A stretch of 64,000 nt of DNA from an uncultured Desulfuromonadales bacterium (GTDB taxonomy: Bacteria > Desulfobacterota > Desulfuromonadia > Geobacterales > Pseudopelobacteraceae): contig CAIPTY010000010.1 in assembly GCA_903868145.1 (NCBI GenBank), forward strand, positions 124,001 through 188,000, read 5' to 3'. The first letter of the stretch is position 1. Every line of letters starts with the position of its first letter. The position numbers and the translations under genes were made by a program. Positions 1 through 64,000 of this stretch are shown in pieces. A model generated the notes under the pieces. The model was not told where the DNA came from. It was given only the letters and a program-made list of their open reading frames with translations, and ran no database searches.

Positions 1-1390
1 CTATCTGATTGATGATATTTCACGGCATCCCGATGATTATCATCTACAGGCGCCGTATAACAAACTGACTCCGCTCCGCTCGAAAAGCTTTATTCTCTGC
101 CCGATCATCGTCAAGGGGCAAAGCATCGGCGCATTCGCCATCGATAACAAATCAAGTAAACGCGCCCTTAACGATTCCGATGTTGATACCATCATGCTGT
201 TTGCCGACCAGGTTGCCTCGGCAGTCACCCGCATCAATCTGCTCAAATCGATCGATACCCTGACAGGTGAGATGGAAAACTCGTTTACCTCGCTGCTGGC
301 CAGCCGCGAACAGTATTCCCGTAATGTAACGGACCTCAAGGATAACGTGGATTCACTGGCCGACGGCACTGCCGTTATCGCTTCGGCCTCTGAAGGCGTG
401 ATGGCCTCTGTGGATGAAACCAGCAGTGCAGTCAACGAAATCTCCGTCGCCATCGAACAGGTTACCCGCAACCTGGATCACCTGGCAGGCATCGTTCAGC
501 AGTCCGCCTCGGCCATGGAAGAGATAAACACCACCATCAGCAGCGTGGAGCAGAATGCGGCGATTTCCCACGAAGTTTCGAGCCAGGTCAAATCTCAGGC
601 TGACGAAAGCCTGAACGTCGTTGCGGAGACCATCAACTCTCTGGCAGAGATCCAGGTCTCGGTCGGTCTCTCCTACGATGCCATTACACGTCTTTCAGAA
701 AACAGCAGCCGCATAGAAAACATCGTCAGCGTTATCAATGACATCACCAAACGCACCAATCTGCTGGCCCTCAACGCCTCGATCATTGCCGCCCAGGCGG
801 GAGAGTACGGCAAGAGCTTCGGGGTTGTCGCCGATGAGATCCGCAACCTCTCGCTGCAGACGGGACAGTCCACCGGCGAGATCACCGGCATCATCGAAGA
901 GATCATGAGCGAATCCAGCACCGCCGCCAGCAACATTACGGCCACAAAAAGCCTGGTTCAGCGCGGGGTTGAGCTTGGACACGGTACCGGCAAGACCCTC
1001 AAGGCAATCTACGACAGCTCGGTCTGCTCCATGGACATGACCCAGCAGATTAAACAGGCAACCGCAGAACAGGTTTCCAGTGTCCAGATGGTCTCCCGTT
1101 CCATGGAGGATATCAGCTCCATGACATCCCAGATTTTTGCCGCCTCCACCGATCAGGCCAGGGCGACCAGGAGCATTGCGCGTTCGATAGAGGCTATCAA
1201 GGACATGGCCCACGAAATGGTCAGATCCACAACCCACCAGGTTGAAGACGGTCGTCAGATCCGCCGAACGGTGGAATCGGTCAGCATGATGGTGACAGAA
1301 ATGTTCGACAATATGGAACGGCGCCGCACCGAAAGCGCTGCGGTAATCATGGAGCTTGAGTCCATGAAGAATCGCACCAGCCAGATATAG
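1..1390 (+). CDS. GAF domain / methyl-accepting chemotaxis-type signalling protein (5' end outside window)
   Basis: The reading frame is open from base 2 and continues upstream, so only the last 463 residues are visible. The first ~65 residues look like the end of a GAF ligand-binding domain ([20 protein letters not shown]). A long coiled-coil methyl-accepting signalling domain follows, whose conserved hairpin reads [18 protein letters not shown]. Such domains control CheA-type kinases through helical-bundle changes. No membrane segment is seen in the visible part, so it may be a cytoplasmic receptor, but the N terminus is missing. The family call is firm; the ligand is unknown. panB begins 15 bases after the stop. 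Confidence 0.85.
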
Positions 1391-1405
1391 GTTTTTGGAG
1401 ACACA

Positions 1406-2209
1406 ATGCGCAAAAAGAAGATTACCATACCGGATATCCTTCAGATGAAACAGGAGCACAGCAGGATCAGCATGCTGACATCCTACGACTACCCGTTTAC
1501 ACGCATTATGGACGCGGCCGGTGTGGACATCATCCTGGTCGGAGATTCCGTCGGCGTCGTGGTTGCCGGACATGAAACAACCCTGCCGGTGACAATGGAC
1601 GAGATGCTGTATCACGTCCGGGCGGTCAGGCGGGCTGAACCCAAGGCGCTGGTGGTGGCCGATATGCCGTTCATGTCGTACCAGATCAGCATCGAGGAGG
1701 CCTGCCGCAACTGTGGACGGATGATCAAAGAAGGGGGTGCAGAGGCGGTCAAGATCGAGGGGGGCATGAACATGGCCCACGTCATCCGTGCTGTTTCCTC
1801 CATTGACATCCCGGTAATGGGCCATGTCGGCCTTACCCCCCAGTCGATTCACCGCATGGGGGGGTATAAGGTGCAGGGACGCATGGGCCAGGCAGATCGG
1901 ATCGTGGAGGATGCCCATGCTGTTCAGGCAGCCGGGGCATTTTCCGTTGTGCTTGAGGGAATCCCTGCCAGGCTTGCAGCCCGGATCAGTTCCGAACTCT
2001 CCATCCCGACCATTGGCATAGGGGCAGGCCCCGAATGTGACGGTCAGGTGCTGGTAATCCACGACATATTGGGACTGTGCGAAAAGTATTCGCCCAAATT
2101 CGTCAAGCGCTATGCCGAACTGGAGCCGATTATCAGCGCTGCCGTGCGTCAGTACGTGTCGGAAGTCAAGGACGGCACTTTTCCCACGCCAGAACATTCG
2201 TTCTCATGA
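1406..2209 (+). CDS. panB: 3-methyl-2-oxobutanoate hydroxymethyltransferase
   Basis: PanB catalyses the first committed step of pantothenate synthesis, transferring a hydroxymethyl group from methylene-THF to 2-oxoisovalerate. The 267 residues match the usual length. The metal/substrate motif [10 protein letters not shown] near the N terminus and KIEGG in the middle are typical. ATG is preceded by TGGAG at 1396-1400. The last bases overlap the panC start as ATGA, indicating translational coupling. It heads a panB-panC-panP cluster that covers the branch to pantothenate, including a beta-alanine source. Confidence 0.95.
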
Positions 2210-3057
2210 AAATTATCAGTTCAATCAGGGAGATACAAGATCTGGCGCTGACCCTCAAACGTGACGTCAGAAGAATCGCCTTTGTCCCCACCATGGGTTT
2301 TCTGCACGAAGGGCATGCATCTCTGCTGCGCGAAGGACGCAAGCGTGGTGATGTTCTGGTGCTGTCAATTTTTGTGAATCCGATCCAGTTCGGACAGCAT
2401 GAGGACCTGGATCGCTATCCCCGTAACCTGGATGGCGACTGTGCCATCGCCCGTGAATGTGACGTTGATATCGTCTTCACCCCTACGGCCGCGGAGATGT
2501 ATCCCGGCGGCTTCCAGACCTCCATACGGGTCAGCAATCTGGCATTGCCGCTCTGCGGTGCCAGCCGACCCGGCCATTTTGATGGCGTAGCCACGGTAGT
2601 GACCAAACTGTTCAACATCGTGCAGCCCGATGTGGCACTGTTCGGCAAAAAGGATTTTCAGCAACTGGCCATCATCCGCCGTATGACGCTGGATCTTTCG
2701 CTGCCGGTAGAGATCGTCGGCATGCCCATCGTGCGCGAAGCGGACGGACTTGCCATGAGCTCCCGCAACGCCTACCTCTCACCGGACGAGCGCAGAAGCG
2801 CCCTCTGCCTTTCCCGGGCTATCCGGCTGGCGCGGGAGCGTTACGCCGCCGGTGAACATACCGCGGAGACGCTGCTCACCGCCGCACAAGAACTGATCGA
2901 GGCAGAACCGGCAGCGCTCATCGACTACCTTGAGCTTCGTGATGTCGACACACTGGAAACCGTGTCGACGGTTTCCGACAGCACTCTGATGGCCTTGGCA
3001 GTCAAGATAGGAGCGACCCGGCTGATCGACAATACATTGCTGGGCGACGAACCCTGA
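2206..3057 (+). CDS. panC: Pantothenate synthetase (pantoate--beta-alanine ligase)
   Basis: PanC joins pantoate and beta-alanine using ATP. The open frame extends upstream to 2077, but the ATG at 2206 overlaps the panB stop (ATGA) and gives 283 residues, the normal length starting MKIISSI. The nucleotide-binding signature [14 protein letters not shown] (HxGH), [12 protein letters not shown] and the KMSKS-like SSRN motif are all present. The GTG start of panP lies 2 bases after its stop, so the three genes are probably one transcript. Confidence 0.95.
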
Positions 3058-3059
3058 AA

Positions 3060-4691
3060 GTGACTTCATTGACGCCAAACAAGGCCCGCGCCAACCTTGA
3101 AAGCCTTTACCGGATTTTCACCGTACCGGAAGCACCCGATTCAACCCTCGGCGCTATCGATCAGGCTATCAGCGACGATGTCACCGGCTTTCTGCAGACC
3201 CATATCGTCGCAATAGAACGCAACCTGGAAGAGATCGAAGCAAATTTTTCCTCCTCCGCTATTCCCGAAGAACCGACCTACGTCTCCGAATACACCGAGT
3301 TCGTCAAAGAAAACCTGGTTGCACATTCGGTCCATACTGCCGCTCCGGGTTTTGTCGGCCACATGACCTCGGCGCTACCCTACTTTATGCTCCCCCTGGC
3401 ACGCGTCATGACCGCCCTTAACCAGAATCTGGTCAAGGTGGAGACATCCAAGGCCTTCACGCCGATGGAGCGGCAGGTTATCGCCATGCTCCATCACCTG
3501 GTCTACCGACGCGACGACGACTTCTATCCCTCATGGATTCACAACAGTCAGCATGCCCTGGGGGCCTTCTGCTCCGGTGGCACCATAGCTAACGTCACGG
3601 CGTTGTGGGTGGCGCGGAACCGTCTCTTTCCACCTGATGGAGACTTTCGCGGCATCGCCCGGGAAGGCCTGGCCCGGGCCTTGAAGCATTCCGGTTATGA
3701 GGGGATTGCCGTCCTCGTCTCCGAGCGGGGACACTACTCTTTCGGTAAGGCCACCGACCTGCTCGGCATCGGGCGGGATCATCTGATCAAGGTGAATACT
3801 GACGAAAACAACCGTATTGACCTGAAGCTTTTGCGGCTGGCATGTCGGCGCCTGCAGGATGAGAATATCCGCCCGCTGGCGCTGGTCGGCATCGCCGGAA
3901 CCACCGAAACCGGCAATATAGACCCGCTGGAGGCTATGGCCGACTTCGCTCAGGAGATTGACTGCCACTTCCATGTTGATGCAGCCTGGGGCGGACCGAC
4001 CCTCTTCTCCGACCGCTATCGTCGCCTGCTGGCTGGTATCGAGCGGGCCGACTCGGTCACCATTGATGCCCACAAACAGTTGTACGTGCCCATGGGAGCT
4101 GGGATGGTCGTTTTCAAGGATCCCACCGCCCTGTCCGCAATAGAACATCACGCCAACTATATTTTGCGCCATGGTTCCAAGGATCTCGGCAGCCATACCC
4201 TGGAAGGGTCGCGGCCGGGGATGGCCATGCTTGTCCATGCAGGGCTCTCGATCATCGGCCGGAAAGGATATGAACTGCTCATCGATATGGGAATCGAGCG
4301 GGCGCAGACCTTTGCCGCCATGATCCGGCAGCACCCCGATTTCGAACTGACCAGCAAACCGGAGCTGAATATCCTCACCTACCGCTACTGTCCGGGTGCC
4401 ATTCAACAGATCCTGGCTGACGCGACAGCAGAGCAGGCGGCCGTTGTTAATTCCCTCCTGGATCAGGTCTGCCAACTGCTTCAGAAATCTCAGCGGGAAG
4501 CAGGCAGAACCTTTGTTTCCCGGACACGACTGCACACTGCCGGTTATGCTGAAGAGCTCACCGTGCTTCGCGTTGTACTGGCCAACCCGCTGACAACCGA
4601 TGAAATTCTGGCATCGGTTCTGGCCGAGCAGTGCGAGATAGTGCAACAGCCGGAGATACAGGCACTGCTGAGGCAAATAGATGAGTTATGA
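3060..4691 (+). CDS. panP: PLP-dependent aspartate 1-decarboxylase, PanP type
   Basis: A 543-residue group II PLP decarboxylase of the glutamate/aspartate decarboxylase fold. HVDAAWGG and the PLP lysine motif TIDAHKQLYVPMGAGM (Lys near residue 340) are visible. Members of this family replace the pyruvoyl enzyme PanD in some proteobacteria and make beta-alanine from aspartate. Its position 2 bases behind panC supports that role. GTG start at 3060 is chosen because it directly follows panC; no earlier start is available without overlap. Alternative: a generic glutamate decarboxylase-like enzyme, which the context makes less likely. Confidence 0.85.
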   Translation: MTSLTPNKARANLESLYRIFTVPEAPDSTLGAIDQAISDDVTGFLQTHIVAIERNLEEIEANFSSSAIPEEPTYVSEYTEFVKENLVAHSVHTAAPGFVGHMTSALPYFMLPLARVMTALNQNLVKVETSKAFTPMERQVIAMLHHLVYRRDDDFYPSWIHNSQHALGAFCSGGTIANVTALWVARNRLFPPDGDFRGIAREGLARALKHSGYEGIAVLVSERGHYSFGKATDLLGIGRDHLIKVNTDENNRIDLKLLRLACRRLQDENIRPLALVGIAGTTETGNIDPLEAMADFAQEIDCHFHVDAAWGGPTLFSDRYRRLLAGIERADSVTIDAHKQLYVPMGAGMVVFKDPTALSAIEHHANYILRHGSKDLGSHTLEGSRPGMAMLVHAGLSIIGRKGYELLIDMGIERAQTFAAMIRQHPDFELTSKPELNILTYRYCPGAIQQILADATAEQAAVVNSLLDQVCQLLQKSQREAGRTFVSRTRLHTAGYAEELTVLRVVLANPLTTDEILASVLAEQCEIVQQPEIQALLRQIDEL

Positions 4692-4713
4692 ACTGCGATT
4701 GGGCGAGGATTGT

Positions 4714-5301
4714 TCAGAACTTTGAAATCAACCCCACGAACAGACGCTCTCCGTTCCGTAACAGCCAGAAAAACAGCTCGGCCAGTGGACGGTGATTGTA
4801 CGAAACGTAAGGACTCCGGACAAAGCACGGTCGCGCTCCTGCGTTGATGGCAGCCAGACAGCCGGTCAGCAGGCGATCATCAACCATCAGGATTGACGAT
4901 AGGGGAGCTCCGCTGAGTTCCCCTACCCTGTCAAGTCCGTCGGGGTAAGGTTTTTTCCGGACGCCGGAAATGAAGCGCATGGCGGGGAAATGTTCGGCAA
5001 ACCATTGTCTACGTTCATCTGTCGGCTTGTTGGAGAGGATAAAAATCTTGTCAGCGCCAAAGGCCGCCGCGCAGCCTTTCAGCCACGTTACCGCCTCTGG
5101 GAGCGGGGCAGGGAAACCATGAGGAGCCAGAACACCGTCAAAATCCAGTGCCAGCACTGCGATTCCTGAGGATCGCAACTCCTCCGGAACAAGCCCCAGA
5201 ATGCTTACGTCTTCAGGTGTTGCAGATAGCAGTTGACGGAGTTCGCGACGGTGGCGGAAGCCATCTGAAAAGCCGGACAGAATGTGGGAAAAAGGAACCA
5301 C
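4714..5301 (-). CDS. HAD-superfamily phosphatase, YqeG-like
   Basis: 195 residues with the four HAD motifs in order: ALDFDGVLAPHG (nucleophile Asp and acid Asp), LSNKP, KKPYPDG and MVDDRLLTG. The KP.P.G spacing and lack of a large cap fit the YqeG/IIIA subgroup, where the Gram-positive and mitochondrial members dephosphorylate phosphatidylglycerophosphate; the substrate here is not established. It converges with panP (22-base gap) and lies 3 bases downstream of the globin sensor gene, so it is probably co-transcribed with it. Confidence 0.75.
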   Translation of the reverse strand: MVPFSHILSGFSDGFRHRRELRQLLSATPEDVSILGLVPEELRSSGIAVLALDFDGVLAPHGFPAPLPEAVTWLKGCAAAFGADKIFILSNKPTDERRQWFAEHFPAMRFISGVRKKPYPDGLDRVGELSGAPLSSILMVDDRLLTGCLAAINAGARPCFVRSPYVSYNHRPLAELFFWLLRNGERLFVGLISKF

Positions 5302-5304
5302 CGG

Positions 5305-6204
5305 TCAAGCCTTTGGAGCATCCCGCTGGGCAAGGGATACCAGATAGTAGACGACTCCCAGAATCATCAGGGTACCGGCAAGAAACGCCTGGGTTGTCAG
5401 ATCATCCTTACGAAGGGTTGAGATGAGTATCTCGCGAATCATAGCGACAATGATGACTCCGATGAAAACCAGGATATTGAACTTCCCCCCCTTGAGGTTC
5501 TTGATCTCGTTGTCCATCAGTTCGATCATCATCCAGAGAATCAGCAGTGACCCGAGCGCCGAAAGTATCCCCTTCTCCATATCCCCTTTAAAAATGTGCA
5601 GAATATCCCAGACAAACAGGATGACGACCGAAATGGAAACACCGGCCAAGGCCAGAACCAGAGCCAGGTTCAACCCGTAGGTGAAACGTTCGCTGGCCTT
5701 GATCAGAAACGACTCAACCTTGCGCGAAACGAAGACTTTTTTCATCTCCTCTTCACGGTATGAGGTGCTCATTACATCAAGATTCATATCGAGTATTTTT
5801 TCAACCGCCTCACGCAGACCCCGACGTGCCTCGCGATCGGAATAATTGAGATCGATCAGCCCGAGAAGGAAGTGGCGAATCTGGTTCATGGCCGCGTTGA
5901 CAAAGTGGACGCTGAGGCCGACCTTGACGTGTGCGTGACCGATGCGCATCAAGTGGTTCATGTAGTGGTTGTCATAGATACCGCTGAAAAGCGACATGAA
6001 CCAGGAGCTGTGCATTTCCCGCAGGCGAAGGCGATTACTGTTGTTAAGGATGGCCGCTGTTTCCGGAAGGCTGTAGAGGTAATCGTAAAATTCAAGCGAA
6101 AAACGCTCCCGATTCTGCTCTGCCAGAGGCTGAAGCGACAGGAGCAATTCGGCATCTTCATCAGTGAAACGGTAATGGGCGCGTAAGTCCTGCATCGTAA
6201 ACAT
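5305..6204 (-). CDS. Globin-coupled membrane sensor (protoglobin domain + PsiE-like four-helix membrane domain)
   Basis: The start at 6204 is chosen because GGGAGA lies 7 bases upstream and because it clears hypD, whose stop is 4 bases away; a longer frame to 6300 exists. Residues 1-165 form a globin-sensor domain with the proximal heme ligand motif RIGHAHVKVGL (His92). Residues ~205-290 hold about four hydrophobic helices resembling PsiE. Total 299 residues. Established: G. sulfurreducens GsGCS has this size and layout, a sensor globin joined to a membrane transducer of unknown output. Inferred: an O2/NO/redox sensor. Placement behind hypD suggests a link to hydrogenase or redox state. Confidence 0.82.
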   Translation of the reverse strand: MFTMQDLRAHYRFTDEDAELLLSLQPLAEQNRERFSLEFYDYLYSLPETAAILNNSNRLRLREMHSSWFMSLFSGIYDNHYMNHLMRIGHAHVKVGLSVHFVNAAMNQIRHFLLGLIDLNYSDREARRGLREAVEKILDMNLDVMSTSYREEEMKKVFVSRKVESFLIKASERFTYGLNLALVLALAGVSISVVILFVWDILHIFKGDMEKGILSALGSLLILWMMIELMDNEIKNLKGGKFNILVFIGVIIVAMIREILISTLRKDDLTTQAFLAGTLMILGVVYYLVSLAQRDAPKA

Positions 6205-6208
6205 AGTT

Positions 6209-7300
6209 TTATCTCCCGTATTTATAGGCTGCGGCGCAGGTTCCTTCACTCGATACCATGCAGGCGCCAACCGGGGATTCCGGGGTGCAGGCCGTGGCAA
6301 AGAGCGGGCAGTCGAAGGGGGACAGCTTCCCCTTCAGGATATCGCCACAGGCGCAGCCGTCATGTTCCCGTGGCTGTGGCAGTTCAACAGGCAGTGCGCG
6401 CTCGGCATCGAAACGACCGTATAATTCCCGGATGGAAAGTCCGCTGCCGGGGAGATTCCCCAAGCCGCGCCAGACGGCGTCAGATGTTTCGAATACGCGG
6501 TAGAGGATTTCCAGGGCCTTGCTGTTGCACTCCCAGCGAACGGCGCGCGAGTACTGAATCTCCACCCTGCTCTCACTGCGCAGCGTTTGCAGCAGCAGCA
6601 TTTCGATCCCCTGCAAGACATCGGTCGGCTCAAATCCCGTGACAACACATGGAATCTTATACTTCTCAGCGATGTGCTGATAGGCCACTCCTCCGATAAC
6701 CGTGCTGACGTGAGCCGGGCAGAGGTAGCCACGGATCTTGAGCTCCGGGTCACTGGTCAGAACATCCATGGGTACCGGCATGGTCTTGTGTGATGCCAGA
6801 ACAAAATAATTCCGGAGTTTCATCTGTTCCGCCCTGAGTATGCTTGCGGCGATGCCGGGGGCGGTGGTTTCAAAACCGACTCCCAGAAACACCACCGTGC
6901 GAGAGGGATTGGCAGCAGCCAGAGAAACTGCGTCCAGCGGAGAATAGACGATGCGGATGTCGGCGCCCCTGGCGCGCTCCTCCATGAGCGATGAGTCGGA
7001 GCCCGGGACACGCAGCATATCGCCAAATGTGGTGATAATAACCTGCGGATCTCGGCTGTAGGCAACCGCCCGATCCACATAGCCGACCGGTGTCACGCAG
7101 ACGGGGCAACCGGGCCCGGAGATCAGTTTAACCTTTTCAGGGAGCAGCGACTTGATGCCGTACTGATAGATCGCCATGGTATGCGTGCCGCAGACTTCCA
7201 TGAAACGCACCGGTTCAGAAAGCTTTTCTGCCAGACCGGCAATGTTGGCGGTCATGGTCTCAACCAGCAAGCGATCCCGGAACTCATCCTGAAAATTCAT
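6209..7300 (-). CDS. hypD: Hydrogenase maturation protein HypD
   Basis: A 363-residue HypD, the Fe-S protein that with HypC builds the Fe(CN)2CO unit of [NiFe]-hydrogenase. Signatures seen: EVCGTHTMAI, SGPGCPVCVTP, GVGFETTAPG, GFEPTDVLQGI, and the C-terminal cysteine-rich block ending in CAAAYKYGR that holds the 4Fe-4S site. GGAGA sits upstream of the ATG. Normally hypC abuts hypD; here a foreign ATPase gene separates them by 1.35 kb. hypE and hypA are not in the window. Confidence 0.95.
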   Translation of the reverse strand: MNFQDEFRDRLLVETMTANIAGLAEKLSEPVRFMEVCGTHTMAIYQYGIKSLLPEKVKLISGPGCPVCVTPVGYVDRAVAYSRDPQVIITTFGDMLRVPGSDSSLMEERARGADIRIVYSPLDAVSLAAANPSRTVVFLGVGFETTAPGIAASILRAEQMKLRNYFVLASHKTMPVPMDVLTSDPELKIRGYLCPAHVSTVIGGVAYQHIAEKYKIPCVVTGFEPTDVLQGIEMLLLQTLRSESRVEIQYSRAVRWECNSKALEILYRVFETSDAVWRGLGNLPGSGLSIRELYGRFDAERALPVELPQPREHDGCACGDILKGKLSPFDCPLFATACTPESPVGACMVSSEGTCAAAYKYGR

Positions 7301-7380
7301 CGTCTCTCCAAACGTGCCGTCATTGTTTCGTTTTTCCTATCGGGAAGCCTTGTTCGCCTTGCCCTTCATTCCCTCGGATT

Positions 7381-8523
7381 TCATCCCCCCAGCACCCCGG
7401 CAAGCTCAACCAGAGGCACTACTTCCACTCCCTCGGCCAAGGGATAGCGACGGGTGCCTGGATAAATTACCACAAGGCGATCAAGTTCAAGATCTACAAG
7501 CGAGGTTCGCATCGATGGGGTCAGGCGAGGAGCATCGGAGCGTTTGCATTCGATACCGATGCGCCGCCCGTCCTTTACCAGCAGCAGATCAAGCTCCGCG
7601 CCGTTATGGGTGGCCCAGAAATATGCCTCGTCCGGGGAGACGGCCCGTATTGCTTCTTCTATGACATATCCTTCCCACGATGCGCCGCAGGCCGGATGAC
7701 TCAGCATGTCCTGTTCGCTGCGGATACCGAGCAGGTGGTGAAGTACGCCGGTGTCCCGGAAATAGACCTTAGGCGACTTTACCTGCCGCTTTTTCAGGTT
7801 GGCATGCCACGGCTGCAGCTGTCGCACCATGAACACACCTTCGAGAAGATCAAGGTAGCGTCTGACCGTAGGTTCAGAAACTCCGAGAGAACGTGCCGGA
7901 GGTGCGGCGTTCCAGACTTGTCCGTGACAATGGGCAAGCATGGTCCAGAAACGGATGAGCATGGCAGCGGGGACGCCAATCCCGAGTTGTGGGATATCCC
8001 GTTCAACAAGCGTAAGGGCAAAGCTTTTGAGCCAGGCAAAACTATCATTGTCCGAATCCGCCAGATACGAGCAGGGGAATCCTCCCCGCAACCAATGGCG
8101 TGACAGCTGATTGATCCCCGTTTCAGCGAGGGAAAAGCCGGACATGGTGACAATTTCCATTCGACCGGCCAGGGATTCGGATGACTGACGCAACAACTCA
8201 GGTGCGGCGCTCCCCAGGATCAGGAAACGTGCCGGCAACGGCTGGCGGTCAGCCAGCACCCGCAATACGGGAAACAGCTCCGGTCGCCGCTGGACTTCAT
8301 CAATCACCACGAGGCCGGTGAGCGCGGCAAGGGCGGTCATCGGTTCTTCAAGACGTGCAAGGGAAACCGGATCCTCCAGATCAAAATAGTTTACGGAGTC
8401 ACTTGGCACAAATTGTCGGGCAAGGGTGGTCTTGCCGCACTGGCGCGAGCCGTTCAGGAGAGTAATTCTACTGCGTGAAAGGGCTGTTTCAATCTCTGTT
8501 TTTAAATGGGTTCGAGCAATCAT
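7381..8523 (-). CDS. AAA ATPase with DUF4143 C-terminal domain
   Basis: 380 residues. Walker A GSRQCGKTT at residues 25-33, Walker B-like LVVIDEVQRRPELF, then a winged-helix and DUF4143 region containing GAELDLLLV...GIECKRSD, the D and ExK elements of a PD-(D/E)xK-like fold. Such proteins are common in accessory and toxin/defence regions and have no agreed function. It sits between hypC and hypD on the same strand and has no role in hydrogenase maturation that I know of, so it looks like an insertion. The last 25 residues are proline/valine-rich and otherwise ordinary. Confidence 0.8.
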   Translation of the reverse strand: MIARTHLKTEIETALSRSRITLLNGSRQCGKTTLARQFVPSDSVNYFDLEDPVSLARLEEPMTALAALTGLVVIDEVQRRPELFPVLRVLADRQPLPARFLILGSAAPELLRQSSESLAGRMEIVTMSGFSLAETGINQLSRHWLRGGFPCSYLADSDNDSFAWLKSFALTLVERDIPQLGIGVPAAMLIRFWTMLAHCHGQVWNAAPPARSLGVSEPTVRRYLDLLEGVFMVRQLQPWHANLKKRQVKSPKVYFRDTGVLHHLLGIRSEQDMLSHPACGASWEGYVIEEAIRAVSPDEAYFWATHNGAELDLLLVKDGRRIGIECKRSDAPRLTPSMRTSLVDLELDRLVVIYPGTRRYPLAEGVEVVPLVELAGVLGG

Positions 8524-8597
8524 AATGCGGAATATACCATGAAAATAGAATATGTAAATTTCGAATTACATTATTTATGTCGTCTCTCAAAGGCTTC

Positions 8598-8630
8598 GCA
8601 GGTCGCGTTACGCTTTTCAACGCGACGTTT
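8598..8630 (+). repeat. Dispersed inverted-repeat element, copy 1
   Basis: The 33-base stretch contains CGCGTT..AACGCG arms. Its reverse complement closely matches 17033-17063 (GCAGGTCGCGTTACG versus GTAGGTCGCGTTACG, then TTTTCAACGCGAC in both). It lies in the gap between hypC and the inserted ATPase gene. Confidence 0.65.
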
Positions 8631-8649
8631 TCAATCAGCATGGTGCTCC

Positions 8650-8880
8650 TCACGCCATATCCTCGTCTGAAAAGACCTCTCTCATCAAACGGATGGTTTC
8701 CTGAGCGTATTCCTCATCGAGACGGGATATGGCGAAACCGGCGTGTACAATAATATAATCGCCGACGGCAACCTCTTCCCCCAGCAGCATGACGCTGGCT
8801 TCCTTCTGGACGCCGTCAACCTCTGCAATCACATCATCGCCATCCCTGCTCACTATCTTCATCGGAACACCAAGACACAT
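8650..8880 (-). CDS. hypC: Hydrogenase assembly chaperone HypC
   Basis: 76 residues beginning MCLGVPMKIV, with the essential N-terminal cysteine that binds the Fe(CN)2CO precursor. HypC shuttles this unit between HypD and the hydrogenase large subunit. It starts one base after the hypF stop, so the two are coupled. Just after its stop there is TGAGGAG followed by an ATG (8641 on the minus strand) that now leads into repeat DNA, possibly the relic of the original next gene. Confidence 0.95.
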   Translation of the reverse strand: MCLGVPMKIVSRDGDDVIAEVDGVQKEASVMLLGEEVAVGDYIIVHAGFAISRLDEEYAQETIRLMREVFSDEDMA

Positions 8881-8881
8881 A

Positions 8882-11197
8882 TCAGTCGATTCTCCTTTTC
8901 TTCCATCCTGCTATTGCCGCCTGACCGAGAGCGATGCCCCCGTCATTGGGTGGTACCAGTCTGTGAGTGAATACCTGTAATCCCGATTTTGTCAAGTCAG
9001 TATACAGCATGTCGGTCAGCAGGCGGTTCTGAAAAACTCCCCCTGACAGCACAATCCGGTTAATGCCGGTCTCCCGGGAAATCTGCCGGCAGCAGATTGC
9101 TGAACCGCAGGCCACTGAAACATGGAAGCGCCGGGCAATTGCTGCGGATGAAATCCCTGCCCCCAGGTCGGCAAGAATTTCTGAAAAAAACGGAATGAAA
9201 TCGAGCTGCAACACCCCGCTCTCATGGTGTGTTATTTCAAACGGGTACAGGCGCTCATCAGCATCTGTTGTCTCGGCCAATGCCTCCAGTTCGATGGCGG
9301 CCTGCCCGTCATACGTTACGGTGTGCCGTATGTTCAGGAGAGCTGCCACAGCGTCGAACAATCGCCCGCAACTGCTTGTAAGGGGGGCATTGATACCTTT
9401 CAGAAGCATTGCTGCAAAAAGGTCTCTTTCCGCTTCGATCAGGTAGCCGGTCACCGGATGGTCGATGTCGAAAGCCTGCATTCCCAAAGACTGGTGCAGA
9501 AACGACAGCGCCATGCGCCAGGGCTCGCGCACGGCAGCATCCCCACCAGGCAGACGCGCGGGTCGAAAATGTCCGGCTCGCCGGAATCCGTCGTATCCGC
9601 CCACCAAAAACTCTCCACCCCAGATTGTCCCGTCATCACCATAACCGGTGCCGTCGAAAATAATACCGATCACCTCGCCATCCAGATCATTCTCCGCCAT
9701 ACACGCGGCAAGATGGGCGTGATGATGCTGTATGCGGAAGAGCGGTTTTCCCGTGTGTCTTCCGATGGTTTCGGCGCTCTGTGTCGAGACGTAATCCGGG
9801 TGCCGATCACACGCCAGAAGGCCGGGTGTTATTTCGAGAATGCCCCCTAGATGGTCAATTGACTGCCGGAATGAGTCGCCGGTTGATTCGTTCTGCAGAT
9901 CACCGATGTGCTGGCTGAGAAAAGCGTAATTACCCCGCAGCAGGCAGACAGCACTTTTAAGCTCCGCACCGACAGCCAGAAGCGGATCGCTCTCAAAGGG
10001 GATCCGCACGGCACGCGGGGCATATCCTCTGGCGCGACGATAGAAGAGCGGCTTGCCCCGGAACACCCGTACAACCGAATCGTCCTGTCGTATATGGATG
10101 GGACGGTTATGAACCAGCAGGAAGTCCGCCATGCCGGACAGCCGCTGCAGGGCCTCTTCGTCCCGGTAGGTTATGGGTTCGTCGGAGCTGTTGCCGCTGG
10201 TCATGACAAGAGCAATTAATTCAGCATCTCCCTCCGGGTGAGGGAGCAGCAGCCAGTGTTGCGGCGCATACGGCAGCATCAGGCCGATCCAGCCGTTGCC
10301 GGGGGCAATAAGGGGTGAAAGAGGAGAAGCGGGATGTTTGGGTACGATCACGATCGGAGCTTCGGGGGACTCCAGCAGCCGCTCCTCCAATTCATTCATT
10401 ATCGCCAATTGTCGAGCCACCGTCATGTTTGCAGCCATGACAGCAAAAGGCTTTTCATCTCGCTTCTTGCGCTCACGCAGGCGTTGTACCGCATCGTGAT
10501 TGCAGGCATCCACCGCCAGATGGTAGCCGCCAATCCCCTTGATGGCCAGAACATTGCCTGCCCTGAGCCGTTCCACTGCCCGCAGGCTGGCATCATCACC
10601 CGTGGCAAGTTGCACACCCGCAGCATCCAGAAGTGTCATGACCGGTCCGCATGCTGGACAGGCAACGGGTTGGGCGTGAAAGCGCCGATCCGACGGATCA
10701 TTGTATTCCCGCAGACATTCCGGGCAGAGCGGGAATCCGGCCATGGTGGTTTTCGGACGGTCGTAGGGGATGCCGGTGATAATGCTGTAGCGAGGGCCGC
10801 AGTTGGTGCAGGTAATGAACGGGTAACGGTAGCGTCGGTCGGATGGATCAAACAATTCGCGCAGGCAGTCGGCGCAGAGTTTCGAGTCCGGTGCGACCTG
10901 AATGTCAGCAGTTCCGCCGGCGCTGGGGAGGATGCTGAAGCATCTGTCATCGGAAAGGGGAATATTATTGTACGTGATCGAGCTGATAGAAGCCAGCGGA
11001 GGTGTTTCGTCCGTGAGTAGCTGGTCAAAAACAGCCAGTTTCTCAGACGCCCCCTGAACTTCAATCTCCACACCGGACGGCGTATTGCGGGTCCAGCCGG
11101 ACAGACTAAGTTCGTGCGCCAGCCGGTAGACAAAGGGGCGAAAGCCGACACCCTGGACGATGCCGTTTATTTTGTAGTGGTGGCGGATCAGCTGCAT
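8882..11197 (-). CDS. hypF: Carbamoyltransferase HypF
   Basis: 771 residues with the full HypF domain order: N-terminal acylphosphatase domain (INGIVQGVGFRPFVYRLA), two zinc-finger pairs (CADCL...CTNCGPR; CPECL...CPACGP), a YrdC-like domain (VLAIKGIGGYHLAVDA), and a C-terminal Kae1-like domain (QHHHAHLAACMAEN; GGVFQNRLL). It makes the thiocarboxamide on HypE that becomes cyanide. The ATG overlaps the end of the DUF1016 gene by 10 bases and has no clear ribosome-binding site, suggesting that its original leader was replaced when the upstream block arrived. Confidence 0.95.
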   Translation of the reverse strand: MQLIRHHYKINGIVQGVGFRPFVYRLAHELSLSGWTRNTPSGVEIEVQGASEKLAVFDQLLTDETPPLASISSITYNNIPLSDDRCFSILPSAGGTADIQVAPDSKLCADCLRELFDPSDRRYRYPFITCTNCGPRYSIITGIPYDRPKTTMAGFPLCPECLREYNDPSDRRFHAQPVACPACGPVMTLLDAAGVQLATGDDASLRAVERLRAGNVLAIKGIGGYHLAVDACNHDAVQRLRERKKRDEKPFAVMAANMTVARQLAIMNELEERLLESPEAPIVIVPKHPASPLSPLIAPGNGWIGLMLPYAPQHWLLLPHPEGDAELIALVMTSGNSSDEPITYRDEEALQRLSGMADFLLVHNRPIHIRQDDSVVRVFRGKPLFYRRARGYAPRAVRIPFESDPLLAVGAELKSAVCLLRGNYAFLSQHIGDLQNESTGDSFRQSIDHLGGILEITPGLLACDRHPDYVSTQSAETIGRHTGKPLFRIQHHHAHLAACMAENDLDGEVIGIIFDGTGYGDDGTIWGGEFLVGGYDGFRRAGHFRPARLPGGDAAVREPWRMALSFLHQSLGMQAFDIDHPVTGYLIEAERDLFAAMLLKGINAPLTSSCGRLFDAVAALLNIRHTVTYDGQAAIELEALAETTDADERLYPFEITHHESGVLQLDFIPFFSEILADLGAGISSAAIARRFHVSVACGSAICCRQISRETGINRIVLSGGVFQNRLLTDMLYTDLTKSGLQVFTHRLVPPNDGGIALGQAAIAGWKKRRID

Positions 11198-12231
11198 TTT
11201 GTGTCAGGGCTGGAAAACTCCGCTTCAAGCTCCTCAATGGTTGGCAAGCTTCCCTTCAGATTTTCCGGGATGGCGGCTACTAATTGATATTCGGAAACAC
11301 CCATCGGTTTTGAGATGTCTTTGAGTGCATACTCAGCAATCAGTCCTTTGCGATCCTTGCAGAGAATCAGGCCGATAGAAGGGTTATCGCTTTCATGCCG
11401 CATGGTGGCATCAACAGCCGATAGATAGAAGTTAAGCTTTCCGGCATATTCCGGCTTGAATTTGGTTGCCTTCAGCTCTATGACAACATAACAGCGGAGT
11501 TTCAGGTGGTAAAAGAGGAGGTCGATAAAAAAGTCATCCCCCTCTACCTCCATTGGTACCTGTTTCCCGACAAATGAGAAGCCAGTGCCCAACTCCAGCA
11601 GAAAGCTGGTGATGTGCTTCACCAGTTCGCGCTCAACTTCGCGCTCCTGCGCATCGTTGCCAAGGCCAAGAAAATCAAAAATGTAGGGATCCTTCAAAGT
11701 CTGTTGCACCAGATCGGATTGTGCTGGCGGAAGTGTTGCTGCAAAATTGTTTACGGTTTTCCCCTGACGGCTAAAGAGGCGTGATTCGATCTGCATTACC
11801 AGAATATCTCGCGACCAGCCATGCTCGAAAGTTTTGTGAATATACCATTCCCGTTCAGGTTTGCTGCTGATTTTGTCAAGCAGAATACAATTGTGGAACC
11901 ATGGAATTTGTGCAGCAGTCTGCTGCACAAATTGTTCATCTGGCCATGAATCGGCAAACTTACGCATATACTTCAGGTTTCGCGGAGAAAACCCCTTCAT
12001 ATCGGTAAATTCAGCTCGCAAGTCGGTAGCCAATCGCTCAATGACCTTTGTGCCCCAACCTTCGCGCTCCTGACGCTCCAGGATATCGCGCCCAATCTGC
12101 CAGTAAAGCAGGATCAGTTCACGGTTGACTGAAAGAGCCGCTCGCGTTCTGGCAGTGCGGATGCGTGACTTGAGATCGTGCAGAAAATGGTCATAGCTGG
12201 TGATGAATGGGGTTGTCATGGTTTTCTCCAA
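11188..12231 (-). CDS. DUF1016/YhcG-type PD-(D/E)xK nuclease-domain protein
   Basis: 347 residues. The N-terminal half carries the DUF1016-N helical region (LILLYWQIGRDILERQ; FSPRNLKYMRKFA). The C-terminal half is nuclease-like: DFFIDLLFYH followed by CYVVIELKATKF (D...ExK). These proteins often travel with restriction-modification genes; their role is not settled. It lies 3 bases behind the S-subunit gene, on the same strand, and is probably in the same transcript. ATG at 12231 has GAAAACC upstream; a second Met at residue 5 is also possible. Confidence 0.8.
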   Translation of the reverse strand: MEKTMTTPFITSYDHFLHDLKSRIRTARTRAALSVNRELILLYWQIGRDILERQEREGWGTKVIERLATDLRAEFTDMKGFSPRNLKYMRKFADSWPDEQFVQQTAAQIPWFHNCILLDKISSKPEREWYIHKTFEHGWSRDILVMQIESRLFSRQGKTVNNFAATLPPAQSDLVQQTLKDPYIFDFLGLGNDAQEREVERELVKHITSFLLELGTGFSFVGKQVPMEVEGDDFFIDLLFYHLKLRCYVVIELKATKFKPEYAGKLNFYLSAVDATMRHESDNPSIGLILCKDRKGLIAEYALKDISKPMGVSEYQLVAAIPENLKGSLPTIEELEAEFSSPDTKCS

Positions 12232-12234
12232 AAC

Positions 12235-13662
12235 TCAGAAGACATTGTTACTCTCCCGTGCAATGAAATTAAGCGCCGCCTGCTCGTCCTGCTCAATGGC
12301 AATTTCCACGGCGCGTTTGGCTACATCCAGCAGATTGTTTGACGAGTCGCGCAGTTTTCGTGCTGAGAGAATCAAGCGCCTGATTTCTTGCTGGTCACTT
12401 TGTGGTGGGATAGGTACAAGGATTGATTTAAGCGCTGGTTGATTAATTTCTGGCTGAACGCCGCCGTTGCTTCGTTGTTGAATCTGCATTTTTCCCGGTA
12501 AGGCACAAAGGAAAAGAGCCAGATAATAGGGGTCGATTCGCTTGTCTGTGATACGAAGCCGGATGAGATGAGAGCTGATAAGTGCATCTGCCCATTCAGG
12601 CTCAACAACTGCCGTCACCGCAAGGCTGCCGGAACGAGAAACCAGCACATCTCCAACTTGCAGGTCGATCTTTTCCAAACCTGTCTCCGCACTTGCCGGA
12701 TCAATTCTCACGACTGACGCGGCATCGATGGTCAGATTTTTCAGATCGCCAACACGCAGGTAAGCGACGCCTTCTTCCTGATATTCCCGAACTTCTGCAC
12801 CATTGGCAATTTGTCCGGCTAATGTCCCGATGGTTGTTACTCCGCCCGAATATACCTCAAAAACATCTCGCAACTGGTCATATTTGGATTGGTAGGATTC
12901 AGCATCCAGGCGACCGGAAGTGGCGAAAGACTCTTTGAATGATTTTATGTTGACCGCTTCGGTGCTGGGTGAAAAGTTTGCCAAGCATAAAGTTTCAAGC
13001 AATAAAATTTCAGCTTGGCTGTAGGTTGATTTTGTTTTTTTTCGAGTGTCTTGGGCAAGAATTACTGTCTGCTCTATTTTGTTTTGAAATGAGTCGCTAA
13101 GTAATGGGATACGAATTTTCCCAAGCACATCGAGATTTATGCGTTGCTGAACGCCACCGTTTTTCTGCCTTTCAATATTGTTAAAGGCATGTTTTGTAGT
13201 TAGGTATGAAAATAAAAATTGAGGAGAAACACCTTTAATGTCTCTTACTATTGCTAGCGCACGATTACACATACAAGACTCAAAATCACGAGGGGTAATT
13301 GTTATGTCACCAACTGTTCCCATTATTGATAACAAAATAGCTTCGCCGGTAATTGCAGATCGCTGATTCTTTGTAAAATAATCTTTGCTTACAAAAGCAT
13401 TACTTGAGATTTCTAAAAAATTGTTTGTGATGTCTCTTGCTTGTAGATAGCGTACTTCCTCAATTTGGTCATCAGGAAATTTGGAATGATCTCCATCGCC
13501 AATTTTTGCAACTTCATTTAGCTGAACAGTGCGAACTGAATTGAAATAGTTTTCAGCGGCTAAAAATTCTTTCAAATAAAATTCACTATTTAGCCTGAAG
13601 TCATCACTTGAGCTAAAAACATCATAAAAACTTATCTCACTAACCTCCAGCCCCCCCAACAA
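12235..13662 (-). CDS. hsdS: Type I-like restriction-modification specificity subunit (S)
   Basis: 475 residues with two target-recognition halves. Conserved spacer-like ends appear twice: QKNGGVQQRINLDVLGKIRIP and RSNGGVQPEINQPALKSILVP. The first half (about 13000-13660) is visibly more AT-rich than the second and than neighbours, as is common for exchanged recognition domains. It reads DNA sequence for the linked methylase/nuclease. It starts 29 bases after the methylase gene ends. Confidence 0.88.
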   Translation of the reverse strand: MLGGLEVSEISFYDVFSSSDDFRLNSEFYLKEFLAAENYFNSVRTVQLNEVAKIGDGDHSKFPDDQIEEVRYLQARDITNNFLEISSNAFVSKDYFTKNQRSAITGEAILLSIMGTVGDITITPRDFESCMCNRALAIVRDIKGVSPQFLFSYLTTKHAFNNIERQKNGGVQQRINLDVLGKIRIPLLSDSFQNKIEQTVILAQDTRKKTKSTYSQAEILLLETLCLANFSPSTEAVNIKSFKESFATSGRLDAESYQSKYDQLRDVFEVYSGGVTTIGTLAGQIANGAEVREYQEEGVAYLRVGDLKNLTIDAASVVRIDPASAETGLEKIDLQVGDVLVSRSGSLAVTAVVEPEWADALISSHLIRLRITDKRIDPYYLALFLCALPGKMQIQQRSNGGVQPEINQPALKSILVPIPPQSDQQEIRRLILSARKLRDSSNNLLDVAKRAVEIAIEQDEQAALNFIARESNNVF

Positions 13663-13691
13663 AACCCGATACCGGGCTTCATCAAAAGGGC

Positions 13692-16052
13692 CTAGAGAAA
13701 AAAACTGAGCTGTTCCTTCTTGGCAAACTCGATAAAAGCCTCGGCAATGCCGTCTTGGGTCAAGCCGTCGTGGTTGAACAGGTCGTGCTTGACGATCAGG
13801 TGTTCATGGGCATCCAGCACAAAATCGTTGAGGTCTTTTGGAGATGCGTCGTAGCGGTCAGGCACTTCGGCAGATACAGCGACCCCATCCCCACCCCGAC
13901 CCTCCCCTTGAAGGGGAGGGAGAAAGTCTGACGTACCTTGAAGGCGGAGGAAATCACCGTTAATACTCTCTTTTTGACAGGGAAGAATTTCGCCTTTAGT
14001 CCCCTCCCCTTCAGGGGGAGAGTTAGGATGGGGGTGGGGTACAAGGTTGTGCCTTGCCGCCATATCCTTCATCTTCACATAAATCTTATCACCACTGTTA
14101 TCCTTGCTCGGCTGCTGCATGGTGGCAAAAAAGATTGGATAGTCGTCCACCTTGGGGCAGAGCTCGTCATCCCACTTCTGCACAAACAGTACGCTGGTCT
14201 TGGTGCCGGTATGCGGCTTGAACACGTTGCCATGCAGGCCCACAACGGCCAGAATACGGCACTGGTCAGCCAGATACTCGCGGATGTTTTTATCACTGGA
14301 ATTGTTGAACCTCCCCTGTGGCAACACAATCGCCATACGACCACCCGGCTTGATGAAACTCAGGTTGCGCTCGATAAACAGGATGTCGCGCCCAACATTG
14401 CTTTGATCTTTGATTTTGACCTTGCGGTAAGTGCCATCCGCCATTTTGTAAATGGTTTCGTGGCTGACGCGCAAGAAATCCGGGAAGGTCGGGGTGCGAA
14501 GGGTTACATCTTCAATATTCTTGTCGTTCTCATCGACTTTATTGATCTTGTCAAGGCTGACCGTTCGGGCCAATTCATATTTGGAAAGGATGCGGGTCTC
14601 TTTGATATCGCCCGCAAAAGGCGGGTTGGCCATGAGAATGTCAAATGAGAAATCGCGGTTTTGATCTTTTTCCTCGCGCATTCTACGCAGCTTTTTCCAA
14701 CCCTCACCGTAAATGTCCGTCCACTCCTGGTCCTTGGTCTTTTCGTCCCAGCGTTCGTAATCCAGTGTATTCAGGTGCAGCACGTTGGTTTGCCCGTCTC
14801 CGGCGATCAGGTTCAGTGTTCGTCCCACACGCACGGCCTTTTCATCAAAATCAATGGCAAATACATTTTCCTGCACATACGTTTCACACCGGGCGGGCTT
14901 TTTTTCGGTGGTGAAGAGGTGACTTTTATTCAGCCCCTCGTCCTTCATAATCTGTTCCCAAACATGAAAGATCGTATGAACCGGAAAGCCGCAACTACCG
15001 GCGGCGGTGTCGATCATGGTTTCATGCTCCTGGGGATTGAGCATCTTGACGCACATATCAATCACATAGCGCGGAGTGAAGTACTGCCCTTTCTCGCCCT
15101 TGCTGCTTTTGTTGATCAGATATTCGAAAGCCTCATCCACCACGTCCAGATTGGAGTTGAACAACTTCACCCCTTCCAGTGACGATACACAGACGGCAAG
15201 GTGGCTAGGGGTGAGATCAATTTTTGCCCCTTCAGGAAATACTCCTTCCCACTTGCTCCGCGCTTTGTCGAACAAATCCTGGATTTTGGCTTTCAATTCG
15301 GTTTCGGTGTCGCCGTAATTTTTGAAAACAAGGTACCGTTTTTTGTCGCGTCCGCTTTCCATTTCGTCATACAGCTTGGTAAATACCAGTTTGAACAATT
15401 CCTCGAATACGTCAACGCCGGCATTGGCCAGAACCTCGTCCTCCATCTCCAGAATTAGATCTTTTAGCGATTTCTTCTGATTGACAAGCTTGTCCATCTT
15501 GACCAGATCGTCAATCGTCCAGCGTGCGGTCAGTATGTCGGAAAGTTTTTCAAGTGCCGAAGGGATGGCGGGGATGTCTTCGAAATAGTTCGGGTCTTTG
15601 CGGTGATAGAACGAAATACTGTCGCCGTTGCTCCAGACCCCCATCGGAGCGCCGGTAGCGTTGCAATATGATTTCAACTGCTCTTTGCCATCTTTGAGCT
15701 TGGGCTTTTTCAGCTCCACCATGATGTACGGATCAGTGGTGCGGATTGCGTCAAAAACACAAATATCAGCACGTTTTTTCTCACGGCCAAACGTTACACC
15801 ATACTCCATCTCCATGCGTTTTACGGGATAGCCTAGATCGTCTTTAAGCACCATGACAAACAGCTGCCGAATTATTTCTTCGTGTGTGAGCTTAATCGGC
15901 TTACCACGGACCAGGCACGTTACGTAAGGCGCGGTACTTTTGCCCGAGTCCTTCATCGTAATACTTGCTTCTAATGCCTGGATTTGAGCCGGCTTGAATT
16001 GCGTAAGCTTGTAGGCGCTGTCTTTGAGAAGTTCGGCGAGTGAGATTGACAT
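13692..16052 (-). CDS. Fused nuclease-methylase (HsdR N-terminal-type nuclease domain + N6-adenine methylase)
   Basis: 786 residues. Residues ~35-160 resemble the HsdR N-terminal nuclease domain: RADICVF, then YIMVELKKPK (D...ExK), then EQLKSYC. The rest is an HsdM-type N6-adenine methylase: helical region, AdoMet motif DTAAGSCGFPVH, catalytic NPPF (DILMANPPFAG). No helicase/translocase subunit is present nearby. The arrangement of one RM polypeptide plus a separate S subunit resembles BcgI-type systems; this is inference. Residues near 675-725 are a proline/glycine-rich insert encoded by palindromic repeats (13881-14040). Confidence 0.82.
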   Translation of the reverse strand: MSISLAELLKDSAYKLTQFKPAQIQALEASITMKDSGKSTAPYVTCLVRGKPIKLTHEEIIRQLFVMVLKDDLGYPVKRMEMEYGVTFGREKKRADICVFDAIRTTDPYIMVELKKPKLKDGKEQLKSYCNATGAPMGVWSNGDSISFYHRKDPNYFEDIPAIPSALEKLSDILTARWTIDDLVKMDKLVNQKKSLKDLILEMEDEVLANAGVDVFEELFKLVFTKLYDEMESGRDKKRYLVFKNYGDTETELKAKIQDLFDKARSKWEGVFPEGAKIDLTPSHLAVCVSSLEGVKLFNSNLDVVDEAFEYLINKSSKGEKGQYFTPRYVIDMCVKMLNPQEHETMIDTAAGSCGFPVHTIFHVWEQIMKDEGLNKSHLFTTEKKPARCETYVQENVFAIDFDEKAVRVGRTLNLIAGDGQTNVLHLNTLDYERWDEKTKDQEWTDIYGEGWKKLRRMREEKDQNRDFSFDILMANPPFAGDIKETRILSKYELARTVSLDKINKVDENDKNIEDVTLRTPTFPDFLRVSHETIYKMADGTYRKVKIKDQSNVGRDILFIERNLSFIKPGGRMAIVLPQGRFNNSSDKNIREYLADQCRILAVVGLHGNVFKPHTGTKTSVLFVQKWDDELCPKVDDYPIFFATMQQPSKDNSGDKIYVKMKDMAARHNLVPHPHPNSPPEGEGTKGEILPCQKESINGDFLRLQGTSDFLPPLQGEGRGGDGVAVSAEVPDRYDASPKDLNDFVLDAHEHLIVKHDLFNHDGLTQDGIAEAFIEFAKKEQLSFFL
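13881..14040. repeat. Pair of inverted palindromic repeat elements inside the nuclease-methylase gene
   Basis: Two C-rich/G-rich units, 13881-13920 and 14001-14040, are inverted copies of one another (CCCCATCCCCACCCC... and the reverse complement of ...GGGGGTGGGG). Each contains an inner palindrome around CCCCTTnAAGGGG. They bracket ~80 bases. The block is translated in frame as PHPHPNSPPEGEGTKGE...LPPLQGEGRGGDG, unlike the rest of the protein. A related unit lies in uvrA (56814-56902). Confidence 0.8.
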
Positions 16053-16124
16053 GAAGATTTCCTGTGTGAGGTGTGAAGTGATATTTTTAACGATGAACCG
16101 TTTGAAAATTTGAGTTGCTTCCGA

Positions 16125-16544
16125 TTATTCCCAGGGATTACAAACCCTGACTTGACATCTCTCGATATCCTTAACGTTGCGTGTTACCACAACCAATCCG
16201 TGAGCCTTTGCCGTGGCGGCGATGAGCGAATCCATCACAGGAAGACTCTCTCCCTTCCGCTCAGACTCCCCTTGCAACCGCCCCCAGATCAGCATAGCAT
16301 CTATCTCAATTTCAATAATCCGTCCCATAAAACGCAGAGTAAGATCGTGTTCAACCCACGACTGAAGTTCGTCTTTTCTCGCACCGTCCGGCAGTTTACT
16401 GATTCCCTTTTGCAGCTCTCCAATGGTGAGGACACTCAAAAAAAGGCTCTGTTCATCCTGTTCATCCAGCCAACTGACCACCGCTGGATGTGGCACCTTC
16501 TTTACCAACTCGGAAATCAGGCAGGTATCGAGAAGATATTTCAC
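16125..16544 (-). CDS. PIN-domain toxin (VapC/FitB-like)
   Basis: 139 residues beginning MKYLLDTCLISEL with the first PIN acidic residue. Further acidic positions are in LTIGELQKG, MDSLIAATA and VTRNVKDIE. PIN toxins are metal-dependent RNases. The start overlaps the antitoxin stop by 4 bases (ATGA), the usual coupling. It is part of the block separating hypF from hypB. Confidence 0.88.
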   Translation of the reverse strand: MKYLLDTCLISELVKKVPHPAVVSWLDEQDEQSLFLSVLTIGELQKGISKLPDGARKDELQSWVEHDLTLRFMGRIIEIEIDAMLIWGRLQGESERKGESLPVMDSLIAATAKAHGLVVVTRNVKDIERCQVRVCNPWE

Positions 16545-16822
16545 AAATCCACCTCGCGCGGCAGGTCGATGCTGCGGCTGACGTCAAGCTCAACACCATA
16601 CAGCGGGGATTGTTCAAAAAACGTCGATAAACCAACCCGTGGCAGTGTCAGTTTCCGGTATTCCTCAAAAGAGACAACTACCGCAGCCGGTTTACCCCTC
16701 AAAGTGATGGTCTGAGGGCCATCGTGCAACGCAGAATCTACAACCTGACTCAAGCGATTCTTGGCTTCCTGAAGCTGCCATTCCCGGTCGTGCTGCAATC
16801 GAGTTGCTTTATGTGCTTTCAT
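16541..16822 (-). CDS. Phd/YefM-family antitoxin
   Basis: 93 residues. The core WQLQEAKNRLSQVVDSAL plus ITLRGKPAAVVVSFEEY is the Phd/YefM DNA-binding fold; the tail probably wraps the PIN toxin encoded just downstream. These antitoxins repress their own operon. A perfect palindrome 24 bases upstream of the ATG (16846-16860) is the likely operator. Confidence 0.85.
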   Translation of the reverse strand: MKAHKATRLQHDREWQLQEAKNRLSQVVDSALHDGPQTITLRGKPAAVVVSFEEYRKLTLPRVGLSTFFEQSPLYGVELDVSRSIDLPREVDL

Positions 16823-16845
16823 AACATCTCCTCTTTACTGTTATG

Positions 16846-16860
16846 GCTAGACTGTCTAGC
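16846..16860. promoter_or_regulatory. Probable antitoxin operator
   Basis: GCTAGAC-T-GTCTAGC is a perfect inverted repeat with 7-base arms just upstream of the antitoxin ATG. Position and symmetry fit autoregulation by the Phd/YefM protein; binding is inferred. Confidence 0.6.
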
Positions 16861-16899
16861 TGTGGAAGAATAACACAACTTTGCTTTGAATCAAGCTAA

Positions 16900-16922
16900 T
16901 TCGAGACGCACTGCGTCTCGAA
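16900..16922. repeat. Perfect 11-bp-arm palindrome
   Basis: TTCGAGACGCA-C-TGCGTCTCGAA lies between the two toxin-antitoxin pairs. No T-run follows on either strand, so it is not a typical terminator. Confidence 0.6.
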
Positions 16923-16970
16923 ATTGGAATACATGTAAACTTGATTGTTCGTAGGCCGGAACGAGCGAAG

Positions 16971-17063
16971 CTTGTAGGTTGCGTTGAACGGCTTCATCGT
17001 GAAACGCAACATTTACCTGTTGCACCTGCAAAATGTCGCGTTGAAAACCGTAACGCGACCTAC
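16971..17063. repeat. Dispersed inverted-repeat elements, two adjacent copies
   Basis: 16974-17013 reads GTAGGTTGCGTT...AACGCAACAT, an inverted pair. 17033-17063 reads ATGTCGCGTT...AACGCGACCTAC and is the reverse complement of the unit at 8598-8630. The two units here face each other, giving a nested inverted structure in the gap between toxin-antitoxin pairs. Confidence 0.6.
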
Positions 17064-17081
17064 CTCATTTTTATTTGCACT

Positions 17082-17420
17082 TCAACCCCTCGTCAATCGC
17101 TCCAACAGCAGATCTTCAAGATTCCTCCGGCTATCGAATACCGCTGTAACATAGACGCTATTACCGTCAATGCGATAGATGATGCGCCAGGGAGAGAGAA
17201 TCAGCTCGCGGTATTGGACGATGCCGTGTTGCACGAGTTCAGGAACGACCCTGCCTTTATCGGGAAATTGGCGAAGAGACGCGGTGCGTTCACGAATCCG
17301 GGTAAAAACGGCCAGCGCCGCATCAATGCTGCCATCAGCAATGAATTCAATAATACCATCCAGATCAGCTTCTGCTGTTTTGGTCCAGGCAACTCGGAAA
17401 GAAAAATTCGGAGTTGTCAT
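17082..17420 (-). CDS. ParE/RelE-family toxin
   Basis: 112 residues. Typical features: WTKTAEADLDGIIEFIA at the N terminus, ASLRQFPDKGRVVPEL in the middle, YRELILSPWRIIYRI and a C-terminal RRNLEDLL. It overlaps the upstream antitoxin gene by 4 bases (ATGA). RelE members cut mRNA at the ribosome and ParE members poison gyrase; the sequence alone does not decide between them. Confidence 0.85.
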   Translation of the reverse strand: MTTPNFSFRVAWTKTAEADLDGIIEFIADGSIDAALAVFTRIRERTASLRQFPDKGRVVPELVQHGIVQYRELILSPWRIIYRIDGNSVYVTAVFDSRRNLEDLLLERLTRG

Positions 17421-17707
17421 GCAGTCTCATGCCTGCGTGCCGTTAACTTTGCCTCAATGCTGGAAAAAACCTCATCCTGCTCGACCAGACGCCCTGCGCG
17501 GATATCCTCTTCGCCCTGTACCATCAGTTTAAGTAACGCTATGGTATTCCTCATGCTTTCGTAGCTTGCGGGATCCTGCAAAACGGCGCGGGCCAAGCCG
17601 TTTTGGGTGATTATTACCGGCCTGCGCGTTTCATTGACTTGATGAAGCAGGTGAGCGGCATTCCCCTTCAGGTAAGTTACTGGTTGAATATCTTCTATAA
17701 GATTCAT
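17417..17707 (-). CDS. Phd/YefM-family antitoxin
   Basis: 96 residues: DIQPVTYLKGNAAHLLHQVNE followed by RRPVIITQNGLARAVLQDPASYE is the standard Phd/YefM core. It pairs with the ParE/RelE toxin downstream. A GGAGGT ribosome-binding site lies just before the ATG. It is not a close copy of the other Phd-type antitoxin at 16541. Confidence 0.85.
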   Translation of the reverse strand: MNLIEDIQPVTYLKGNAAHLLHQVNETRRPVIITQNGLARAVLQDPASYESMRNTIALLKLMVQGEEDIRAGRLVEQDEVFSSIEAKLTARRHETA

Positions 17708-17717
17708 GGTGTACCTC

Positions 17718-17731
17718 CGTAACTAATTACG
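17718..17731. promoter_or_regulatory. Possible antitoxin operator
   Basis: CGTAA-CTAA-TTACG is an inverted repeat just upstream of the ribosome-binding site of the antitoxin gene. Role inferred from position only. Confidence 0.4.
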
Positions 17732-17790
17732 TACCATATTCGGTCGTGTTGCCGCAAGCTATCATTAAGCAGAGTGCTATTTCTTGAAAA

Positions 17791-18830
17791 CTACTCTACC
17801 TCATACTTTTTCAACCAGTTATCCAACGTTTGATAATTGGGCAACCCCAGTAATTTCGCCGCGTTGGTCTTGTTACCACCCACCTGCCTCATTGCTTTTT
17901 CCAGATGCTTCCTGGCAACATCGGCCAGAACGTCCAGCAAACTGAAACTCTCAGCCAGCGGTGTGGTGTCATCACCCTGCACCGTCTTTAACATCCAAGC
18001 AGGCAGAATCGCCTCGCGCATCTCAGCGGCTGAAATGGTGGTATCTTCACACCAGGCGGCGACCCGGTGCAGGGTGTTGAGAAGTTCACGCACATTACCC
18101 GGCCAGTTGTGCGCCAGCAGTTAACCGCGACAAAGGAGCCAGAGGGAGTAAGACCGCCGACATGAATTGCGCGTGCCAGCAGCTCCTTGCCGGTGCCCGA
18201 TTCACCTTCAATCAATACCGGCAGATTGCGGGGCGCGACACGACGAGCACCCTCCACTAGCCGTTTCATGCTGTCACTCTGGTGGATGATCTCTTCAAAA
18301 GCGGGGAGATTGGGGGGGATGGCGGCACAGCGTTCCTGAATCCGGAGATCCTGATTTTCACGGAGGCGTGGCAGGCATTCGGCGGCAATCTCGAACGGGA
18401 TCGTGACGTTATTGACACCCTGTTCACGTGAGGATTCAATCAGTTGCGCCGGGTAGCGTCCGGCTGCAATAAGGATCCAGACCGCAGCCATGGCTGGAGT
18501 GCCAGGGCTTAAATGAAATGTCATGTCAATATCGACGCCAAAATCAGAACTGCATTTCTGAACAGTATCAGCGGCGGCTTCATAAATTTCGGCAAAGTTG
18601 GTGGGGCTGGTAAGTGATATCTGGCTGGTTGAAACCGGAATATTTTTTATACTCTGAAGCCAGTGGAGGTATTGCTTCAGCTGCACTTCCGGGAAGTTGT
18701 TCAGCAAAACAAGCTGCTCGAACGGCAAAGCCAGAACCGCCTGCGCAATCGAACCTAGTCCAACATTTTCACCATCTGTAACCGCGCGAAGATCCGTCCT
18801 GCCTAACCATGATATCAGTATTTTTTTCAT
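17791..18830 (-). pseudogene. CARF-domain sigma-54 regulator (RtcR-like) with internal deletion
   Basis: The first ~240 codons (18830 to ~18120) encode a CARF/RtcR-like sensor region (LTSPTNFAEIYEAA; HLSPGTPAMAAVWILIA) and the start of a sigma-54 AAA domain with Walker A GESGTGKE and SFVAVNC. At ~18120 the frame breaks: FVAVNC is joined, out of frame, to LLAHNWPGNVREL, the normal end of the AAA domain. The GAFTGA loop and Walker B region are missing. The C-terminal Fis-type helix-turn-helix (GGNKTNAAKLLGL) is intact at 17791-18093. An activator without GAFTGA cannot open sigma-54 promoters. Its former target genes are not evident. Confidence 0.85.
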
Positions 18831-18871
18831 GGATATGTTTTATAAGAATACATGTAACGGTATAAGATATT

Positions 18872-19639
18872 TTATTTACAAGTTTCCTTCTTTGCAGCAA
18901 GCCACTGGTACCAGACTTCCATCCCTTCACCGGTGCGGGCTGACAGTTCGAAAATCGTAATGGCCGGGTTGATCTGCCGCGCAAATGACTTACATTTATC
19001 CAGATCAAAATCCAGGTGGGGCAGCAGATCGATCTTATTAAGCAACAGGACGGTGGAGTTGTGAAACATCTGGGGATATTTGAGCGGTTTGTCTTCTCCC
19101 TCGGTAACGGAAAGAACTGCAACCTTGTGGTGTTCCCCCAGGTCGAATGACGCAGGGCAGACCAGATTGCCGACATTTTCGATCATCAGTAGATCCAGTT
19201 CGTCCAGGTTGAATCCCTCAGTGCCGTGCATGACCTGATGGGCATCCAGATGGCAGCCCGCTCCGGTGTTGATCTGGCGGACCGGCACACCGGTGGCGGC
19301 AATACGCTGTGCGTCATTATCGGTCTGCTGATCGCCTTCGATGACAGCGAATCTAATTTTTCCTGCCAGATCGCGTAACGTCCGTTCAAGCAGGGTTGTC
19401 TTGCCTGATCCGGGAGAACTCACCAGATTGAGTACATAAATTCCCTTATCCTTGAACAGTGCACGATTGAAGGATGCCAGGCGGTTGTTTTTTGCCAGGA
19501 TATCCTCTTCAATGGCAATGACGGTACGTTTGCCGCCATGGTGAACATGGCCGTGGCTGTGATCGTGTGAATGATCATGATCGTGGTCATGGTCGTGTGT
19601 GTGAGAATGATCGGGGCCGCAGCCGCAGGTTGTGCACAT
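18872..19639 (-). CDS. hypB: Hydrogenase nickel incorporation GTPase HypB
   Basis: 255 residues. The N terminus has MCTTCGCG, the high-affinity nickel CxxCGC site, then a His/Asp-rich stretch (residues ~11-35) for nickel storage. GTPase motifs follow: SSPGSGKTT, EGDQQTDNDA, NKIDLL; GAGCHLDA and NLVCPASFDLGE are HypB-specific. It delivers Ni to [NiFe]-hydrogenase with HypA, which is not in the window. It is separated from hypF by 7.7 kb of accessory genes on the same strand. Confidence 0.95.
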   Translation of the reverse strand: MCTTCGCGPDHSHTHDHDHDHDHSHDHSHGHVHHGGKRTVIAIEEDILAKNNRLASFNRALFKDKGIYVLNLVSSPGSGKTTLLERTLRDLAGKIRFAVIEGDQQTDNDAQRIAATGVPVRQINTGAGCHLDAHQVMHGTEGFNLDELDLLMIENVGNLVCPASFDLGEHHKVAVLSVTEGEDKPLKYPQMFHNSTVLLLNKIDLLPHLDFDLDKCKSFARQINPAITIFELSARTGEGMEVWYQWLAAKKETCK

Positions 19640-19707
19640 TTATGATTCTCCTGGAGTGTGATGGATGGGAAACTAGCAGGTTCTTCAGAGATATGCAACA
19701 GGCGCCG

Positions 19708-21510
19708 TCATGGGGATGATCCAGAAAACTGAAGCTGATGAAGACGGAAATACAAGCCCTCATCTCTCATCAGTTCCTGGTGCGTTCCCTCCTCCATTTT
19801 TTTTGCACGATGGATCACAACTATCCGATCCGCATCCTGAATGGTAGACAGACGATGGGCCACGATCAGAGAGGTCCGATTCTGCATCAGGCCGCGAATG
19901 CCCAGCTGAATCATCTGCTCCGAGGCTGAGTCCACACTGGCGGTGGCTTCATCCAGCACGAGGATTTCCGGATCGAAGGCAACGGCGCGGGCAAATGAGA
20001 TTAGCTGCTTTTCCCCGACCGAAAAATTGTTGCCTCTTTCACGCACTTCTTCTTCGTACCCTTTCGGCATTCGCTCAATGAAACGGTCGGCGCCCACGAT
20101 GGCCGCAGCCTGCCGTACCCTGCTCTGTGCCTGTTCATCGCCCAGGCAGATATTGTATTCGATGCTGCCCGCAAACAGGCAGGGGTCCTGAAGTACAATG
20201 CCGATTCGCCGACGGAGACTGTTGAGTGGAATAGAGCGTATGTCCGTACCATTAAGCAGGATGCTACCCCCGTCAATTTCGTACAGGCGGGTCAACAGCC
20301 GGGTGATGGTGGTTTTTCCGCCTCCGCTTTCGCCTACCAGCGCAACCCGTTCACCGACGTTGATTGAAATGCTGAAATCCTCCAGGGCGTTTTCATTTCC
20401 ACGGTAGGCAAACGTGACGTGCCGGAATTCTATCAGGTGGGGTGAAGAAAGGGTGGCAGCAAAAGAAGACTCGGGTTCATCCACTCCCCTGTGTGTGGTT
20501 GCACTGTTTTTGTGAGTGTCAAGCAGTGAAAAAATCCGCTCCAGCGCCGCCATGGCTCCCTGCATGACCGAATACTTGGCCGACAGATCGCGGACTGGCG
20601 CAAAGAATTTTTCGATATACTGGATAAACGCCACCAGTACGCCAAAGGTCAGAGCGCCCTTGAGGATCTCCCCGCCGCCGTACCAGAAGATCAGCGCCAC
20701 GGCTATCGAAGAGAGCGCTTCCACCATGGCATATAACGATGCATCCCAGAAGATGACCGGCATGTTGGCGTCACGATAGGATGCATTCAGTTCTCTGAAC
20801 CGCCGCTCTTCATCCTGCTGGCGATTGAAAATCTGGATGATCGATATGCCTCCGATGGCCTCTGCCAGAAAGGAGTTGAGCCGCCCCAGACGTGCGCGCA
20901 CCTCCCTGAACGACTGGCGCATGCGGCGACGGAAGCTGTAGGCGACATACGCCAGTATGGGCAGGACGGAGAATGTCACCATTGAGAGTTTCGGGTTCAT
21001 CCAGATCATGATCGACACGATCCCGGCCAGCAGCATGATGTCGCCGATGATGGTGATGATGCCGGAGGCAAACATCTCGCCCAGAACCTCTACATCACTG
21101 GTAAGACGGGTGACAGCGCTTCCCGTCGGGGTGCGGTCGAACCACGACACCGGCAGATTCATCACGTGGCGGAAGAGCTCTGCACGCATATCCGCCATGA
21201 CACGCTGGCCGACAGACTGCAACAGGAAAACTTCCAGGAAGGAGAGCAGTGATTCTATGAGCAGAATCCCCAAAAATGCCAGGGCGATGGTTTCAAGACC
21301 GGCCAGTCTGCCGGTTGTTATGTGCCCGTCTATGGCCAGTTTGATGATCCACGGCTGCGCCAGACGACAGGCTGCCACCAGCGGCAGGATCAGTAATACC
21401 AGCACGATAGACATGCGATACGGAGATACGTATGCGAAAAAACGTTTCAGCAACCGGCCATCGTACGCCTTGCCGGCTATTTCCTCTTCGTAAATACCGC
21501 TGTTGTGCAT
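19708..21510 (-). CDS. ABC transporter, fused permease and ATP-binding protein (MsbA/MdlB-like)
   Basis: 600 residues: six membrane segments (residues ~35-320), then an ATPase with Walker A GESGGGKTT, signature NFSVGEKQLISFARA, Walker B ILVLDEATASVD and the H-loop VAHRLST. The Q-rather-than-SGGQ signature (SVGEK) is an established variant in MdlB-type exporters. Substrate unknown: lipid, drug or peptide export are all possible. It precedes hypB by 68 bases and points away from the riboswitch-controlled cytochrome gene. Confidence 0.88.
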   Translation of the reverse strand: MHNSGIYEEEIAGKAYDGRLLKRFFAYVSPYRMSIVLVLLILPLVAACRLAQPWIIKLAIDGHITTGRLAGLETIALAFLGILLIESLLSFLEVFLLQSVGQRVMADMRAELFRHVMNLPVSWFDRTPTGSAVTRLTSDVEVLGEMFASGIITIIGDIMLLAGIVSIMIWMNPKLSMVTFSVLPILAYVAYSFRRRMRQSFREVRARLGRLNSFLAEAIGGISIIQIFNRQQDEERRFRELNASYRDANMPVIFWDASLYAMVEALSSIAVALIFWYGGGEILKGALTFGVLVAFIQYIEKFFAPVRDLSAKYSVMQGAMAALERIFSLLDTHKNSATTHRGVDEPESSFAATLSSPHLIEFRHVTFAYRGNENALEDFSISINVGERVALVGESGGGKTTITRLLTRLYEIDGGSILLNGTDIRSIPLNSLRRRIGIVLQDPCLFAGSIEYNICLGDEQAQSRVRQAAAIVGADRFIERMPKGYEEEVRERGNNFSVGEKQLISFARAVAFDPEILVLDEATASVDSASEQMIQLGIRGLMQNRTSLIVAHRLSTIQDADRIVVIHRAKKMEEGTHQELMRDEGLYFRLHQLQFSGSSP

Positions 21511-21670
21511 GGATGCTCCGAAAGTTGTTCAGATGCGGTCATTATCGCCGACAATATCAGACTATTGATCAAGGCTGCAACCCTGCCGAATTGCAACACA
21601 ATAGACCATGCAGAAAATTTTGGCATAAAATTATTGCATTCTCCTGCTTGATCGGGTATTGTCGACCAAA

Positions 21671-21697
21671 TTGATAGTTACAATAATTATATAAGAT
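21671..21697 (+). promoter_or_regulatory. Candidate promoter of the riboswitch leader
   Basis: TTGATA (21671-21676) and TAAGAT (21692-21697) with 15-base spacing lie in AT-rich DNA just before the first riboswitch. The match is modest; the region 21511-21700 holds no other gene. Confidence 0.35.
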
Positions 21698-21702
21698 ATA
21701 CG

Positions 21703-21791
21703 AAAATACTAAACTATCCGCAAGGGTAGGACGGAAAGCCTAAGGGTCTCACAGAGACAGCCGGGTCGCCGAAATATCGATCAGTCGATAT
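21703..21791 (+). promoter_or_regulatory. GEMM-I riboswitch 1 (cGAMP-type, A20)
   Basis: The core reads ATACTAAAC, helix CTATCC-GCAA-GGGTAG with a GNRA loop, then GGACGGAAAGCC and GCCGGGTCGCCGAA, the GEMM-I consensus. Aligned to Vc2, the ligand-reading base at position 20 is A (21708) rather than G. Established: GEMM-I members with A20, found mainly in Geobacter, prefer 3',3'-cGAMP over c-di-GMP. The 3' strand overlaps an intrinsic terminator. Confidence 0.9.
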
Positions 21792-21809
21792 AACGCACCC
21801 GGTTTTTTT
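21761..21809 (+). terminator. Terminator/expression platform of riboswitch 1
   Basis: CCGGGT (21761-21766) pairs with ACCCGG (21797-21802), enclosing a perfect 7-bp hairpin (21774-21780 with 21785-21791), and is followed by seven T. CCGGGT is also part of the aptamer, so ligand binding and termination would compete (an ON switch is expected, by inference). Confidence 0.75.
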
Positions 21810-21836
21810 GTGTTTATACCGGGGGAACTGACAACA

Positions 21837-21872
21837 ATGAAAGGAGAACCGGCTATGGGATTGTTATTCTAG
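21837..21872 (+). other. Very short ORF between the two riboswitches
   Basis: ATG at 21837 opens 11 codons; the better start is ATG at 21855, 8 bases after AAGGAG (21841-21846), encoding MGLLF then stop. The flanking sequence (CCGGGGG...GACAAC..AAAGGAG) resembles that just before the cytochrome start (CCGGGGGCGACTACCGACAAAGGAG). It is either a leader peptide or the relic of a duplicated gene start. Confidence 0.4.
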
Positions 21873-21907
21873 TCTGCTCATAACTGAAGACTGTGACAGG
21901 GGATAGA

Positions 21908-21995
21908 CGACAATACTAAACCATTCGAGAGGATGGGACGGAAAGCCTAAGGGTCTCACTGAGACAGCCGGGTCGCCGAAATATCGATCAATCAA
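21908..21995 (+). promoter_or_regulatory. GEMM-I riboswitch 2 (cGAMP-type, A20)
   Basis: A second aptamer: ATACTAAAC, CCATTC-GAGA-GGATGG, then the same GGACGGAAAGCC and GCCGGGTCGCCGAA as copy 1. The position-20 base is again A (21915). No T-run follows. GTCGCC (21973-21978) can pair with GGCGAC (22027-22032), ~9 bases before the ribosome-binding site, so control may be on translation or by a weaker terminator; this is inference. Confidence 0.88.
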
Positions 21996-22052
21996 GATCA
22001 AGCTCCGCTTTAACGGCTACTGCCGGGGGCGACTACCGACAAAGGAGACACT

Positions 22053-22949
22053 ATGAGATCGAAAATCAAGGCAATGATACTTATGTTCTGTGCGGTTGCA
22101 GTGGGAATTGTGGCGGGCTGCGGGGGCGGCGGCGGGGGAGGCACAACTCCGGCTGCCGGGACAAGCGCGGCATCCTCCGGGTCGACGGCACCCGACGCCA
22201 CGGCCCCGCCAGCATCAACTCCGGCTTCAACGCCAGCCTCAACACCGGCTTCAGCGCCGGCCTCAACGGTGGACGGTGCAGCGCTTTATGCAGCAAAGTG
22301 TGCCGGTTGCCATGGCGCGCTGGCCACATCCAGCAAAACCGGTATTACCCTGGCGCGCCTTCAGGCCGGCATCAACGGCGATTCCGGTGGCATGGGATCC
22401 TTGTCAAGCCTGACGAGCGACGAGTTGCAGGGCATTGTTACAGCTCTGAACCCCACGACAACCACTTCGACACCGCCCGCAACCCCGGCACCGCCTTCAA
22501 CCTCTACCGATGGCGCAACTCTCTATGCCAGCAGTTGCGCAGGCTGTCATGGCGCGCTGGCGTCTTCCGCAAAGGCCGGGGCAGCGGCTGCCAGCATTCA
22601 GACGGCAATCAACAATAATATCGGCACCATGGGGTCGTTGTCGGCTCTAACGCCAACCCAGGTCAGCGCCATTGCAACAGCTTTAGCCGGTGCAACATCG
22701 ACGGCGCCCCCGGCAACCCCGCCCGCGTGCGGAAGCTGCCATGCCATACCGCCTGCAACAGGCCGGCATTCCAAACACAACAAGGCAAGCGTCGCCACCT
22801 GCGCCACCTGCCATGGTACCGGCTACAGCAGCACAGCTTACAATGCGGCTACCCACAACAACGGCACGAAAAACCTGGTAAGCACTATTGGCTGGAATTC
22901 TACAAGCCGCTCATGCTCGAATTCATGCCACGGCAGCAGAACCTGGTAG
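22053..22949 (+). CDS. Riboswitch-controlled multiheme c-type cytochrome lipoprotein
   Basis: 298 residues. Signal peptide with lipobox IVAG|C23, then a glycine run and a Ser/Thr/Pro/Ala linker with STPA repeats (to ~residue 72). Two similar monoheme domains follow: CAGCH at 83-87 and 162-166, each with a later MGSL that may supply an axial Met (114, 193). A C-terminal region has CGSCH (226-230), CATCH (250-254) and CSNSCH (288-293, three residues between cysteines). GGAG lies 9 bases before ATG. Likely an outer-surface electron carrier for extracellular electron transfer; inferred from fold, anchor and riboswitch class. Confidence 0.85.
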   Translation: MRSKIKAMILMFCAVAVGIVAGCGGGGGGGTTPAAGTSAASSGSTAPDATAPPASTPASTPASTPASAPASTVDGAALYAAKCAGCHGALATSSKTGITLARLQAGINGDSGGMGSLSSLTSDELQGIVTALNPTTTTSTPPATPAPPSTSTDGATLYASSCAGCHGALASSAKAGAAAASIQTAINNNIGTMGSLSALTPTQVSAIATALAGATSTAPPATPPACGSCHAIPPATGRHSKHNKASVATCATCHGTGYSSTAYNAATHNNGTKNLVSTIGWNSTSRSCSNSCHGSRTW

Positions 22950-22975
22950 ACGAGACTATTTCATCGTAGCAGAAG

Positions 22976-23012
22976 AGGCCGCCCCCCTATACGGAGGCGG
23001 CCTTATTTTTTT
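22976..23012. terminator. Bidirectional intrinsic terminator
   Basis: AGGCCGCC (22976-22983) pairs with GGCGGCCT (22996-23003) and a T-rich run follows. It separates the cytochrome gene from the convergent amino-acid transporter operon. Confidence 0.85.
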
Positions 23013-23034
23013 ACATGGTTTTGCGTGTAAGTTT

Positions 23035-23733
23035 TTAAACGGTGCCGCGCCAGGCAAGGCGCTGTTCCAACCAGCGGGAGAGGCTGGTAAAGGCGTAGCA
23101 GAGAATGAAGTAGACGATGGCGATGAAGACGAAAATCTCGGTTGGGAAAGCCATTGTGCGGTTATTGATCTGGGTGGCAACGTGGGTAAGTTCTGATACC
23201 CCGACGATGAATGCCAGTGAGGTGTCCTTTATCAACGAGACAAACTGGTTGACAAAGGAGGGGATCATGTTGCGCAGCCCCTGTGGCAGAACGATGTAGA
23301 GCATGGCCTGCCAGGATGTCAGGCCGGTTGAAATGGCCGCCTCTGTCTGTCCTTTGGGAATGCCTTCGATGCCCGCCACGACTATTCTCGACATGTAAGC
23401 CGAGGTGAAAAGTGTCAGGGCCATGATGACGGTATTATTCTCGGCCACCTTGCCGAACAGGGCCGGCAACAGGAAATACATCCAGAAGATGACCATCAGC
23501 AGGGGCATGCCTCGCACGAGATTGATGAATGCAAGGGCCGGGTAGCGAATGACAGGAAAGCGCGATATGCTGAGAAGTCCCAGTATCATGCCGCCAAAGA
23601 AGGAGAGAACACACGAGACAACGGCCAGATAGAGCGTCAGTCCGACGCCCCCCAACGGGCCGTGAGGAAATCGGCCGATCATGAAGTGGGTGAAATTGTC
23701 TGTTATGACTGAAAAATTAAAAAACTCTTCCAT
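23035..23733 (-). CDS. Polar amino-acid ABC transporter permease (GltK-like)
   Basis: 232 residues with about five membrane segments and the EAA loop (EGIPKGQTEAAISTGLT...VLPQGLRNMIPS) that docks on the ATPase. Start at 23733 (MEEFFNF) is preferred because the stop of the other permease gene is 1 base upstream; a longer frame to 23784 would overlap it. Last gene of a four-gene operon. Glu/Asp-type specificity is suggested by family resemblance only. Confidence 0.87.
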   Translation of the reverse strand: MEEFFNFSVITDNFTHFMIGRFPHGPLGGVGLTLYLAVVSCVLSFFGGMILGLLSISRFPVIRYPALAFINLVRGMPLLMVIFWMYFLLPALFGKVAENNTVIMALTLFTSAYMSRIVVAGIEGIPKGQTEAAISTGLTSWQAMLYIVLPQGLRNMIPSFVNQFVSLIKDTSLAFIVGVSELTHVATQINNRTMAFPTEIFVFIAIVYFILCYAFTSLSRWLEQRLAWRGTV

Positions 23734-23734
23734 A

Positions 23735-24442
23735 TCAGGCGGCCTTGTGCAGGTTGAGAACTTTTTCGTTATAGGTGTTGACAAGTGTTGTTATGAGGAT
23801 TGAAAGCACAAGATAGACAACTGTGGCGGCCGTGAACGCCTCGAATCCCTTGAAGGTGTAGCTTTCCACCTGGCGGGCCTGATAGGTCATTTCCATGACG
23901 CCGATTGTCATGGCAAGTGATGAGTTTTTGGCCAGGTTGAGAAACTGGTTGACCAGCGGAGGTATTGTGATACGAACCGCCTGCGGCAGGATAATGTACT
24001 GCATCGATCGTAAATAAGAAAAACCTGCGCTGCGGGATGCCTCCATCTGCTCCTTCGGAATTGAGAGTATGCCGGAACGGATGTCTTCGGCAATAAAGGC
24101 GGAAGTGTAGATGGTCAGGGCTATGACAGCGGCGGCAAACTCGAAATTGGTGCTGACCAGCCAGTCGTTTACAACCGCAGGCAGAATCTTATACGAGCCG
24201 AAATACCAGAAAAAGATCTGAACCAGCAGCGGGGTGTTGCGAAAAAACTCCAGATAGGCGTGGGCAAACCAGCGAACCGGCTTGTTGTGCGCCATTCGCA
24301 TGACGGCAATGACGAGCCCCAGCACAAAGGCGAGGACGATGGAAATCGCCGACAGTTTGAGTGTCGTGATCAGTCCGGCGACCAGCCAGTCAAAATACTT
24401 TCCTGAGGTTATGATCGACCAGTCAAATTGGTAATTGAGCAC
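23735..24442 (-). CDS. Polar amino-acid ABC transporter permease (GltJ-like)
   Basis: 235 residues, HisM/GltJ family, with several membrane helices and the EAA-loop motif GILSIPKEQMEASRSAGFS. It forms the membrane channel together with the second permease immediately downstream. It follows the binding-protein gene by 69 bases, in which there is a GC-rich inverted stretch that may attenuate transcription after the highly expressed binding protein. Confidence 0.88.
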   Translation of the reverse strand: MLNYQFDWSIITSGKYFDWLVAGLITTLKLSAISIVLAFVLGLVIAVMRMAHNKPVRWFAHAYLEFFRNTPLLVQIFFWYFGSYKILPAVVNDWLVSTNFEFAAAVIALTIYTSAFIAEDIRSGILSIPKEQMEASRSAGFSYLRSMQYIILPQAVRITIPPLVNQFLNLAKNSSLAMTIGVMEMTYQARQVESYTFKGFEAFTAATVVYLVLSILITTLVNTYNEKVLNLHKAA

Positions 24443-24511
24443 GGGAAACCCTCGAGAGGGGCGAGGGGGCAGGCAGATGCCTGACTCCGCGCCACGTGAT
24501 CCCTGAATTGT

Positions 24512-25333
24512 CTACTTGTCTGCCGTAATTTTGAAGGATCTTTTCAAGGGTGCTTCTGATTTTGGCCCAAACCACTTGTCGAATATCTTTTTTGCTTCGC
24601 CGGATTTTTCCATCTCCAGGAGAGTCTTATTGACGAAATCAACAAAGTTCTTGTCGTCCTTGCGCATGCCGAGTCCATACGGTTCATCGGAAATCTGGAC
24701 GTTCGGAATTTCATACTTGCCTCGGATATTCTTGGGAGCCTTGCCCAGGATACCGGCCAGGATGGCCTCGTCGGTTGTTACAGCTGCAACCTTACCCTGC
24801 TGGAGAGCCAGGAATGCCGGCGGGTAGTCGTCAAACGACAGCACGTTTGCCGATGGGATTGCCTTCTTCACGTTCTGCTCGGACGTTGAGCCTTTGGCGG
24901 TGCCGATTTTTTTGCCTTCCAGGTCCTTCAGGCTCTTGACGCCGCCCTTTTTGGTGATGAATTTCTGGCCGGTAAAAAAGTAGGTATGGCTGAAATCGAT
25001 CACTTTGGCCCGCTCGGCATTTTTAGTCATGGTGGCCGCGATGATATCGATGTGACCTTCCTGAAGTTGGGGCATGCGGGTGGCGGAAGTGACCGGTTTG
25101 AGCTCAACCTTCACGCCAAGTTTTTTGGCAATGGCATTGACGAAATCGATGTCGTAACCAACAATTTGACGGGTTTTTTCGTCAATATAGCCGAAGGGTG
25201 CGAGAGAGTCCTTGCAGCCAACGACCAGCACACCCTTTTTCTTTACATCGGCCAGAGTGTCTCCAGCCAGGGCCGAATGAGCGGTGATTGCGACCAGAGC
25301 CATGATCATACACAAGGTTGCCAGTTTTTTCAT
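24512..25333 (-). CDS. Amino-acid ABC transporter substrate-binding protein
   Basis: 273 residues with a cleavable signal peptide (MKKLATLCMIMALVAITAHSALA). The SBP family 3 signature GYDIDFVNAIAKKLGVKVE is present, along with the ligand-site region SATRMPQLQEGHIDIIAATMTKNAERAK. It is periplasmic and related to Glu/Asp/Gln binders such as PEB1 and GltI. AAAGGAGAA lies upstream of the ATG. The exact ligand cannot be read from sequence here. Confidence 0.9.
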   Translation of the reverse strand: MKKLATLCMIMALVAITAHSALAGDTLADVKKKGVLVVGCKDSLAPFGYIDEKTRQIVGYDIDFVNAIAKKLGVKVELKPVTSATRMPQLQEGHIDIIAATMTKNAERAKVIDFSHTYFFTGQKFITKKGGVKSLKDLEGKKIGTAKGSTSEQNVKKAIPSANVLSFDDYPPAFLALQQGKVAAVTTDEAILAGILGKAPKNIRGKYEIPNVQISDEPYGLGMRKDDKNFVDFVNKTLLEMEKSGEAKKIFDKWFGPKSEAPLKRSFKITADK

Positions 25334-25376
25334 AGTGCGTTCTCCTTTTGGGTTGATAAGATACCGGATATCGGAA

Positions 25377-26129
25377 TCAGGAACATTCGGCCTGCATGGG
25401 GGTCAAGAGCTGCCGCAAAAACTGCCGGGAGCGTTCGTGTTGCGGCCTTAGAAAAAAATCTTCGGGTGCTGCTTCTTCCAGAATAACCCCGTCTGCCATG
25501 AATACCACCCGATCAGCCACTTCGCGCGCAAAGCCCATCTCATGCGTCACGACCACCATGGTTATACCGGTTTTTGCGAGATCCTGCATGACCTGCAACA
25601 CTTCGCCGATCATCTCGGGATCCAGTGCTGAGGTGGGCTCGTCGAAGAGCATGATCTTGGGTCTCATGGCCAGCCCGCGGGCGATGGCAACGCGCTGTTG
25701 CTGTCCGCCGGAGAGCTGGGAAGGGTAGGCATCACGTTTTTCTGCAAGCCCGACACGGGTCAGCAACTGCATGGCCTGCTCTTCTGCTTCCTTTTTGGGT
25801 GTGTTTCTGATTTTGATCGGGGCCAGCGTGATGTTGCCGATGACGGACAGGTGCGGATACAGATTGAACTGCTGAAAGACAAATCCTACTTCGGCTCGTA
25901 ACTTGTTGATATCAATCTTTTTATCAGAAAGATCCATGCCGTCGACCACCAAAGAGCCCTGGTTTATCGGCTCCAACTGGTTGATAGTACGGATAAGGGT
26001 CGATTTCCCGGATCCTGAGGGGCCGCAGACTACCAGCACTTCGCCCGGAGTGACATGCAGATTGATATCGTTGAGTACGTGCAACTGTTTGAACCACTTA
26101 TGGACGCCACTGAAAGTAATCATGGTCAC
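25377..26129 (-). CDS. Polar amino-acid ABC transporter ATP-binding protein (GltL-like)
   Basis: 250 residues: Walker [11 protein letters not shown]-loop [14 protein letters not shown], signature [16 protein letters not shown], Walker [16 protein letters not shown]-loop VVTHEMGFA. Typical of the GlnQ/GltL/HisP group. First gene of the four-gene import operon (ATPase, binding protein, two permeases). The region upstream (26130-26255) shows no further gene. Confidence 0.92.
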
Positions 26130-26255
26130 TCCTGAATCCGATTGATGGAAACGTGGTTTAAATTAATGTGGGACTGTATAGCATGAAGCCTGGCAGACGG
26201 CAAAGAAAAATTCTTTCGGGTCAGGCAATAAACAATCACATCGCGTAACGCCCCG

Positions 26256-28493
26256 TCACATCATATCGACGGGATCGATGTCAACCGTTTCACGCACATT
26301 GGATGCGGGTGGGCGACGAATCTGCCAGGTGACAATCAGTTTTCGCAGGTCGTTCCTGGTGATGGCCTTGAGCAGTATCTGGCGGCGAAAGCGGCCCCGC
26401 AGACGGTAGAGAGGAGAGGGGGCAGGGCCGAGAATTTCCACCCGCAGCTTCATCTCGCGTTTGATATGAATCAACAGAGTGGCTGTGGCAGCGGCACGCT
26501 CTTCTACGGTCTGTTCGGATGTGCCTGAAATCGCAAAAGCCGCCAGAAAGCTGAAGGGGGGATAACCGGCCTCGCGGCGAAACTCCAGTTCCTGACGATA
26601 GAAATTCTCTCCATCGTGTTCAATAGCGCACTGTATGGCATAATGAGCCGGATTGTGGGCCTGGACGACCACACGACCGGGAAGGGTGCCCCGTCCCGCC
26701 CGGCCGATAACCTGGGACAGGATCTGGAAGGTTCGCTCGGCGCTGCGGAAATCAGGCATGTTCAGGCTGGCCTCGGCATTAAGAACCCCCACCAGAGTCA
26801 CTCCGGGAAAGTCGTGACCCTTGGCGACCATCTGAGTGCCGATCAGGACATCTGCCGATCCGTCGGTCATTCTGTTCAGTAGGCGGTTGTGGCTCCCTTT
26901 TCCGGATGTTGTGTCACTATCCATCCGAATGATGCCGGCACCCGGCATCAGTTCCCGCAGGTCGTGATCGACCCGTTCCGTTCCCGCTCCCAGTTCCTTC
27001 ATCTCCAGGGAACCGCAGGCAGGGCAGATACCGGGAGCCGGAACGGTGTAATCGCAGTAGTGACACTCGCTCCGGCGGCGCTGGCGGTGGTAGGTGAGGG
27101 TAACCGAGCAATTGGGGCAGGTCAATGGCTCCCCGCAGTCGCCACAAACCAGAAGGGTGGCAAAACCGCGCCGGTTCAAAAAAACCAGCGACTGTTCACC
27201 GGCGGCAATGGTTTCTTCCAGAGCCAGAGCCAGAGGCGGGGAGATGGTTTCCTTGATTCCTTTCATCTGTACGATGGAAACCGTTGGCATCGGCCGGTTT
27301 TCCACCCGTTCGGGCAGGCTCAGAAGCTTCAATCTGCCCTGTTCGACAGCGTGGAGACTCGTCATCAGCGGTGTGGCTGAGCCGAGCACGACCACCGTCT
27401 TTTCCATCTGTCCCCGCACCAGTGAAAGATCACGGGCGTTATAGCGCAGGCCTTCAGCCTGTTTGAAAGATGCCTCGTGTTCCTCATCAACGACGATGAT
27501 GCCGATATTTTCCAACGGGGCGAAGATAGCCGAACGGGCACCGATTACAATGCGCACCTGCCCGCGCCGGATGCGGCGCCATTCATCATAGCGTTCGCCG
27601 TCCGACAGTGCGCTGTGCAGGATGGCGATGCAGGCTCCGAAACGTGCGCGGAAGCGTCGGACCAGTTGCGGCGTCAGCGAAATCTCCGGAACCAGAATCA
27701 GCGCTGTCCCGCCCTGTTCCAGAACAGGAGCTATGGCCTGCAGATAGACCTCGGTCTTGCCGCTTCCGGTGACGCCATGCAGTAGAAAAGGAGAAAATGC
27801 ACGGCTTTCCACTGCGGAGGAGATGAGTTCCAACGCTCTGGCCTGGTGCCGGTTGAGTATCCTGGGAGTGTCACGCTCAATGGTTTCCAGGGCGAAGGGG
27901 TCACGATAGATCTCGCGCTCTTCCATTCGAATCAGAGTCAGTTCCTCAAGGCGGCGGAGTTGAAGAGAACACTGGCCGAAGCGTCGCCTCAGGTCGGCGG
28001 AGGAAATGTCGCCAGCGTCGCTGATAGTCGCCAGAATCTCTGCAGCCTTGCTGCCGATATGGTGCCGGGGGGGGGGCTCAGTCGCCGAAAGGTAAAACTT
28101 TTCGCTTTTTACCTTCCTGCCTCCGGTAAGGGAGATGCCGGAGACGGCGCCCTTTTTTGACTGGATATTGATGCCGGAAGGCAGAGCGGTCTTGAACACC
28201 TCACCCAGCGGATACAGGTAGTATGAGGAAACCCACCTGAAAAACTCCAGTTCGCCATCCGTCCAGAGCGGCTCATCGTCCAGAACATCGATAACCGTTT
28301 TGAGTCCCGAACTCTCACTGGATTCCACATTTCCCAGGACGTAAGCTGTCAGTTTTCTTCCGCCAAAAGGAACGAAGACGCGCCTTCCCGGCTGTGCCTG
28401 CTGGATCAACTCGGGAGGGACGAGGTAATGAAATGACTTTTCAAAGGGGAGCGGAACAACAACTTCGATGATCGTGGGCGAAGGGCATATCAT
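26256..28493 (-). CDS. priA: Primosomal protein N' (replication restart helicase PriA)
   Basis: 745 residues. The N-terminal 3'-DNA-binding domain is followed by a superfamily 2 helicase: Walker A LLHGVTGSGKTEVYL, DEEH box, then four zinc-binding cysteine pairs (CGDCGEPLTCPNC; CHYC...CPACG) and motif V/VI (VIGRAGRG). PriA reloads the replisome at collapsed forks. Within residues ~130-150 there is a short proline-rich linker encoded by a run of nine G's at ~28070, a possible slippage site. Length is normal for the family. Confidence 0.95.
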   Translation of the reverse strand: MICPSPTIIEVVVPLPFEKSFHYLVPPELIQQAQPGRRVFVPFGGRKLTAYVLGNVESSESSGLKTVIDVLDDEPLWTDGELEFFRWVSSYYLYPLGEVFKTALPSGINIQSKKGAVSGISLTGGRKVKSEKFYLSATEPPPRHHIGSKAAEILATISDAGDISSADLRRRFGQCSLQLRRLEELTLIRMEEREIYRDPFALETIERDTPRILNRHQARALELISSAVESRAFSPFLLHGVTGSGKTEVYLQAIAPVLEQGGTALILVPEISLTPQLVRRFRARFGACIAILHSALSDGERYDEWRRIRRGQVRIVIGARSAIFAPLENIGIIVVDEEHEASFKQAEGLRYNARDLSLVRGQMEKTVVVLGSATPLMTSLHAVEQGRLKLLSLPERVENRPMPTVSIVQMKGIKETISPPLALALEETIAAGEQSLVFLNRRGFATLLVCGDCGEPLTCPNCSVTLTYHRQRRRSECHYCDYTVPAPGICPACGSLEMKELGAGTERVDHDLRELMPGAGIIRMDSDTTSGKGSHNRLLNRMTDGSADVLIGTQMVAKGHDFPGVTLVGVLNAEASLNMPDFRSAERTFQILSQVIGRAGRGTLPGRVVVQAHNPAHYAIQCAIEHDGENFYRQELEFRREAGYPPFSFLAAFAISGTSEQTVEERAAATATLLIHIKREMKLRVEILGPAPSPLYRLRGRFRRQILLKAITRNDLRKLIVTWQIRRPPASNVRETVDIDPVDMM

Positions 28494-28580
28494 AGTAAGC
28501 TGTGATAGCAGAGCATAGGCAGGAAGTAAATACCAAGAGAAATGCAGCAGAAGTAAAACGGAACGTCCCGTCCGACGGTG

Positions 28581-28790
28581 TTACCAGTATTTCCTGGGCG
28601 GTTCGGTTTTTCCGACCCGTTTGATCTCGCCATCGACAACCTTGAACATATCTCCCAGCTCATTGGTCCAGGCATCACCCTCATCCAGTGGTGATGGCAC
28701 TTCACGCTTGCCCAGAAAAACCTCCTGATCGTCCATAAAGGCTATCCATTCCAGAGCGCCGGTCATCCATATCTTGGTTTTCAGTTCCAT
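28581..28790 (-). CDS. Small conserved-looking hypothetical protein
   Basis: 69 residues, no recognised domain. It is rich in charged and aromatic residues (WMTGALEWIAFMDDQEVF) and lacks a signal peptide or membrane segment. AAGGAAG lies ~9 bases before the ATG, which supports it over the overlapping frame 28490-28705. It stands between priA and a repeat-rich secreted protein. Confidence 0.55.
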   Translation of the reverse strand: MELKTKIWMTGALEWIAFMDDQEVFLGKREVPSPLDEGDAWTNELGDMFKVVDGEIKRVGKTEPPRKYW

Positions 28791-28834
28791 CGTGGTCTTC
28801 CTTGTTAAAAGGGTTGCAGTTCATTGATAAAACA

Positions 28835-28886
28835 GAAGGCGTTCTGTGAATGGCCGCTGTATCGGCCAATCTCAAAGAACGCCTTC
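28835..28886 (-). terminator. Intrinsic terminator, nested hairpin
   Basis: GAAGGCGTTCT (28835-28845) pairs with AGAACGCCTTC (28876-28886). Inside is a second stem TGGCCG/CGGCCA. Read on the minus strand, TGTTTTATC follows, consistent with termination after the 28899-30020 gene. Confidence 0.7.
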
Positions 28887-28898
28887 AGTTTCAGGCAT

Positions 28899-30020
28899 CT
28901 ACTGCTGATTTCCCGGATGTTTGCCCGTTTTATTGTCGCCGTGACTCTGGGAAGGAGGCTGCTTGCCGGCAGGCTGCTGAACAGCAGGCCTGTTCTGAGT
29001 TACCGGTGGTCGTTGAATGTTCTGCTGTTTGCCGGGTTGGTGGTCCCCCGGGCGCTGAACCGCAGGCTGCTTGACGACTGGCCTGTTATCGACAGGGCGC
29101 TGTGTACCCGGTTGCTTATTGCCTGACTGATTATTTACCGGACGCTGTGTCCCTGAGGGCTTGTTGCCAAACTGGTTGTCTCTGGGCTGTTGAACGGCAG
29201 GCTGCTTAACGGCAGGTCTGTTATCGGCAGGCCGTTGCGTACCCAAATGTTTACTGCCGGGATTATTGTCAGCGGGACGTTGTGAGCCCTGCAGGTTACC
29301 AGCAGGCCGCTGAATTCCCAACGGCCCGCTTCCTGAATGACCGGCGCCGGGTTTTAACTCTCCGGGCTTACCCTTGTCACCGGGTCTGTTGTAGGTATCG
29401 GTTCTGGTATGGTCGCCGGGCCGGTTATTGAAATTGCCAGCACGCTTGTCGCGAATTTCCCTGATGGTGTTTTCACGTTCGCCTCTTATATTTGAGAATC
29501 TCTCCTGTCGTATACCGTCATTGTTCTCACGTTTGAACCATTCCTGTCTACGCCAATGATCCGGGTCTCTGCCCCAGCTTTTCCAGCCTCTGTCAAATTC
29601 GGAGTAGCGTATCCGATGATAACCGGTCGGCAGATGCCTGGGATATTCGGGGGGGACCACAACAACTACGGAAGGAATCATTTCCACCCGTACCGGAGAC
29701 CATCTCCCGTTATATCGCGATGCACGATACCAGTAACCGTTATAGTTCCGATACCAGACACCATCGTAGAAATAGACACCGGTCATGTTTGCGGCCATAT
29801 ATACGGAAGATTGACCGCTGGGCACAACCACCATGGCGGGGGGGGCAGCGAATCTCAGTGCAGGCGGAGCCGGCACAAGAGCATCCACTTCAAAGGCAGG
29901 CAGAACCCCATAGTCGGCCGCACTGCATTCCGATACTACAGGATAACCGATGTTTTGCATGGTGAATACAGTTGTGAAGACAATAAGCGCGCAATAATAA
30001 AACAGATTGATTCTTCTCAT
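28899..30020 (-). CDS. Secreted/anchored protein with aromatic N-terminal region and long Gln/Pro/Asn repeat tail
   Basis: 373 residues. A hydrophobic N-terminal segment (residues 5-24) looks like a signal peptide. Residues ~70-165 contain an aromatic motif (YFYDGVWYRNYNGYWYRAS), then RHLPTGYHRIRYSEFDRGWKSW. From ~240 to the end there are degenerate repeats of the type QRPxDNxxxxKQPxxQ, at least eight units, likely disordered. Function unknown; proteins with the same aromatic region occur in Geobacter relatives as far as I recall. Probably exported. Confidence 0.65.
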   Translation of the reverse strand: MRRINLFYYCALIVFTTVFTMQNIGYPVVSECSAADYGVLPAFEVDALVPAPPALRFAAPPAMVVVPSGQSSVYMAANMTGVYFYDGVWYRNYNGYWYRASRYNGRWSPVRVEMIPSVVVVVPPEYPRHLPTGYHRIRYSEFDRGWKSWGRDPDHWRRQEWFKRENNDGIRQERFSNIRGERENTIREIRDKRAGNFNNRPGDHTRTDTYNRPGDKGKPGELKPGAGHSGSGPLGIQRPAGNLQGSQRPADNNPGSKHLGTQRPADNRPAVKQPAVQQPRDNQFGNKPSGTQRPVNNQSGNKQPGTQRPVDNRPVVKQPAVQRPGDHQPGKQQNIQRPPVTQNRPAVQQPAGKQPPSQSHGDNKTGKHPGNQQ

Positions 30021-30118
30021 GGCAGAAATCCTCCAAAATATTCGGATATAAGCGGTTTAAGTCTATCATCTTCGAACGGGTTGTCAATGCGCGGCGTTGG
30101 GATAGAGACAAAACAGTT

Positions 30119-31317
<1,199 letters not shown>

Positions 31318-31318
<1 letters not shown>

Positions 31319-31486
31319 TATGTCGTTCCTTCCGATGGTGGAGATTCTTTGTTTAGGAAATTTACCATAACACCGAGGCTCCATACTCCTAAAATCGGAT
31401 CAATAGTTATGATCTGCAGGCGTTGGAGTGTTGCCTGGGCGATGAGTATTCTGTCAAACGGATCGCGGTGAGGGCCGACATGCTGT
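31318..31486 (-). pseudogene. C-terminal remnant of a PIN-domain (VapC-like) toxin
   Basis: On the minus strand an open frame without a start reads HRDPFDRILIAQATLQRLQI then ITIDPILG, the usual last third of a PIN toxin (catalytic D in HRDPFDR). An in-frame TAA lies immediately upstream and the first two thirds are missing. The remainder runs to a stop that overlaps the next gene's ATG by one base. Confidence 0.65.
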
Positions 31487-31489
31487 TAA

Positions 31490-31753
31490 TCACGCTCGAA
31501 TAGATAACTGAGCCTGCAGTGCTTGCTTCTCGACGGGTGTTACCGACTGGGAGCGCTTGAGTTTGGAAGGAGCTCCATTATCCGGTTGCTCTGAGGAAAG
31601 GGTTACTGTGTCTGTGTCAGGGTTTTTGCCCGGCTCCGCTGCAGCATTTCTCGTTGATCGCGGGGCCTTCCTGTTTTCGCCGGTATGATTTCTCAGCCTG
31701 GCGTATTCCTGCTCTAATTGCGTCGGCAGTCGTTTCTGAATGGATGTTGTCAT
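31490..31753 (-). CDS. Small hypothetical protein
   Basis: 87 residues, hydrophilic, no recognised domain; the central part is disordered-looking (NPDTDTVTLSSEQPDNGAP). The ATG overlaps the stop of a 50-residue ORF upstream (ATGA), which supports real translation of both. Function unknown. Confidence 0.5.
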   Translation of the reverse strand: MTTSIQKRLPTQLEQEYARLRNHTGENRKAPRSTRNAAAEPGKNPDTDTVTLSSEQPDNGAPSKLKRSQSVTPVEKQALQAQLSIRA

Positions 31754-31902
31754 TTTGTAGATCCAGTCAGCAATAATAAGTCAATAAATTGCTCTTGAAC
31801 GGCCAGAGTATCTCTTTTGATGTCGAAAAGTTGACGAAGTGCCGTCCGTTCATCCGGGGTAATGCCCTGATTGTTGCTCTCTGTTTCGATAACACTCTGC
31901 AT
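31750..31902 (-). CDS. Small hypothetical protein coupled to the next gene
   Basis: 50 residues starting MQSVIETESNNQGITPDERT and ending LLLLTGSTK, mostly predicted helix. Its TGA overlaps the ATG of the 87-residue gene. This frame is preferred over an overlapping 80-residue frame (31767-32009) because of the coupling. No recognised domain. Confidence 0.45.
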   Translation of the reverse strand: MQSVIETESNNQGITPDERTALRQLFDIKRDTLAVQEQFIDLLLLTGSTK

Positions 31903-31932
31903 AGAAACCTGCTTTTAGGCTGATCCAGGCGA

Positions 31933-32097
31933 TTAACAGCCTTGGGATAACTGGTAAGATTGTGCTGACTCGCTGATATGCAAAGCAAAGAGCCTGCCAA
32001 CTCCTTCACGATAGACAGAATCCGTGCGATCCACAGTCAGAACGCGATCAGTCCCAGGATGCAGCCAGAGTGGGACGGGAAGAGCGCCGCAATGCAT
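31933..32097 (-). CDS. Possible small ORF or gene remnant
   Basis: 54 codons from ATG 32097 (MHCGALPVPLWLHPGTDRVL...). In line with the two small genes downstream, with a 30-base gap. No recognisable domain and no clear ribosome-binding site; it could be the end of a decayed gene. Confidence 0.25.
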   Translation of the reverse strand: MHCGALPVPLWLHPGTDRVLTVDRTDSVYREGVGRLFALHISESAQSYQLSQGC

Positions 32098-32172
32098 GTA
32101 CCGTAGACGATCTGATAACCGAGTACATTACTAAAACATGCTAAGCCCTCCAAAAAGTCATGGCGAGACGAT

Positions 32173-32198
32173 GAGCGCATACCAATAAGGATGCGCTC
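32173..32198. terminator. Hairpin after the response regulator-kinase gene
   Basis: GAGCGCAT (32173-32180) pairs with ATGCGCTC (32191-32198) just past the stop at 32207. No T-run follows on the minus strand, so it may stabilise the 3' end or act with Rho. Confidence 0.4.
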
Positions 32199-32206
32199 GT
32201 TGTCAT

Positions 32207-33646
32207 TCAACAGTCATCTGTGTTTGCTCTATGCACCGGAAGGGTGATGGTGAACGTTGTTACGGTACCGATCTCACTTGTTACGTCGATAATTCCGCCA
32301 TGTTTGTTGACAATGATATCGTAGGCGATGGCAAGACCGAGTCCGGTTCCTTTTCCGACCTCCTTGGTGGTGAAGAACGGGTCAAAGATTCGCTTGATAT
32401 TTTCAGGCGCAATACCGACGCCGCTATCGCTGATTGCGATTCTGACAGATTTCTCCTCCGCCCAGGTCGCGATACGGATCTCTCCTTTTTCCTCGATGGC
32501 ATGGGCGGCATTGATCAGGATGTTTATAAAGACCTGATTAAGCTGCCCCATGTTGCACCAGACCTGGGGCAGTTGACCATACTCCCTGCTCACTGTTGCT
32601 TTGTACTTCAAGTCATTCCATGCGATGGTCAGGGTGCTCTCCAACCCCTCGTTGATATCGCTGAAATCGTCAGTTGAATTGTCTGTCCTGGAAAAGATCT
32701 TCAAGTCCCGGACAATCTTGCGGATCCGTTCTACCCCTTCACTGGATTCGGAAATCAGCTCGGGCAGGTCCTGGCGAATGCGGTCGATCTTGTATTTTTT
32801 TCGTTCTTGGACCAGGTACTCCCAGGCTCCCGGTTCAGTGTTGGGAAAGTGCTGCTCATTGGCATCCAGATAGGCGGTCAGTTTGTCAACATACTTGCTG
32901 AGGCTCGCAAGATTGCTGATGATGTAACCCATCGGGTTATTGATCTCGTGGGCCATACCGGCCGCCAGATTTCCGATGGAAGCCATCTTGTCCTGATGGA
33001 GGAGTTGCCCCTGGAGCATCTTCAGATCGTCATACGCCCGGAGTATCTCGGCATTCCGCTTGCTCAGTTCAGTGGTCCGCTCCTGCACACGCAGTTCAAG
33101 TGTCTTATTCAGTTTTTCCAGTTGGGTGGCCTGTACCTGCAGTCTCTCCTGCACCATCTGCCGCTCGGCTATCTCCTGCTCAAGTTTAATCGCCTGAAGA
33201 CGGAGTTCCTCTGTCCGCTCTATTACCCGTAGTTCCAGCGATGCGTTCATGTCCCTGGCCAGGTCGGAAAGCTTCTTGCTGCGGACAAGGTTCATGACTC
33301 TCAGTCGCAGTTCTTCCGAGTTATATGGCTTGGAGATGAAATCGTTGGCACCAAGAGAGAGAATTCGAGTCACTTCATTAGTGCCTACTGTAACGACAAT
33401 AACCGGAATTTCGCTCCAACTTTGATTCTGTCTAATGCGTTTGATCGTTTCATAACCATCCATAACCGGCATTTCCAGATCAAGAAGGACTACATCGATA
33501 TGCGGATTAGCTTCCAACATATTCAGCGCCTGCATACCGTCGCCCGCCTTAAGGACAGTACAGTCACGATCTGACAGCATCAGTTCAAGCATCTCCAGGT
33601 TTATACTGTCATCGTCCACTGCCAATACGGTAATTTTATGTAACAT
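32207..33646 (-). CDS. Response-regulator/histidine-kinase hybrid (REC - coiled coil - HisKA - HATPase)
   Basis: 479 residues from ATG 33646, chosen because GAGGAA lies 5-6 bases upstream; the ATG at 33658 overlaps that site. REC domain: acidic pair DDD near residue 10, phospho-Asp in [13 protein letters not shown], Lys in FISKPYN. Residues ~130-225 are a long coiled coil. HisKA has [12 protein letters not shown] (phospho-His) and the ATPase has [12 protein letters not shown]-type N-box ([11 protein letters not shown]), DSGVGIAP and GTGLGLAI. No membrane segment, so cytoplasmic. It probably receives phosphate on REC and adjusts kinase output. No partner gene is adjacent. Confidence 0.9.
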
Positions 33647-33693
33647 GCAATTCCTCATTTAATGGTGAATGGGCGCCTCATTTCAACAAATCA

Positions 33694-33915
33694 TTAGCAG
33701 ATTCCAGCAGTGTTACTTTCAGTTTTGCTCTGGGGAGAGACTTCGATTCCCGTCTTACCACTCCGAGCTCTTCTAGATTGATTCAGGCTGTCAGTAGTCT
33801 CAAGGGCCGAAAGGATAATTGCCGGGATTGTTTTATTTGAGGTGTGCACTTGCTTCAGCATTTCCAGCCCATCCATATCCAGGCTCCAAAGGGAGATATT
33901 GCGGTATTTACTCAA
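33694..33915 (-). pseudogene. Fragment of a response-regulator receiver domain
   Basis: The 73-codon frame contains LDMDGLEMLKQVHTSNKTIP then AIILSA, the middle of a REC domain around the phospho-Asp and the following strand. The first acidic strand and the C-terminal lysine half are missing, and the tail is unlike REC. It sits just upstream of an intact REC-kinase gene. Confidence 0.55.
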
Positions 33916-34341
33916 AAAAAATCTAAGCTTTATGGAAATTTAGATATAACTCCGCAACTTAAATCTTTGGTATCCCATGCACCATCCAAAAAAGGGGAAA
34001 CGATCTTACTCAGCGGAGGTAATCTCCAGTATGTGGCAGTGAAAATCGATCTGACCGCTAATGATGTTATACAAAATGCCTATCGGAACAGGCGAAAAGT
34101 CTGCTGACCCTTGTCAGCCGTTTTAGGTTGTCATAGTACTTTTTTTCCAATTCGCTTTTGTTTATGGTTGTTTATCGTACTAACTGCTTATCACAAGGAG
34201 TGAAAGATGTGTGATACCTGGCTATCCTTCAATGTATTATTTGATTCATCTTAGCATCTGAGTCTTCATTATTGCACATTGCTATAATTATTTACCTGAG
34301 CTGCGCTGGCTCTTACACATTACTATTTTTCGGAGGTTTAC
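33916..34341 (+). promoter_or_regulatory. AT-rich gap with candidate promoter and short ORF before the Cache gene
   Basis: The extended -10 element TGCTATAAT (34280-34288) lies ~55 bases before the Cache-protein ATG. Upstream, AAGGAG followed by ATG at 34207 opens only 15 codons (to 34254). An 87-codon plus frame (33844-34107) is present but matches nothing I know. Confidence 0.4.
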
Positions 34342-34812
34342 ATGAAGTCAATTATTCTCGCATTATGTCTCGTTTTCTTTTCATTCAGTGCTTTTGCTGC
34401 AGTGGATGCTCCGACTAAAAATGATGCAAAAGCACTTGTAAAAGAAGCTGTTAAGTTTGCTAAAGAAAATGGTCGGGATAAGTTTTTTAATGAGGTGAGA
34501 AGTCCAAATGGAAAATTCCACTTTAAAGATGGGACAAAAAAAGGGCTGTACATATTTGTCTATGATGAAAAGGGTGTCGTCCTGGCTCATGGTGTTCGTC
34601 TTGAACTGACCGGAAAAAATCGATGGAATGATAAGGACCCGGATGGGAAGGCATGGATACAGGAATGGACGGCTCTTGTCCACAAAAGTGGTAGCGGATG
34701 GATCAATTACAAAGAATTTAATCCGGCAGAGAAGAACAAAATTATGGACAAATCATCCTTTGTTGAGCTTGTTGATGGAATGGTTATTGGTTGCGGGATT
34801 TACGGCAAGTAA
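34342..34812 (+). CDS. Periplasmic single Cache-domain protein
   Basis: 156 residues with a clear signal peptide (MKSIILALCLVFFSFSAFA). The remainder fits a small Cache domain: helix KALVKEAVKFAKENG, then FHFKDGTKKGLYIFVYDEKGVVLAHG and a final VDGMVIGCGIYG strand. Such free-standing domains bind small molecules such as organic acids, often alongside chemoreceptors. GGAGG lies 7 bases before the ATG. Codon use is more AT-rich than neighbours. The hybrid kinase on the opposite strand downstream may or may not be related. Confidence 0.75.
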   Translation: MKSIILALCLVFFSFSAFAAVDAPTKNDAKALVKEAVKFAKENGRDKFFNEVRSPNGKFHFKDGTKKGLYIFVYDEKGVVLAHGVRLELTGKNRWNDKDPDGKAWIQEWTALVHKSGSGWINYKEFNPAEKNKIMDKSSFVELVDGMVIGCGIYGK

Positions 34813-34905
34813 TTAGTGATGATTTTGGTGTAATCCCGATATATCACTCAAAAGTGTGCATCGGGATTGCACCATAGTAGTACTCCTATGGTTAACCCAT
34901 AACAG

Positions 34906-36555
34906 CTATATTCCACCTTGATTCTCCACAACACTCTTCAAGAGATTGCTGAGCAGATCGAACTTGAACGGCTTGATGATTAACCCGGCAATGTCTGCAC
35001 GGGCTATCCGTGAGGTGATGACGTCTTCACCAAAACCGCTGGAGATTATGATCGGAAGTTCCGGTTTCAGCTCCTTCAGTTTGTTGAACAACTCGTAGCC
35101 GTCCATGACCGGCATGCCGATGTCGGTCAGTACCAGAGTGATGTCAGCGGCGTATTTCTGGTACATCTCCAGAGCCTCTTTACCGTTTGACGCCCCGAGT
35201 ACTGAGAATCCCAGTGATGTGAGCATGGCCGCCATGATCTGTTTGATCTGCTCTTCGTCTTCAACCAGCAGGATTGTACCACTCCCTGTCCACGCCACGC
35301 TGGAAAGCTGTCCCGGTGCGTCACACCCTGCGAGTTCATTACTCTCGATCGGCAGATACATCTTGAAGGATGTGCCGAAACCGGGCTGACTGACCAGCTG
35401 TAAGGCTCCCTTGTGCGCAGTGATGATGCCGAGTACCGCCGACATGCCCAAGCCGCGGCCAACAAATTTGGTGGTGTAGAATGGTTCAAAGATGCGGCGG
35501 ATTGTGTCTTCATCCATGCCGCAGCCGTCGTCTGTGACTTCCAGACAGATGTATGACCCGGGAGGAATGGGTTTGCCGAGATGGTCTTTTTGTTCCTGTC
35601 CCGCGTTGATTGCTGTTTTCTTCAGGGTGACAAGCACTTTGCCCTGTGCTTCGCCGATCGCTTCGGAAGCGTTGATGATGAGATTCATGACGATCTGGCG
35701 GAGCTGGCTGGCGTCGGCTCTGATGAGGGGGGTATCGGCTGGGCAGATAAGATTGATGACAACATTCTGGGGGATGGTGGCCTGAAGCATTTTGACCATT
35801 TCATCGACGAGCTGGCTCATATTGACCAGCTCTTCGATAAACTGGCTTTTACCGGCATATGCGAGCATCTGGCGGCAGAGTTCGGCGGCACGCTCGGAGG
35901 CATTCTCGATTGTGGAAATATTGCTTTCGGCTTTATCGGGATGCATTTTAGCCAAAAAGCAGTTGCCGACGATGATTGCCAGAATGTTGTTGAAGTCGTG
36001 GGCGATGCCGCCTGCCAGTACTCCGAGGCTTTCCAGTTTCTGCGCCTGATGGAGTTGCTGTTCGAGGGATCGTTTTTCTTCCTCCGCTTTTTTTTGCTCA
36101 CTGATATCAAGCAGAGAAAGTAACAAATGCCTCTGATCGCCTGAATATATGAGGGACGTAGATCCCAATAATGTGAACTCGCGCTGGTGCCCTTCACCGT
36201 TTACGACTATATGGTGCTCCTCGTTGATATGCCCTGTTCCGGTCTGAAATGTTTCTTCAATTGCCTTCAGCAGGGTACAGTCCCGGCAGTGTATGCCATG
36301 ACCGCATCCTTGCGGGTCGTCCTTTGCATTGACGCAACCGAAAACACCACAAGCGTGTCCCCCGATCAGTTCTTCTTCGGAGACACACTGAATAACTCTG
36401 AATGCAGGGTTCGCATAGCCGACAAGTTGGCAGTAGCTGTCATTGACCTCAATGATATTACCATCCATGTCAACCATCAGAAAACCGTCGATTGATGTGG
36501 CAATTATGCTTTGAAGGTCATCTGGATTTACTTGTCTGCGAGATTTGGTATCCAT
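34906..36555 (-). CDS. PAS-HisKA-HATPase-REC hybrid sensor histidine kinase
   Basis: 549 residues. PAS domain (FLMVDMDGNIIEVNDSYCQLVGY) carrying an inserted cluster of cysteines at residues ~57-95 (CVSEEE...HACGVFGC...GCGHGIHCRDC), perhaps a metal or redox site. HisKA with GIAHDFNNILAIIVG, HATPase with NLIINASEAIGE and DDGCGM, then a C-terminal REC with VLTDIGMPVMDG and IIKPF. No membrane segment. The downstream partner is unknown. Predicted cytoplasmic. Confidence 0.9.
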   Translation of the reverse strand: MDTKSRRQVNPDDLQSIIATSIDGFLMVDMDGNIIEVNDSYCQLVGYANPAFRVIQCVSEEELIGGHACGVFGCVNAKDDPQGCGHGIHCRDCTLLKAIEETFQTGTGHINEEHHIVVNGEGHQREFTLLGSTSLIYSGDQRHLLLSLLDISEQKKAEEEKRSLEQQLHQAQKLESLGVLAGGIAHDFNNILAIIVGNCFLAKMHPDKAESNISTIENASERAAELCRQMLAYAGKSQFIEELVNMSQLVDEMVKMLQATIPQNVVINLICPADTPLIRADASQLRQIVMNLIINASEAIGEAQGKVLVTLKKTAINAGQEQKDHLGKPIPPGSYICLEVTDDGCGMDEDTIRRIFEPFYTTKFVGRGLGMSAVLGIITAHKGALQLVSQPGFGTSFKMYLPIESNELAGCDAPGQLSSVAWTGSGTILLVEDEEQIKQIMAAMLTSLGFSVLGASNGKEALEMYQKYAADITLVLTDIGMPVMDGYELFNKLKELKPELPIIISSGFGEDVITSRIARADIAGLIIKPFKFDLLSNLLKSVVENQGGI

Positions 36556-37099
36556 GGACTGTCTCCATTCGACGCAATAAAGCGGGACTCGGGAAAGTCG
36601 AAACGCCGGTTAAAAATGGCACCAATCAGAATAAATGTTCACAGAAGTATGTGTCAGGAGGAGTTTTCTGTCTGTCTGAACTGTAATTGCCATGGCGGAA
36701 CTCCACGGACGTTCTATTATGGGTCATAACAACGACGATGATTTTTATTTTATACTAAAATTGGAGGAATTCAAGCGAAGGGGACTATTTTTCAGAAACG
36801 TCACGGTGGATTATATCCAGACGTCCATCCGGGTCAGTATTGTAAGCCCGCTAACATCATGCCGCTCTTTTTGTAATTGCCGTCTGTAATCTACCTGCCC
36901 ATCATATACGAAGCAGAAGGTGAGGAAATGAGAGCTACAATAAGTATCACTTGGATCAAGGATGATTTTCTATTATAAACAGTGATGTTCCAACAGAAAT
37001 ATTATCCGGTGGATTTCCGCATGACTGACCCAATATTGACCCTATGAAAAAAATAAACAAAAAGCACCAACAAGTTGTTCTTGTAAGTGCTTGATTTAA
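36556..37099. other. Gap without a supported gene
   Basis: About 540 bases between a kinase gene and tRNA-Arg. Several short plus-strand frames occur (for example 36511-36729, 36692-36889) but none has a recognisable product or good start. AT-rich near 36740-36790 and 36950-37080. I see no RNA motif. Confidence 0.4.
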
Positions 37100-37176
37100 T
37101 GGCGGGCGGCATGGGATTCGAACCCACGACCCCAGGCTTCGGAGGCCTGTACTCTATCCAGCTGAGCTAACCGCCC
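37100..37176 (-). tRNA. tRNA-Arg (anticodon CCG)
   Basis: Read on the minus strand from 37176: acceptor GGGCGGT pairs with GCCGCCC, D arm AGCTCAGCTGGATAGAG, anticodon stem CAGGC/GCCTG with loop CTCCGAA (anticodon CCG, codon CGG), T arm GTGGGTTCGAATCCCAT, discriminator G and encoded CCA. It is the integration site of the element to its right; the 5' half (37134-37176) is duplicated at 42766-42808. Confidence 0.95.
37134..37176. repeat. Attachment-site repeat, left copy
   Basis: 43 bases, from the anticodon loop region to the 5' end of tRNA-Arg, identical to 42766-42808. Flanks differ outside these bounds. Confidence 0.85.
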
Positions 37177-37211
37177 GTGCGGCTTAACAAGGTTTTTATA
37201 CTTTCAGACTT

Positions 37212-38282
37212 TCAGACATTACCAATTGGGTCAACAATCTTTTCTGCGTTTATCATATCAGAGAACGCTCCTGCCTGAGACTGCATAAAGCCTGGAGATA
37301 CATGAGTGTAATGTTCCGTTGCTGATAATGTAGAGTGCCGCATCAGAAGTCTCCTTACCTCGGTGCTTATACCAGATTCCATCAGTAAAGTCGAGAACGT
37401 ATGTCTCAAAGTATGGTGCGTCACGTTTTTCGTGATGCCGGCCCGTTTACTCGCAAGTTTCAGCAAAGTCTTGATACTCTGATACGGCAGATCCGTGTCG
37501 GGGTTTATCTTCAACCACTCTCCATCAACTTTACCCATTGCTTCAGCCAGTGCCTTCTGTAACCGTTCAGTAAGTATCGGGTATACCACTACCTTGGCGC
37601 CCTTCCCTCTCACAGTTATACGACCTCCTGGTAGGTCTACATCCTCAACCTTCAGGTTCAACGCTTCATTTCTACGAAGTCCCGCATCTGAATATAGCAA
37701 CGCCAACACTTTCTTATCATCAGGGATGGCATTCAGTAGACGTTGTAACTCATCCATCGTGAGCGGAGTCTGAACACGCTTCGGTTTTGTCTTGGCCTTG
37801 GGTGGTTTGGGAATCACCGGCATTTTATCTGCCATACCATTTAAGTGCATCCAGCGACACATTGCAGACAAGTAGTTGAGCTCTTTTTGAATGGTGCGAT
37901 GGCTGATACACCTATCTGTACGTGGTATTGGAGTTTTAAGTCTTTTGGCGGTATATCCATAGACCAAAGTCGGGATTATGTGACCGGCCTGATATTTTCC
38001 AAAGTGCGGCAACAGTACCCGCTTCATGACGGAAATCATGTCATCTACTATCCCAGGACTGGCAATGGTTTGATAGAATATCAGATAATCAGGTAAAGCT
38101 TCTTGGATCGTCGGGAATACCGTTAGCCTTTCACCCTTAATCAGCGAGTTGATCTGCTTATCTTTTACCAGTGCTTCGGCCTCAGTACACTTGAAGGTGT
38201 ATACCAACTGCTTACCTTTGCGTCCTTGGCTTATGATAATCTGCCATACACCAGGCTGCGTTGGATGCTTCCTAATACTCAT
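37212..38282 (-). CDS. Tyrosine recombinase (site-specific integrase)
   Basis: 356 residues. N-terminal SAM-like/core-binding region (residues ~60-150), then the catalytic domain with YSDAGLRRNEALNLKVEDVD (first Arg), THHTLRHTFSTLLMESG (H-x-x-R) and LMRHSTLSATEHYTHV (His and nucleophile Tyr). It presumably acts on the 43-bp repeats. The ATG overlaps the stop of the gene upstream (38279) by 4 bases. It ends 35 bases from the tRNA. Confidence 0.92.
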   Translation of the reverse strand: MSIRKHPTQPGVWQIIISQGRKGKQLVYTFKCTEAEALVKDKQINSLIKGERLTVFPTIQEALPDYLIFYQTIASPGIVDDMISVMKRVLLPHFGKYQAGHIIPTLVYGYTAKRLKTPIPRTDRCISHRTIQKELNYLSAMCRWMHLNGMADKMPVIPKPPKAKTKPKRVQTPLTMDELQRLLNAIPDDKKVLALLYSDAGLRRNEALNLKVEDVDLPGGRITVRGKGAKVVVYPILTERLQKALAEAMGKVDGEWLKINPDTDLPYQSIKTLLKLASKRAGITKNVTHHTLRHTFSTLLMESGISTEVRRLLMRHSTLSATEHYTHVSPGFMQSQAGAFSDMINAEKIVDPIGNV

Positions 38283-38788
38283 GGTAATAGGTGATTTCGT
38301 TCAGAAAGGATCTTTGCAATATATGCGATTACGTCTTGTGTTTCTTTGAATGTCAAGGCTTCAGTCATTTTCATTATCGTGTCCTTGTTTTGGGCAATCA
38401 TTGCACCCATTTCAGGCCCGAACCTCTCAGACAGGTAATCATACACGGCTTTAGCATCCGTTATTTCAGGGTTTACTAATACTTCAGTTACCCCTGTATC
38501 TGCTGGTATTAAGGCACTATTGTCAAATTTCCTCATTCTCCTTTTAATCTCTTCAGGACTGGCTTTTGCTTCAAAACTAAGGGGCATTTTACCTAATTCA
38601 AACAATCTATTTTGTACAGCTTCCAAAGCCAATCTTCTGAATCTTTCGGTATAAGTACGCCTTCCTGCAAAAATATCCCCTACTTGTGTTCTTGAATAAC
38701 CAGTGTTTTCAGCAAACCACTTACAAGCGCCGCCAGGAGAGCACAAGAAAATCTCCCGACGTGCTTGTTGACTTGGTATCCATGGCAA
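38279..38788 (-). CDS. HTH-like hypothetical protein, 5' end altered by an IS remnant
   Basis: 169 codons from ATG 38788. Residues 23-60 resemble a helix-turn-helix (WFAENTGYSRTQVGDIFAGR). Residues 1-21 are the antisense of a transposase fragment (38725-38904) and so are not native; the original start was lost or lies further on (an internal Met is at residue ~68). The rest has no family I recognise. It is coupled to the integrase by a 4-base overlap, suggesting a regulator or directionality role; this is inference. Confidence 0.5.
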   Translation of the reverse strand: MPWIPSQQARREIFLCSPGGACKWFAENTGYSRTQVGDIFAGRRTYTERFRRLALEAVQNRLFELGKMPLSFEAKASPEEIKRRMRKFDNSALIPADTGVTEVLVNPEITDAKAVYDYLSERFGPEMGAMIAQNKDTIMKMTEALTFKETQDVIAYIAKILSERNHLLP

Positions 38789-39060
38789 TGACCGCAGGGG
38801 TTATGGCCCGGCACCTTTTGTTTGACAGTTGGTTTGCCTTCCCTGCCACGATACGAAAGATACACGCTCTGGGGATGCACACCGTCTGCATGCTCAAGGA
38901 TACCCGTAGCCGATTTCAGGCTGAAACGAGGGTCGCGTTCCATGTTAAGTTTACGGAGCACGGAGAATTCACCAGTCGCATGCAATCCCGTGATAGCAAT
39001 CTCGGCTTCCAGTGCATTCATGGGATCAGTATGGTAATTGCGGGCATTCTTTGTTTTCAT
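38680..39060 (-). CDS. Truncated hypothetical protein, C terminus replaced by IS-remnant antisense
   Basis: 126 codons. The first 52 (MKTKNARNYHTDPMNALEAE to FSLKSAT) look native; from 38904 on, the frame runs through the reverse strand of a transposase fragment, so the tail is accidental. It overlaps the preceding gene (stop 39026) by 35 bases. No recognised domain. Confidence 0.35.
   Translation of the reverse strand: MKTKNARNYHTDPMNALEAEIAITGLHATGEFSVLRKLNMERDPRFSLKSATGILEHADGVHPQSVYLSYRGREGKPTVKQKVPGHNPCGHCHGYQVNKHVGRFSCALLAALVSGLLKTLVIQEHK
38725..38904 (+). pseudogene. Transposase fragment (IS4-like DDE group)
   Basis: The plus-strand frame KRRQESTRKSPDVLVDLV...ARHLLFDSWFAFPATIRKI...LGMHTVCMLKDT is the middle of a DDE transposase, around the second catalytic Asp in FDSWF. 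Both ends are missing and no terminal inverted repeats are seen. Its edges coincide with the points where the two minus-strand genes lose their native sequence. Confidence 0.7.
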
Positions 39061-39382
39061 CTGCGACTACCTTGTATTTTCTCGGACTGCGCCGATTCGG
39101 ATTGAGTTTATTAGACAGGATTTGAGAGTACTTGCGTTCTGCGTCTGCTCGTCTACGTCGGAACCAGGTTTCTTTCTGTCGGCCAAAACCGCGTGATGAT
39201 CCGGAATGTTTCTCAATGAGGAAACCACTTGGCGTCACAACCAGGTACAATTCATACCAAGCTCCCAGAACGCTATCGGCTTCCAGTCGAGTCCGTTGCA
39301 ATACATGCTCGCCGATGCAGAGATCAAGTGGCAATGCAATTTGCTGAAAATCGGTATTTGCGGCTTTAACGGTCGGTGCCAT
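39026..39382 (-). CDS. Small protein with WGR-like region
   Basis: 118 residues. The middle (WYELYLVVTPSGFLIEKHSG then RGFGRQKETWF and ADAERKYSQILSNKLN) resembles a WGR-type fold, but the WGR triplet itself is absent (SGSSRGFG). Overlaps the RHH-like gene by 17 bases and the truncated gene downstream by 35. Possible nucleic-acid-binding protein; low confidence in any function. Confidence 0.45.
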   Translation of the reverse strand: MAPTVKAANTDFQQIALPLDLCIGEHVLQRTRLEADSVLGAWYELYLVVTPSGFLIEKHSGSSRGFGRQKETWFRRRRADAERKYSQILSNKLNPNRRSPRKYKVVADENKECPQLPY

Positions 39383-39581
39383 TTTCTTTGCCCCTCATCG
39401 CTTCCAGTAATATCATTCGCGCCATATCGACGACCTTCAAACCCCGATGCTCTGCTTCAGCAATTAACCATTCTTCGAGTTTCACTGGTATCCGCATTGC
39501 CGGAATGCGACTCGGCATGGTGTTAGCTTTGCGCCAGCCCAACTGCCGGCCACGTGGTTTCTTTTCTGGCGTGTCTGACAT
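39366..39581 (-). CDS. Ribbon-helix-helix-like small protein
   Basis: 71 residues: basic N terminus (KKPRGRQLGWRKANTMPSR), then RIPVKLEEWLIAEAEHRGLK and VVDMARMILLEAM, the strand-helix-helix pattern of RHH DNA-binding proteins found with mobilisation or toxin genes. It lies 5 bases behind the 83-residue gene and overlaps the WGR-like gene by 17, so it is part of a small operon. Confidence 0.5.
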   Translation of the reverse strand: MSDTPEKKPRGRQLGWRKANTMPSRIPAMRIPVKLEEWLIAEAEHRGLKVVDMARMILLEAMRGKENGTDR

Positions 39582-39586
39582 GCGGC

Positions 39587-39838
39587 TCAGCGATGATTCC
39601 AGGCTGCAGCAAACTGTTCAGCAGCTATCGCTTCTTGAAACACCCCGGCAACAAACTCCGTGTCGTCGAACAGTACCGTAATGCAGCCCCCTTTTGAGGG
39701 TTTCACACAGACAGGTGCTCCCGTTGCAACAAGACGGTGTGCCTCATCGCGCTGAGGTGCAGGTATACATTCAAACCAGTCGGGTGTTGCTATCGCCGGT
39801 GTCTTCAATGTTTCTTCAAATCTTTCTGTCCAATTCAT
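39587..39838 (-). CDS. Small hypothetical protein of the island
   Basis: 83 residues, acidic, no domain I recognise (ATPDWFECIPAPQRDEAHRL; GGCITVLFDDTEFVAGVF). GAGGAT lies before the ATG. First gene of a minus-strand run of four overlapping or adjacent small genes (39838 to 38680). Confidence 0.5.
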   Translation of the reverse strand: MNWTERFEETLKTPAIATPDWFECIPAPQRDEAHRLVATGAPVCVKPSKGGCITVLFDDTEFVAGVFQEAIAAEQFAAAWNHR

Positions 39839-39986
39839 GGTTTATCCTCCTCAAGGTGGGAAGATACTCCGGTGCATTTAATTGTCAACAAATAAATAAT
39901 AGTATGGACGATTTATTAGGCGAGAATTGTTTTGCATTTTGAATGGAAGTTATTGCTGCGAGGAATTTTGTTGTTGCGGAACAAAA

Positions 39987-40023
39987 TGTAACGGCGCAGA
40001 AAAACGTACTCCGCGCCGCTACA
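39987..40023. terminator. Intrinsic terminator-like hairpin
   Basis: TGTAACGGCGC (39987-39997) pairs, with one mismatch, with GCGCCGCTACA (40013-40023) just past the stop of the antitoxin gene (40041). A short A/T run follows on the minus strand (TTTTGT). Confidence 0.55.
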
Positions 40024-40040
40024 TTTGTCAGACCATATTA

Positions 40041-40406
40041 TTAAGCGCACAATTCAAGATTAAACCTGTTTGCCTTCACCATTGGAACAACTTCTCTGGC
40101 ATGTTGTTTAACCAGGTCAATTATGCCGTATCCGGCCATAGTATGTAGAGTTCTCGACAGATTACTTTTGTTGCGGCCAGTTAAGGCCCCCAATTCGCTG
40201 AGAGACTTGGGGTTCTTTTCTTCAATAACCCTTAGCAACAACCGATTATCATCACTCAAAACTTGAGCGAATGATTGCAATGACTCAAACCAGATTTTCG
40301 GTTCGTCTTTCTCTGGCTTGTATTCACCCTTTGCAATAGCAATAGTACGCTGCTTGAATTCTTCGCGAGACATGATTCCTACGTTAATACTCTTGCTGGT
40401 TGACAT
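40041..40406 (-). CDS. Winged-HTH antitoxin of a TumE-type module
   Basis: 121 residues. The C-terminal two thirds form a MarR-like winged helix (SLSELGALTGRNKSNLSRTL, then HTMAGYGIIDLV), as in the HVO_A0114-type regulators that accompany DUF6516/TumE toxins. Encoded 23 bases after the toxin gene on the same strand. Likely neutralises the toxin and represses the operon. Confidence 0.65.
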   Translation of the reverse strand: MSTSKSINVGIMSREEFKQRTIAIAKGEYKPEKDEPKIWFESLQSFAQVLSDDNRLLLRVIEEKNPKSLSELGALTGRNKSNLSRTLHTMAGYGIIDLVKQHAREVVPMVKANRFNLELCA

Positions 40407-40429
40407 TTTAACCTCCCCGACAATTACTA

Positions 40430-40768
40430 TTAAACGATCTTACCGACTTCTTCCCAAAAATCCTCAATCAACTGTGCCGCCGATTCAAAATCATATTGGA
40501 CTACGGTTTCACTATTATGTTTGTGATCCCATGTCACCCTTCTGCATCCAAACTTCTTTCTGCGCGACCTTGATGAATAGCCGTGAGCATTGTCATACCC
40601 GACAATACGCCTGTTGTGTCGGTCATGGAGAGTAATGCAGTACGAAATCCCATGAGGAATTTGCTCTGTTGCGTTGACCTGACACGCTTCAAATTTTACC
40701 CAGTAATCCTTGTCCAAACGGAACGTATACCCGTTCAACTCAAGTAATGTATTCAGGCTATCGGGCAT
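40430..40768 (-). CDS. TumE/DUF6516-family toxin
   Basis: 112 residues. The stretch IPHGISYCITLHDRHNRRIV followed by GYDNAH is the hallmark of this family, which is annotated as the toxin of toxin-antitoxin pairs. A C-terminal YDFESAAQLIEDFWEEV helix completes it. Toxin-first order fits such modules. The biochemical target is not known to me. Confidence 0.65.
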   Translation of the reverse strand: MPDSLNTLLELNGYTFRLDKDYWVKFEACQVNATEQIPHGISYCITLHDRHNRRIVGYDNAHGYSSRSRRKKFGCRRVTWDHKHNSETVVQYDFESAAQLIEDFWEEVGKIV

Positions 40769-41005
40769 ATTATAGAAACTCCACGATCTTACTGCTGGTT
40801 ATCATCAGGTAACAACTATAAACATTGTTTGCCATATATTCAAGTATTTTTTGCATTAGCCAACCAGTTTACTCGAACCTATGCCGCGATATAAATTACG
40901 TGTCAATCTGGGGTGTACCCCGCTTAACATTTGCCTGATGCGCTAAAATATGTCAATATAGGGTCAATAGTTCGCATTGTTTGACTAAAGTGTCAGGAAC
41001 ATCAC

Positions 41006-41575
41006 ATGAATGGACAGAAAGTAGGCTATATCAGGGTATCATCGGCTGAGCAGAATACTGAGCGGCAGCTCGATGGCATTCAGCTAAACAAAATATTTAC
41101 TGACAAATTATCCGGTAAATCAACCGACAGACCTCAGCTACAAGAAATGTTGCGATTTGTCCGTGAAGGAGATCAGCTGTTTGTCCATTCGATGGATAGG
41201 CTGGCTCGCAACCTTGTTGATCTGCGACAGATGGTTCAGGATTTAACCTATCGCGGCGTCAAAGTTTCTTTTGTGAAAGAAGGGCTTGTATTTAACGGTG
41301 ACGATACCGCAATGTCGGTGTTACTGTTGTCTGTAATGGGAGCTGTCGCTGAATTTGAACGTGCTATTATCAGGGAACGGCAAGCTGAGGGAATTCGCAT
41401 TGCAAAAGTAAAAGGTGTGTATAAAGGTCGCAAGGTATCGCTGACTCTTGACCAAGCTGAAGAAGTGCGGCGCAAGGTCGCGGCTGGTGTCCCTAAGGCA
41501 AAAATTGCGCGAGAATACAAATGTTCACGAGAAACTTTATATAAATATCTACGCCAAGGAGAAACAGCAGAATGA
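41006..41575 (+). CDS. Serine recombinase / resolvase
   Basis: 189 residues. Catalytic serine in VGYIRVSSAEQN, conserved MDRLARNLVDLRQMV and AEFERAIIRERQAEGI, and a C-terminal HTH_7 helix-turn-helix (AGVPKAKIAREYKCSRETLYKYL). Tn3-resolvase/invertase size. The 41572 gene overlaps its stop by 4 bases. As the integrase already serves integration, this enzyme may resolve multimers or invert DNA. The upstream gap (40769-41005) has no gene but may hold its sites. Confidence 0.9.
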   Translation: MNGQKVGYIRVSSAEQNTERQLDGIQLNKIFTDKLSGKSTDRPQLQEMLRFVREGDQLFVHSMDRLARNLVDLRQMVQDLTYRGVKVSFVKEGLVFNGDDTAMSVLLLSVMGAVAEFERAIIRERQAEGIRIAKVKGVYKGRKVSLTLDQAEEVRRKVAAGVPKAKIAREYKCSRETLYKYLRQGETAE

Positions 41576-42024
41576 AAGTTACAGAGAAATCGTTGAAAGC
41601 TCGCTGCACTGAACTGAATCTTGGGCCGCTAAGAAATACCACATTTGGAATCAAGGCTACGAGACTGAACGCTGGTTACACCGTTGAGCTTCAATATCGG
41701 GATGCAACACCTCCTCAGATACTTGCTGAAGCGGTGACTGCTGCTGAAGCAGCTGCAACAGTTGAGGGTGCAGCCGCAGGTGCCGCAGCCGTGAAAGTTG
41801 CCGGCCTTGATAAGCCAGAGTTTGTTACTCGGGACACATTCATCCGTCAGGCGGCAGAAAGATGTCCTAAATGTGCCACAAAAGATATTTTCAGCGGACA
41901 TATTTCAGTCGATAAAGGGGCGATGATCCAGAAGTGCTCATGCCAACGGTGCGGATTGGCATGGAATAGCATTTACCGACTTGATGATTATGAATTGTCT
42001 CTTTCGGTTGAAGCTTCTTCTTGA
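41572..42024 (+). CDS. Zinc-ribbon hypothetical protein coupled to the serine recombinase
   Basis: 150 residues. An alanine-rich helix (residues ~50-80: EAVTAAEAAATVEGAAAGAA) is followed by a four-cysteine zinc ribbon (ERCPKCATKD...QKCSCQRCGLAW). I know no named family. The ATGA overlap with the resolvase gene suggests the two act together; a DNA-binding or architectural partner is a guess. Confidence 0.6.
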   Translation: MKVTEKSLKARCTELNLGPLRNTTFGIKATRLNAGYTVELQYRDATPPQILAEAVTAAEAAATVEGAAAGAAAVKVAGLDKPEFVTRDTFIRQAAERCPKCATKDIFSGHISVDKGAMIQKCSCQRCGLAWNSIYRLDDYELSLSVEASS

Positions 42025-42026
42025 CT

Positions 42027-42050
42027 GATGTTAACTCCAATGTTAACATC
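42027..42050. promoter_or_regulatory. Probable operator of the HigB/HigA-like pair
   Basis: GATGTTAAC-TCCAAT-GTTAACATC is a perfect inverted repeat with 9-base arms ending 5 bases before the toxin ATG (42056). Fits autorepression by the XRE-type antitoxin; inferred. Confidence 0.65.
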
Positions 42051-42055
42051 ATAAC

Positions 42056-42406
42056 ATGACTCGAACCGTAAAATTCTATAAGACCGCAGACGGATACTGC
42101 CCGGTGCAGGAGTTCATAGAAAGTTTATCCGGCAAGGTTGCTCAAAAAGTGACTTGGACGTTGTCACTACTTGAAGAATTGGAGTTCTTGCCATCCACAT
42201 ATTTCAAGAAGCTTGTCAGTTCAGATGGAATCTGGGAGGTGCGGATTTCACTGGGATCGAACATTTACCGTATATTCTGTTTCTTTGCTGGCGATTCGGT
42301 TGTGATACTTACTCACGGTTTGGTAAAGAAAACCCAGAAAACACCACCTGGCGAAATCAAACGAGCAGAAGCATACAAGCAAGAGTATTTATTACGGGGG
42401 AAATAA
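42056..42406 (+). CDS. HigB-like (RelE superfamily) toxin
   Basis: 116 residues of the phage-derived Gp49/HigB type: VKFYKTADGYCPVQEFIESL at the N terminus, GIWEVRISLGSNIYRIFCFF in the middle and LTHGLVKKTQKTPPGEIKRA near the end. Ribosome-dependent mRNA cleavage is typical. The toxin comes first, 2 bases before the antitoxin gene. Confidence 0.87.
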   Translation: MTRTVKFYKTADGYCPVQEFIESLSGKVAQKVTWTLSLLEELEFLPSTYFKKLVSSDGIWEVRISLGSNIYRIFCFFAGDSVVILTHGLVKKTQKTPPGEIKRAEAYKQEYLLRGK

Positions 42407-42408
42407 GC

Positions 42409-42684
42409 ATGAGCGATTTAAGAGTGTATATTGATGGTCGGAAAAAACGTGATCCCGCGTTTGCCGAAAACTATGACAAAGGATTTCAGGATTTCAAGCT
42501 AGGAGTAATGCTTCGCCAAGCTCGTGAAGAGGCTGGTCTTACCCAGGAGGAACTGGCCAACAAAATCAGGACGAAAAAGACGGCAATTTCACGAATTGAA
42601 AACCATGCTGAAGATATGAAGCTTTCGACTCTTGAGAAGTTTGCCAATGCTCTTGGTAAACAGTTGACAATCTCTGTTGCCTAA
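42409..42684 (+). CDS. XRE-family antitoxin (HigA-like)
   Basis: 91 residues with an XRE helix-turn-helix (LRQAREEAGLTQEELANKIR then TKKTAISRIENH). It is the partner of the HigB-like toxin just upstream. A weak inverted repeat (42725-42746, TGTGAA/TTCACA) follows, then the right attachment repeat. Confidence 0.87.
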   Translation: MSDLRVYIDGRKKRDPAFAENYDKGFQDFKLGVMLRQAREEAGLTQEELANKIRTKKTAISRIENHAEDMKLSTLEKFANALGKQLTISVA

Positions 42685-42765
42685 ATATGTCTGAAATTGT
42701 CTGAAACCAAAAAAATAAAAAACCCTGTGAAGTGACTATTCACAAGGCTTTACAGATTTGGCCAT

Positions 42766-42808
42766 AGGCTTCGGAGGCCTGTACTCTATCCAGCTGAGCT
42801 AACCGCCC
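42766..42808. repeat. Attachment-site repeat, right copy (tRNA-Arg 5'-half)
   Basis: Identical to 37134-37176 over 43 bases. It lacks the T arm and CCA end, so it is not a working tRNA gene. Sequence to its right (42809-42919) is probably the original upstream region of the tRNA gene. Confidence 0.85.
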
Positions 42809-42919
42809 CTAACGAACAATCAAAACGACCGCTCATGCATACACTAATTGACCCGGCAACTCAAGCCAAAAACTGTAATCGAGGTGGTGTTTCCATTCTG
42901 TATCCAGATAGGAATTGAC

Positions 42920-43540
42920 ATGAAGTCAGCAGAGGTGAGGGTCATAGGACTGACAGGTGGAATCGCAACCGGGAAAAGTAGTGTCGGCCGGTTTTTTCAG
43001 AAAAAAGGCGCACTGCTTATCGACGCTGACCAACTGTCACGTGAGGCCGTGCAGCCTGGCAGTCCGGCATTGGAGAAGGTTTCGGCGGCATTCGGATCAA
43101 GCGTTCTGGCACCTGACGGCACTCTTGACCGCAAGCATCTGCGGAAGCTGGTGTTCTCGGACAGCGCCAAACGCCGACAACTTGAAGCAATCCTGCATCC
43201 CGATATCAAGCGCCGCGCTGAAGAGCAGATTGCCCATGCCGCTGCTGAGGGTCACCGGATTGTGGTATACATGGCGCCGCTCCTGCTCGAAGCCGGTGCA
43301 GCCGACCGGGTCGATGAAGTGTGGGTGGTTACCGTCCGCCCGGAGATCCAGATCGAGAGACTCATTTCCCGCGATGCCATAAGCCGGGATGAGGCTCTGC
43401 GGATCGTGGCAAGCCAGATGCCCCTGGCAGACAAGGAGCGTCTGGGCAGGATTGTCATCGACAATAGCGGTACTCCGGAAGAGACGGAGCATATTCTGAA
43501 TGAACTGTGGGCGAAAGAGATTGAGGCCAAAAATGAGTGA
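42920..43540 (+). CDS. coaE: Dephospho-CoA kinase
   Basis: 206 residues from ATG 42920 (AGGA upstream; the frame opens at 42848). P-loop GLTGGIATGKSSV, then DADQLSREAVQPGSP and the lid region ISRDAISRDEALRIVASQ are typical. Last step of CoA synthesis; with panB-panC-panP in this window, several steps of the pathway are covered. First core gene right of the island. The downstream methyltransferase gene overlaps it by 8 bases. Confidence 0.93.
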   Translation: MKSAEVRVIGLTGGIATGKSSVGRFFQKKGALLIDADQLSREAVQPGSPALEKVSAAFGSSVLAPDGTLDRKHLRKLVFSDSAKRRQLEAILHPDIKRRAEEQIAHAAAEGHRIVVYMAPLLLEAGAADRVDEVWVVTVRPEIQIERLISRDAISRDEALRIVASQMPLADKERLGRIVIDNSGTPEETEHILNELWAKEIEAKNE

Positions 43541-44714
43541 TGTACAGCATATCCTGCGCAAAGTTTCCCGACCCGATCCTCTGCCCGACGTTCCCCGCGA
43601 TTGTTTTGCCGCTGTACCGCGCGGTGCCGAAGAGATTGCTGCCGCCGAGCTTGGGGCGATGGGAATCCAGGGGGCGCGTGCCGGGAGGGGTGGAGTATCA
43701 TTCTCATGTGATCGATCCGGCCTCTATCGCGCTAATCTGTGGCTGCGCTGCGCCAGCAGGGTGCTGGTTCAGGTAGGGATGTTCCCCTGCACAGGCCCGG
43801 AGGAACTCTATGCCGGGATATATGCCATCGACTGGACATTATTGATAACGCCCGATATGACGCTGGCCGTTGATTGCAACCTGCGCGACTCCGCGCTGAA
43901 ACATTCCGGTTTCGTGGCGCTCAAGACCAAGGATGCCGTAGTCGACCGGATTCGCGCGGCCTGCGGCAGCCGACCGAGTGTAAATACCGCCGCACCTGAT
44001 GTCCGCATCAATATCCATCTGCTGAAAAATATATGCACAGTCAGCCTTGACAGCTCGGGCGATCCGCTCGACCGGCGAGGGTACCGGCTTGAACGCACCG
44101 AGGCACCTTTGCGAGAGACCCTGGCCGCTGCCGTAATCGCGCTTACAGGGTGGAATGGTTCGATGCCGCTGGCTGATCCCATGTGCGGATCCGGCACCAT
44201 TCCGATAGAGGCAGCGTTACTCGCCGGGCAGGTTGCACCCGGTCTGCAGAGGTCATTCGGGTTTGAGCGCTGGCTGGATTTTGATGAAAAACTGTGGCGA
44301 CGGTTGGTCAAGGAGGCTGAGAACAGTGTACGCAAGCTTCCTGTCGGCCTGGTTACCGGCTATGACCGCGACAACCGGGCTCTCAAACTGGCTGCTCGCA
44401 ATGCTGTCAAGGCCGGTTTTGAGGGGCAGATACACTTCTTTCATGCAGAACTGGAGGCATTTCAACCGGAGGGGGAGAACGGAGTGGTGATTATCAACCC
44501 TCCGTACGGAAAGCGATTGGGGGAGGACGATGACCTCAGGGAGCTGTATTGCCGGATCGGCGACATCATGAAGAAGCGATGCCGGGGATGGACCGGCTAT
44601 GTGCTGACCGGAAACCTGGAACTGGCAAAATATATCGGGCTCAAGGCCTCGCGGCGTTTCGTGCTCTTTAACGGCCCGATTGAGTGCCGCCTTCTGAAAT
44701 ATGAGCTGTACTGA
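43533..44714 (+). CDS. THUMP-domain class I RNA methyltransferase (RlmL/YpsC-like)
   Basis: 393 residues from ATG 43533 (the frame opens at 43500). An N-terminal THUMP/ferredoxin-like region is followed by a Rossmann methyltransferase with LADPMCGSGTIPIEAAL and catalytic NPPY (VVIINPPYGKRLGE). Proteins of this form methylate guanine N2 in 23S rRNA or tRNA. The overlap with coaE implies co-transcription. The exact RNA target is not evident. Confidence 0.87.
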   Translation: MSDVQHILRKVSRPDPLPDVPRDCFAAVPRGAEEIAAAELGAMGIQGARAGRGGVSFSCDRSGLYRANLWLRCASRVLVQVGMFPCTGPEELYAGIYAIDWTLLITPDMTLAVDCNLRDSALKHSGFVALKTKDAVVDRIRAACGSRPSVNTAAPDVRINIHLLKNICTVSLDSSGDPLDRRGYRLERTEAPLRETLAAAVIALTGWNGSMPLADPMCGSGTIPIEAALLAGQVAPGLQRSFGFERWLDFDEKLWRRLVKEAENSVRKLPVGLVTGYDRDNRALKLAARNAVKAGFEGQIHFFHAELEAFQPEGENGVVIINPPYGKRLGEDDDLRELYCRIGDIMKKRCRGWTGYVLTGNLELAKYIGLKASRRFVLFNGPIECRLLKYELY

Positions 44715-44996
44715 TCAACGCTTAAGCTTGTGGCAGAACAAACAGCGCATCGGCTGCCCTCCCGGCTTGATGGGATGATCCTTGGGAAACAGTATCTTTA
44801 CGCCGTCATGGCAGCTTTCACAGAGAGGATCCACCTCTTTTTTTGTTTTTCCCTCCTTGATCATGTCATGAAATTTCTGGTGGTCAGCATTGAGCGGCAC
44901 CAGTTTCGTCTTCTCTTTTCCCGAAATGGCAATAAAAACTGCCAGAACGAGAACTATCACGCCAACGAACAGCCAGTCGCGTTTATCTATTTTCAT
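44715..44996 (-). CDS. Small membrane-anchored diheme c-type cytochrome
   Basis: 93 residues: one N-terminal membrane segment (LFVGVIVLVLAVFIAI), then two heme motifs, CESCH and CLFCH, in the last 40 residues, with two or three further His as possible axial ligands. Resembles the C-terminal end of NapC/NrfH-like or split cytochromes. Its stop abuts the convergent methyltransferase stop. Followed upstream by the 45022 membrane protein gene, likely co-transcribed. Confidence 0.75.
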   Translation of the reverse strand: MKIDKRDWLFVGVIVLVLAVFIAISGKEKTKLVPLNADHQKFHDMIKEGKTKKEVDPLCESCHDGVKILFPKDHPIKPGGQPMRCLFCHKLKR

Positions 44997-45021
44997 GGTA
45001 CCGGTCTCTTTTCGCGTAGGT

Positions 45022-45357
45022 TCAGTTTTTTATCATGCTGAAGTAGATGATGACGCCGCCGATGACAACACCGGCACCGATAAAAGGTAAAACGGAGGAT
45101 AATACCAGCTCTTGTCCGGGGGCGGGCAATGCTATCCGGACAAAGACTATCATGGCGATCAGGAAAAACAGCGTCAGGAGTATGGGAGTAGATTTCCTGT
45201 ACACGCCAAAAAAGAGTGTCCCTGCAGCAACAAGCAGGACTATCGGATGTGAAAAAATCTGCTGCAAGGTAAGATTCTGTATGGTGTTCATCAGGTTGGC
45301 TGTTTCAAAAGGAGTCAGCACTTCCGTTGTTTTCTCGACCATCTGCTGTTTGTCCAT
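45022..45357 (-). CDS. Small membrane protein
   Basis: 111 residues from ATG 45357, chosen for GGAGA 7 bases upstream; the frame opens at 45423. Three hydrophobic segments (around residues 36-52, 59-78 and 87-106). N terminus soluble and helical. No named family recognised. It precedes the diheme protein gene by 25 bases, so the two may form one unit. Confidence 0.6.
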   Translation of the reverse strand: MDKQQMVEKTTEVLTPFETANLMNTIQNLTLQQIFSHPIVLLVAAGTLFFGVYRKSTPILLTLFFLIAMIVFVRIALPAPGQELVLSSVLPFIGAGVVIGGVIIYFSMIKN

Positions 45358-45459
45358 CACTTGTCTCCGTTCCTGAAACGTGGTAACTGCACGGATAGTA
45401 GAGCATTCCAGCATGATCATCAAGATAAATGCTTCTTCAGGCCTTCCGACACACGAACA

Positions 45460-46590
45460 TCAACTCAGAAAATCCATAACCTTGTCCAGGAAGCCTTTTT
45501 TCATGGGATGAACGTCCTCGCCACTGATCCGGGCAAATTCCTCCAGTAGTTCTTTCTGCTTTTTGTTAAGATTTGAGGGCGTCTCCACCCGCACTACAAC
45601 TAGTTGATCGCCGCGGCCATACCCCTGCAGCGCGGGTATTCCCTTCCCCTTGAGTCGATATGTTTTCCCCGACTGCGTCCCCTCCGGAATCTTCATGGCA
45701 ACTTTGCCATCCAGTGTCGGAACCTCCATCTCGCACCCTAGGGATGCCTGAATAAAGCTGATCGGAATTTCGCAGATAACATTGTTGTCTTCACGCTGGA
45801 ACAGGGGATGATCCTTGACGCTGATGGCGATATACAGATCACCGTTGGGGCCCCCCTTGCCAAGCCCGCCCTCTCCGGTCATCTTCAGTCGCGTGCCGGT
45901 TTCAACCCCGCCCGGCACCTTGACTGAGAGGGTTTTCGTATCCCTGGTGCTCCCCTTGCCCCGGCAATCGGGACAGGGATCATCCACGACCTTGCCTTCT
46001 CCGTTACACTGACCGCAGGTTTTGCTGACGCTGAAAAAACCCTGCTGATACCGAACCTGCCCCGCACCACGGCAGGTTGGACAGACCTTGGGATCGGTGC
46101 CCGGTTTTGAACCGGAGCCGTTACAGGTTGCACAACGCTTGGCAAACGGGACGTCGATCTTTTTCTCGACCCCGAAGGCCGCTTCCTCAAAACTGGTCTC
46201 CAGGTTGTAGAGCAGGTCATCGCCGCGCCGTCCCTGACTACGTCCGCGCCCCCCCCCGTTAGCACCGAAGATGTCGCCAAAAATGTCGCCAAAGATATCG
46301 CCAAAGGGTGTCCCGGCGCCAAACCCGCCAAAACCGCCCGAAAATCCCCCGGCTCCCGAAACTCCGGAATGGCCGAACTGGTCATACTGAGCCCGTTTCT
46401 GCGGGTCAGAGAGAACCTCGTAGGCCTCGGTAGCCTCCTTGAACTTGTCCTCAGAGACCTTGTCGCCCGGATTCTTGTCAGGATGATGCTGAACCGCCTG
46501 CTTGCGGAAGGCCTTCTTGATCTCCGTTTCAGATGCGTTCCGGTTCACCTCAAGTATTTCGTAATAGTCGCGTTTTTCGCCGTTTGCCAA
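45460..46590 (-). CDS. dnaJ: Chaperone protein DnaJ
   Basis: 376 residues, complete: J domain with HPD ([12 protein letters not shown]), G/F-rich linker, four CxxCxGxG zinc repeats ([32 protein letters not shown]) and the C-terminal peptide-binding domain. It stimulates DnaK ATPase and delivers substrates. Last gene of hrcA-grpE-dnaK-dnaJ. The gap to dnaK carries a 30-base palindrome. Confidence 0.97.
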
Positions 46591-46618
46591 AGCCGTTTCC
46601 CTTTTCTTTCAAAATAGC

Positions 46619-46648
46619 TGTAGGGGCGCATGGTCATGCGCCCCTACA
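46619..46648. repeat. 14-bp-arm palindrome between dnaK and dnaJ
   Basis: TGTAGGGGCGCATG-GT-CATGCGCCCCTACA is a perfect inverted repeat. It resembles dispersed GTAGGGGCG-type repeats of many bacteria; no T-run follows, so it is more likely a repeat unit or mRNA-stabilising hairpin than a full terminator. Confidence 0.7.
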
Positions 46649-46676
46649 GAATCTCGCCGTGGACTGAAATTACGGA

Positions 46677-48596
46677 TTATTTTTTATCTTCCTTGACCTC
46701 TTCAAAATCTGCATCAACAACCTTCTCGTCCGTGTGTGCGTCTTTTTTAGGCTGACCGTCACCGGCGGCGGGGTCGGCATGCTCCGCAGGCTGCTCTTTG
46801 GCGTACATCGCTTCCGCCAGCTTGTGAGCCGACTGCGCCAATTCGTCAGTGGCCTTCTTGATGGCCTCTGTGTCTTCACCTTCCATGACCTTCTTCAGCT
46901 CGGTGATCTTGTTTTCGATGTTCCCCTTTTCAACCGCATCGATTTTATCACCAAACTCCTTGAGCGACTTTTCGGTGCTGTAGACCATGCTGTCGGCGTG
47001 GTTGCGGGCTTCAATGGTCTCTCGCTTCTTTTTGTCTTCGTCGGCGTGAGCCTCCGCGTCGCGCACCATCTTGTCGATTTCTTCCTTGGAAAGCCCCGAA
47101 GAGGCGGTGATGCGGATGGACTGCTCCTTGCCGGTGCCCAGATCCTTGGCTGACACATGTACGATACCGTTGGCATCGATGTCGAACGTCACCTCAACCT
47201 GGGGTACTCCGCGCGGTGCCGGTGGTATACCGGCCAACTCGAAGTTGCCCAGTGTCTTGTTGCTGTTCGCCATTTCGCGCTCACCCTGCAGGACGTGGAT
47301 CGATACGGCCGGCTGGTTGTCGGCAGCGGTGGAGAAGACCTGACTTTTTCGGCAGGGGATGGTGGTATTCTTTTCAATCAGCTTGGTCATGACGCTGCCC
47401 AGGGTCTCGATGCCCAGCGAGAGAGGCGTCACATCCAGCAGCAGCACGTCCTTGACATCACCCTTGAGCACACCACCCTGAATACCTGCGCCGATGGCGA
47501 CGACTTCGTCCGGGTTGACGCCCTTGTTGGGAATTTTACCGAAGATGTCCTCGACCTTTTTCTGGACGGCAGGCATGCGGGTCATGCCACCCACCAGGAT
47601 GACTTCATCAATCTCACTGGCCGAAAGACCGGCATCCTTGAGAGCAGTGCGGCAAGGGCCTTCCAGTTTTGCCAGCAACTGGGCACAGATCGACTCAAGT
47701 TTGGCCCGGGAGAACTTCAGGGTCAGATGTTTCGGGCCTGATGCATCAGCGGTGATGAAGGGCAGGTTTATGTCAGTTTCCATGGAGGTTGACAACTCGC
47801 ACTTGGCCTTTTCAGCCGCCTCTTTCAGACGTTGCAGCGCCATCTTGTCGCTGCGCAGGTCAATACCCTGATCCTTCTTGAACTCGTCGGCGATCCAGTC
47901 GATCACCAACTGGTCGAAGTCCTCGCCCCCCAGGAACGTGTCTCCGTTGGTCGACTTCACTTCGAATACGCCGTCACCCAGTTCAAGGATCGATACGTCG
48001 AAGGTTCCGCCCCCCAGATCGAATACCGCGATCTTCTCGTCTTTCTTCTTGTCCAGGCCGTATGCCAGAGCGGCAGCGGTCGGCTCGTTGATGATGCGCA
48101 GGACGTTGAGACCGGCGATTTTTCCGGCATCCTTGGTGGCCTGGCGCTGGGAGTCGTCGAAGTAGGCCGGCACAGTGATGACTGCATCTGTCACGGTTTC
48201 ACCCAGATAATCCTCGGCAGTCTTCTTCATCTTCTGGAGCACCATGGCCGAGATTTCAGGGGCTGAATAGCGTTTCTCGCGCACCTCGACCCAGGCGTCG
48301 CCGTTATCAGCCTTTACGATTTTGAAAGGCGATATGGCGATATCCTTCTTGACGGCCTCTGAATCGAACTTGCGGCCGATCAGGCGTTTGATGGAATACA
48401 GGGTGTTTTCAGGATTGGTGACGGCCTGGCGTTTGGCCTGCTGTCCCACGAGGCGTTCGCCGCTGTCCGAAATGGCTACCATCGACGGGGTCGTGCGGCT
48501 CCCCTCAGTGTTGGCGATGACAACGGGTTCGCCGCCTTCCATGATTGCGACGCAGGAGTTTGTGGTTCCCAGATCGATTCCGATTACTTTGCTCAT
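46677..48596 (-). CDS. dnaK: Chaperone protein DnaK (Hsp70)
   Basis: 639 residues: [18 protein letters not shown] at the N terminus, ATPase signatures [16 protein letters not shown] and [13 protein letters not shown], the substrate-binding domain and an acidic tail. Full length. GGAGG lies before the ATG. Works with GrpE and DnaJ encoded on either side. Confidence 0.98.
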
Positions 48597-48676
48597 GATG
48601 CATGTTCCTCCGTTTCGTGTCTTCTTGAAATCAAGCTAGTCATCGTTATTAAAAAATACAAGGTGGCAGTTGAAAT

Positions 48677-49231
48677 TTATTTTGTGGGTGTTGCGACCGT
48701 AACCATGGCAGGGCGCAGCAAACGCTCTTTCAGCAGGTAGCCCCTCTGGAATTCCTCGACAACGGTGTTGGGAGGATATTCATCGGTCGGCACCTGGGCC
48801 ATGGCCTGATGAAAAGCCGAATCAAATGCCGTACCGGCAGCTTCGATCGGGGTAACGCCGAACTTCTTCAAGGCGCCCATCAGCATGGTATGTGTCATGC
48901 GGATTCCCTCAACAACAGCCGTCATGCCATCTTCAGAGGCATGGTCGAGGGCACGTTCCAGATTGTCCACAATCGGCAGGATCTCCTCGATCAGAGACTT
49001 GTTGCCGTACTTCAGTAACTCTTCCTTTTCGCGATTGACCCGTTTACGGAAGTTTTCCATATCGGCCCGCTCCCGCAGGAAACGATCCCAGTTCTCGCGA
49101 GCCTCTTTCTCCTTGGCGGCCAGTTGATCTTCAAGCGAGAGCTCATCAACAGTTTCTGAGTCGGCTGTTTCATCCTCCGGCGATGTTGCCGGTTCAGTGC
49201 CTGAAAGTTCTACCGTATCTTTTGTTTCCAT
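48677..49231 (-). CDS. grpE: Nucleotide exchange factor GrpE
   Basis: 184 residues. Long N-terminal coiled coil ([20 protein letters not shown]) then the GrpE core [20 protein letters not shown] and the beta wing ([20 protein letters not shown]). It drives ADP release from DnaK. The acidic N-terminal 30 residues are disordered, as usual. Confidence 0.95.
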
Positions 49232-49316
49232 GATGGTGATCCTTTTGTCGTTAGATGTACTGAGAGAGGTCCTGGGCTATGCCTCATCCGGCCTGCAATC
49301 CGTATTTATACTTATG

Positions 49317-50348
49317 TTACACCTCACTCAACAGCCGACTGACCATACGGGCGGTATAGTCGACAATGGGAATGACGCTGGAATATCCCATGCGGGTGGG
49401 GCCGATGACCCCCAGCATGCCGACGGTATTGCTGCTGGTGACAAACCTCGATGTTATCAGACTGATGCCGGAGGTCTGGCTGAGTGTCGTTTCGGAGCCG
49501 ATATAAATCTGAACACCGTCGGCGCTCATACAGCGCGACAACAACTGGACAAGCTGCCCCTTCTGTTCAAACGCGCGATAGATCTCCTTCATTCGACTGA
49601 CATCGCTGAACTCCGGCTGATCGAGAATCCGGGCCTGCCCTTCGACAAAAATCTCATCACTTTCAACTGTCACAGCCTGTTCGCTGATCCGCAAAGCGCG
49701 GGACATCAACTGGTCGTACCGGGCCTTCTCACTCACCATCTCCGACAGGATGCGTTCGCGGGCCTGGGTGATGGTCAGCCCCTGCATCAACTCGTTCAGA
49801 TAGTTACCCATCTTGACCAGGTCTTCCGGGAGGGGATCATCTTCGGTCTCGATCAGACGGTTCTGGACAGCACCCTTGCTCGATACGAGAATGGCCAGCA
49901 GCTTGCGGTGACCAAGCCGGATGAATTCGATATGGCGGAAAACGTCTGACGTAAAGCTTGGTGCCACCACAATTCCCATGTAATTGGATAGTTGAGAAAG
50001 GGTGCGGCTGGTATCCTTGAGAATGCCTGAAAGACCTGCCCCAGACCGGCGGCAATGCCTGACAATCTCGCGTTTTTCTTCACGGCTCACCTGGCGGAAA
50101 GCCACAAGAGAGTCCACATACAATCGATAGGCCTTTTCAGTGGGGATTCTGCCGGCAGACGTATGCGGCGATGCCAGAAGTCCCTGTTCCTCCAGATCGG
50201 CCATGACATTTCTGACCGTCGCGGAAGAGAGGCTCATGGCGTGGCGACGGGCAACCGCACTGCTTCCGACCGGTTCGGCGGTAGCTATGTAGTCTTCGAC
50301 AATTGCTTCAAGTATCTGTCTGCTTCGGGCTGAAAGTTCAATGTCCAT
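49317..50348 (-). CDS. hrcA: Heat-inducible transcription repressor HrcA
   Basis: 343 residues: an N-terminal winged helix (SARSRQILEAIVEDYIATAE; SSATVRNVMADLEEQGLLAS) then the GAF-like dimerisation core. HrcA binds CIRCE and depends on chaperones for activity. A perfect CIRCE element lies 17 bases upstream of its start, so the operon is self-controlled. Confidence 0.95.
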   Translation of the reverse strand: MDIELSARSRQILEAIVEDYIATAEPVGSSAVARRHAMSLSSATVRNVMADLEEQGLLASPHTSAGRIPTEKAYRLYVDSLVAFRQVSREEKREIVRHCRRSGAGLSGILKDTSRTLSQLSNYMGIVVAPSFTSDVFRHIEFIRLGHRKLLAILVSSKGAVQNRLIETEDDPLPEDLVKMGNYLNELMQGLTITQARERILSEMVSEKARYDQLMSRALRISEQAVTVESDEIFVEGQARILDQPEFSDVSRMKEIYRAFEQKGQLVQLLSRCMSADGVQIYIGSETTLSQTSGISLITSRFVTSSNTVGMLGVIGPTRMGYSSVIPIVDYTARMVSRLLSEV

Positions 50349-50365
50349 GGCCGGACCTCAAAAAA

Positions 50366-50392
50366 ATAGCACTCGATACACATGAGTGCTAA
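50366..50392. promoter_or_regulatory. CIRCE operator
   Basis: (A)TAGCACTC-N9-GAGTGCTAA matches the CIRCE consensus (TTAGCACTC-N9-GAGTGCTAA) in all but the outermost base of one arm. Located between the hrcA promoter and ATG. Confidence 0.95.
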
Positions 50393-50403
50393 GTCTGAGA
50401 AAC

Positions 50404-50432
50404 AAGTTAATCAGCGGCCTGTTGTTTGTCAA
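50404..50432 (-). promoter_or_regulatory. Sigma-70 promoter of hrcA-grpE-dnaK-dnaJ
   Basis: On the minus strand TTGACA (50427-50432) and TAACTT (50404-50409) are separated by 17 bases; the start of transcription would fall just before CIRCE. Confidence 0.75.
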
Positions 50433-50477
50433 GGATAATTCTGGATACGTTCCGACCTCAGATTTGGCTCAAATGCC

Positions 50478-50507
50478 TTGCTTCACTATCCGAAAAAAGT
50501 ATATAGT
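50478..50507 (+). promoter_or_regulatory. Candidate promoter of murI
   Basis: TTGCTT (50478-50483) and TATAGT (50502-50507) with 18-base spacing, 45 bases before the murI start. Divergent from the hrcA promoter. Confidence 0.5.
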
Positions 50508-50552
50508 CCGCCATTGTGAATAAAGGGACACCGGCGTTGAAAGGAAAATTTC

Positions 50553-51371
50553 GTGTCATGGCAGGCTATCGGTATATTTGACTCCGGCGTTGGTGGTCTC
50601 ACCGTTCTGCGTGAACTGACCAGGGTACTCCCCCAGGAGGATACCATCTATTTTGGCGACACGGCGCGGGTGCCCTACGGTACCAAGTCACCCGAGACCG
50701 TTACGCGCTACGCCGGAGAAATTGCGACTTTTCTGCTCCGCCGCGACATCAAGCTGCTGGTGGTGGCATGCAACACCGCTTCCGCCGTGGCGCTTCCCAG
50801 TCTCAAACGACAGCTCTCAATACCGGTGGTTGGGGTCATCGAGCCTGGCGCCCGTCGGGCGGTCGAGGTGACTCGAAGCGGTCGTATCGGCGTGATCGGC
50901 ACCGCCGGTACCATCCGCAGCAGTGCCTATACCCGGGCCATCAAGCGGCTGCAGCCGGAGGCCGAGGTGTTGACCAGGGCCTGTCCGCTCTTTGTCCCTC
51001 TGGCCGAGGAGGGGTGGACCGACAACCAGGTGGCGCGACTGACGGCGCAGAATTACCTGCTGGAGCTGAAAGAAGCCGCCGTCGACACACTGGTGCTGGG
51101 ATGTACACATTATCCGCTGCTCAAGCCGATTATTGCCGAAGTCATGGGTCCGGGTGTCACGCTGGTTGATTCGGCAGCCGAAACAGCCCGGACCGTAGCA
51201 GATATTCTCGCCCGGAAAAAAATGCTGCGACCGGTCGCCGAACAGGGCAATCATCACTATTATGTCAGCGATATTCCAGCCGGTTTCATTCGGGTTGGCA
51301 ACCGTTTTCTGGGCGGGCGTCTGGGCGATGTCTATCAGGTGAGCCTTGATGATGACGGGGACGGGTGCTGA
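50553..51371 (+). CDS. murI: Glutamate racemase
   Basis: 272 residues from GTG 50553 (AAGGA 8 bases upstream). Both catalytic cysteines are present in LLVVACNTASAVALP and LVLGCTHYPLLKP; the N terminus IGIFDSGVGGLTVLREL is typical. Supplies D-glutamate for peptidoglycan. The GerMN gene starts right after the stop, so these may be co-transcribed with metH. Confidence 0.95.
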   Translation: MSWQAIGIFDSGVGGLTVLRELTRVLPQEDTIYFGDTARVPYGTKSPETVTRYAGEIATFLLRRDIKLLVVACNTASAVALPSLKRQLSIPVVGVIEPGARRAVEVTRSGRIGVIGTAGTIRSSAYTRAIKRLQPEAEVLTRACPLFVPLAEEGWTDNQVARLTAQNYLLELKEAAVDTLVLGCTHYPLLKPIIAEVMGPGVTLVDSAAETARTVADILARKKMLRPVAEQGNHHYYVSDIPAGFIRVGNRFLGGRLGDVYQVSLDDDGDGC

Positions 51372-51376
51372 CCTCC

Positions 51377-52012
51377 ATGACGACACCCCAACGAAAGAAA
51401 GCCGGTATCAACCTGTTGATCCCTTTTGTGATCGTCGCACTGGTTTTTGGCGGCCTGTTCTGGAAGAAATTGCAGGAAAGCCGCGAAGTCAAGCCTGTCC
51501 CGAAGGTGACCGAACCTTCCGCCCTACGCAAGGCGGTTCTCTTTTTTGTCGCCGATGGCAACCGTCTGGTGCGAGAAGCGCGGGAGCTGGAATCCTGCAG
51601 TGACAGGACTGAATGCGTGAAAGACCTGCTGGACGAGCTTTTCAGCGGGCCGGTAGGGGAGCAACTCAGCCCCGCTCTGCCGGAGGCTGCAGCCCTGAAT
51701 AGCGTGCGGCTGGAAGGTGATCTGGCGGTCGTAGACCTGAACCGGTCATTTGCAACGGACCTTCCTGCCGGCAGCGCTGCCGAAATGCTGGCGGTCTACT
51801 CGCTTGTCGACACGGTCTGCATCAACTTTCCACAGATTGCCAGGGTGCAACTCACCGTGGAAGGCGATCGGAACCCTCAGCTGAAACACCTGGACCTCAG
51901 CGAGCCGCTGACTCCGGACTACACCCTCGAACAATCGTCTGCTCCCCGGAGTGACGGAGGTTCGGTATCATCACCATCATCAATACCATCTGTAAAGAAG
52001 GGAAAACCATGA
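51377..52012 (+). CDS. GerMN-domain protein, membrane anchored
   Basis: 211 residues from ATG 51377. One N-terminal membrane anchor (INLLIPFVIVALVFGGLFW), then a GerMN domain (VRLEGDLAVVDLNRSFATDL; AVYSLVDTVCINFPQIARVQ). The domain occurs in spore-germination and envelope proteins of non-sporulating bacteria too. Ser-rich C-terminal tail. Predicted periplasmic, perhaps linked to the cell wall by its murI neighbour. Its stop overlaps metH as ATGA. Confidence 0.8.
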   Translation: MTTPQRKKAGINLLIPFVIVALVFGGLFWKKLQESREVKPVPKVTEPSALRKAVLFFVADGNRLVREARELESCSDRTECVKDLLDELFSGPVGEQLSPALPEAAALNSVRLEGDLAVVDLNRSFATDLPAGSAAEMLAVYSLVDTVCINFPQIARVQLTVEGDRNPQLKHLDLSEPLTPDYTLEQSSAPRSDGGSVSSPSSIPSVKKGKP

Positions 52013-54429
52013 AGCCGTTTCTTGAAGCCATCCGGAAAAAGGTGCTGATCCTTGATGGAGCCATGGGCACCATGCTGCAGGAACGGGGTCTGAAACCGGG
52101 GCAGTCACCCGAGGAGCTCAACCTGACCATGCCGGAGGTGGTCGCTTCTGTCCACCGGGAGTATGTTGCAGCCGGAGCCGATATCATCATCACCAACACC
52201 TTCGGCGGCACACGCTTCAAACTTTCCCATTACGGACTGGAAGGTCGTCTGGCCGAGGTCAATAGCCGGGCGGTCGAGATCGCACGCATCGAGGCCGAAG
52301 GCAGGGCATACGTCGGGGCCTCCATCGGTCCGACCGGCCAGTTTGTTGAACCGCTGGGGGAGGTGTCGTTTGATGAGATGAAGGATGCCTTTCGCGAACA
52401 GGCCCGGGCACTTGTCGAAGCCGGAGCGGACCTGATAAGCCTCGAAACCTTTCTGGATATCAAGGAATGCCGCGCCGCAGTGATCGCCATCCGCGAGGTT
52501 TCCGCCAGCATACCGGTCATCGCCATGCTGACCTTTGACGACAATGGCCGTTCGGTGCTGGGCACATCGCCCGAAGCGGCCGCCATAACCCTGACAGCCG
52601 CCGGTGCCGATATCGTCGGATCCAACTGCGGCCTCGGGGTGGACGGCATCTACGATATTCTCTGCAAGATGCGCAGCGTCACGCACCTGCCGCTGATCTC
52701 CCAGGCCAATGCCGGTCTGCCCCGGTTGATTGACGGTAAAACCGTCTTCCCCGGCACCCCGGACGAGATGACCGCCTTTCATGATCGCATGATAGACCTG
52801 GATGTCAGGATCATCGGCGGCTGCTGCGGCACAACCCCGGCTCATATCCACGCCATGAAGGAGGCCATCTCCCGCACCGGTTCGAACTGGCAGCCGCGCA
52901 GCATAACCACCGGTGTCACCTTCCTCTCCAGCCGCGCAGCCTGGACCGCCGTCGGCGGAGGCACAAAAACCTCAATCATAGGTGAGCGCATCAACCCCAC
53001 CGGGAAAAAACTGTATTCCCAGGAACTGCTGGAGGGCAAGGTCGCCTATATTCGCCGTGAAGCCATGGAGCAGGTCCAACTGGGAGCAGCACTGCTGGAT
53101 GTCAACGTGGGTGCGCCGGGAATCGATGAGCCGGCCGCCATGGAGCGGGCGGTATTCTGCGTCTGTGGTGCCGCCGGAGTGCCGATCGTGCTGGACTCTT
53201 CCAGTGCCGTTGCACTGGAACGGGGCTTGAAGGCGGCGGACGGCAAGGTGCTGATAAATTCCGTTTCCGGTGAAGCCAGGAGCCTGCGCCGTGTATTACC
53301 ACTTGCCCGAAAATACGGTGCTGCCCTAATCGGACTGACTCTGGACAACAAGGGTATCCCCGATACCGCCGAGGGACGTCTGGCTATTGCCCGCCGTATC
53401 CGCAACGCCGCCCGGCGGCACGGCATCCCTGACGCCGACATCATCATCGACTGCCTGACCTTGACGGTCAGTGCCGAACAGAAACGTGCCGCCGAGACCC
53501 TGCGCACCATCCGGCTGGTCAAGGAAAAGCTTGGACTCTCCACGGTGCTCGGTGTCAGCAACATCTCTTTCGGCCTGCCACAGCGCCCGCTGATCTCTTC
53601 GGCTTTCTTCGCCATGGCCATGGCTGCCGGACTGGATGCGGCCATCATCAACCCCAAGGACAAGGCCATGATGGATGCCTGGCGCTCAGCCATGGTTCTG
53701 CTCAATCGTGACCATCAGGCGGCAGCCTACATCGAGGCCTATCGCGGCGAACAGGCCCTCAGCGGAACTGTCACACCCGTTTCCGACACTCCTCCGACGA
53801 TCCGTGAGCGTCTGACCCGTGCGATCATCGACGGTGACCGCGACGGCATAGTGGCTCTGGTTGAAGAAGCTTTTGGCGATGGGCTGACCCCGATGCAGGT
53901 CAGCAACGAAGGTTTCCTGCCCGGACTTGAGGAGGTGGGCAGGCGTTTTGAGAAAAATATCTTCTTCCTGCCCCAGGTGATGCAGTCGGCCGATACCATG
54001 CAGACCGGCTTTGCCCGTTTGAAGCTGGAGATGAAGGGGCAGGCGTTCGAGAGCAAAGGGCGCATCCTGATGGCCACTGTGGAAGGTGATATCCACGACA
54101 TTGGAAAGAACATCGTCTGTACCCTGCTGGAGAATCACGGTTTTGAGGTCTTTGACATCGGCAAGAATATCTCGGCTGCCACCATCATATCAAAAGCAAA
54201 AGAACATGCCGTAGATGCGGTTGGCCTGTCGGCCTTGATGACAACCACCATGTCAGAGATGGATACGGTCATCAAAAAACTCAAAGCGGCTGGTGTCAGG
54301 GTATTCACCATGGTCGGCGGCGCGGTGGTGACCCAGGAGTATGCCGACCGTATCGGTGCAGATCTGTACGCGAAGGATGCCATGGAAGCGGTGGCAAAGG
54401 TCAAAAAACTGCTGCAGGTGGGTGAATGA
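52009..54429 (+). CDS. metH: Cobalamin-dependent methionine synthase without the reactivation domain
   Basis: 806 residues in domain order: homocysteine-binding barrel (zinc cysteines in GSNCGLGVDG and GGCCGTTP), pterin-binding domain (GERINPTGKK; DVNVGAPGIDE), cobalamin cap (VEEAFGDGLTPMQV) and cobalamin domain (EGDIHDIGKNIV, the DxHxxG base-off histidine). The C-terminal AdoMet reactivation domain of the ~1200-residue E. coli enzyme is absent. Short forms are known, with reactivation supplied by a separate protein; none is visible here. Confidence 0.9.
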   Translation: MKPFLEAIRKKVLILDGAMGTMLQERGLKPGQSPEELNLTMPEVVASVHREYVAAGADIIITNTFGGTRFKLSHYGLEGRLAEVNSRAVEIARIEAEGRAYVGASIGPTGQFVEPLGEVSFDEMKDAFREQARALVEAGADLISLETFLDIKECRAAVIAIREVSASIPVIAMLTFDDNGRSVLGTSPEAAAITLTAAGADIVGSNCGLGVDGIYDILCKMRSVTHLPLISQANAGLPRLIDGKTVFPGTPDEMTAFHDRMIDLDVRIIGGCCGTTPAHIHAMKEAISRTGSNWQPRSITTGVTFLSSRAAWTAVGGGTKTSIIGERINPTGKKLYSQELLEGKVAYIRREAMEQVQLGAALLDVNVGAPGIDEPAAMERAVFCVCGAAGVPIVLDSSSAVALERGLKAADGKVLINSVSGEARSLRRVLPLARKYGAALIGLTLDNKGIPDTAEGRLAIARRIRNAARRHGIPDADIIIDCLTLTVSAEQKRAAETLRTIRLVKEKLGLSTVLGVSNISFGLPQRPLISSAFFAMAMAAGLDAAIINPKDKAMMDAWRSAMVLLNRDHQAAAYIEAYRGEQALSGTVTPVSDTPPTIRERLTRAIIDGDRDGIVALVEEAFGDGLTPMQVSNEGFLPGLEEVGRRFEKNIFFLPQVMQSADTMQTGFARLKLEMKGQAFESKGRILMATVEGDIHDIGKNIVCTLLENHGFEVFDIGKNISAATIISKAKEHAVDAVGLSALMTTTMSEMDTVIKKLKAAGVRVFTMVGGAVVTQEYADRIGADLYAKDAMEAVAKVKKLLQVGE

Positions 54430-54513
54430 AGATACCGGGCCGTATTTTTATGTAATCATTTTCGTTTTCAGTCGAGTCAGACGGATTACGCCAATTCGTG
54501 TAGAGGGTCGCTC

Positions 54514-55011
54514 ATGGTTCTGGGATTTAATCACAACGTCACGTACAAGGGACAGGTTTTCCACGTCCAGACCGAGGATAGCGGTGTCAAGAACCCGCAT
54601 ATCATTACGCTGCTGTATCGGGGCGGCGTGATTCTCTGTTCAAAAAAAACCAGCTATGCCGACATCGTCAAGATGGACTGTCTCCATGCAGTTGTGGAAG
54701 ACCTGATGAAGGAGCAGCACAAGGACATGATGCGCCGCCTCAAATCAGGCGAGTTTGACGAGAAGGCCTTCTCGATTGACGCCCGTTTGATTGAGAACTA
54801 CGAAATTCCCGTTCTTGAACCTGAAAAAGGGCTCGAAGCGACCAACACGCCAACCCTTTCCGCCGAACCGTTGCCTCCGCCTGATATCCCTGAAAAACCA
54901 GCACTGGTGAAGACTCCAATACCCGCCGAAGGCGCCGTCAGGGAGGTACTGAGCCTCGACGACGCAATCCTCTCATTCTTTGACACCAGCGATCCTATAA
55001 AAGGCAGTTGA
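54514..55011 (+). CDS. Hypothetical protein
   Basis: 165 residues. N-terminal ~90 residues (NHNVTYKGQVFHVQTEDSGV; PHIITLLYRGGVILCSKKTS) look like a compact conserved domain; residues 105-165 are proline-rich and likely disordered. I recall similar proteins in Geobacter relatives but cannot name a function. No signal peptide. Separated from metH by 84 bases and followed by a terminator. Confidence 0.65.
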   Translation: MVLGFNHNVTYKGQVFHVQTEDSGVKNPHIITLLYRGGVILCSKKTSYADIVKMDCLHAVVEDLMKEQHKDMMRRLKSGEFDEKAFSIDARLIENYEIPVLEPEKGLEATNTPTLSAEPLPPPDIPEKPALVKTPIPAEGAVREVLSLDDAILSFFDTSDPIKGS

Positions 55012-55078
55012 CCCTTAAATTTTACTCCAACCTCCTGATATTATACTTTAATCACAGATCAGTCCCGATAAACGCATC

Positions 55079-55105
55079 AGGCCCGCCAATTTGTTCGGCG
55101 GGCCT
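55079..55105 (+). terminator. Intrinsic terminator
   Basis: AGGCCCGCC (55079-55087) and GGCGGGCCT (55097-55105) form a perfect 9-bp stem, 65 bases after the stop of the hypothetical gene. The gap 55106-55387 holds no other supported gene. Confidence 0.75.
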
Positions 55106-55340
55106 CACTTCTGCTTATAGTTATACCCTTTTCAAGGGTTCTTCCGATCTGCATCGTTCTAATCGGATATGACCAACTGTACCATATTGGGTGGAGTGGT
55201 TTCTTCTGAGATGTTGACCCTCCTTTTCCTGACGTAATCAACTTCTACGGTAGCGCTACCATGATATGAATGTACTGCATAAAAACAAATAAAACAGTCT
55301 GTTTTTTTTATTTTTATGCGTATATACTCAGAAGCTGTAA

Positions 55341-55376
55341 AGGAAGCGGCCGGAGATGCCACTTCCTCGTTTTTTT
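55341..55376. terminator. Second hairpin with T-run between convergent genes
   Basis: AGGAAGCGGC (55341-55350) pairs with GCCACTTCCT (55358-55367, one mismatch) and is followed by TCGTTTTTTT. Positioned just past the FKBP stop (minus) and acts on plus-strand transcripts as drawn. Confidence 0.6.
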
Positions 55377-55387
55377 ACGAGGTAATC

Positions 55388-55888
55388 TCAGAGAATTTCC
55401 AGAAGGGTTATCTCGAAGATAAGATCCTCTCCTGCCAACGGATGGTTGGAATCGAATGTGATATCCGCACCGGTGGCCGCAACAACCAGGACACCCATCT
55501 CTTCGTCATCCTCATTGGTCAAAACAAGTTCATCGCCGATTTCCGGCTTGAGATCCTCCGGTACGTCGCAGCGTGGAACGGTGAATACCTTGTCATTGTC
55601 GTATTCGCCGAATGCATCGGCAGCGGGAATGACGACCGTCTTTTTCTCTCCCGGCGACATGCCGACCAGTGCTTCATCGATCTGGGGAAAGAGGTCGTGT
55701 TCCCCGATGGTGAGTTCCATCGGACCGACCAGATGGCCGCCGCAACCGCAATCGTCGTCGCTGCAGTTCTCGGTCTCGCAATCGTCATGGTTGCAATCCT
55801 CATCGTGGGTGGAATCGAAAACAGTGCCGTCTTCGAGTGTTCCGGTGTAGTCGATTCTGACCTTGTTGCCCTGTTCTGCCTGTGCCAT
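55388..55888 (-). CDS. FKBP-type peptidyl-prolyl isomerase, SlyD-like, with metal-binding insert
   Basis: 166 residues from ATG 55888 (AAAGG upstream; the frame opens at 55969). FKBP core: [58 protein letters not shown]. Between strands, at residues ~28-51, is an insert rich in Asp, Cys and His ([19 protein letters not shown] then GCGGH), absent from ordinary FKBPs; it is probably a metal site. SlyD of E. coli has a C-terminal metal tail and delivers nickel to hydrogenase; here the metal residues are in a loop instead. Link to hyp genes is inference. Confidence 0.85.
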
Positions 55889-56098
55889 GGGTATACCTTT
55901 CAGGGTTTGGTGCGGCATGGTGCCGATAGTTGTGGAGGCATCATAACCAATAGTATCATAAGAGAACACTCTTTTTTTGAGTTGATCCCGTGCAACCGGT
56001 ATTTATTACCGAATCGGTTTTTCAGGCCGGAAAGCCTCTTCAAACTGAATACGATTTTATGCTACAGTGCAAAACCACGCTGTAGACGAAGGAACATC

Positions 56099-58989
<2,891 letters not shown>

Positions 58990-58993
<4 letters not shown>

Positions 58994-60261
58994 CTACCGC
59001 ACGCAAAAGGGTCATCATCGTTGGCACGGGGTTCGCCGGGATTCGCGCAGCACGAGGATTGTGCGGGAGCGGGCTGGATGTACTGCTGCTGGATCGCACC
59101 AATTACCACCTGTTTCAGCCGCTATTGTACCAGGTTGCCACCGCCGGTCTGGAGGAGGAGTCCATTGCCTATCCGATCCGGGCAATGATTCGCGGATGGA
59201 AAAATGTCTCTTTCAGGCGCTGCGAGGTCACAGGGTTTGATCTGACCGGCCGCAGGGTTGTAACGGACAGCGGAGAGCTTGCCTATGACTATCTTGTGCT
59301 GGCGGGGGGGAGCGTTACCAACTACTTCGGTAATGAAGGGATCGCCTCACAGGCCTTTGACCTGAAGAGCCTCGGTGACGCGGATCGATTGCGCAACAGT
59401 ATCCTCTGCGCTTTTGAGGAGGCTGTGAGCGAACAGGATCCTGTGCGCCGCGTTGCGCTGCTGACATTCGTGGTTGTGGGGGGAGGTCCGACCGGAGTGG
59501 AGTTCGCCGGGGCATTGAGCGAACTGATGCGACATGTCCTGTCGGAAGATTATCCGTCCATTAATGGGGATGAATCGCGGGTTATTCTGCTTGAGGCAGC
59601 GCCGTCAATCCTGACCGCCATGCCGCAGCGTCTCCAGACCTACGCCATAAGAAAGCTGACGGATATGGGGGTTGAGGTTCGCTGCAGCACCATGGTTTCC
59701 GATGCTTCCCCCAATGTTGTGCGGCTTGCTTCGGGAGAGGTGATTGCGGCTCATACGCTGTTCTGGTCGGCCGGGGTCAAGGCCTCACCTCTGGCCGACA
59801 TGCTCCCCTGTCCAAAGGGAGCCGGCGGGCGCATTCCGGTAGGATCGACCCTGACGCTGGAGGAACATGATGAGGTCTTCGTGGTCGGAGACATGGCATA
59901 CTGCATGGAGAAAGGATCTCCACTGCCGATGATGGCCCCGGTGGCCATGCAGCAGGGTCATCACGCGGCTCGTGTCATTCTGGCCCGCGAGGCCGGCACG
60001 ACTCTGCCGTTATTCAAATTTACGGACAAGGGCGCCATGGCAACGATTGGGCGGAGCGCAGCTGTTGCATCCGCCCATGGATTTAATGTCTCCGGTTACG
60101 CTGCCTGGCTGGCCTGGCTGCTACTGCACCTGTACTATCTGATCGGGTTCAGAAACCGGATCGTGGTCATGCTGAACTGGGCCTGGTACTACTGGTTCCA
60201 CGAGCGGCAGGTGCTCCTGATCACCAGCACCATCGGGCAGCATGCCCGAAAGCGCGAGTAA
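58990..60261 (+). CDS. ndh: NADH dehydrogenase type II (FAD-dependent)
   Basis: 423 residues: N-terminal FAD motif [20 protein letters not shown] motif [17 protein letters not shown], second FAD motif [12 protein letters not shown], and a C-terminal membrane-attaching helix ([20 protein letters not shown]). Transfers electrons from NADH to quinone without pumping protons. ATGA overlap with uvrA (58990) implies co-expression, so full-length uvrA reading matters for its translation. Confidence 0.9.
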
Positions 60262-60283
60262 TGATAGCTGTCCGGCCCGAGAC

Positions 60284-61723
60284 TCAGGCCGGAAGCGTCG
60301 GCAGTTCGACACCTGCCATTTTCTGCAGCATGCGCACTACCTGGCAGCTGTAACCGAACTCGTTATCGTACCAGACGTAGAGCACGCAACGGTTTCCTTC
60401 GGCGATGGTAGCCAGCGAGTCAACCACTCCGGCGTGGCGTGAGCCGACGAAGTCGCTGGAGACCACTTCCGGCGAGTTGGTGAAATCGATCTGGTTCTGG
60501 AGTGGCGAATCCAGTGATATGCCCCGCAGATAATTGTTAATTTCCTCAACAGAAACGGTCTGTTCCAGTTCCAGATTCAGGATGGCCAGTGAAACATTGG
60601 GTGTCGGTACCCTGATGGCGTTGCCGGTCAGCTTTCCGGACAGCTCGGGGATAACCTTGGCCACCGCCTTGGCCGCCCCGGTCTCGGTGATGACCATGTT
60701 CAGCGGGGCGCTGCGACCGCGGCGCGAGGACTTGTGATAGTTGTCGATCAGGTTCTGGTCGTTGGTGTAGGAGTGGCACGTCTCCATGTGTCCATGGACA
60801 ATCCCGAAGCGGTCGTTGATCGCCTTCATCACCGGCACGATGGCGTTGGTTGTGCAACTGGCGGCCGAGAAAATCCGTTCCTGATCGGTGATCAGCACGT
60901 TGTTGACACCGGCCACGATGTTGGGGATATCACCTTTGCCGGGTGCGGTAAGGATGACCTTCCGGATGCCCGGTGAGGCGAGGTGGCGGGACAGGCCGTC
61001 GCGATCGCGCCATTTGCCGGTGTTGTCGATGAGGATGGCGTTGTGGATGCCGTACCGGGTGTAGTCAACCGATTCAGGCGAGTCGGAATAGATGATGCGG
61101 ATCATATTACCGTTGGCAATGATGGCGTTTTCTTCCTCGTCGATGGTTATGATTCCGTTGAAATGACCGTGGATAGAGTCTCGACGCAGCAGACTGGCGC
61201 GTTTGACCAGGTCGTCGCTGCTCCCCTTGCGCACAACCGCGGCCCGGAGCCGCAACTTCTCCCCGCTCCCTGCCTTGTCGATCAGGATGCGTGCCAGCAG
61301 TCGCCCGATTCGGCCAAAGCCGTACAGCACGATGTCCTGCGGTTCAGCCAGCAGCGATGTCCTGCCGGTGTTGGCGGAGGTCAGCTCCCGGGCCACGAAG
61401 GCATCCACCGGCAAGCCTGATGTGCGATAGCGCACGGTAAGCTTGCCAAGATCGATGCGGGCTGGCGCCAGATCAAGCTTTGCAATGGCCTCCAACACCG
61501 GCAGGGTGTCAAGCACGGTCAGCTCACCGTCCAGAACCAGTCGGGCGAAACGGTGGGCCTTGAGCAGGTCGATGACGGTGCCATGAACCAGCGACCGGCT
61601 GTATATGGTCAACACGACGTTGTTATCGCGATAGAGTTTGCCGATAACTGGAAGCATGCCTTCGGCAACAGCTTCCTGCCGCTGCCATTCCTTGAGATGG
61701 AGTTCAGATTTTTCCTGATTCAT
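60284..61723 (-). CDS. gap: Glyceraldehyde-3-phosphate dehydrogenase, long form
   Basis: 479 residues from ATG 61723 (AAAGG upstream). The C-terminal ~345 residues are a canonical GAPDH: YGFGRIGRLLARIL, catalytic SAASCTTNAIVPV, and the conserved WYDNEFGYS. Residues 1-125 are an extra N-terminal domain seen in a subset of bacterial GAPDHs of ~480 residues. Glycolytic or gluconeogenic direction cannot be told from sequence. It is 21 bases from the convergent ndh stop and 12 bases upstream of ubiE on the same strand orientation pattern. Confidence 0.9.
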   Translation of the reverse strand: MNQEKSELHLKEWQRQEAVAEGMLPVIGKLYRDNNVVLTIYSRSLVHGTVIDLLKAHRFARLVLDGELTVLDTLPVLEAIAKLDLAPARIDLGKLTVRYRTSGLPVDAFVARELTSANTGRTSLLAEPQDIVLYGFGRIGRLLARILIDKAGSGEKLRLRAAVVRKGSSDDLVKRASLLRRDSIHGHFNGIITIDEEENAIIANGNMIRIIYSDSPESVDYTRYGIHNAILIDNTGKWRDRDGLSRHLASPGIRKVILTAPGKGDIPNIVAGVNNVLITDQERIFSAASCTTNAIVPVMKAINDRFGIVHGHMETCHSYTNDQNLIDNYHKSSRRGRSAPLNMVITETGAAKAVAKVIPELSGKLTGNAIRVPTPNVSLAILNLELEQTVSVEEINNYLRGISLDSPLQNQIDFTNSPEVVSSDFVGSRHAGVVDSLATIAEGNRCVLYVWYDNEFGYSCQVVRMLQKMAGVELPTLPA

Positions 61724-61744
61724 GTGACACACCTTTCCTGAAGG

Positions 61745-62470
61745 TTATTTTTTTTCCCCGACATAGATGCTGGCGATGCCGAAGGTGAGTTCCGTGACAT
61801 GCACGTTGTGGAAACCGGTATCTTCTATCATCCGGGCGAACGATTCGTGTGATGGAAACTCAAGCACCGAATCGGGCAGGTATTTATAGGCGTTGTAGGT
61901 CGAGAAGAGTCCGCCGATGACCGGTAGCAGACGCCGGAAATAGAAGTAATAGATCTGCCGGAACAGATGCGAACGCGGAGTCGAGAACTCCAGGATGATC
62001 ATCCGCCCTCCCGGCCTCAGAACACGCCGCATCTCCGCCAGTCCCAGCACCCTGTCAACGACATTTCTTATACCGAATGCGATCGTAATCGAGTCGAATG
62101 TGTCGTCGGCAAAGGGGAGATCTTCACAGGGAGCCACTGTGAAGTCAATCCGGTCGGAGTACGGTGATTCGGCTGCCTTGATCTGTCCAAGATCGACCAT
62201 CTCCCTGCAGAAATCGGCTCCGGTGATCCTGACTGACGATGGTGTTACGCGGGCGATCTCGAGCGCAACATCCCCGGTGCCGGTGGCGACATCAAGGATG
62301 CGGCAACCATCGTGATATTTGAGCAGCTGCACCGCCTTTTTTCTCCAGCGCCGATCTATGCCAAAACTGAGCATCCGGTTGAGAAAGTCGTAACGCGGTG
62401 CAATCGTCCCGAACATCTCTTGAATCTTTTCACCCTTGTCCGAAAGTCTGAACATATTTTGACTACCCAT
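61745..62470 (-). CDS. ubiE: Demethylmenaquinone/ubiquinone C-methyltransferase
   Basis: 241 residues: KIQEMFGTIAPRYDFLNRML at the N terminus, AdoMet motif RILDVATGTGDVALE and RVLRPGGRMIILEFSTPR, the UbiE signature. In a Geobacter-type organism it would make menaquinone (MenG role). The start at 62470 is uncertain: the later Met at 62455 also fits, and neither has a strong ribosome-binding site. It precedes gap on the same strand. Confidence 0.93.
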   Translation of the reverse strand: MGSQNMFRLSDKGEKIQEMFGTIAPRYDFLNRMLSFGIDRRWRKKAVQLLKYHDGCRILDVATGTGDVALEIARVTPSSVRITGADFCREMVDLGQIKAAESPYSDRIDFTVAPCEDLPFADDTFDSITIAFGIRNVVDRVLGLAEMRRVLRPGGRMIILEFSTPRSHLFRQIYYFYFRRLLPVIGGLFSTYNAYKYLPDSVLEFPSHESFARMIEDTGFHNVHVTELTFGIASIYVGEKK

Positions 62471-62567
62471 TGGTTCTTTTTAGTGGTATAGAGAAAGACT
62501 TTTTTTGATGCGCTTCTCTAACATATTTTATGAAGAGAGGCCAGTAAAAACCCGAAGGAGGAAGTAA

Positions 62568-63833
62568 GTGAGAAAGCCCGTTGTCCTCGTGTATTTCATC
62601 TGCGCTGCGCTTATGGTCTGCTGTGGCGTTGTTTCCTGCAACTCCGAGCAGAAACCGGTGCCTGCAGCACCCGTGGCTGCGCCAAAACCGGTTGCTCCGT
62701 CACCAACGAAACGTGAAAAGCTCCTGAAAACCGAATTCAGGGCAATCTATATAACCTCATGGACCGCGGGAATCAAGCGTTTTCAGGTGCTGCTCGACAT
62801 GCTTGCCAACTCGCACTTAAATGCCATGGTGATCGATATCAAGGACAGCACCGGCAAGGTCGGTTACGACTCCAAGGTACCGCTGGTTGCCCAGACCGGC
62901 GCATACGAGAAGAGGATTCACGACCTCGACGGCATCCTCAAACAGTGTCGTGACAGGAAAATCTACACGATCGCCCGTATAGCCGTGTTTCAGGATCCGA
63001 ATCTTGCAAAAGCGCGTGCTGACCTGGCGGTAGGTACAGGCGGAAAGGGCGTCTGGAAAGATCGCAAGGGCCTGGCATGGGTGGATCCCGCTTCGAAAGA
63101 GGTCTGGGATTATAACCTGGCAATAGCAAAAGAGGCCGCTGCAAAGGGTTTTGACGAGATTCAGTTCGATTATGTCCGCTTTCCTACCGATGGCAAACTG
63201 AAGGCCATGACCTACCCGGTTTATAAGCGCGATGTTCCCAAACATGAGATAATCAGACGGTTTTTCGAGTATGTGGATCAACAGATGAAGCCGGTGGATG
63301 TTTTGACTTCGGCGGATATCTTCGGCCTGACCACCATGGTCGATGGAGACATGAATATCGGTCAGCGTATCCAGGATGTTGCCGACTACGTCGATTTCGT
63401 CTGTCCCATGATGTACCCCTCGCACTACCCCAAAGGGCATCTGGGCATGAAAAACCCGGCGGATCATCCGTACCGGGTGATTTATGACGCCTGTATGAGA
63501 GGGATGAAACGCCTTGAAGGGAAACGGGCAAAGATGCGGCCATGGCTGCAGGATTTCAAGCTTGGCGCCGTGTATGATAAAAAAATGATCCGTGAACAGA
63601 TCCAGGCGGCGCGCGATGCAGGCGTTTCCGGGTTTGCTTTCTGGAATGCCCGCAATGTCTACACCGAAGCTGCGTATCTTGAAAAATTACCGGAACCGAA
63701 CCCGAACCCGCCTTTCAAGGCGGAGCTTCTGGAAGACATCCGTAAACGTGAATCGGCCAGGGCACGCCTTGAGAACAGATCCACGGCAGTCAGGCAGGAA
63801 AAACCGGTCGTCGGCAAGCCGGTACGGAAATAA
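62568..63833 (+). CDS. DUF4015-type putative glycoside hydrolase, lipoprotein
   Basis: 421 residues. Signal peptide with lipobox CGVVS|C24. Residues ~55-360 form a TIM-barrel-like region (FRAIYITSWTAG; MVIDIKDSTGKVGYDS; FDEIQFDYVRFPTDG; VCPMMYPSHYP; GFAFWNARNVY) typical of the DUF4015 putative glycosidases. The acidic pair in DEIQFDYVRFP is the likely catalytic centre. Substrate unknown, perhaps an envelope polymer. GGAGG upstream of GTG start. Followed by cdaA after 15 bases. Confidence 0.83.
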   Translation: MRKPVVLVYFICAALMVCCGVVSCNSEQKPVPAAPVAAPKPVAPSPTKREKLLKTEFRAIYITSWTAGIKRFQVLLDMLANSHLNAMVIDIKDSTGKVGYDSKVPLVAQTGAYEKRIHDLDGILKQCRDRKIYTIARIAVFQDPNLAKARADLAVGTGGKGVWKDRKGLAWVDPASKEVWDYNLAIAKEAAAKGFDEIQFDYVRFPTDGKLKAMTYPVYKRDVPKHEIIRRFFEYVDQQMKPVDVLTSADIFGLTTMVDGDMNIGQRIQDVADYVDFVCPMMYPSHYPKGHLGMKNPADHPYRVIYDACMRGMKRLEGKRAKMRPWLQDFKLGAVYDKKMIREQIQAARDAGVSGFAFWNARNVYTEAAYLEKLPEPNPNPPFKAELLEDIRKRESARARLENRSTAVRQEKPVVGKPVRK

Positions 63834-63848
63834 CAAGGAGTTCCCGGG

Positions 63849-64000
63849 TTGCCATCATTCATCCGCATCCAAGATCTGGCTGACATCCTGATCATGACTT
63901 TTCTGCTGTACCAGCTCTATTCCTGGTTCCGTAGGACGCGCGCCATGCAGGTGCTGCTGGGACTGGGTGTGGTGACGCTGATCTATTTCGTGACCCGTTT
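63849..64000 (+). CDS. cdaA: Diadenylate cyclase CdaA, N-terminal part (runs off window)
   Basis: TTG start at 63849, 8 bases after AAGGAG (63835-63840). The 50 visible codons read LADILIMTFLLYQLYSWFRR then AMQVLLGLGVVTLIYFVTR, the membrane-helix N terminus of CdaA/DUF147 proteins that make cyclic di-AMP. The catalytic DisA_N domain lies beyond base 64000. Confidence 0.75.
   Translation, partial: MPSFIRIQDLADILIMTFLLYQLYSWFRRTRAMQVLLGLGVVTLIYFVTR

Follow-up and report, generated by a model that had tools for sequence, protein, structure and literature searches.

The stretch of DNA analysed here (the window) spans 64,000 nucleotides of an uncultured Desulfuromonadales bacterium and contains a leader bounded by the start of a transporter gene on the opposite strand (21510) and the start of a multiheme cytochrome gene (22053). 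Two complete GEMM-I aptamers with the same core lie one after the other in this leader. The features discussed below are as follows:

21698-21773, + strand: GEMM-I aptamer 1 (RF01051, 49.5 bits; A at 21708)
21760-21809, + strand: intrinsic terminator of switch 1, with its T-run at 21803-21809 (fold −20.1 kcal/mol, z −4.24)
21839-21846, + strand: Shine-Dalgarno (SD)-like GAAAGGAG between the aptamers (anti-SD duplex −8.7; likewise in the congeners G001 and G003)
21855-21872, + strand: micro-ORF ATG GGA TTG TTA TTC TAG, encoding MGLLF (near-same ORFs in G001 and G003)
21905-21980, + strand: GEMM-I aptamer 2 (RF01051, 47.2 bits; A at 21915)
21967-22038, + strand: putative platform of switch 2, lacking a T-run terminator, with an alternative helix (86-nt fold −25.8, z −1.87)
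22041-22047, + strand: SD AAAGGAG of the cytochrome gene (read from the sequence)
22053-22949, + strand: multiheme c-type cytochrome lipoprotein P0001, 298 aa (CxxCH motifs; Pfam matches)

The cytochrome protein (298 residues) has a signal peptide of the lipoprotein type; by eye, CxxCH occurs in it four times and CxxxCH once. It matches Cytochrome_CBB3 (1.1e-12) and Cytochrome_C7 (5.1e-7) in Pfam. Because the flanking transporter genes (edges 21510 and 23035) are on the strand opposite to the cytochrome gene, the switches serve one gene and no operon. The leader has few promoter matches and these are weak: three on both strands, against 1.1 (sd 0.9) expected.

Rfam cmscan of the window matched RF01051 at the two aptamers (E 1.2e-6 and 4.1e-6) and, at the gathering score of 35, nowhere else; both aptamers score above it and belong to GEMM-I. 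Each carries A at alignment column 11, which we take to be the equivalent of Vc2 position 20, a base that probably places both in GEMM-Ib, and a family model (R1) built from 23 related aptamers, the window pair included, scores them at 101.1 and 100 bits. The original prediction of tandem A20-type GEMM-I aptamers before one cytochrome gene is borne out, the two A residues lying at 21708 and 21915 as claimed; the tandem stands, and its proposed extent of 21703-21995 is refined by the Rfam boundaries listed above.

At switch 1, a hairpin at 21760-21802 (−20.1 kcal/mol, z −4.24; none of 200 shuffled sequences folds as stably) is followed directly 3' by a run of seven T. The terminator overlaps aptamer 1 at 21760-21773, in the paired columns 67-70 and 73-75 of alignment A2; its 5' half takes bases from the 3' strands of the aptamer, so aptamer 1 and terminator are mutually exclusive. 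The ligand-pairing C, presumably 21769, is paired in the computed terminator hairpin. The pilM riboswitch of Geobacter metallireducens is described as an ON switch of this kind, whose terminator excludes the aptamer and takes the ligand-pairing C (PMC9262584).

That A20 goes with cGAMP, as had been proposed, is supported by the A20G change in Gmet_0970, which switches selectivity to c-di-GMP (PMC6456294), and by a GacA-like cyclase with the Hypr serine in the window genome. Aligning the 20 GGDEF matches of this genome placed Ser at the Hypr position in three (L068, L073 and L077), among which L068 alone has the standard signature (GGDEY, the other two having RIHRDEF and GGDDF). The gene in question, L068:1474-2850, encodes 458 residues with a receiver domain and GHMVGSRLL together with GGDEY, and is a candidate cGAMP-making Hypr GGDEF enzyme. 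Its best solved relative is 6d9m, a GacA GGDEF domain (225.7 bits, E 1.4e-65; next 140.2 bits), with which its Ser aligns; the title of 6d9m and the T4-lysozyme fusion in PMC6456294 identify that structure as GmGacA. A GacA-like gene with the aligned serine suggests that cGAMP is probably made in this genome by a GacA-like enzyme, and by analogy with measured relatives cGAMP is probably the ligand of both aptamers, acting in the ON direction.

Searches with RF01051, and at E ≤10 with a model specific to the family, retrieved no GEMM-I beyond the window pair in this 97% complete assembly, and further elements could be missing from it since it is incomplete and divided into 103 contigs. The three congeners G001, G002 and G003 have 18, 9 and 14, respectively. 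With two GEMM-I, both here, and a GacA-like enzyme kept, the window genome (G000) has the appearance of a shrunken cGAMP regulon. Going by the assembly, it offers a useful minimal cGAMP regulon, with one switched gene alongside a GacA-like enzyme. The GEMM-Ib elements and the GacA-like protein also mark the organism as a probable Geobacter relative.

We consider it likely that the leader holds two serial cGAMP-type (GEMM-Ib) ON riboswitches ahead of a single surface cytochrome gene, with switch 1 as the main control. Without cGAMP, the terminator hairpin would capture the 3' strand of aptamer 1 and transcription would stop at 21803-21809; with cGAMP from a GacA-type cyclase, aptamer 1 would hold, the hairpin would be blocked and the polymerase would read on. 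Switch 1 would carry most of the control, with switch 2 at most a weak or translation-level check. The idea that the pair forms a logic gate does not survive for the window: both aptamers are A20 with the same core, and one ligand for both leaves no two-input gate.

GEMM-I elements are present in 71 of 76 genomes of the family, and fuller family searches sum to 737 matches at E ≤0.001, a few of them below the gathering score. Tandem sets number 84 including the window (the 83 others picked by eye, one of them a triplet), and 75 are A20/A20. Tandem GEMM-Ib switches are published before the omcAHG cytochromes of G. sulfurreducens, where RNA is lost by the second switch upon deletion of gacA (PMC6456294), and c-di-GMP-I doublets (n = 347) are the most numerous of any riboswitch class in the dataset of PMC9481103. 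Given the published Geobacter cytochrome tandems and the 84 sets in the family, the window tandem is ordinary in kind. A terminator is found at switch 1 in all 80 evaluable tandems and at switch 2 in 66 of the 80, L165, L188, L189 and L200 having been dropped for want of an AGCC anchor at one or both aptamers. Other counts gave 83/84 and 67/84, or 84/84 and 71/84 when distant T-runs were admitted.

The two copies appear to be old. The regions around 18 relatives of the cytochrome, some of them cut by contig ends, contain two aptamers in nine cases, one in four and none in five; the best relative in G002 is distant (36% identity), with a single aptamer in its region. U replaces C at column 18 of alignment A2 in 26/75 first aptamers and 0/75 second aptamers, counts that are no probability given the shared history of related genomes, and among 23 aligned aptamers the partner changes too, giving a U-A pair in 6/6. 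These marks point to first and second copies that have long been distinct. Ungapped identities in the genus trio are 88-95% for copy-1 counterparts, 93-97% for copy-2 counterparts and 88-93% for the two copies within one genome, overlapping ranges that leave plain identity indecisive on recent duplication. A recent duplication inside this genome is nonetheless unlikely: relatives of the cytochrome have tandems, and the copies bear different marks.

Several tandems elsewhere in the family are of other types. Four are mixed, with a first aptamer of the cGAMP type (A20) and a second of the c-di-GMP type (G20): L189 (G053:C42:77295-77533), L199 (G066:C11:38067-38343), L200 (G057:C3:3117927-3118275) and L202 (G059:C1:1681643-1681917). 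They precede genes for secreted-looking proteins of two kinds (by eye) and, if both switches are ON switches, would form AND gates for two second messengers. L152 (G016:C1:201998-202218) and the first aptamer of L206 (G058:C220:58874-59180) have G at position 20 in a cGAMP-type surround (next bases CT), making them natural counterparts of the engineered A20G, and L140 (G015:C10:17164-17530) is a triplet of A20 aptamers.

The prediction that the first switch has a T-run terminator and the second has none agrees with what we find (z −4.24 versus −0.19). The stretch after aptamer 2 that matches terminator 1 (21967-22016) folds at −8.8 kcal/mol and has no T-run, and no T-run terminator of the pilM type was found within 60 nt of the anchor at switch 2. 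Because G001 and G003 do have a terminator at switch 2, the window's lineage has presumably lost one. Conceivably, then, switch 2 is a relic whose platform decayed as the regulon shrank to one gene, with switch 1 alone of consequence. We give this reading appreciable weight, short of thinking it probable; the two GEMM-I found in the genome, against 18, 9 and 14 in the congeners, fit it, as does the missing terminator. Aptamer 2 itself speaks against decay: it shares 93% identity with the second copy in each of G001 and G003 and has kept its full core, which suggests continuing use and hence a working platform, and the column-18 difference between first and second copies likewise indicates distinct copies kept for a long time.

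A working platform without a terminator could be translational. In that case the unliganded 3' strand of switch 2 would pair with 22028-22038 to form a stem beside the SD at 22041 that hinders initiation, and ligand would turn translation on by removing this stem. An alternative helix of the required kind can be drawn between 21969-21977 and 22028-22033 plus 22036-22038; its fold scores −25.8 kcal/mol (z −1.87), and the helix stops 2 nt short of the gene's SD. Other lineages keep terminator-less second switches with recognisable leaders (for example L150, L166, L168, L170, L171 and L178), and these leaders share a near-constant stretch before the start codon. The partition function gives less encouragement: the mean unpaired probability of the SD (22041-22047) is 0.57 in the free RNA, 0.65 under a partial constraint that is incomplete and still allowed the alternative helix, and 0.51 with the full aptamer of 17 pairs enforced, these pairs being the RNAalifold consensus and not the crystal fold. 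In addition, a GUCGCC/GGCGAC pairing seen in G001 is absent in G003 (by eye). We therefore hold this reading to be doubtful, and equally doubtful the division of labour that it implies, with switch 1 acting at transcription and switch 2 at translation. A sequestered cytochrome start as a clear translational switch is unsupported, as the SD is not clearly more open once the aptamer is forced (0.57 to 0.51).

By eye, the terminator-less second switches of L150, L166, L168, L170, L171 and L178 look like translational platforms. In these six loci and L135 the second switch has a near-constant GTGATAA...CACAGCTACGAA(A)GGAG before the start codon, and the same seven have ACCTCTCGT or a variant of it before aptamer 2 (both by eye).

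Between the aptamers of the window lies the SD-like GAAAGGAG (21839-21846), whose anti-SD duplex of −8.7 has a shuffle p of 0.25; G001 and G003 have the same motif in the same place (p 0.39 and 0.49). As the motif is weak here, this locus draws its support from the resemblance among the three congeners and from the family pattern. For the latter we took the part of the spacer after terminator 1 where it spans at least 40 nt, which gave 64 tandems and left out 20 with shorter spacers, and called a motif strong at an anti-SD match of −11 kcal/mol or better. Strong motifs occur in 36 of the 64 long spacers, versus 0/64 reverse complements, 1/64 stretches upstream of aptamer 1 and 0/61 at +400 after aptamer 2. 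Grouped by similarity into 31 clusters, which may share remote ancestry, the spacers have a median shuffle p ≤0.05 in 14/31, against 1/31, 2/31 and 0/29 in the controls. The Fisher p is 2.8e-10 (1.8e-10 in a parallel test). Whole spacers of all 84 tandems, with 60 shuffles, reach p ≤0.05 in 39% (median p 0.17). The recurrence of a putative ribosome-binding motif between tandem switches is thus well supported family-wide from sequence. An SD in this position is apparently unreported so far: a limited literature search, which is no proof of absence, found neither ribosome sites nor micro-ORFs described between paired GEMM switches in the text available to it.

A strong motif is also associated with lack of the second terminator, which among the 80 evaluable tandems is absent in 12/35 with a strong motif versus 2/45 others (the window and L155; Fisher p 0.0007, not corrected for kinship, the 12 tandems falling in 7 clusters of which some are probably related). 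Separately, the cluster of L133, L146, L159, L167, L175, L176 and L181 has a conserved spacer and, in 6/7, no strong ribosome motif.

Two explanations compete with a selected ribosome site. The SD and short ORF may be left over from duplication of a switch together with its gene, followed by deletion of the first gene, an account that we find credible if somewhat less than probable. To the eye, the two ribosome sites of the window have similar surroundings, and MGLLF may be what remains of the beginning of a signal peptide. Moreover, 17 of the 31 spacer clusters, those ranking second and third in size among them (7 and 6 loci), are without a significant motif. Against it stand a group of 14 loci, where AGGAGGTGA is kept in 12/14 while adjoining sequence has been deleted or inserted, and the strong motifs in 36/64 sense spacers and 0/64 antisense ones.

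The second explanation is that the motif is non-ribosomal and belongs to the second switch, either pairing with a complementary stretch or binding CsrA, which recognises GGA. By eye, ACCTCTCGT immediately ahead of aptamer 2 could form pairs with the motif and for the most part with the SD of the gene too (L150, L166, L170, L171 and L178), and L168 carries this stretch as ACCTATCGT; the ACCTCT stretch is absent, however, from the 14-locus group and from the window. Binding of CsrA accords poorly with the replacement of GGAGG by GGGGG in L134, L150, L178, L183, L184, L196 and L197, where wobble keeps the anti-SD pairing and GGA is gone. We regard a non-ribosomal motif as unlikely.

A short ORF follows the motif in some groups. 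In the window it begins eight bases after GAAAGGAG and has five codons (MGLLF); that of G001 encodes MGLLF with one synonymous change and that of G003 MSMLF, the flanks being less alike (by eye), so like ORFs are found in 2/3 congeners. The shuffle frequency of motif plus ORF is 0.10 for the window spacer alone. Among the 64 spacers, ATG ORFs of up to 8 codons lie behind the motif in 8, where shuffles predict 2.0; admitting GTG and TTG starts raises the count to 13 against 5.4, and also admitting ATT, ATC and a length of 9 codons raises it to 26 against 8.7. In 12 members of the 14-locus cluster, the codon six bases past the motif is ATC, ATT or ATG; of the other two, one has GTT and then ATG, and in one the codon is displaced by a single base. 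All 14 reach an in-frame stop within 8 codons, versus 7/14 and 2/14 within 9 codons in the other two frames; the frame needs an independent test, since it was spotted by eye before counting. L157, L158, L173 and L177 keep the motif with no consistent ORF (by eye). We also considered a conserved structure for the 14-locus spacer and set it aside for too little support: RNAalifold on 11 of the 14 members (the other three are missing most of what lies between the outer arms) gave 24 pairs, 3 of them with changes on both sides.

Combining these patterns, we suggest, tentatively and from sequence patterns, that a three-part device may often occur in the family: switch 1, a ribosome-binding site under selection (accompanied in some groups by an ORF of 4-8 codons, possibly with an AUC or AUU start) and switch 2. 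Ribosome loading after read-through of switch 1 would alter the folding of the second aptamer or of the gene start, and translation capacity would gate the second decision. If functional, the recurrent motif would link a second-messenger decision to ribosome supply; the double switch itself is one more case of a published pattern. Such leaders could be placed in the nanoluciferase reporters published for G. sulfurreducens (PMC6456294), a tractable organism that allows a simple test.

Set against known systems, the window most resembles the omcAHG and GSU2885 tandems of G. sulfurreducens described in PMC6456294, with two serial GEMM-Ib aptamers before a cytochrome, cGAMP from GacA and an ON response. 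It differs from them in serving one gene, in being the sole GEMM-I found in its genome and in having no terminator 2; its aptamers have a micro-ORF between them. The pseudo-cooperative tandems for one ligand, published as sharpening the response (PMC9481103), likewise have two full aptamers of the same class in series, whereas the second platform of the window is not a terminator. The proposed sharpening would depend on a functional platform at switch 2, and in this genome the second switch has no terminator. Switch 1 shares with the pilM cGAMP riboswitch (PMC9262584) a transcriptional ON design in which the terminator uses the 3' strand of the aptamer; pilM has a single aptamer and the window has two.
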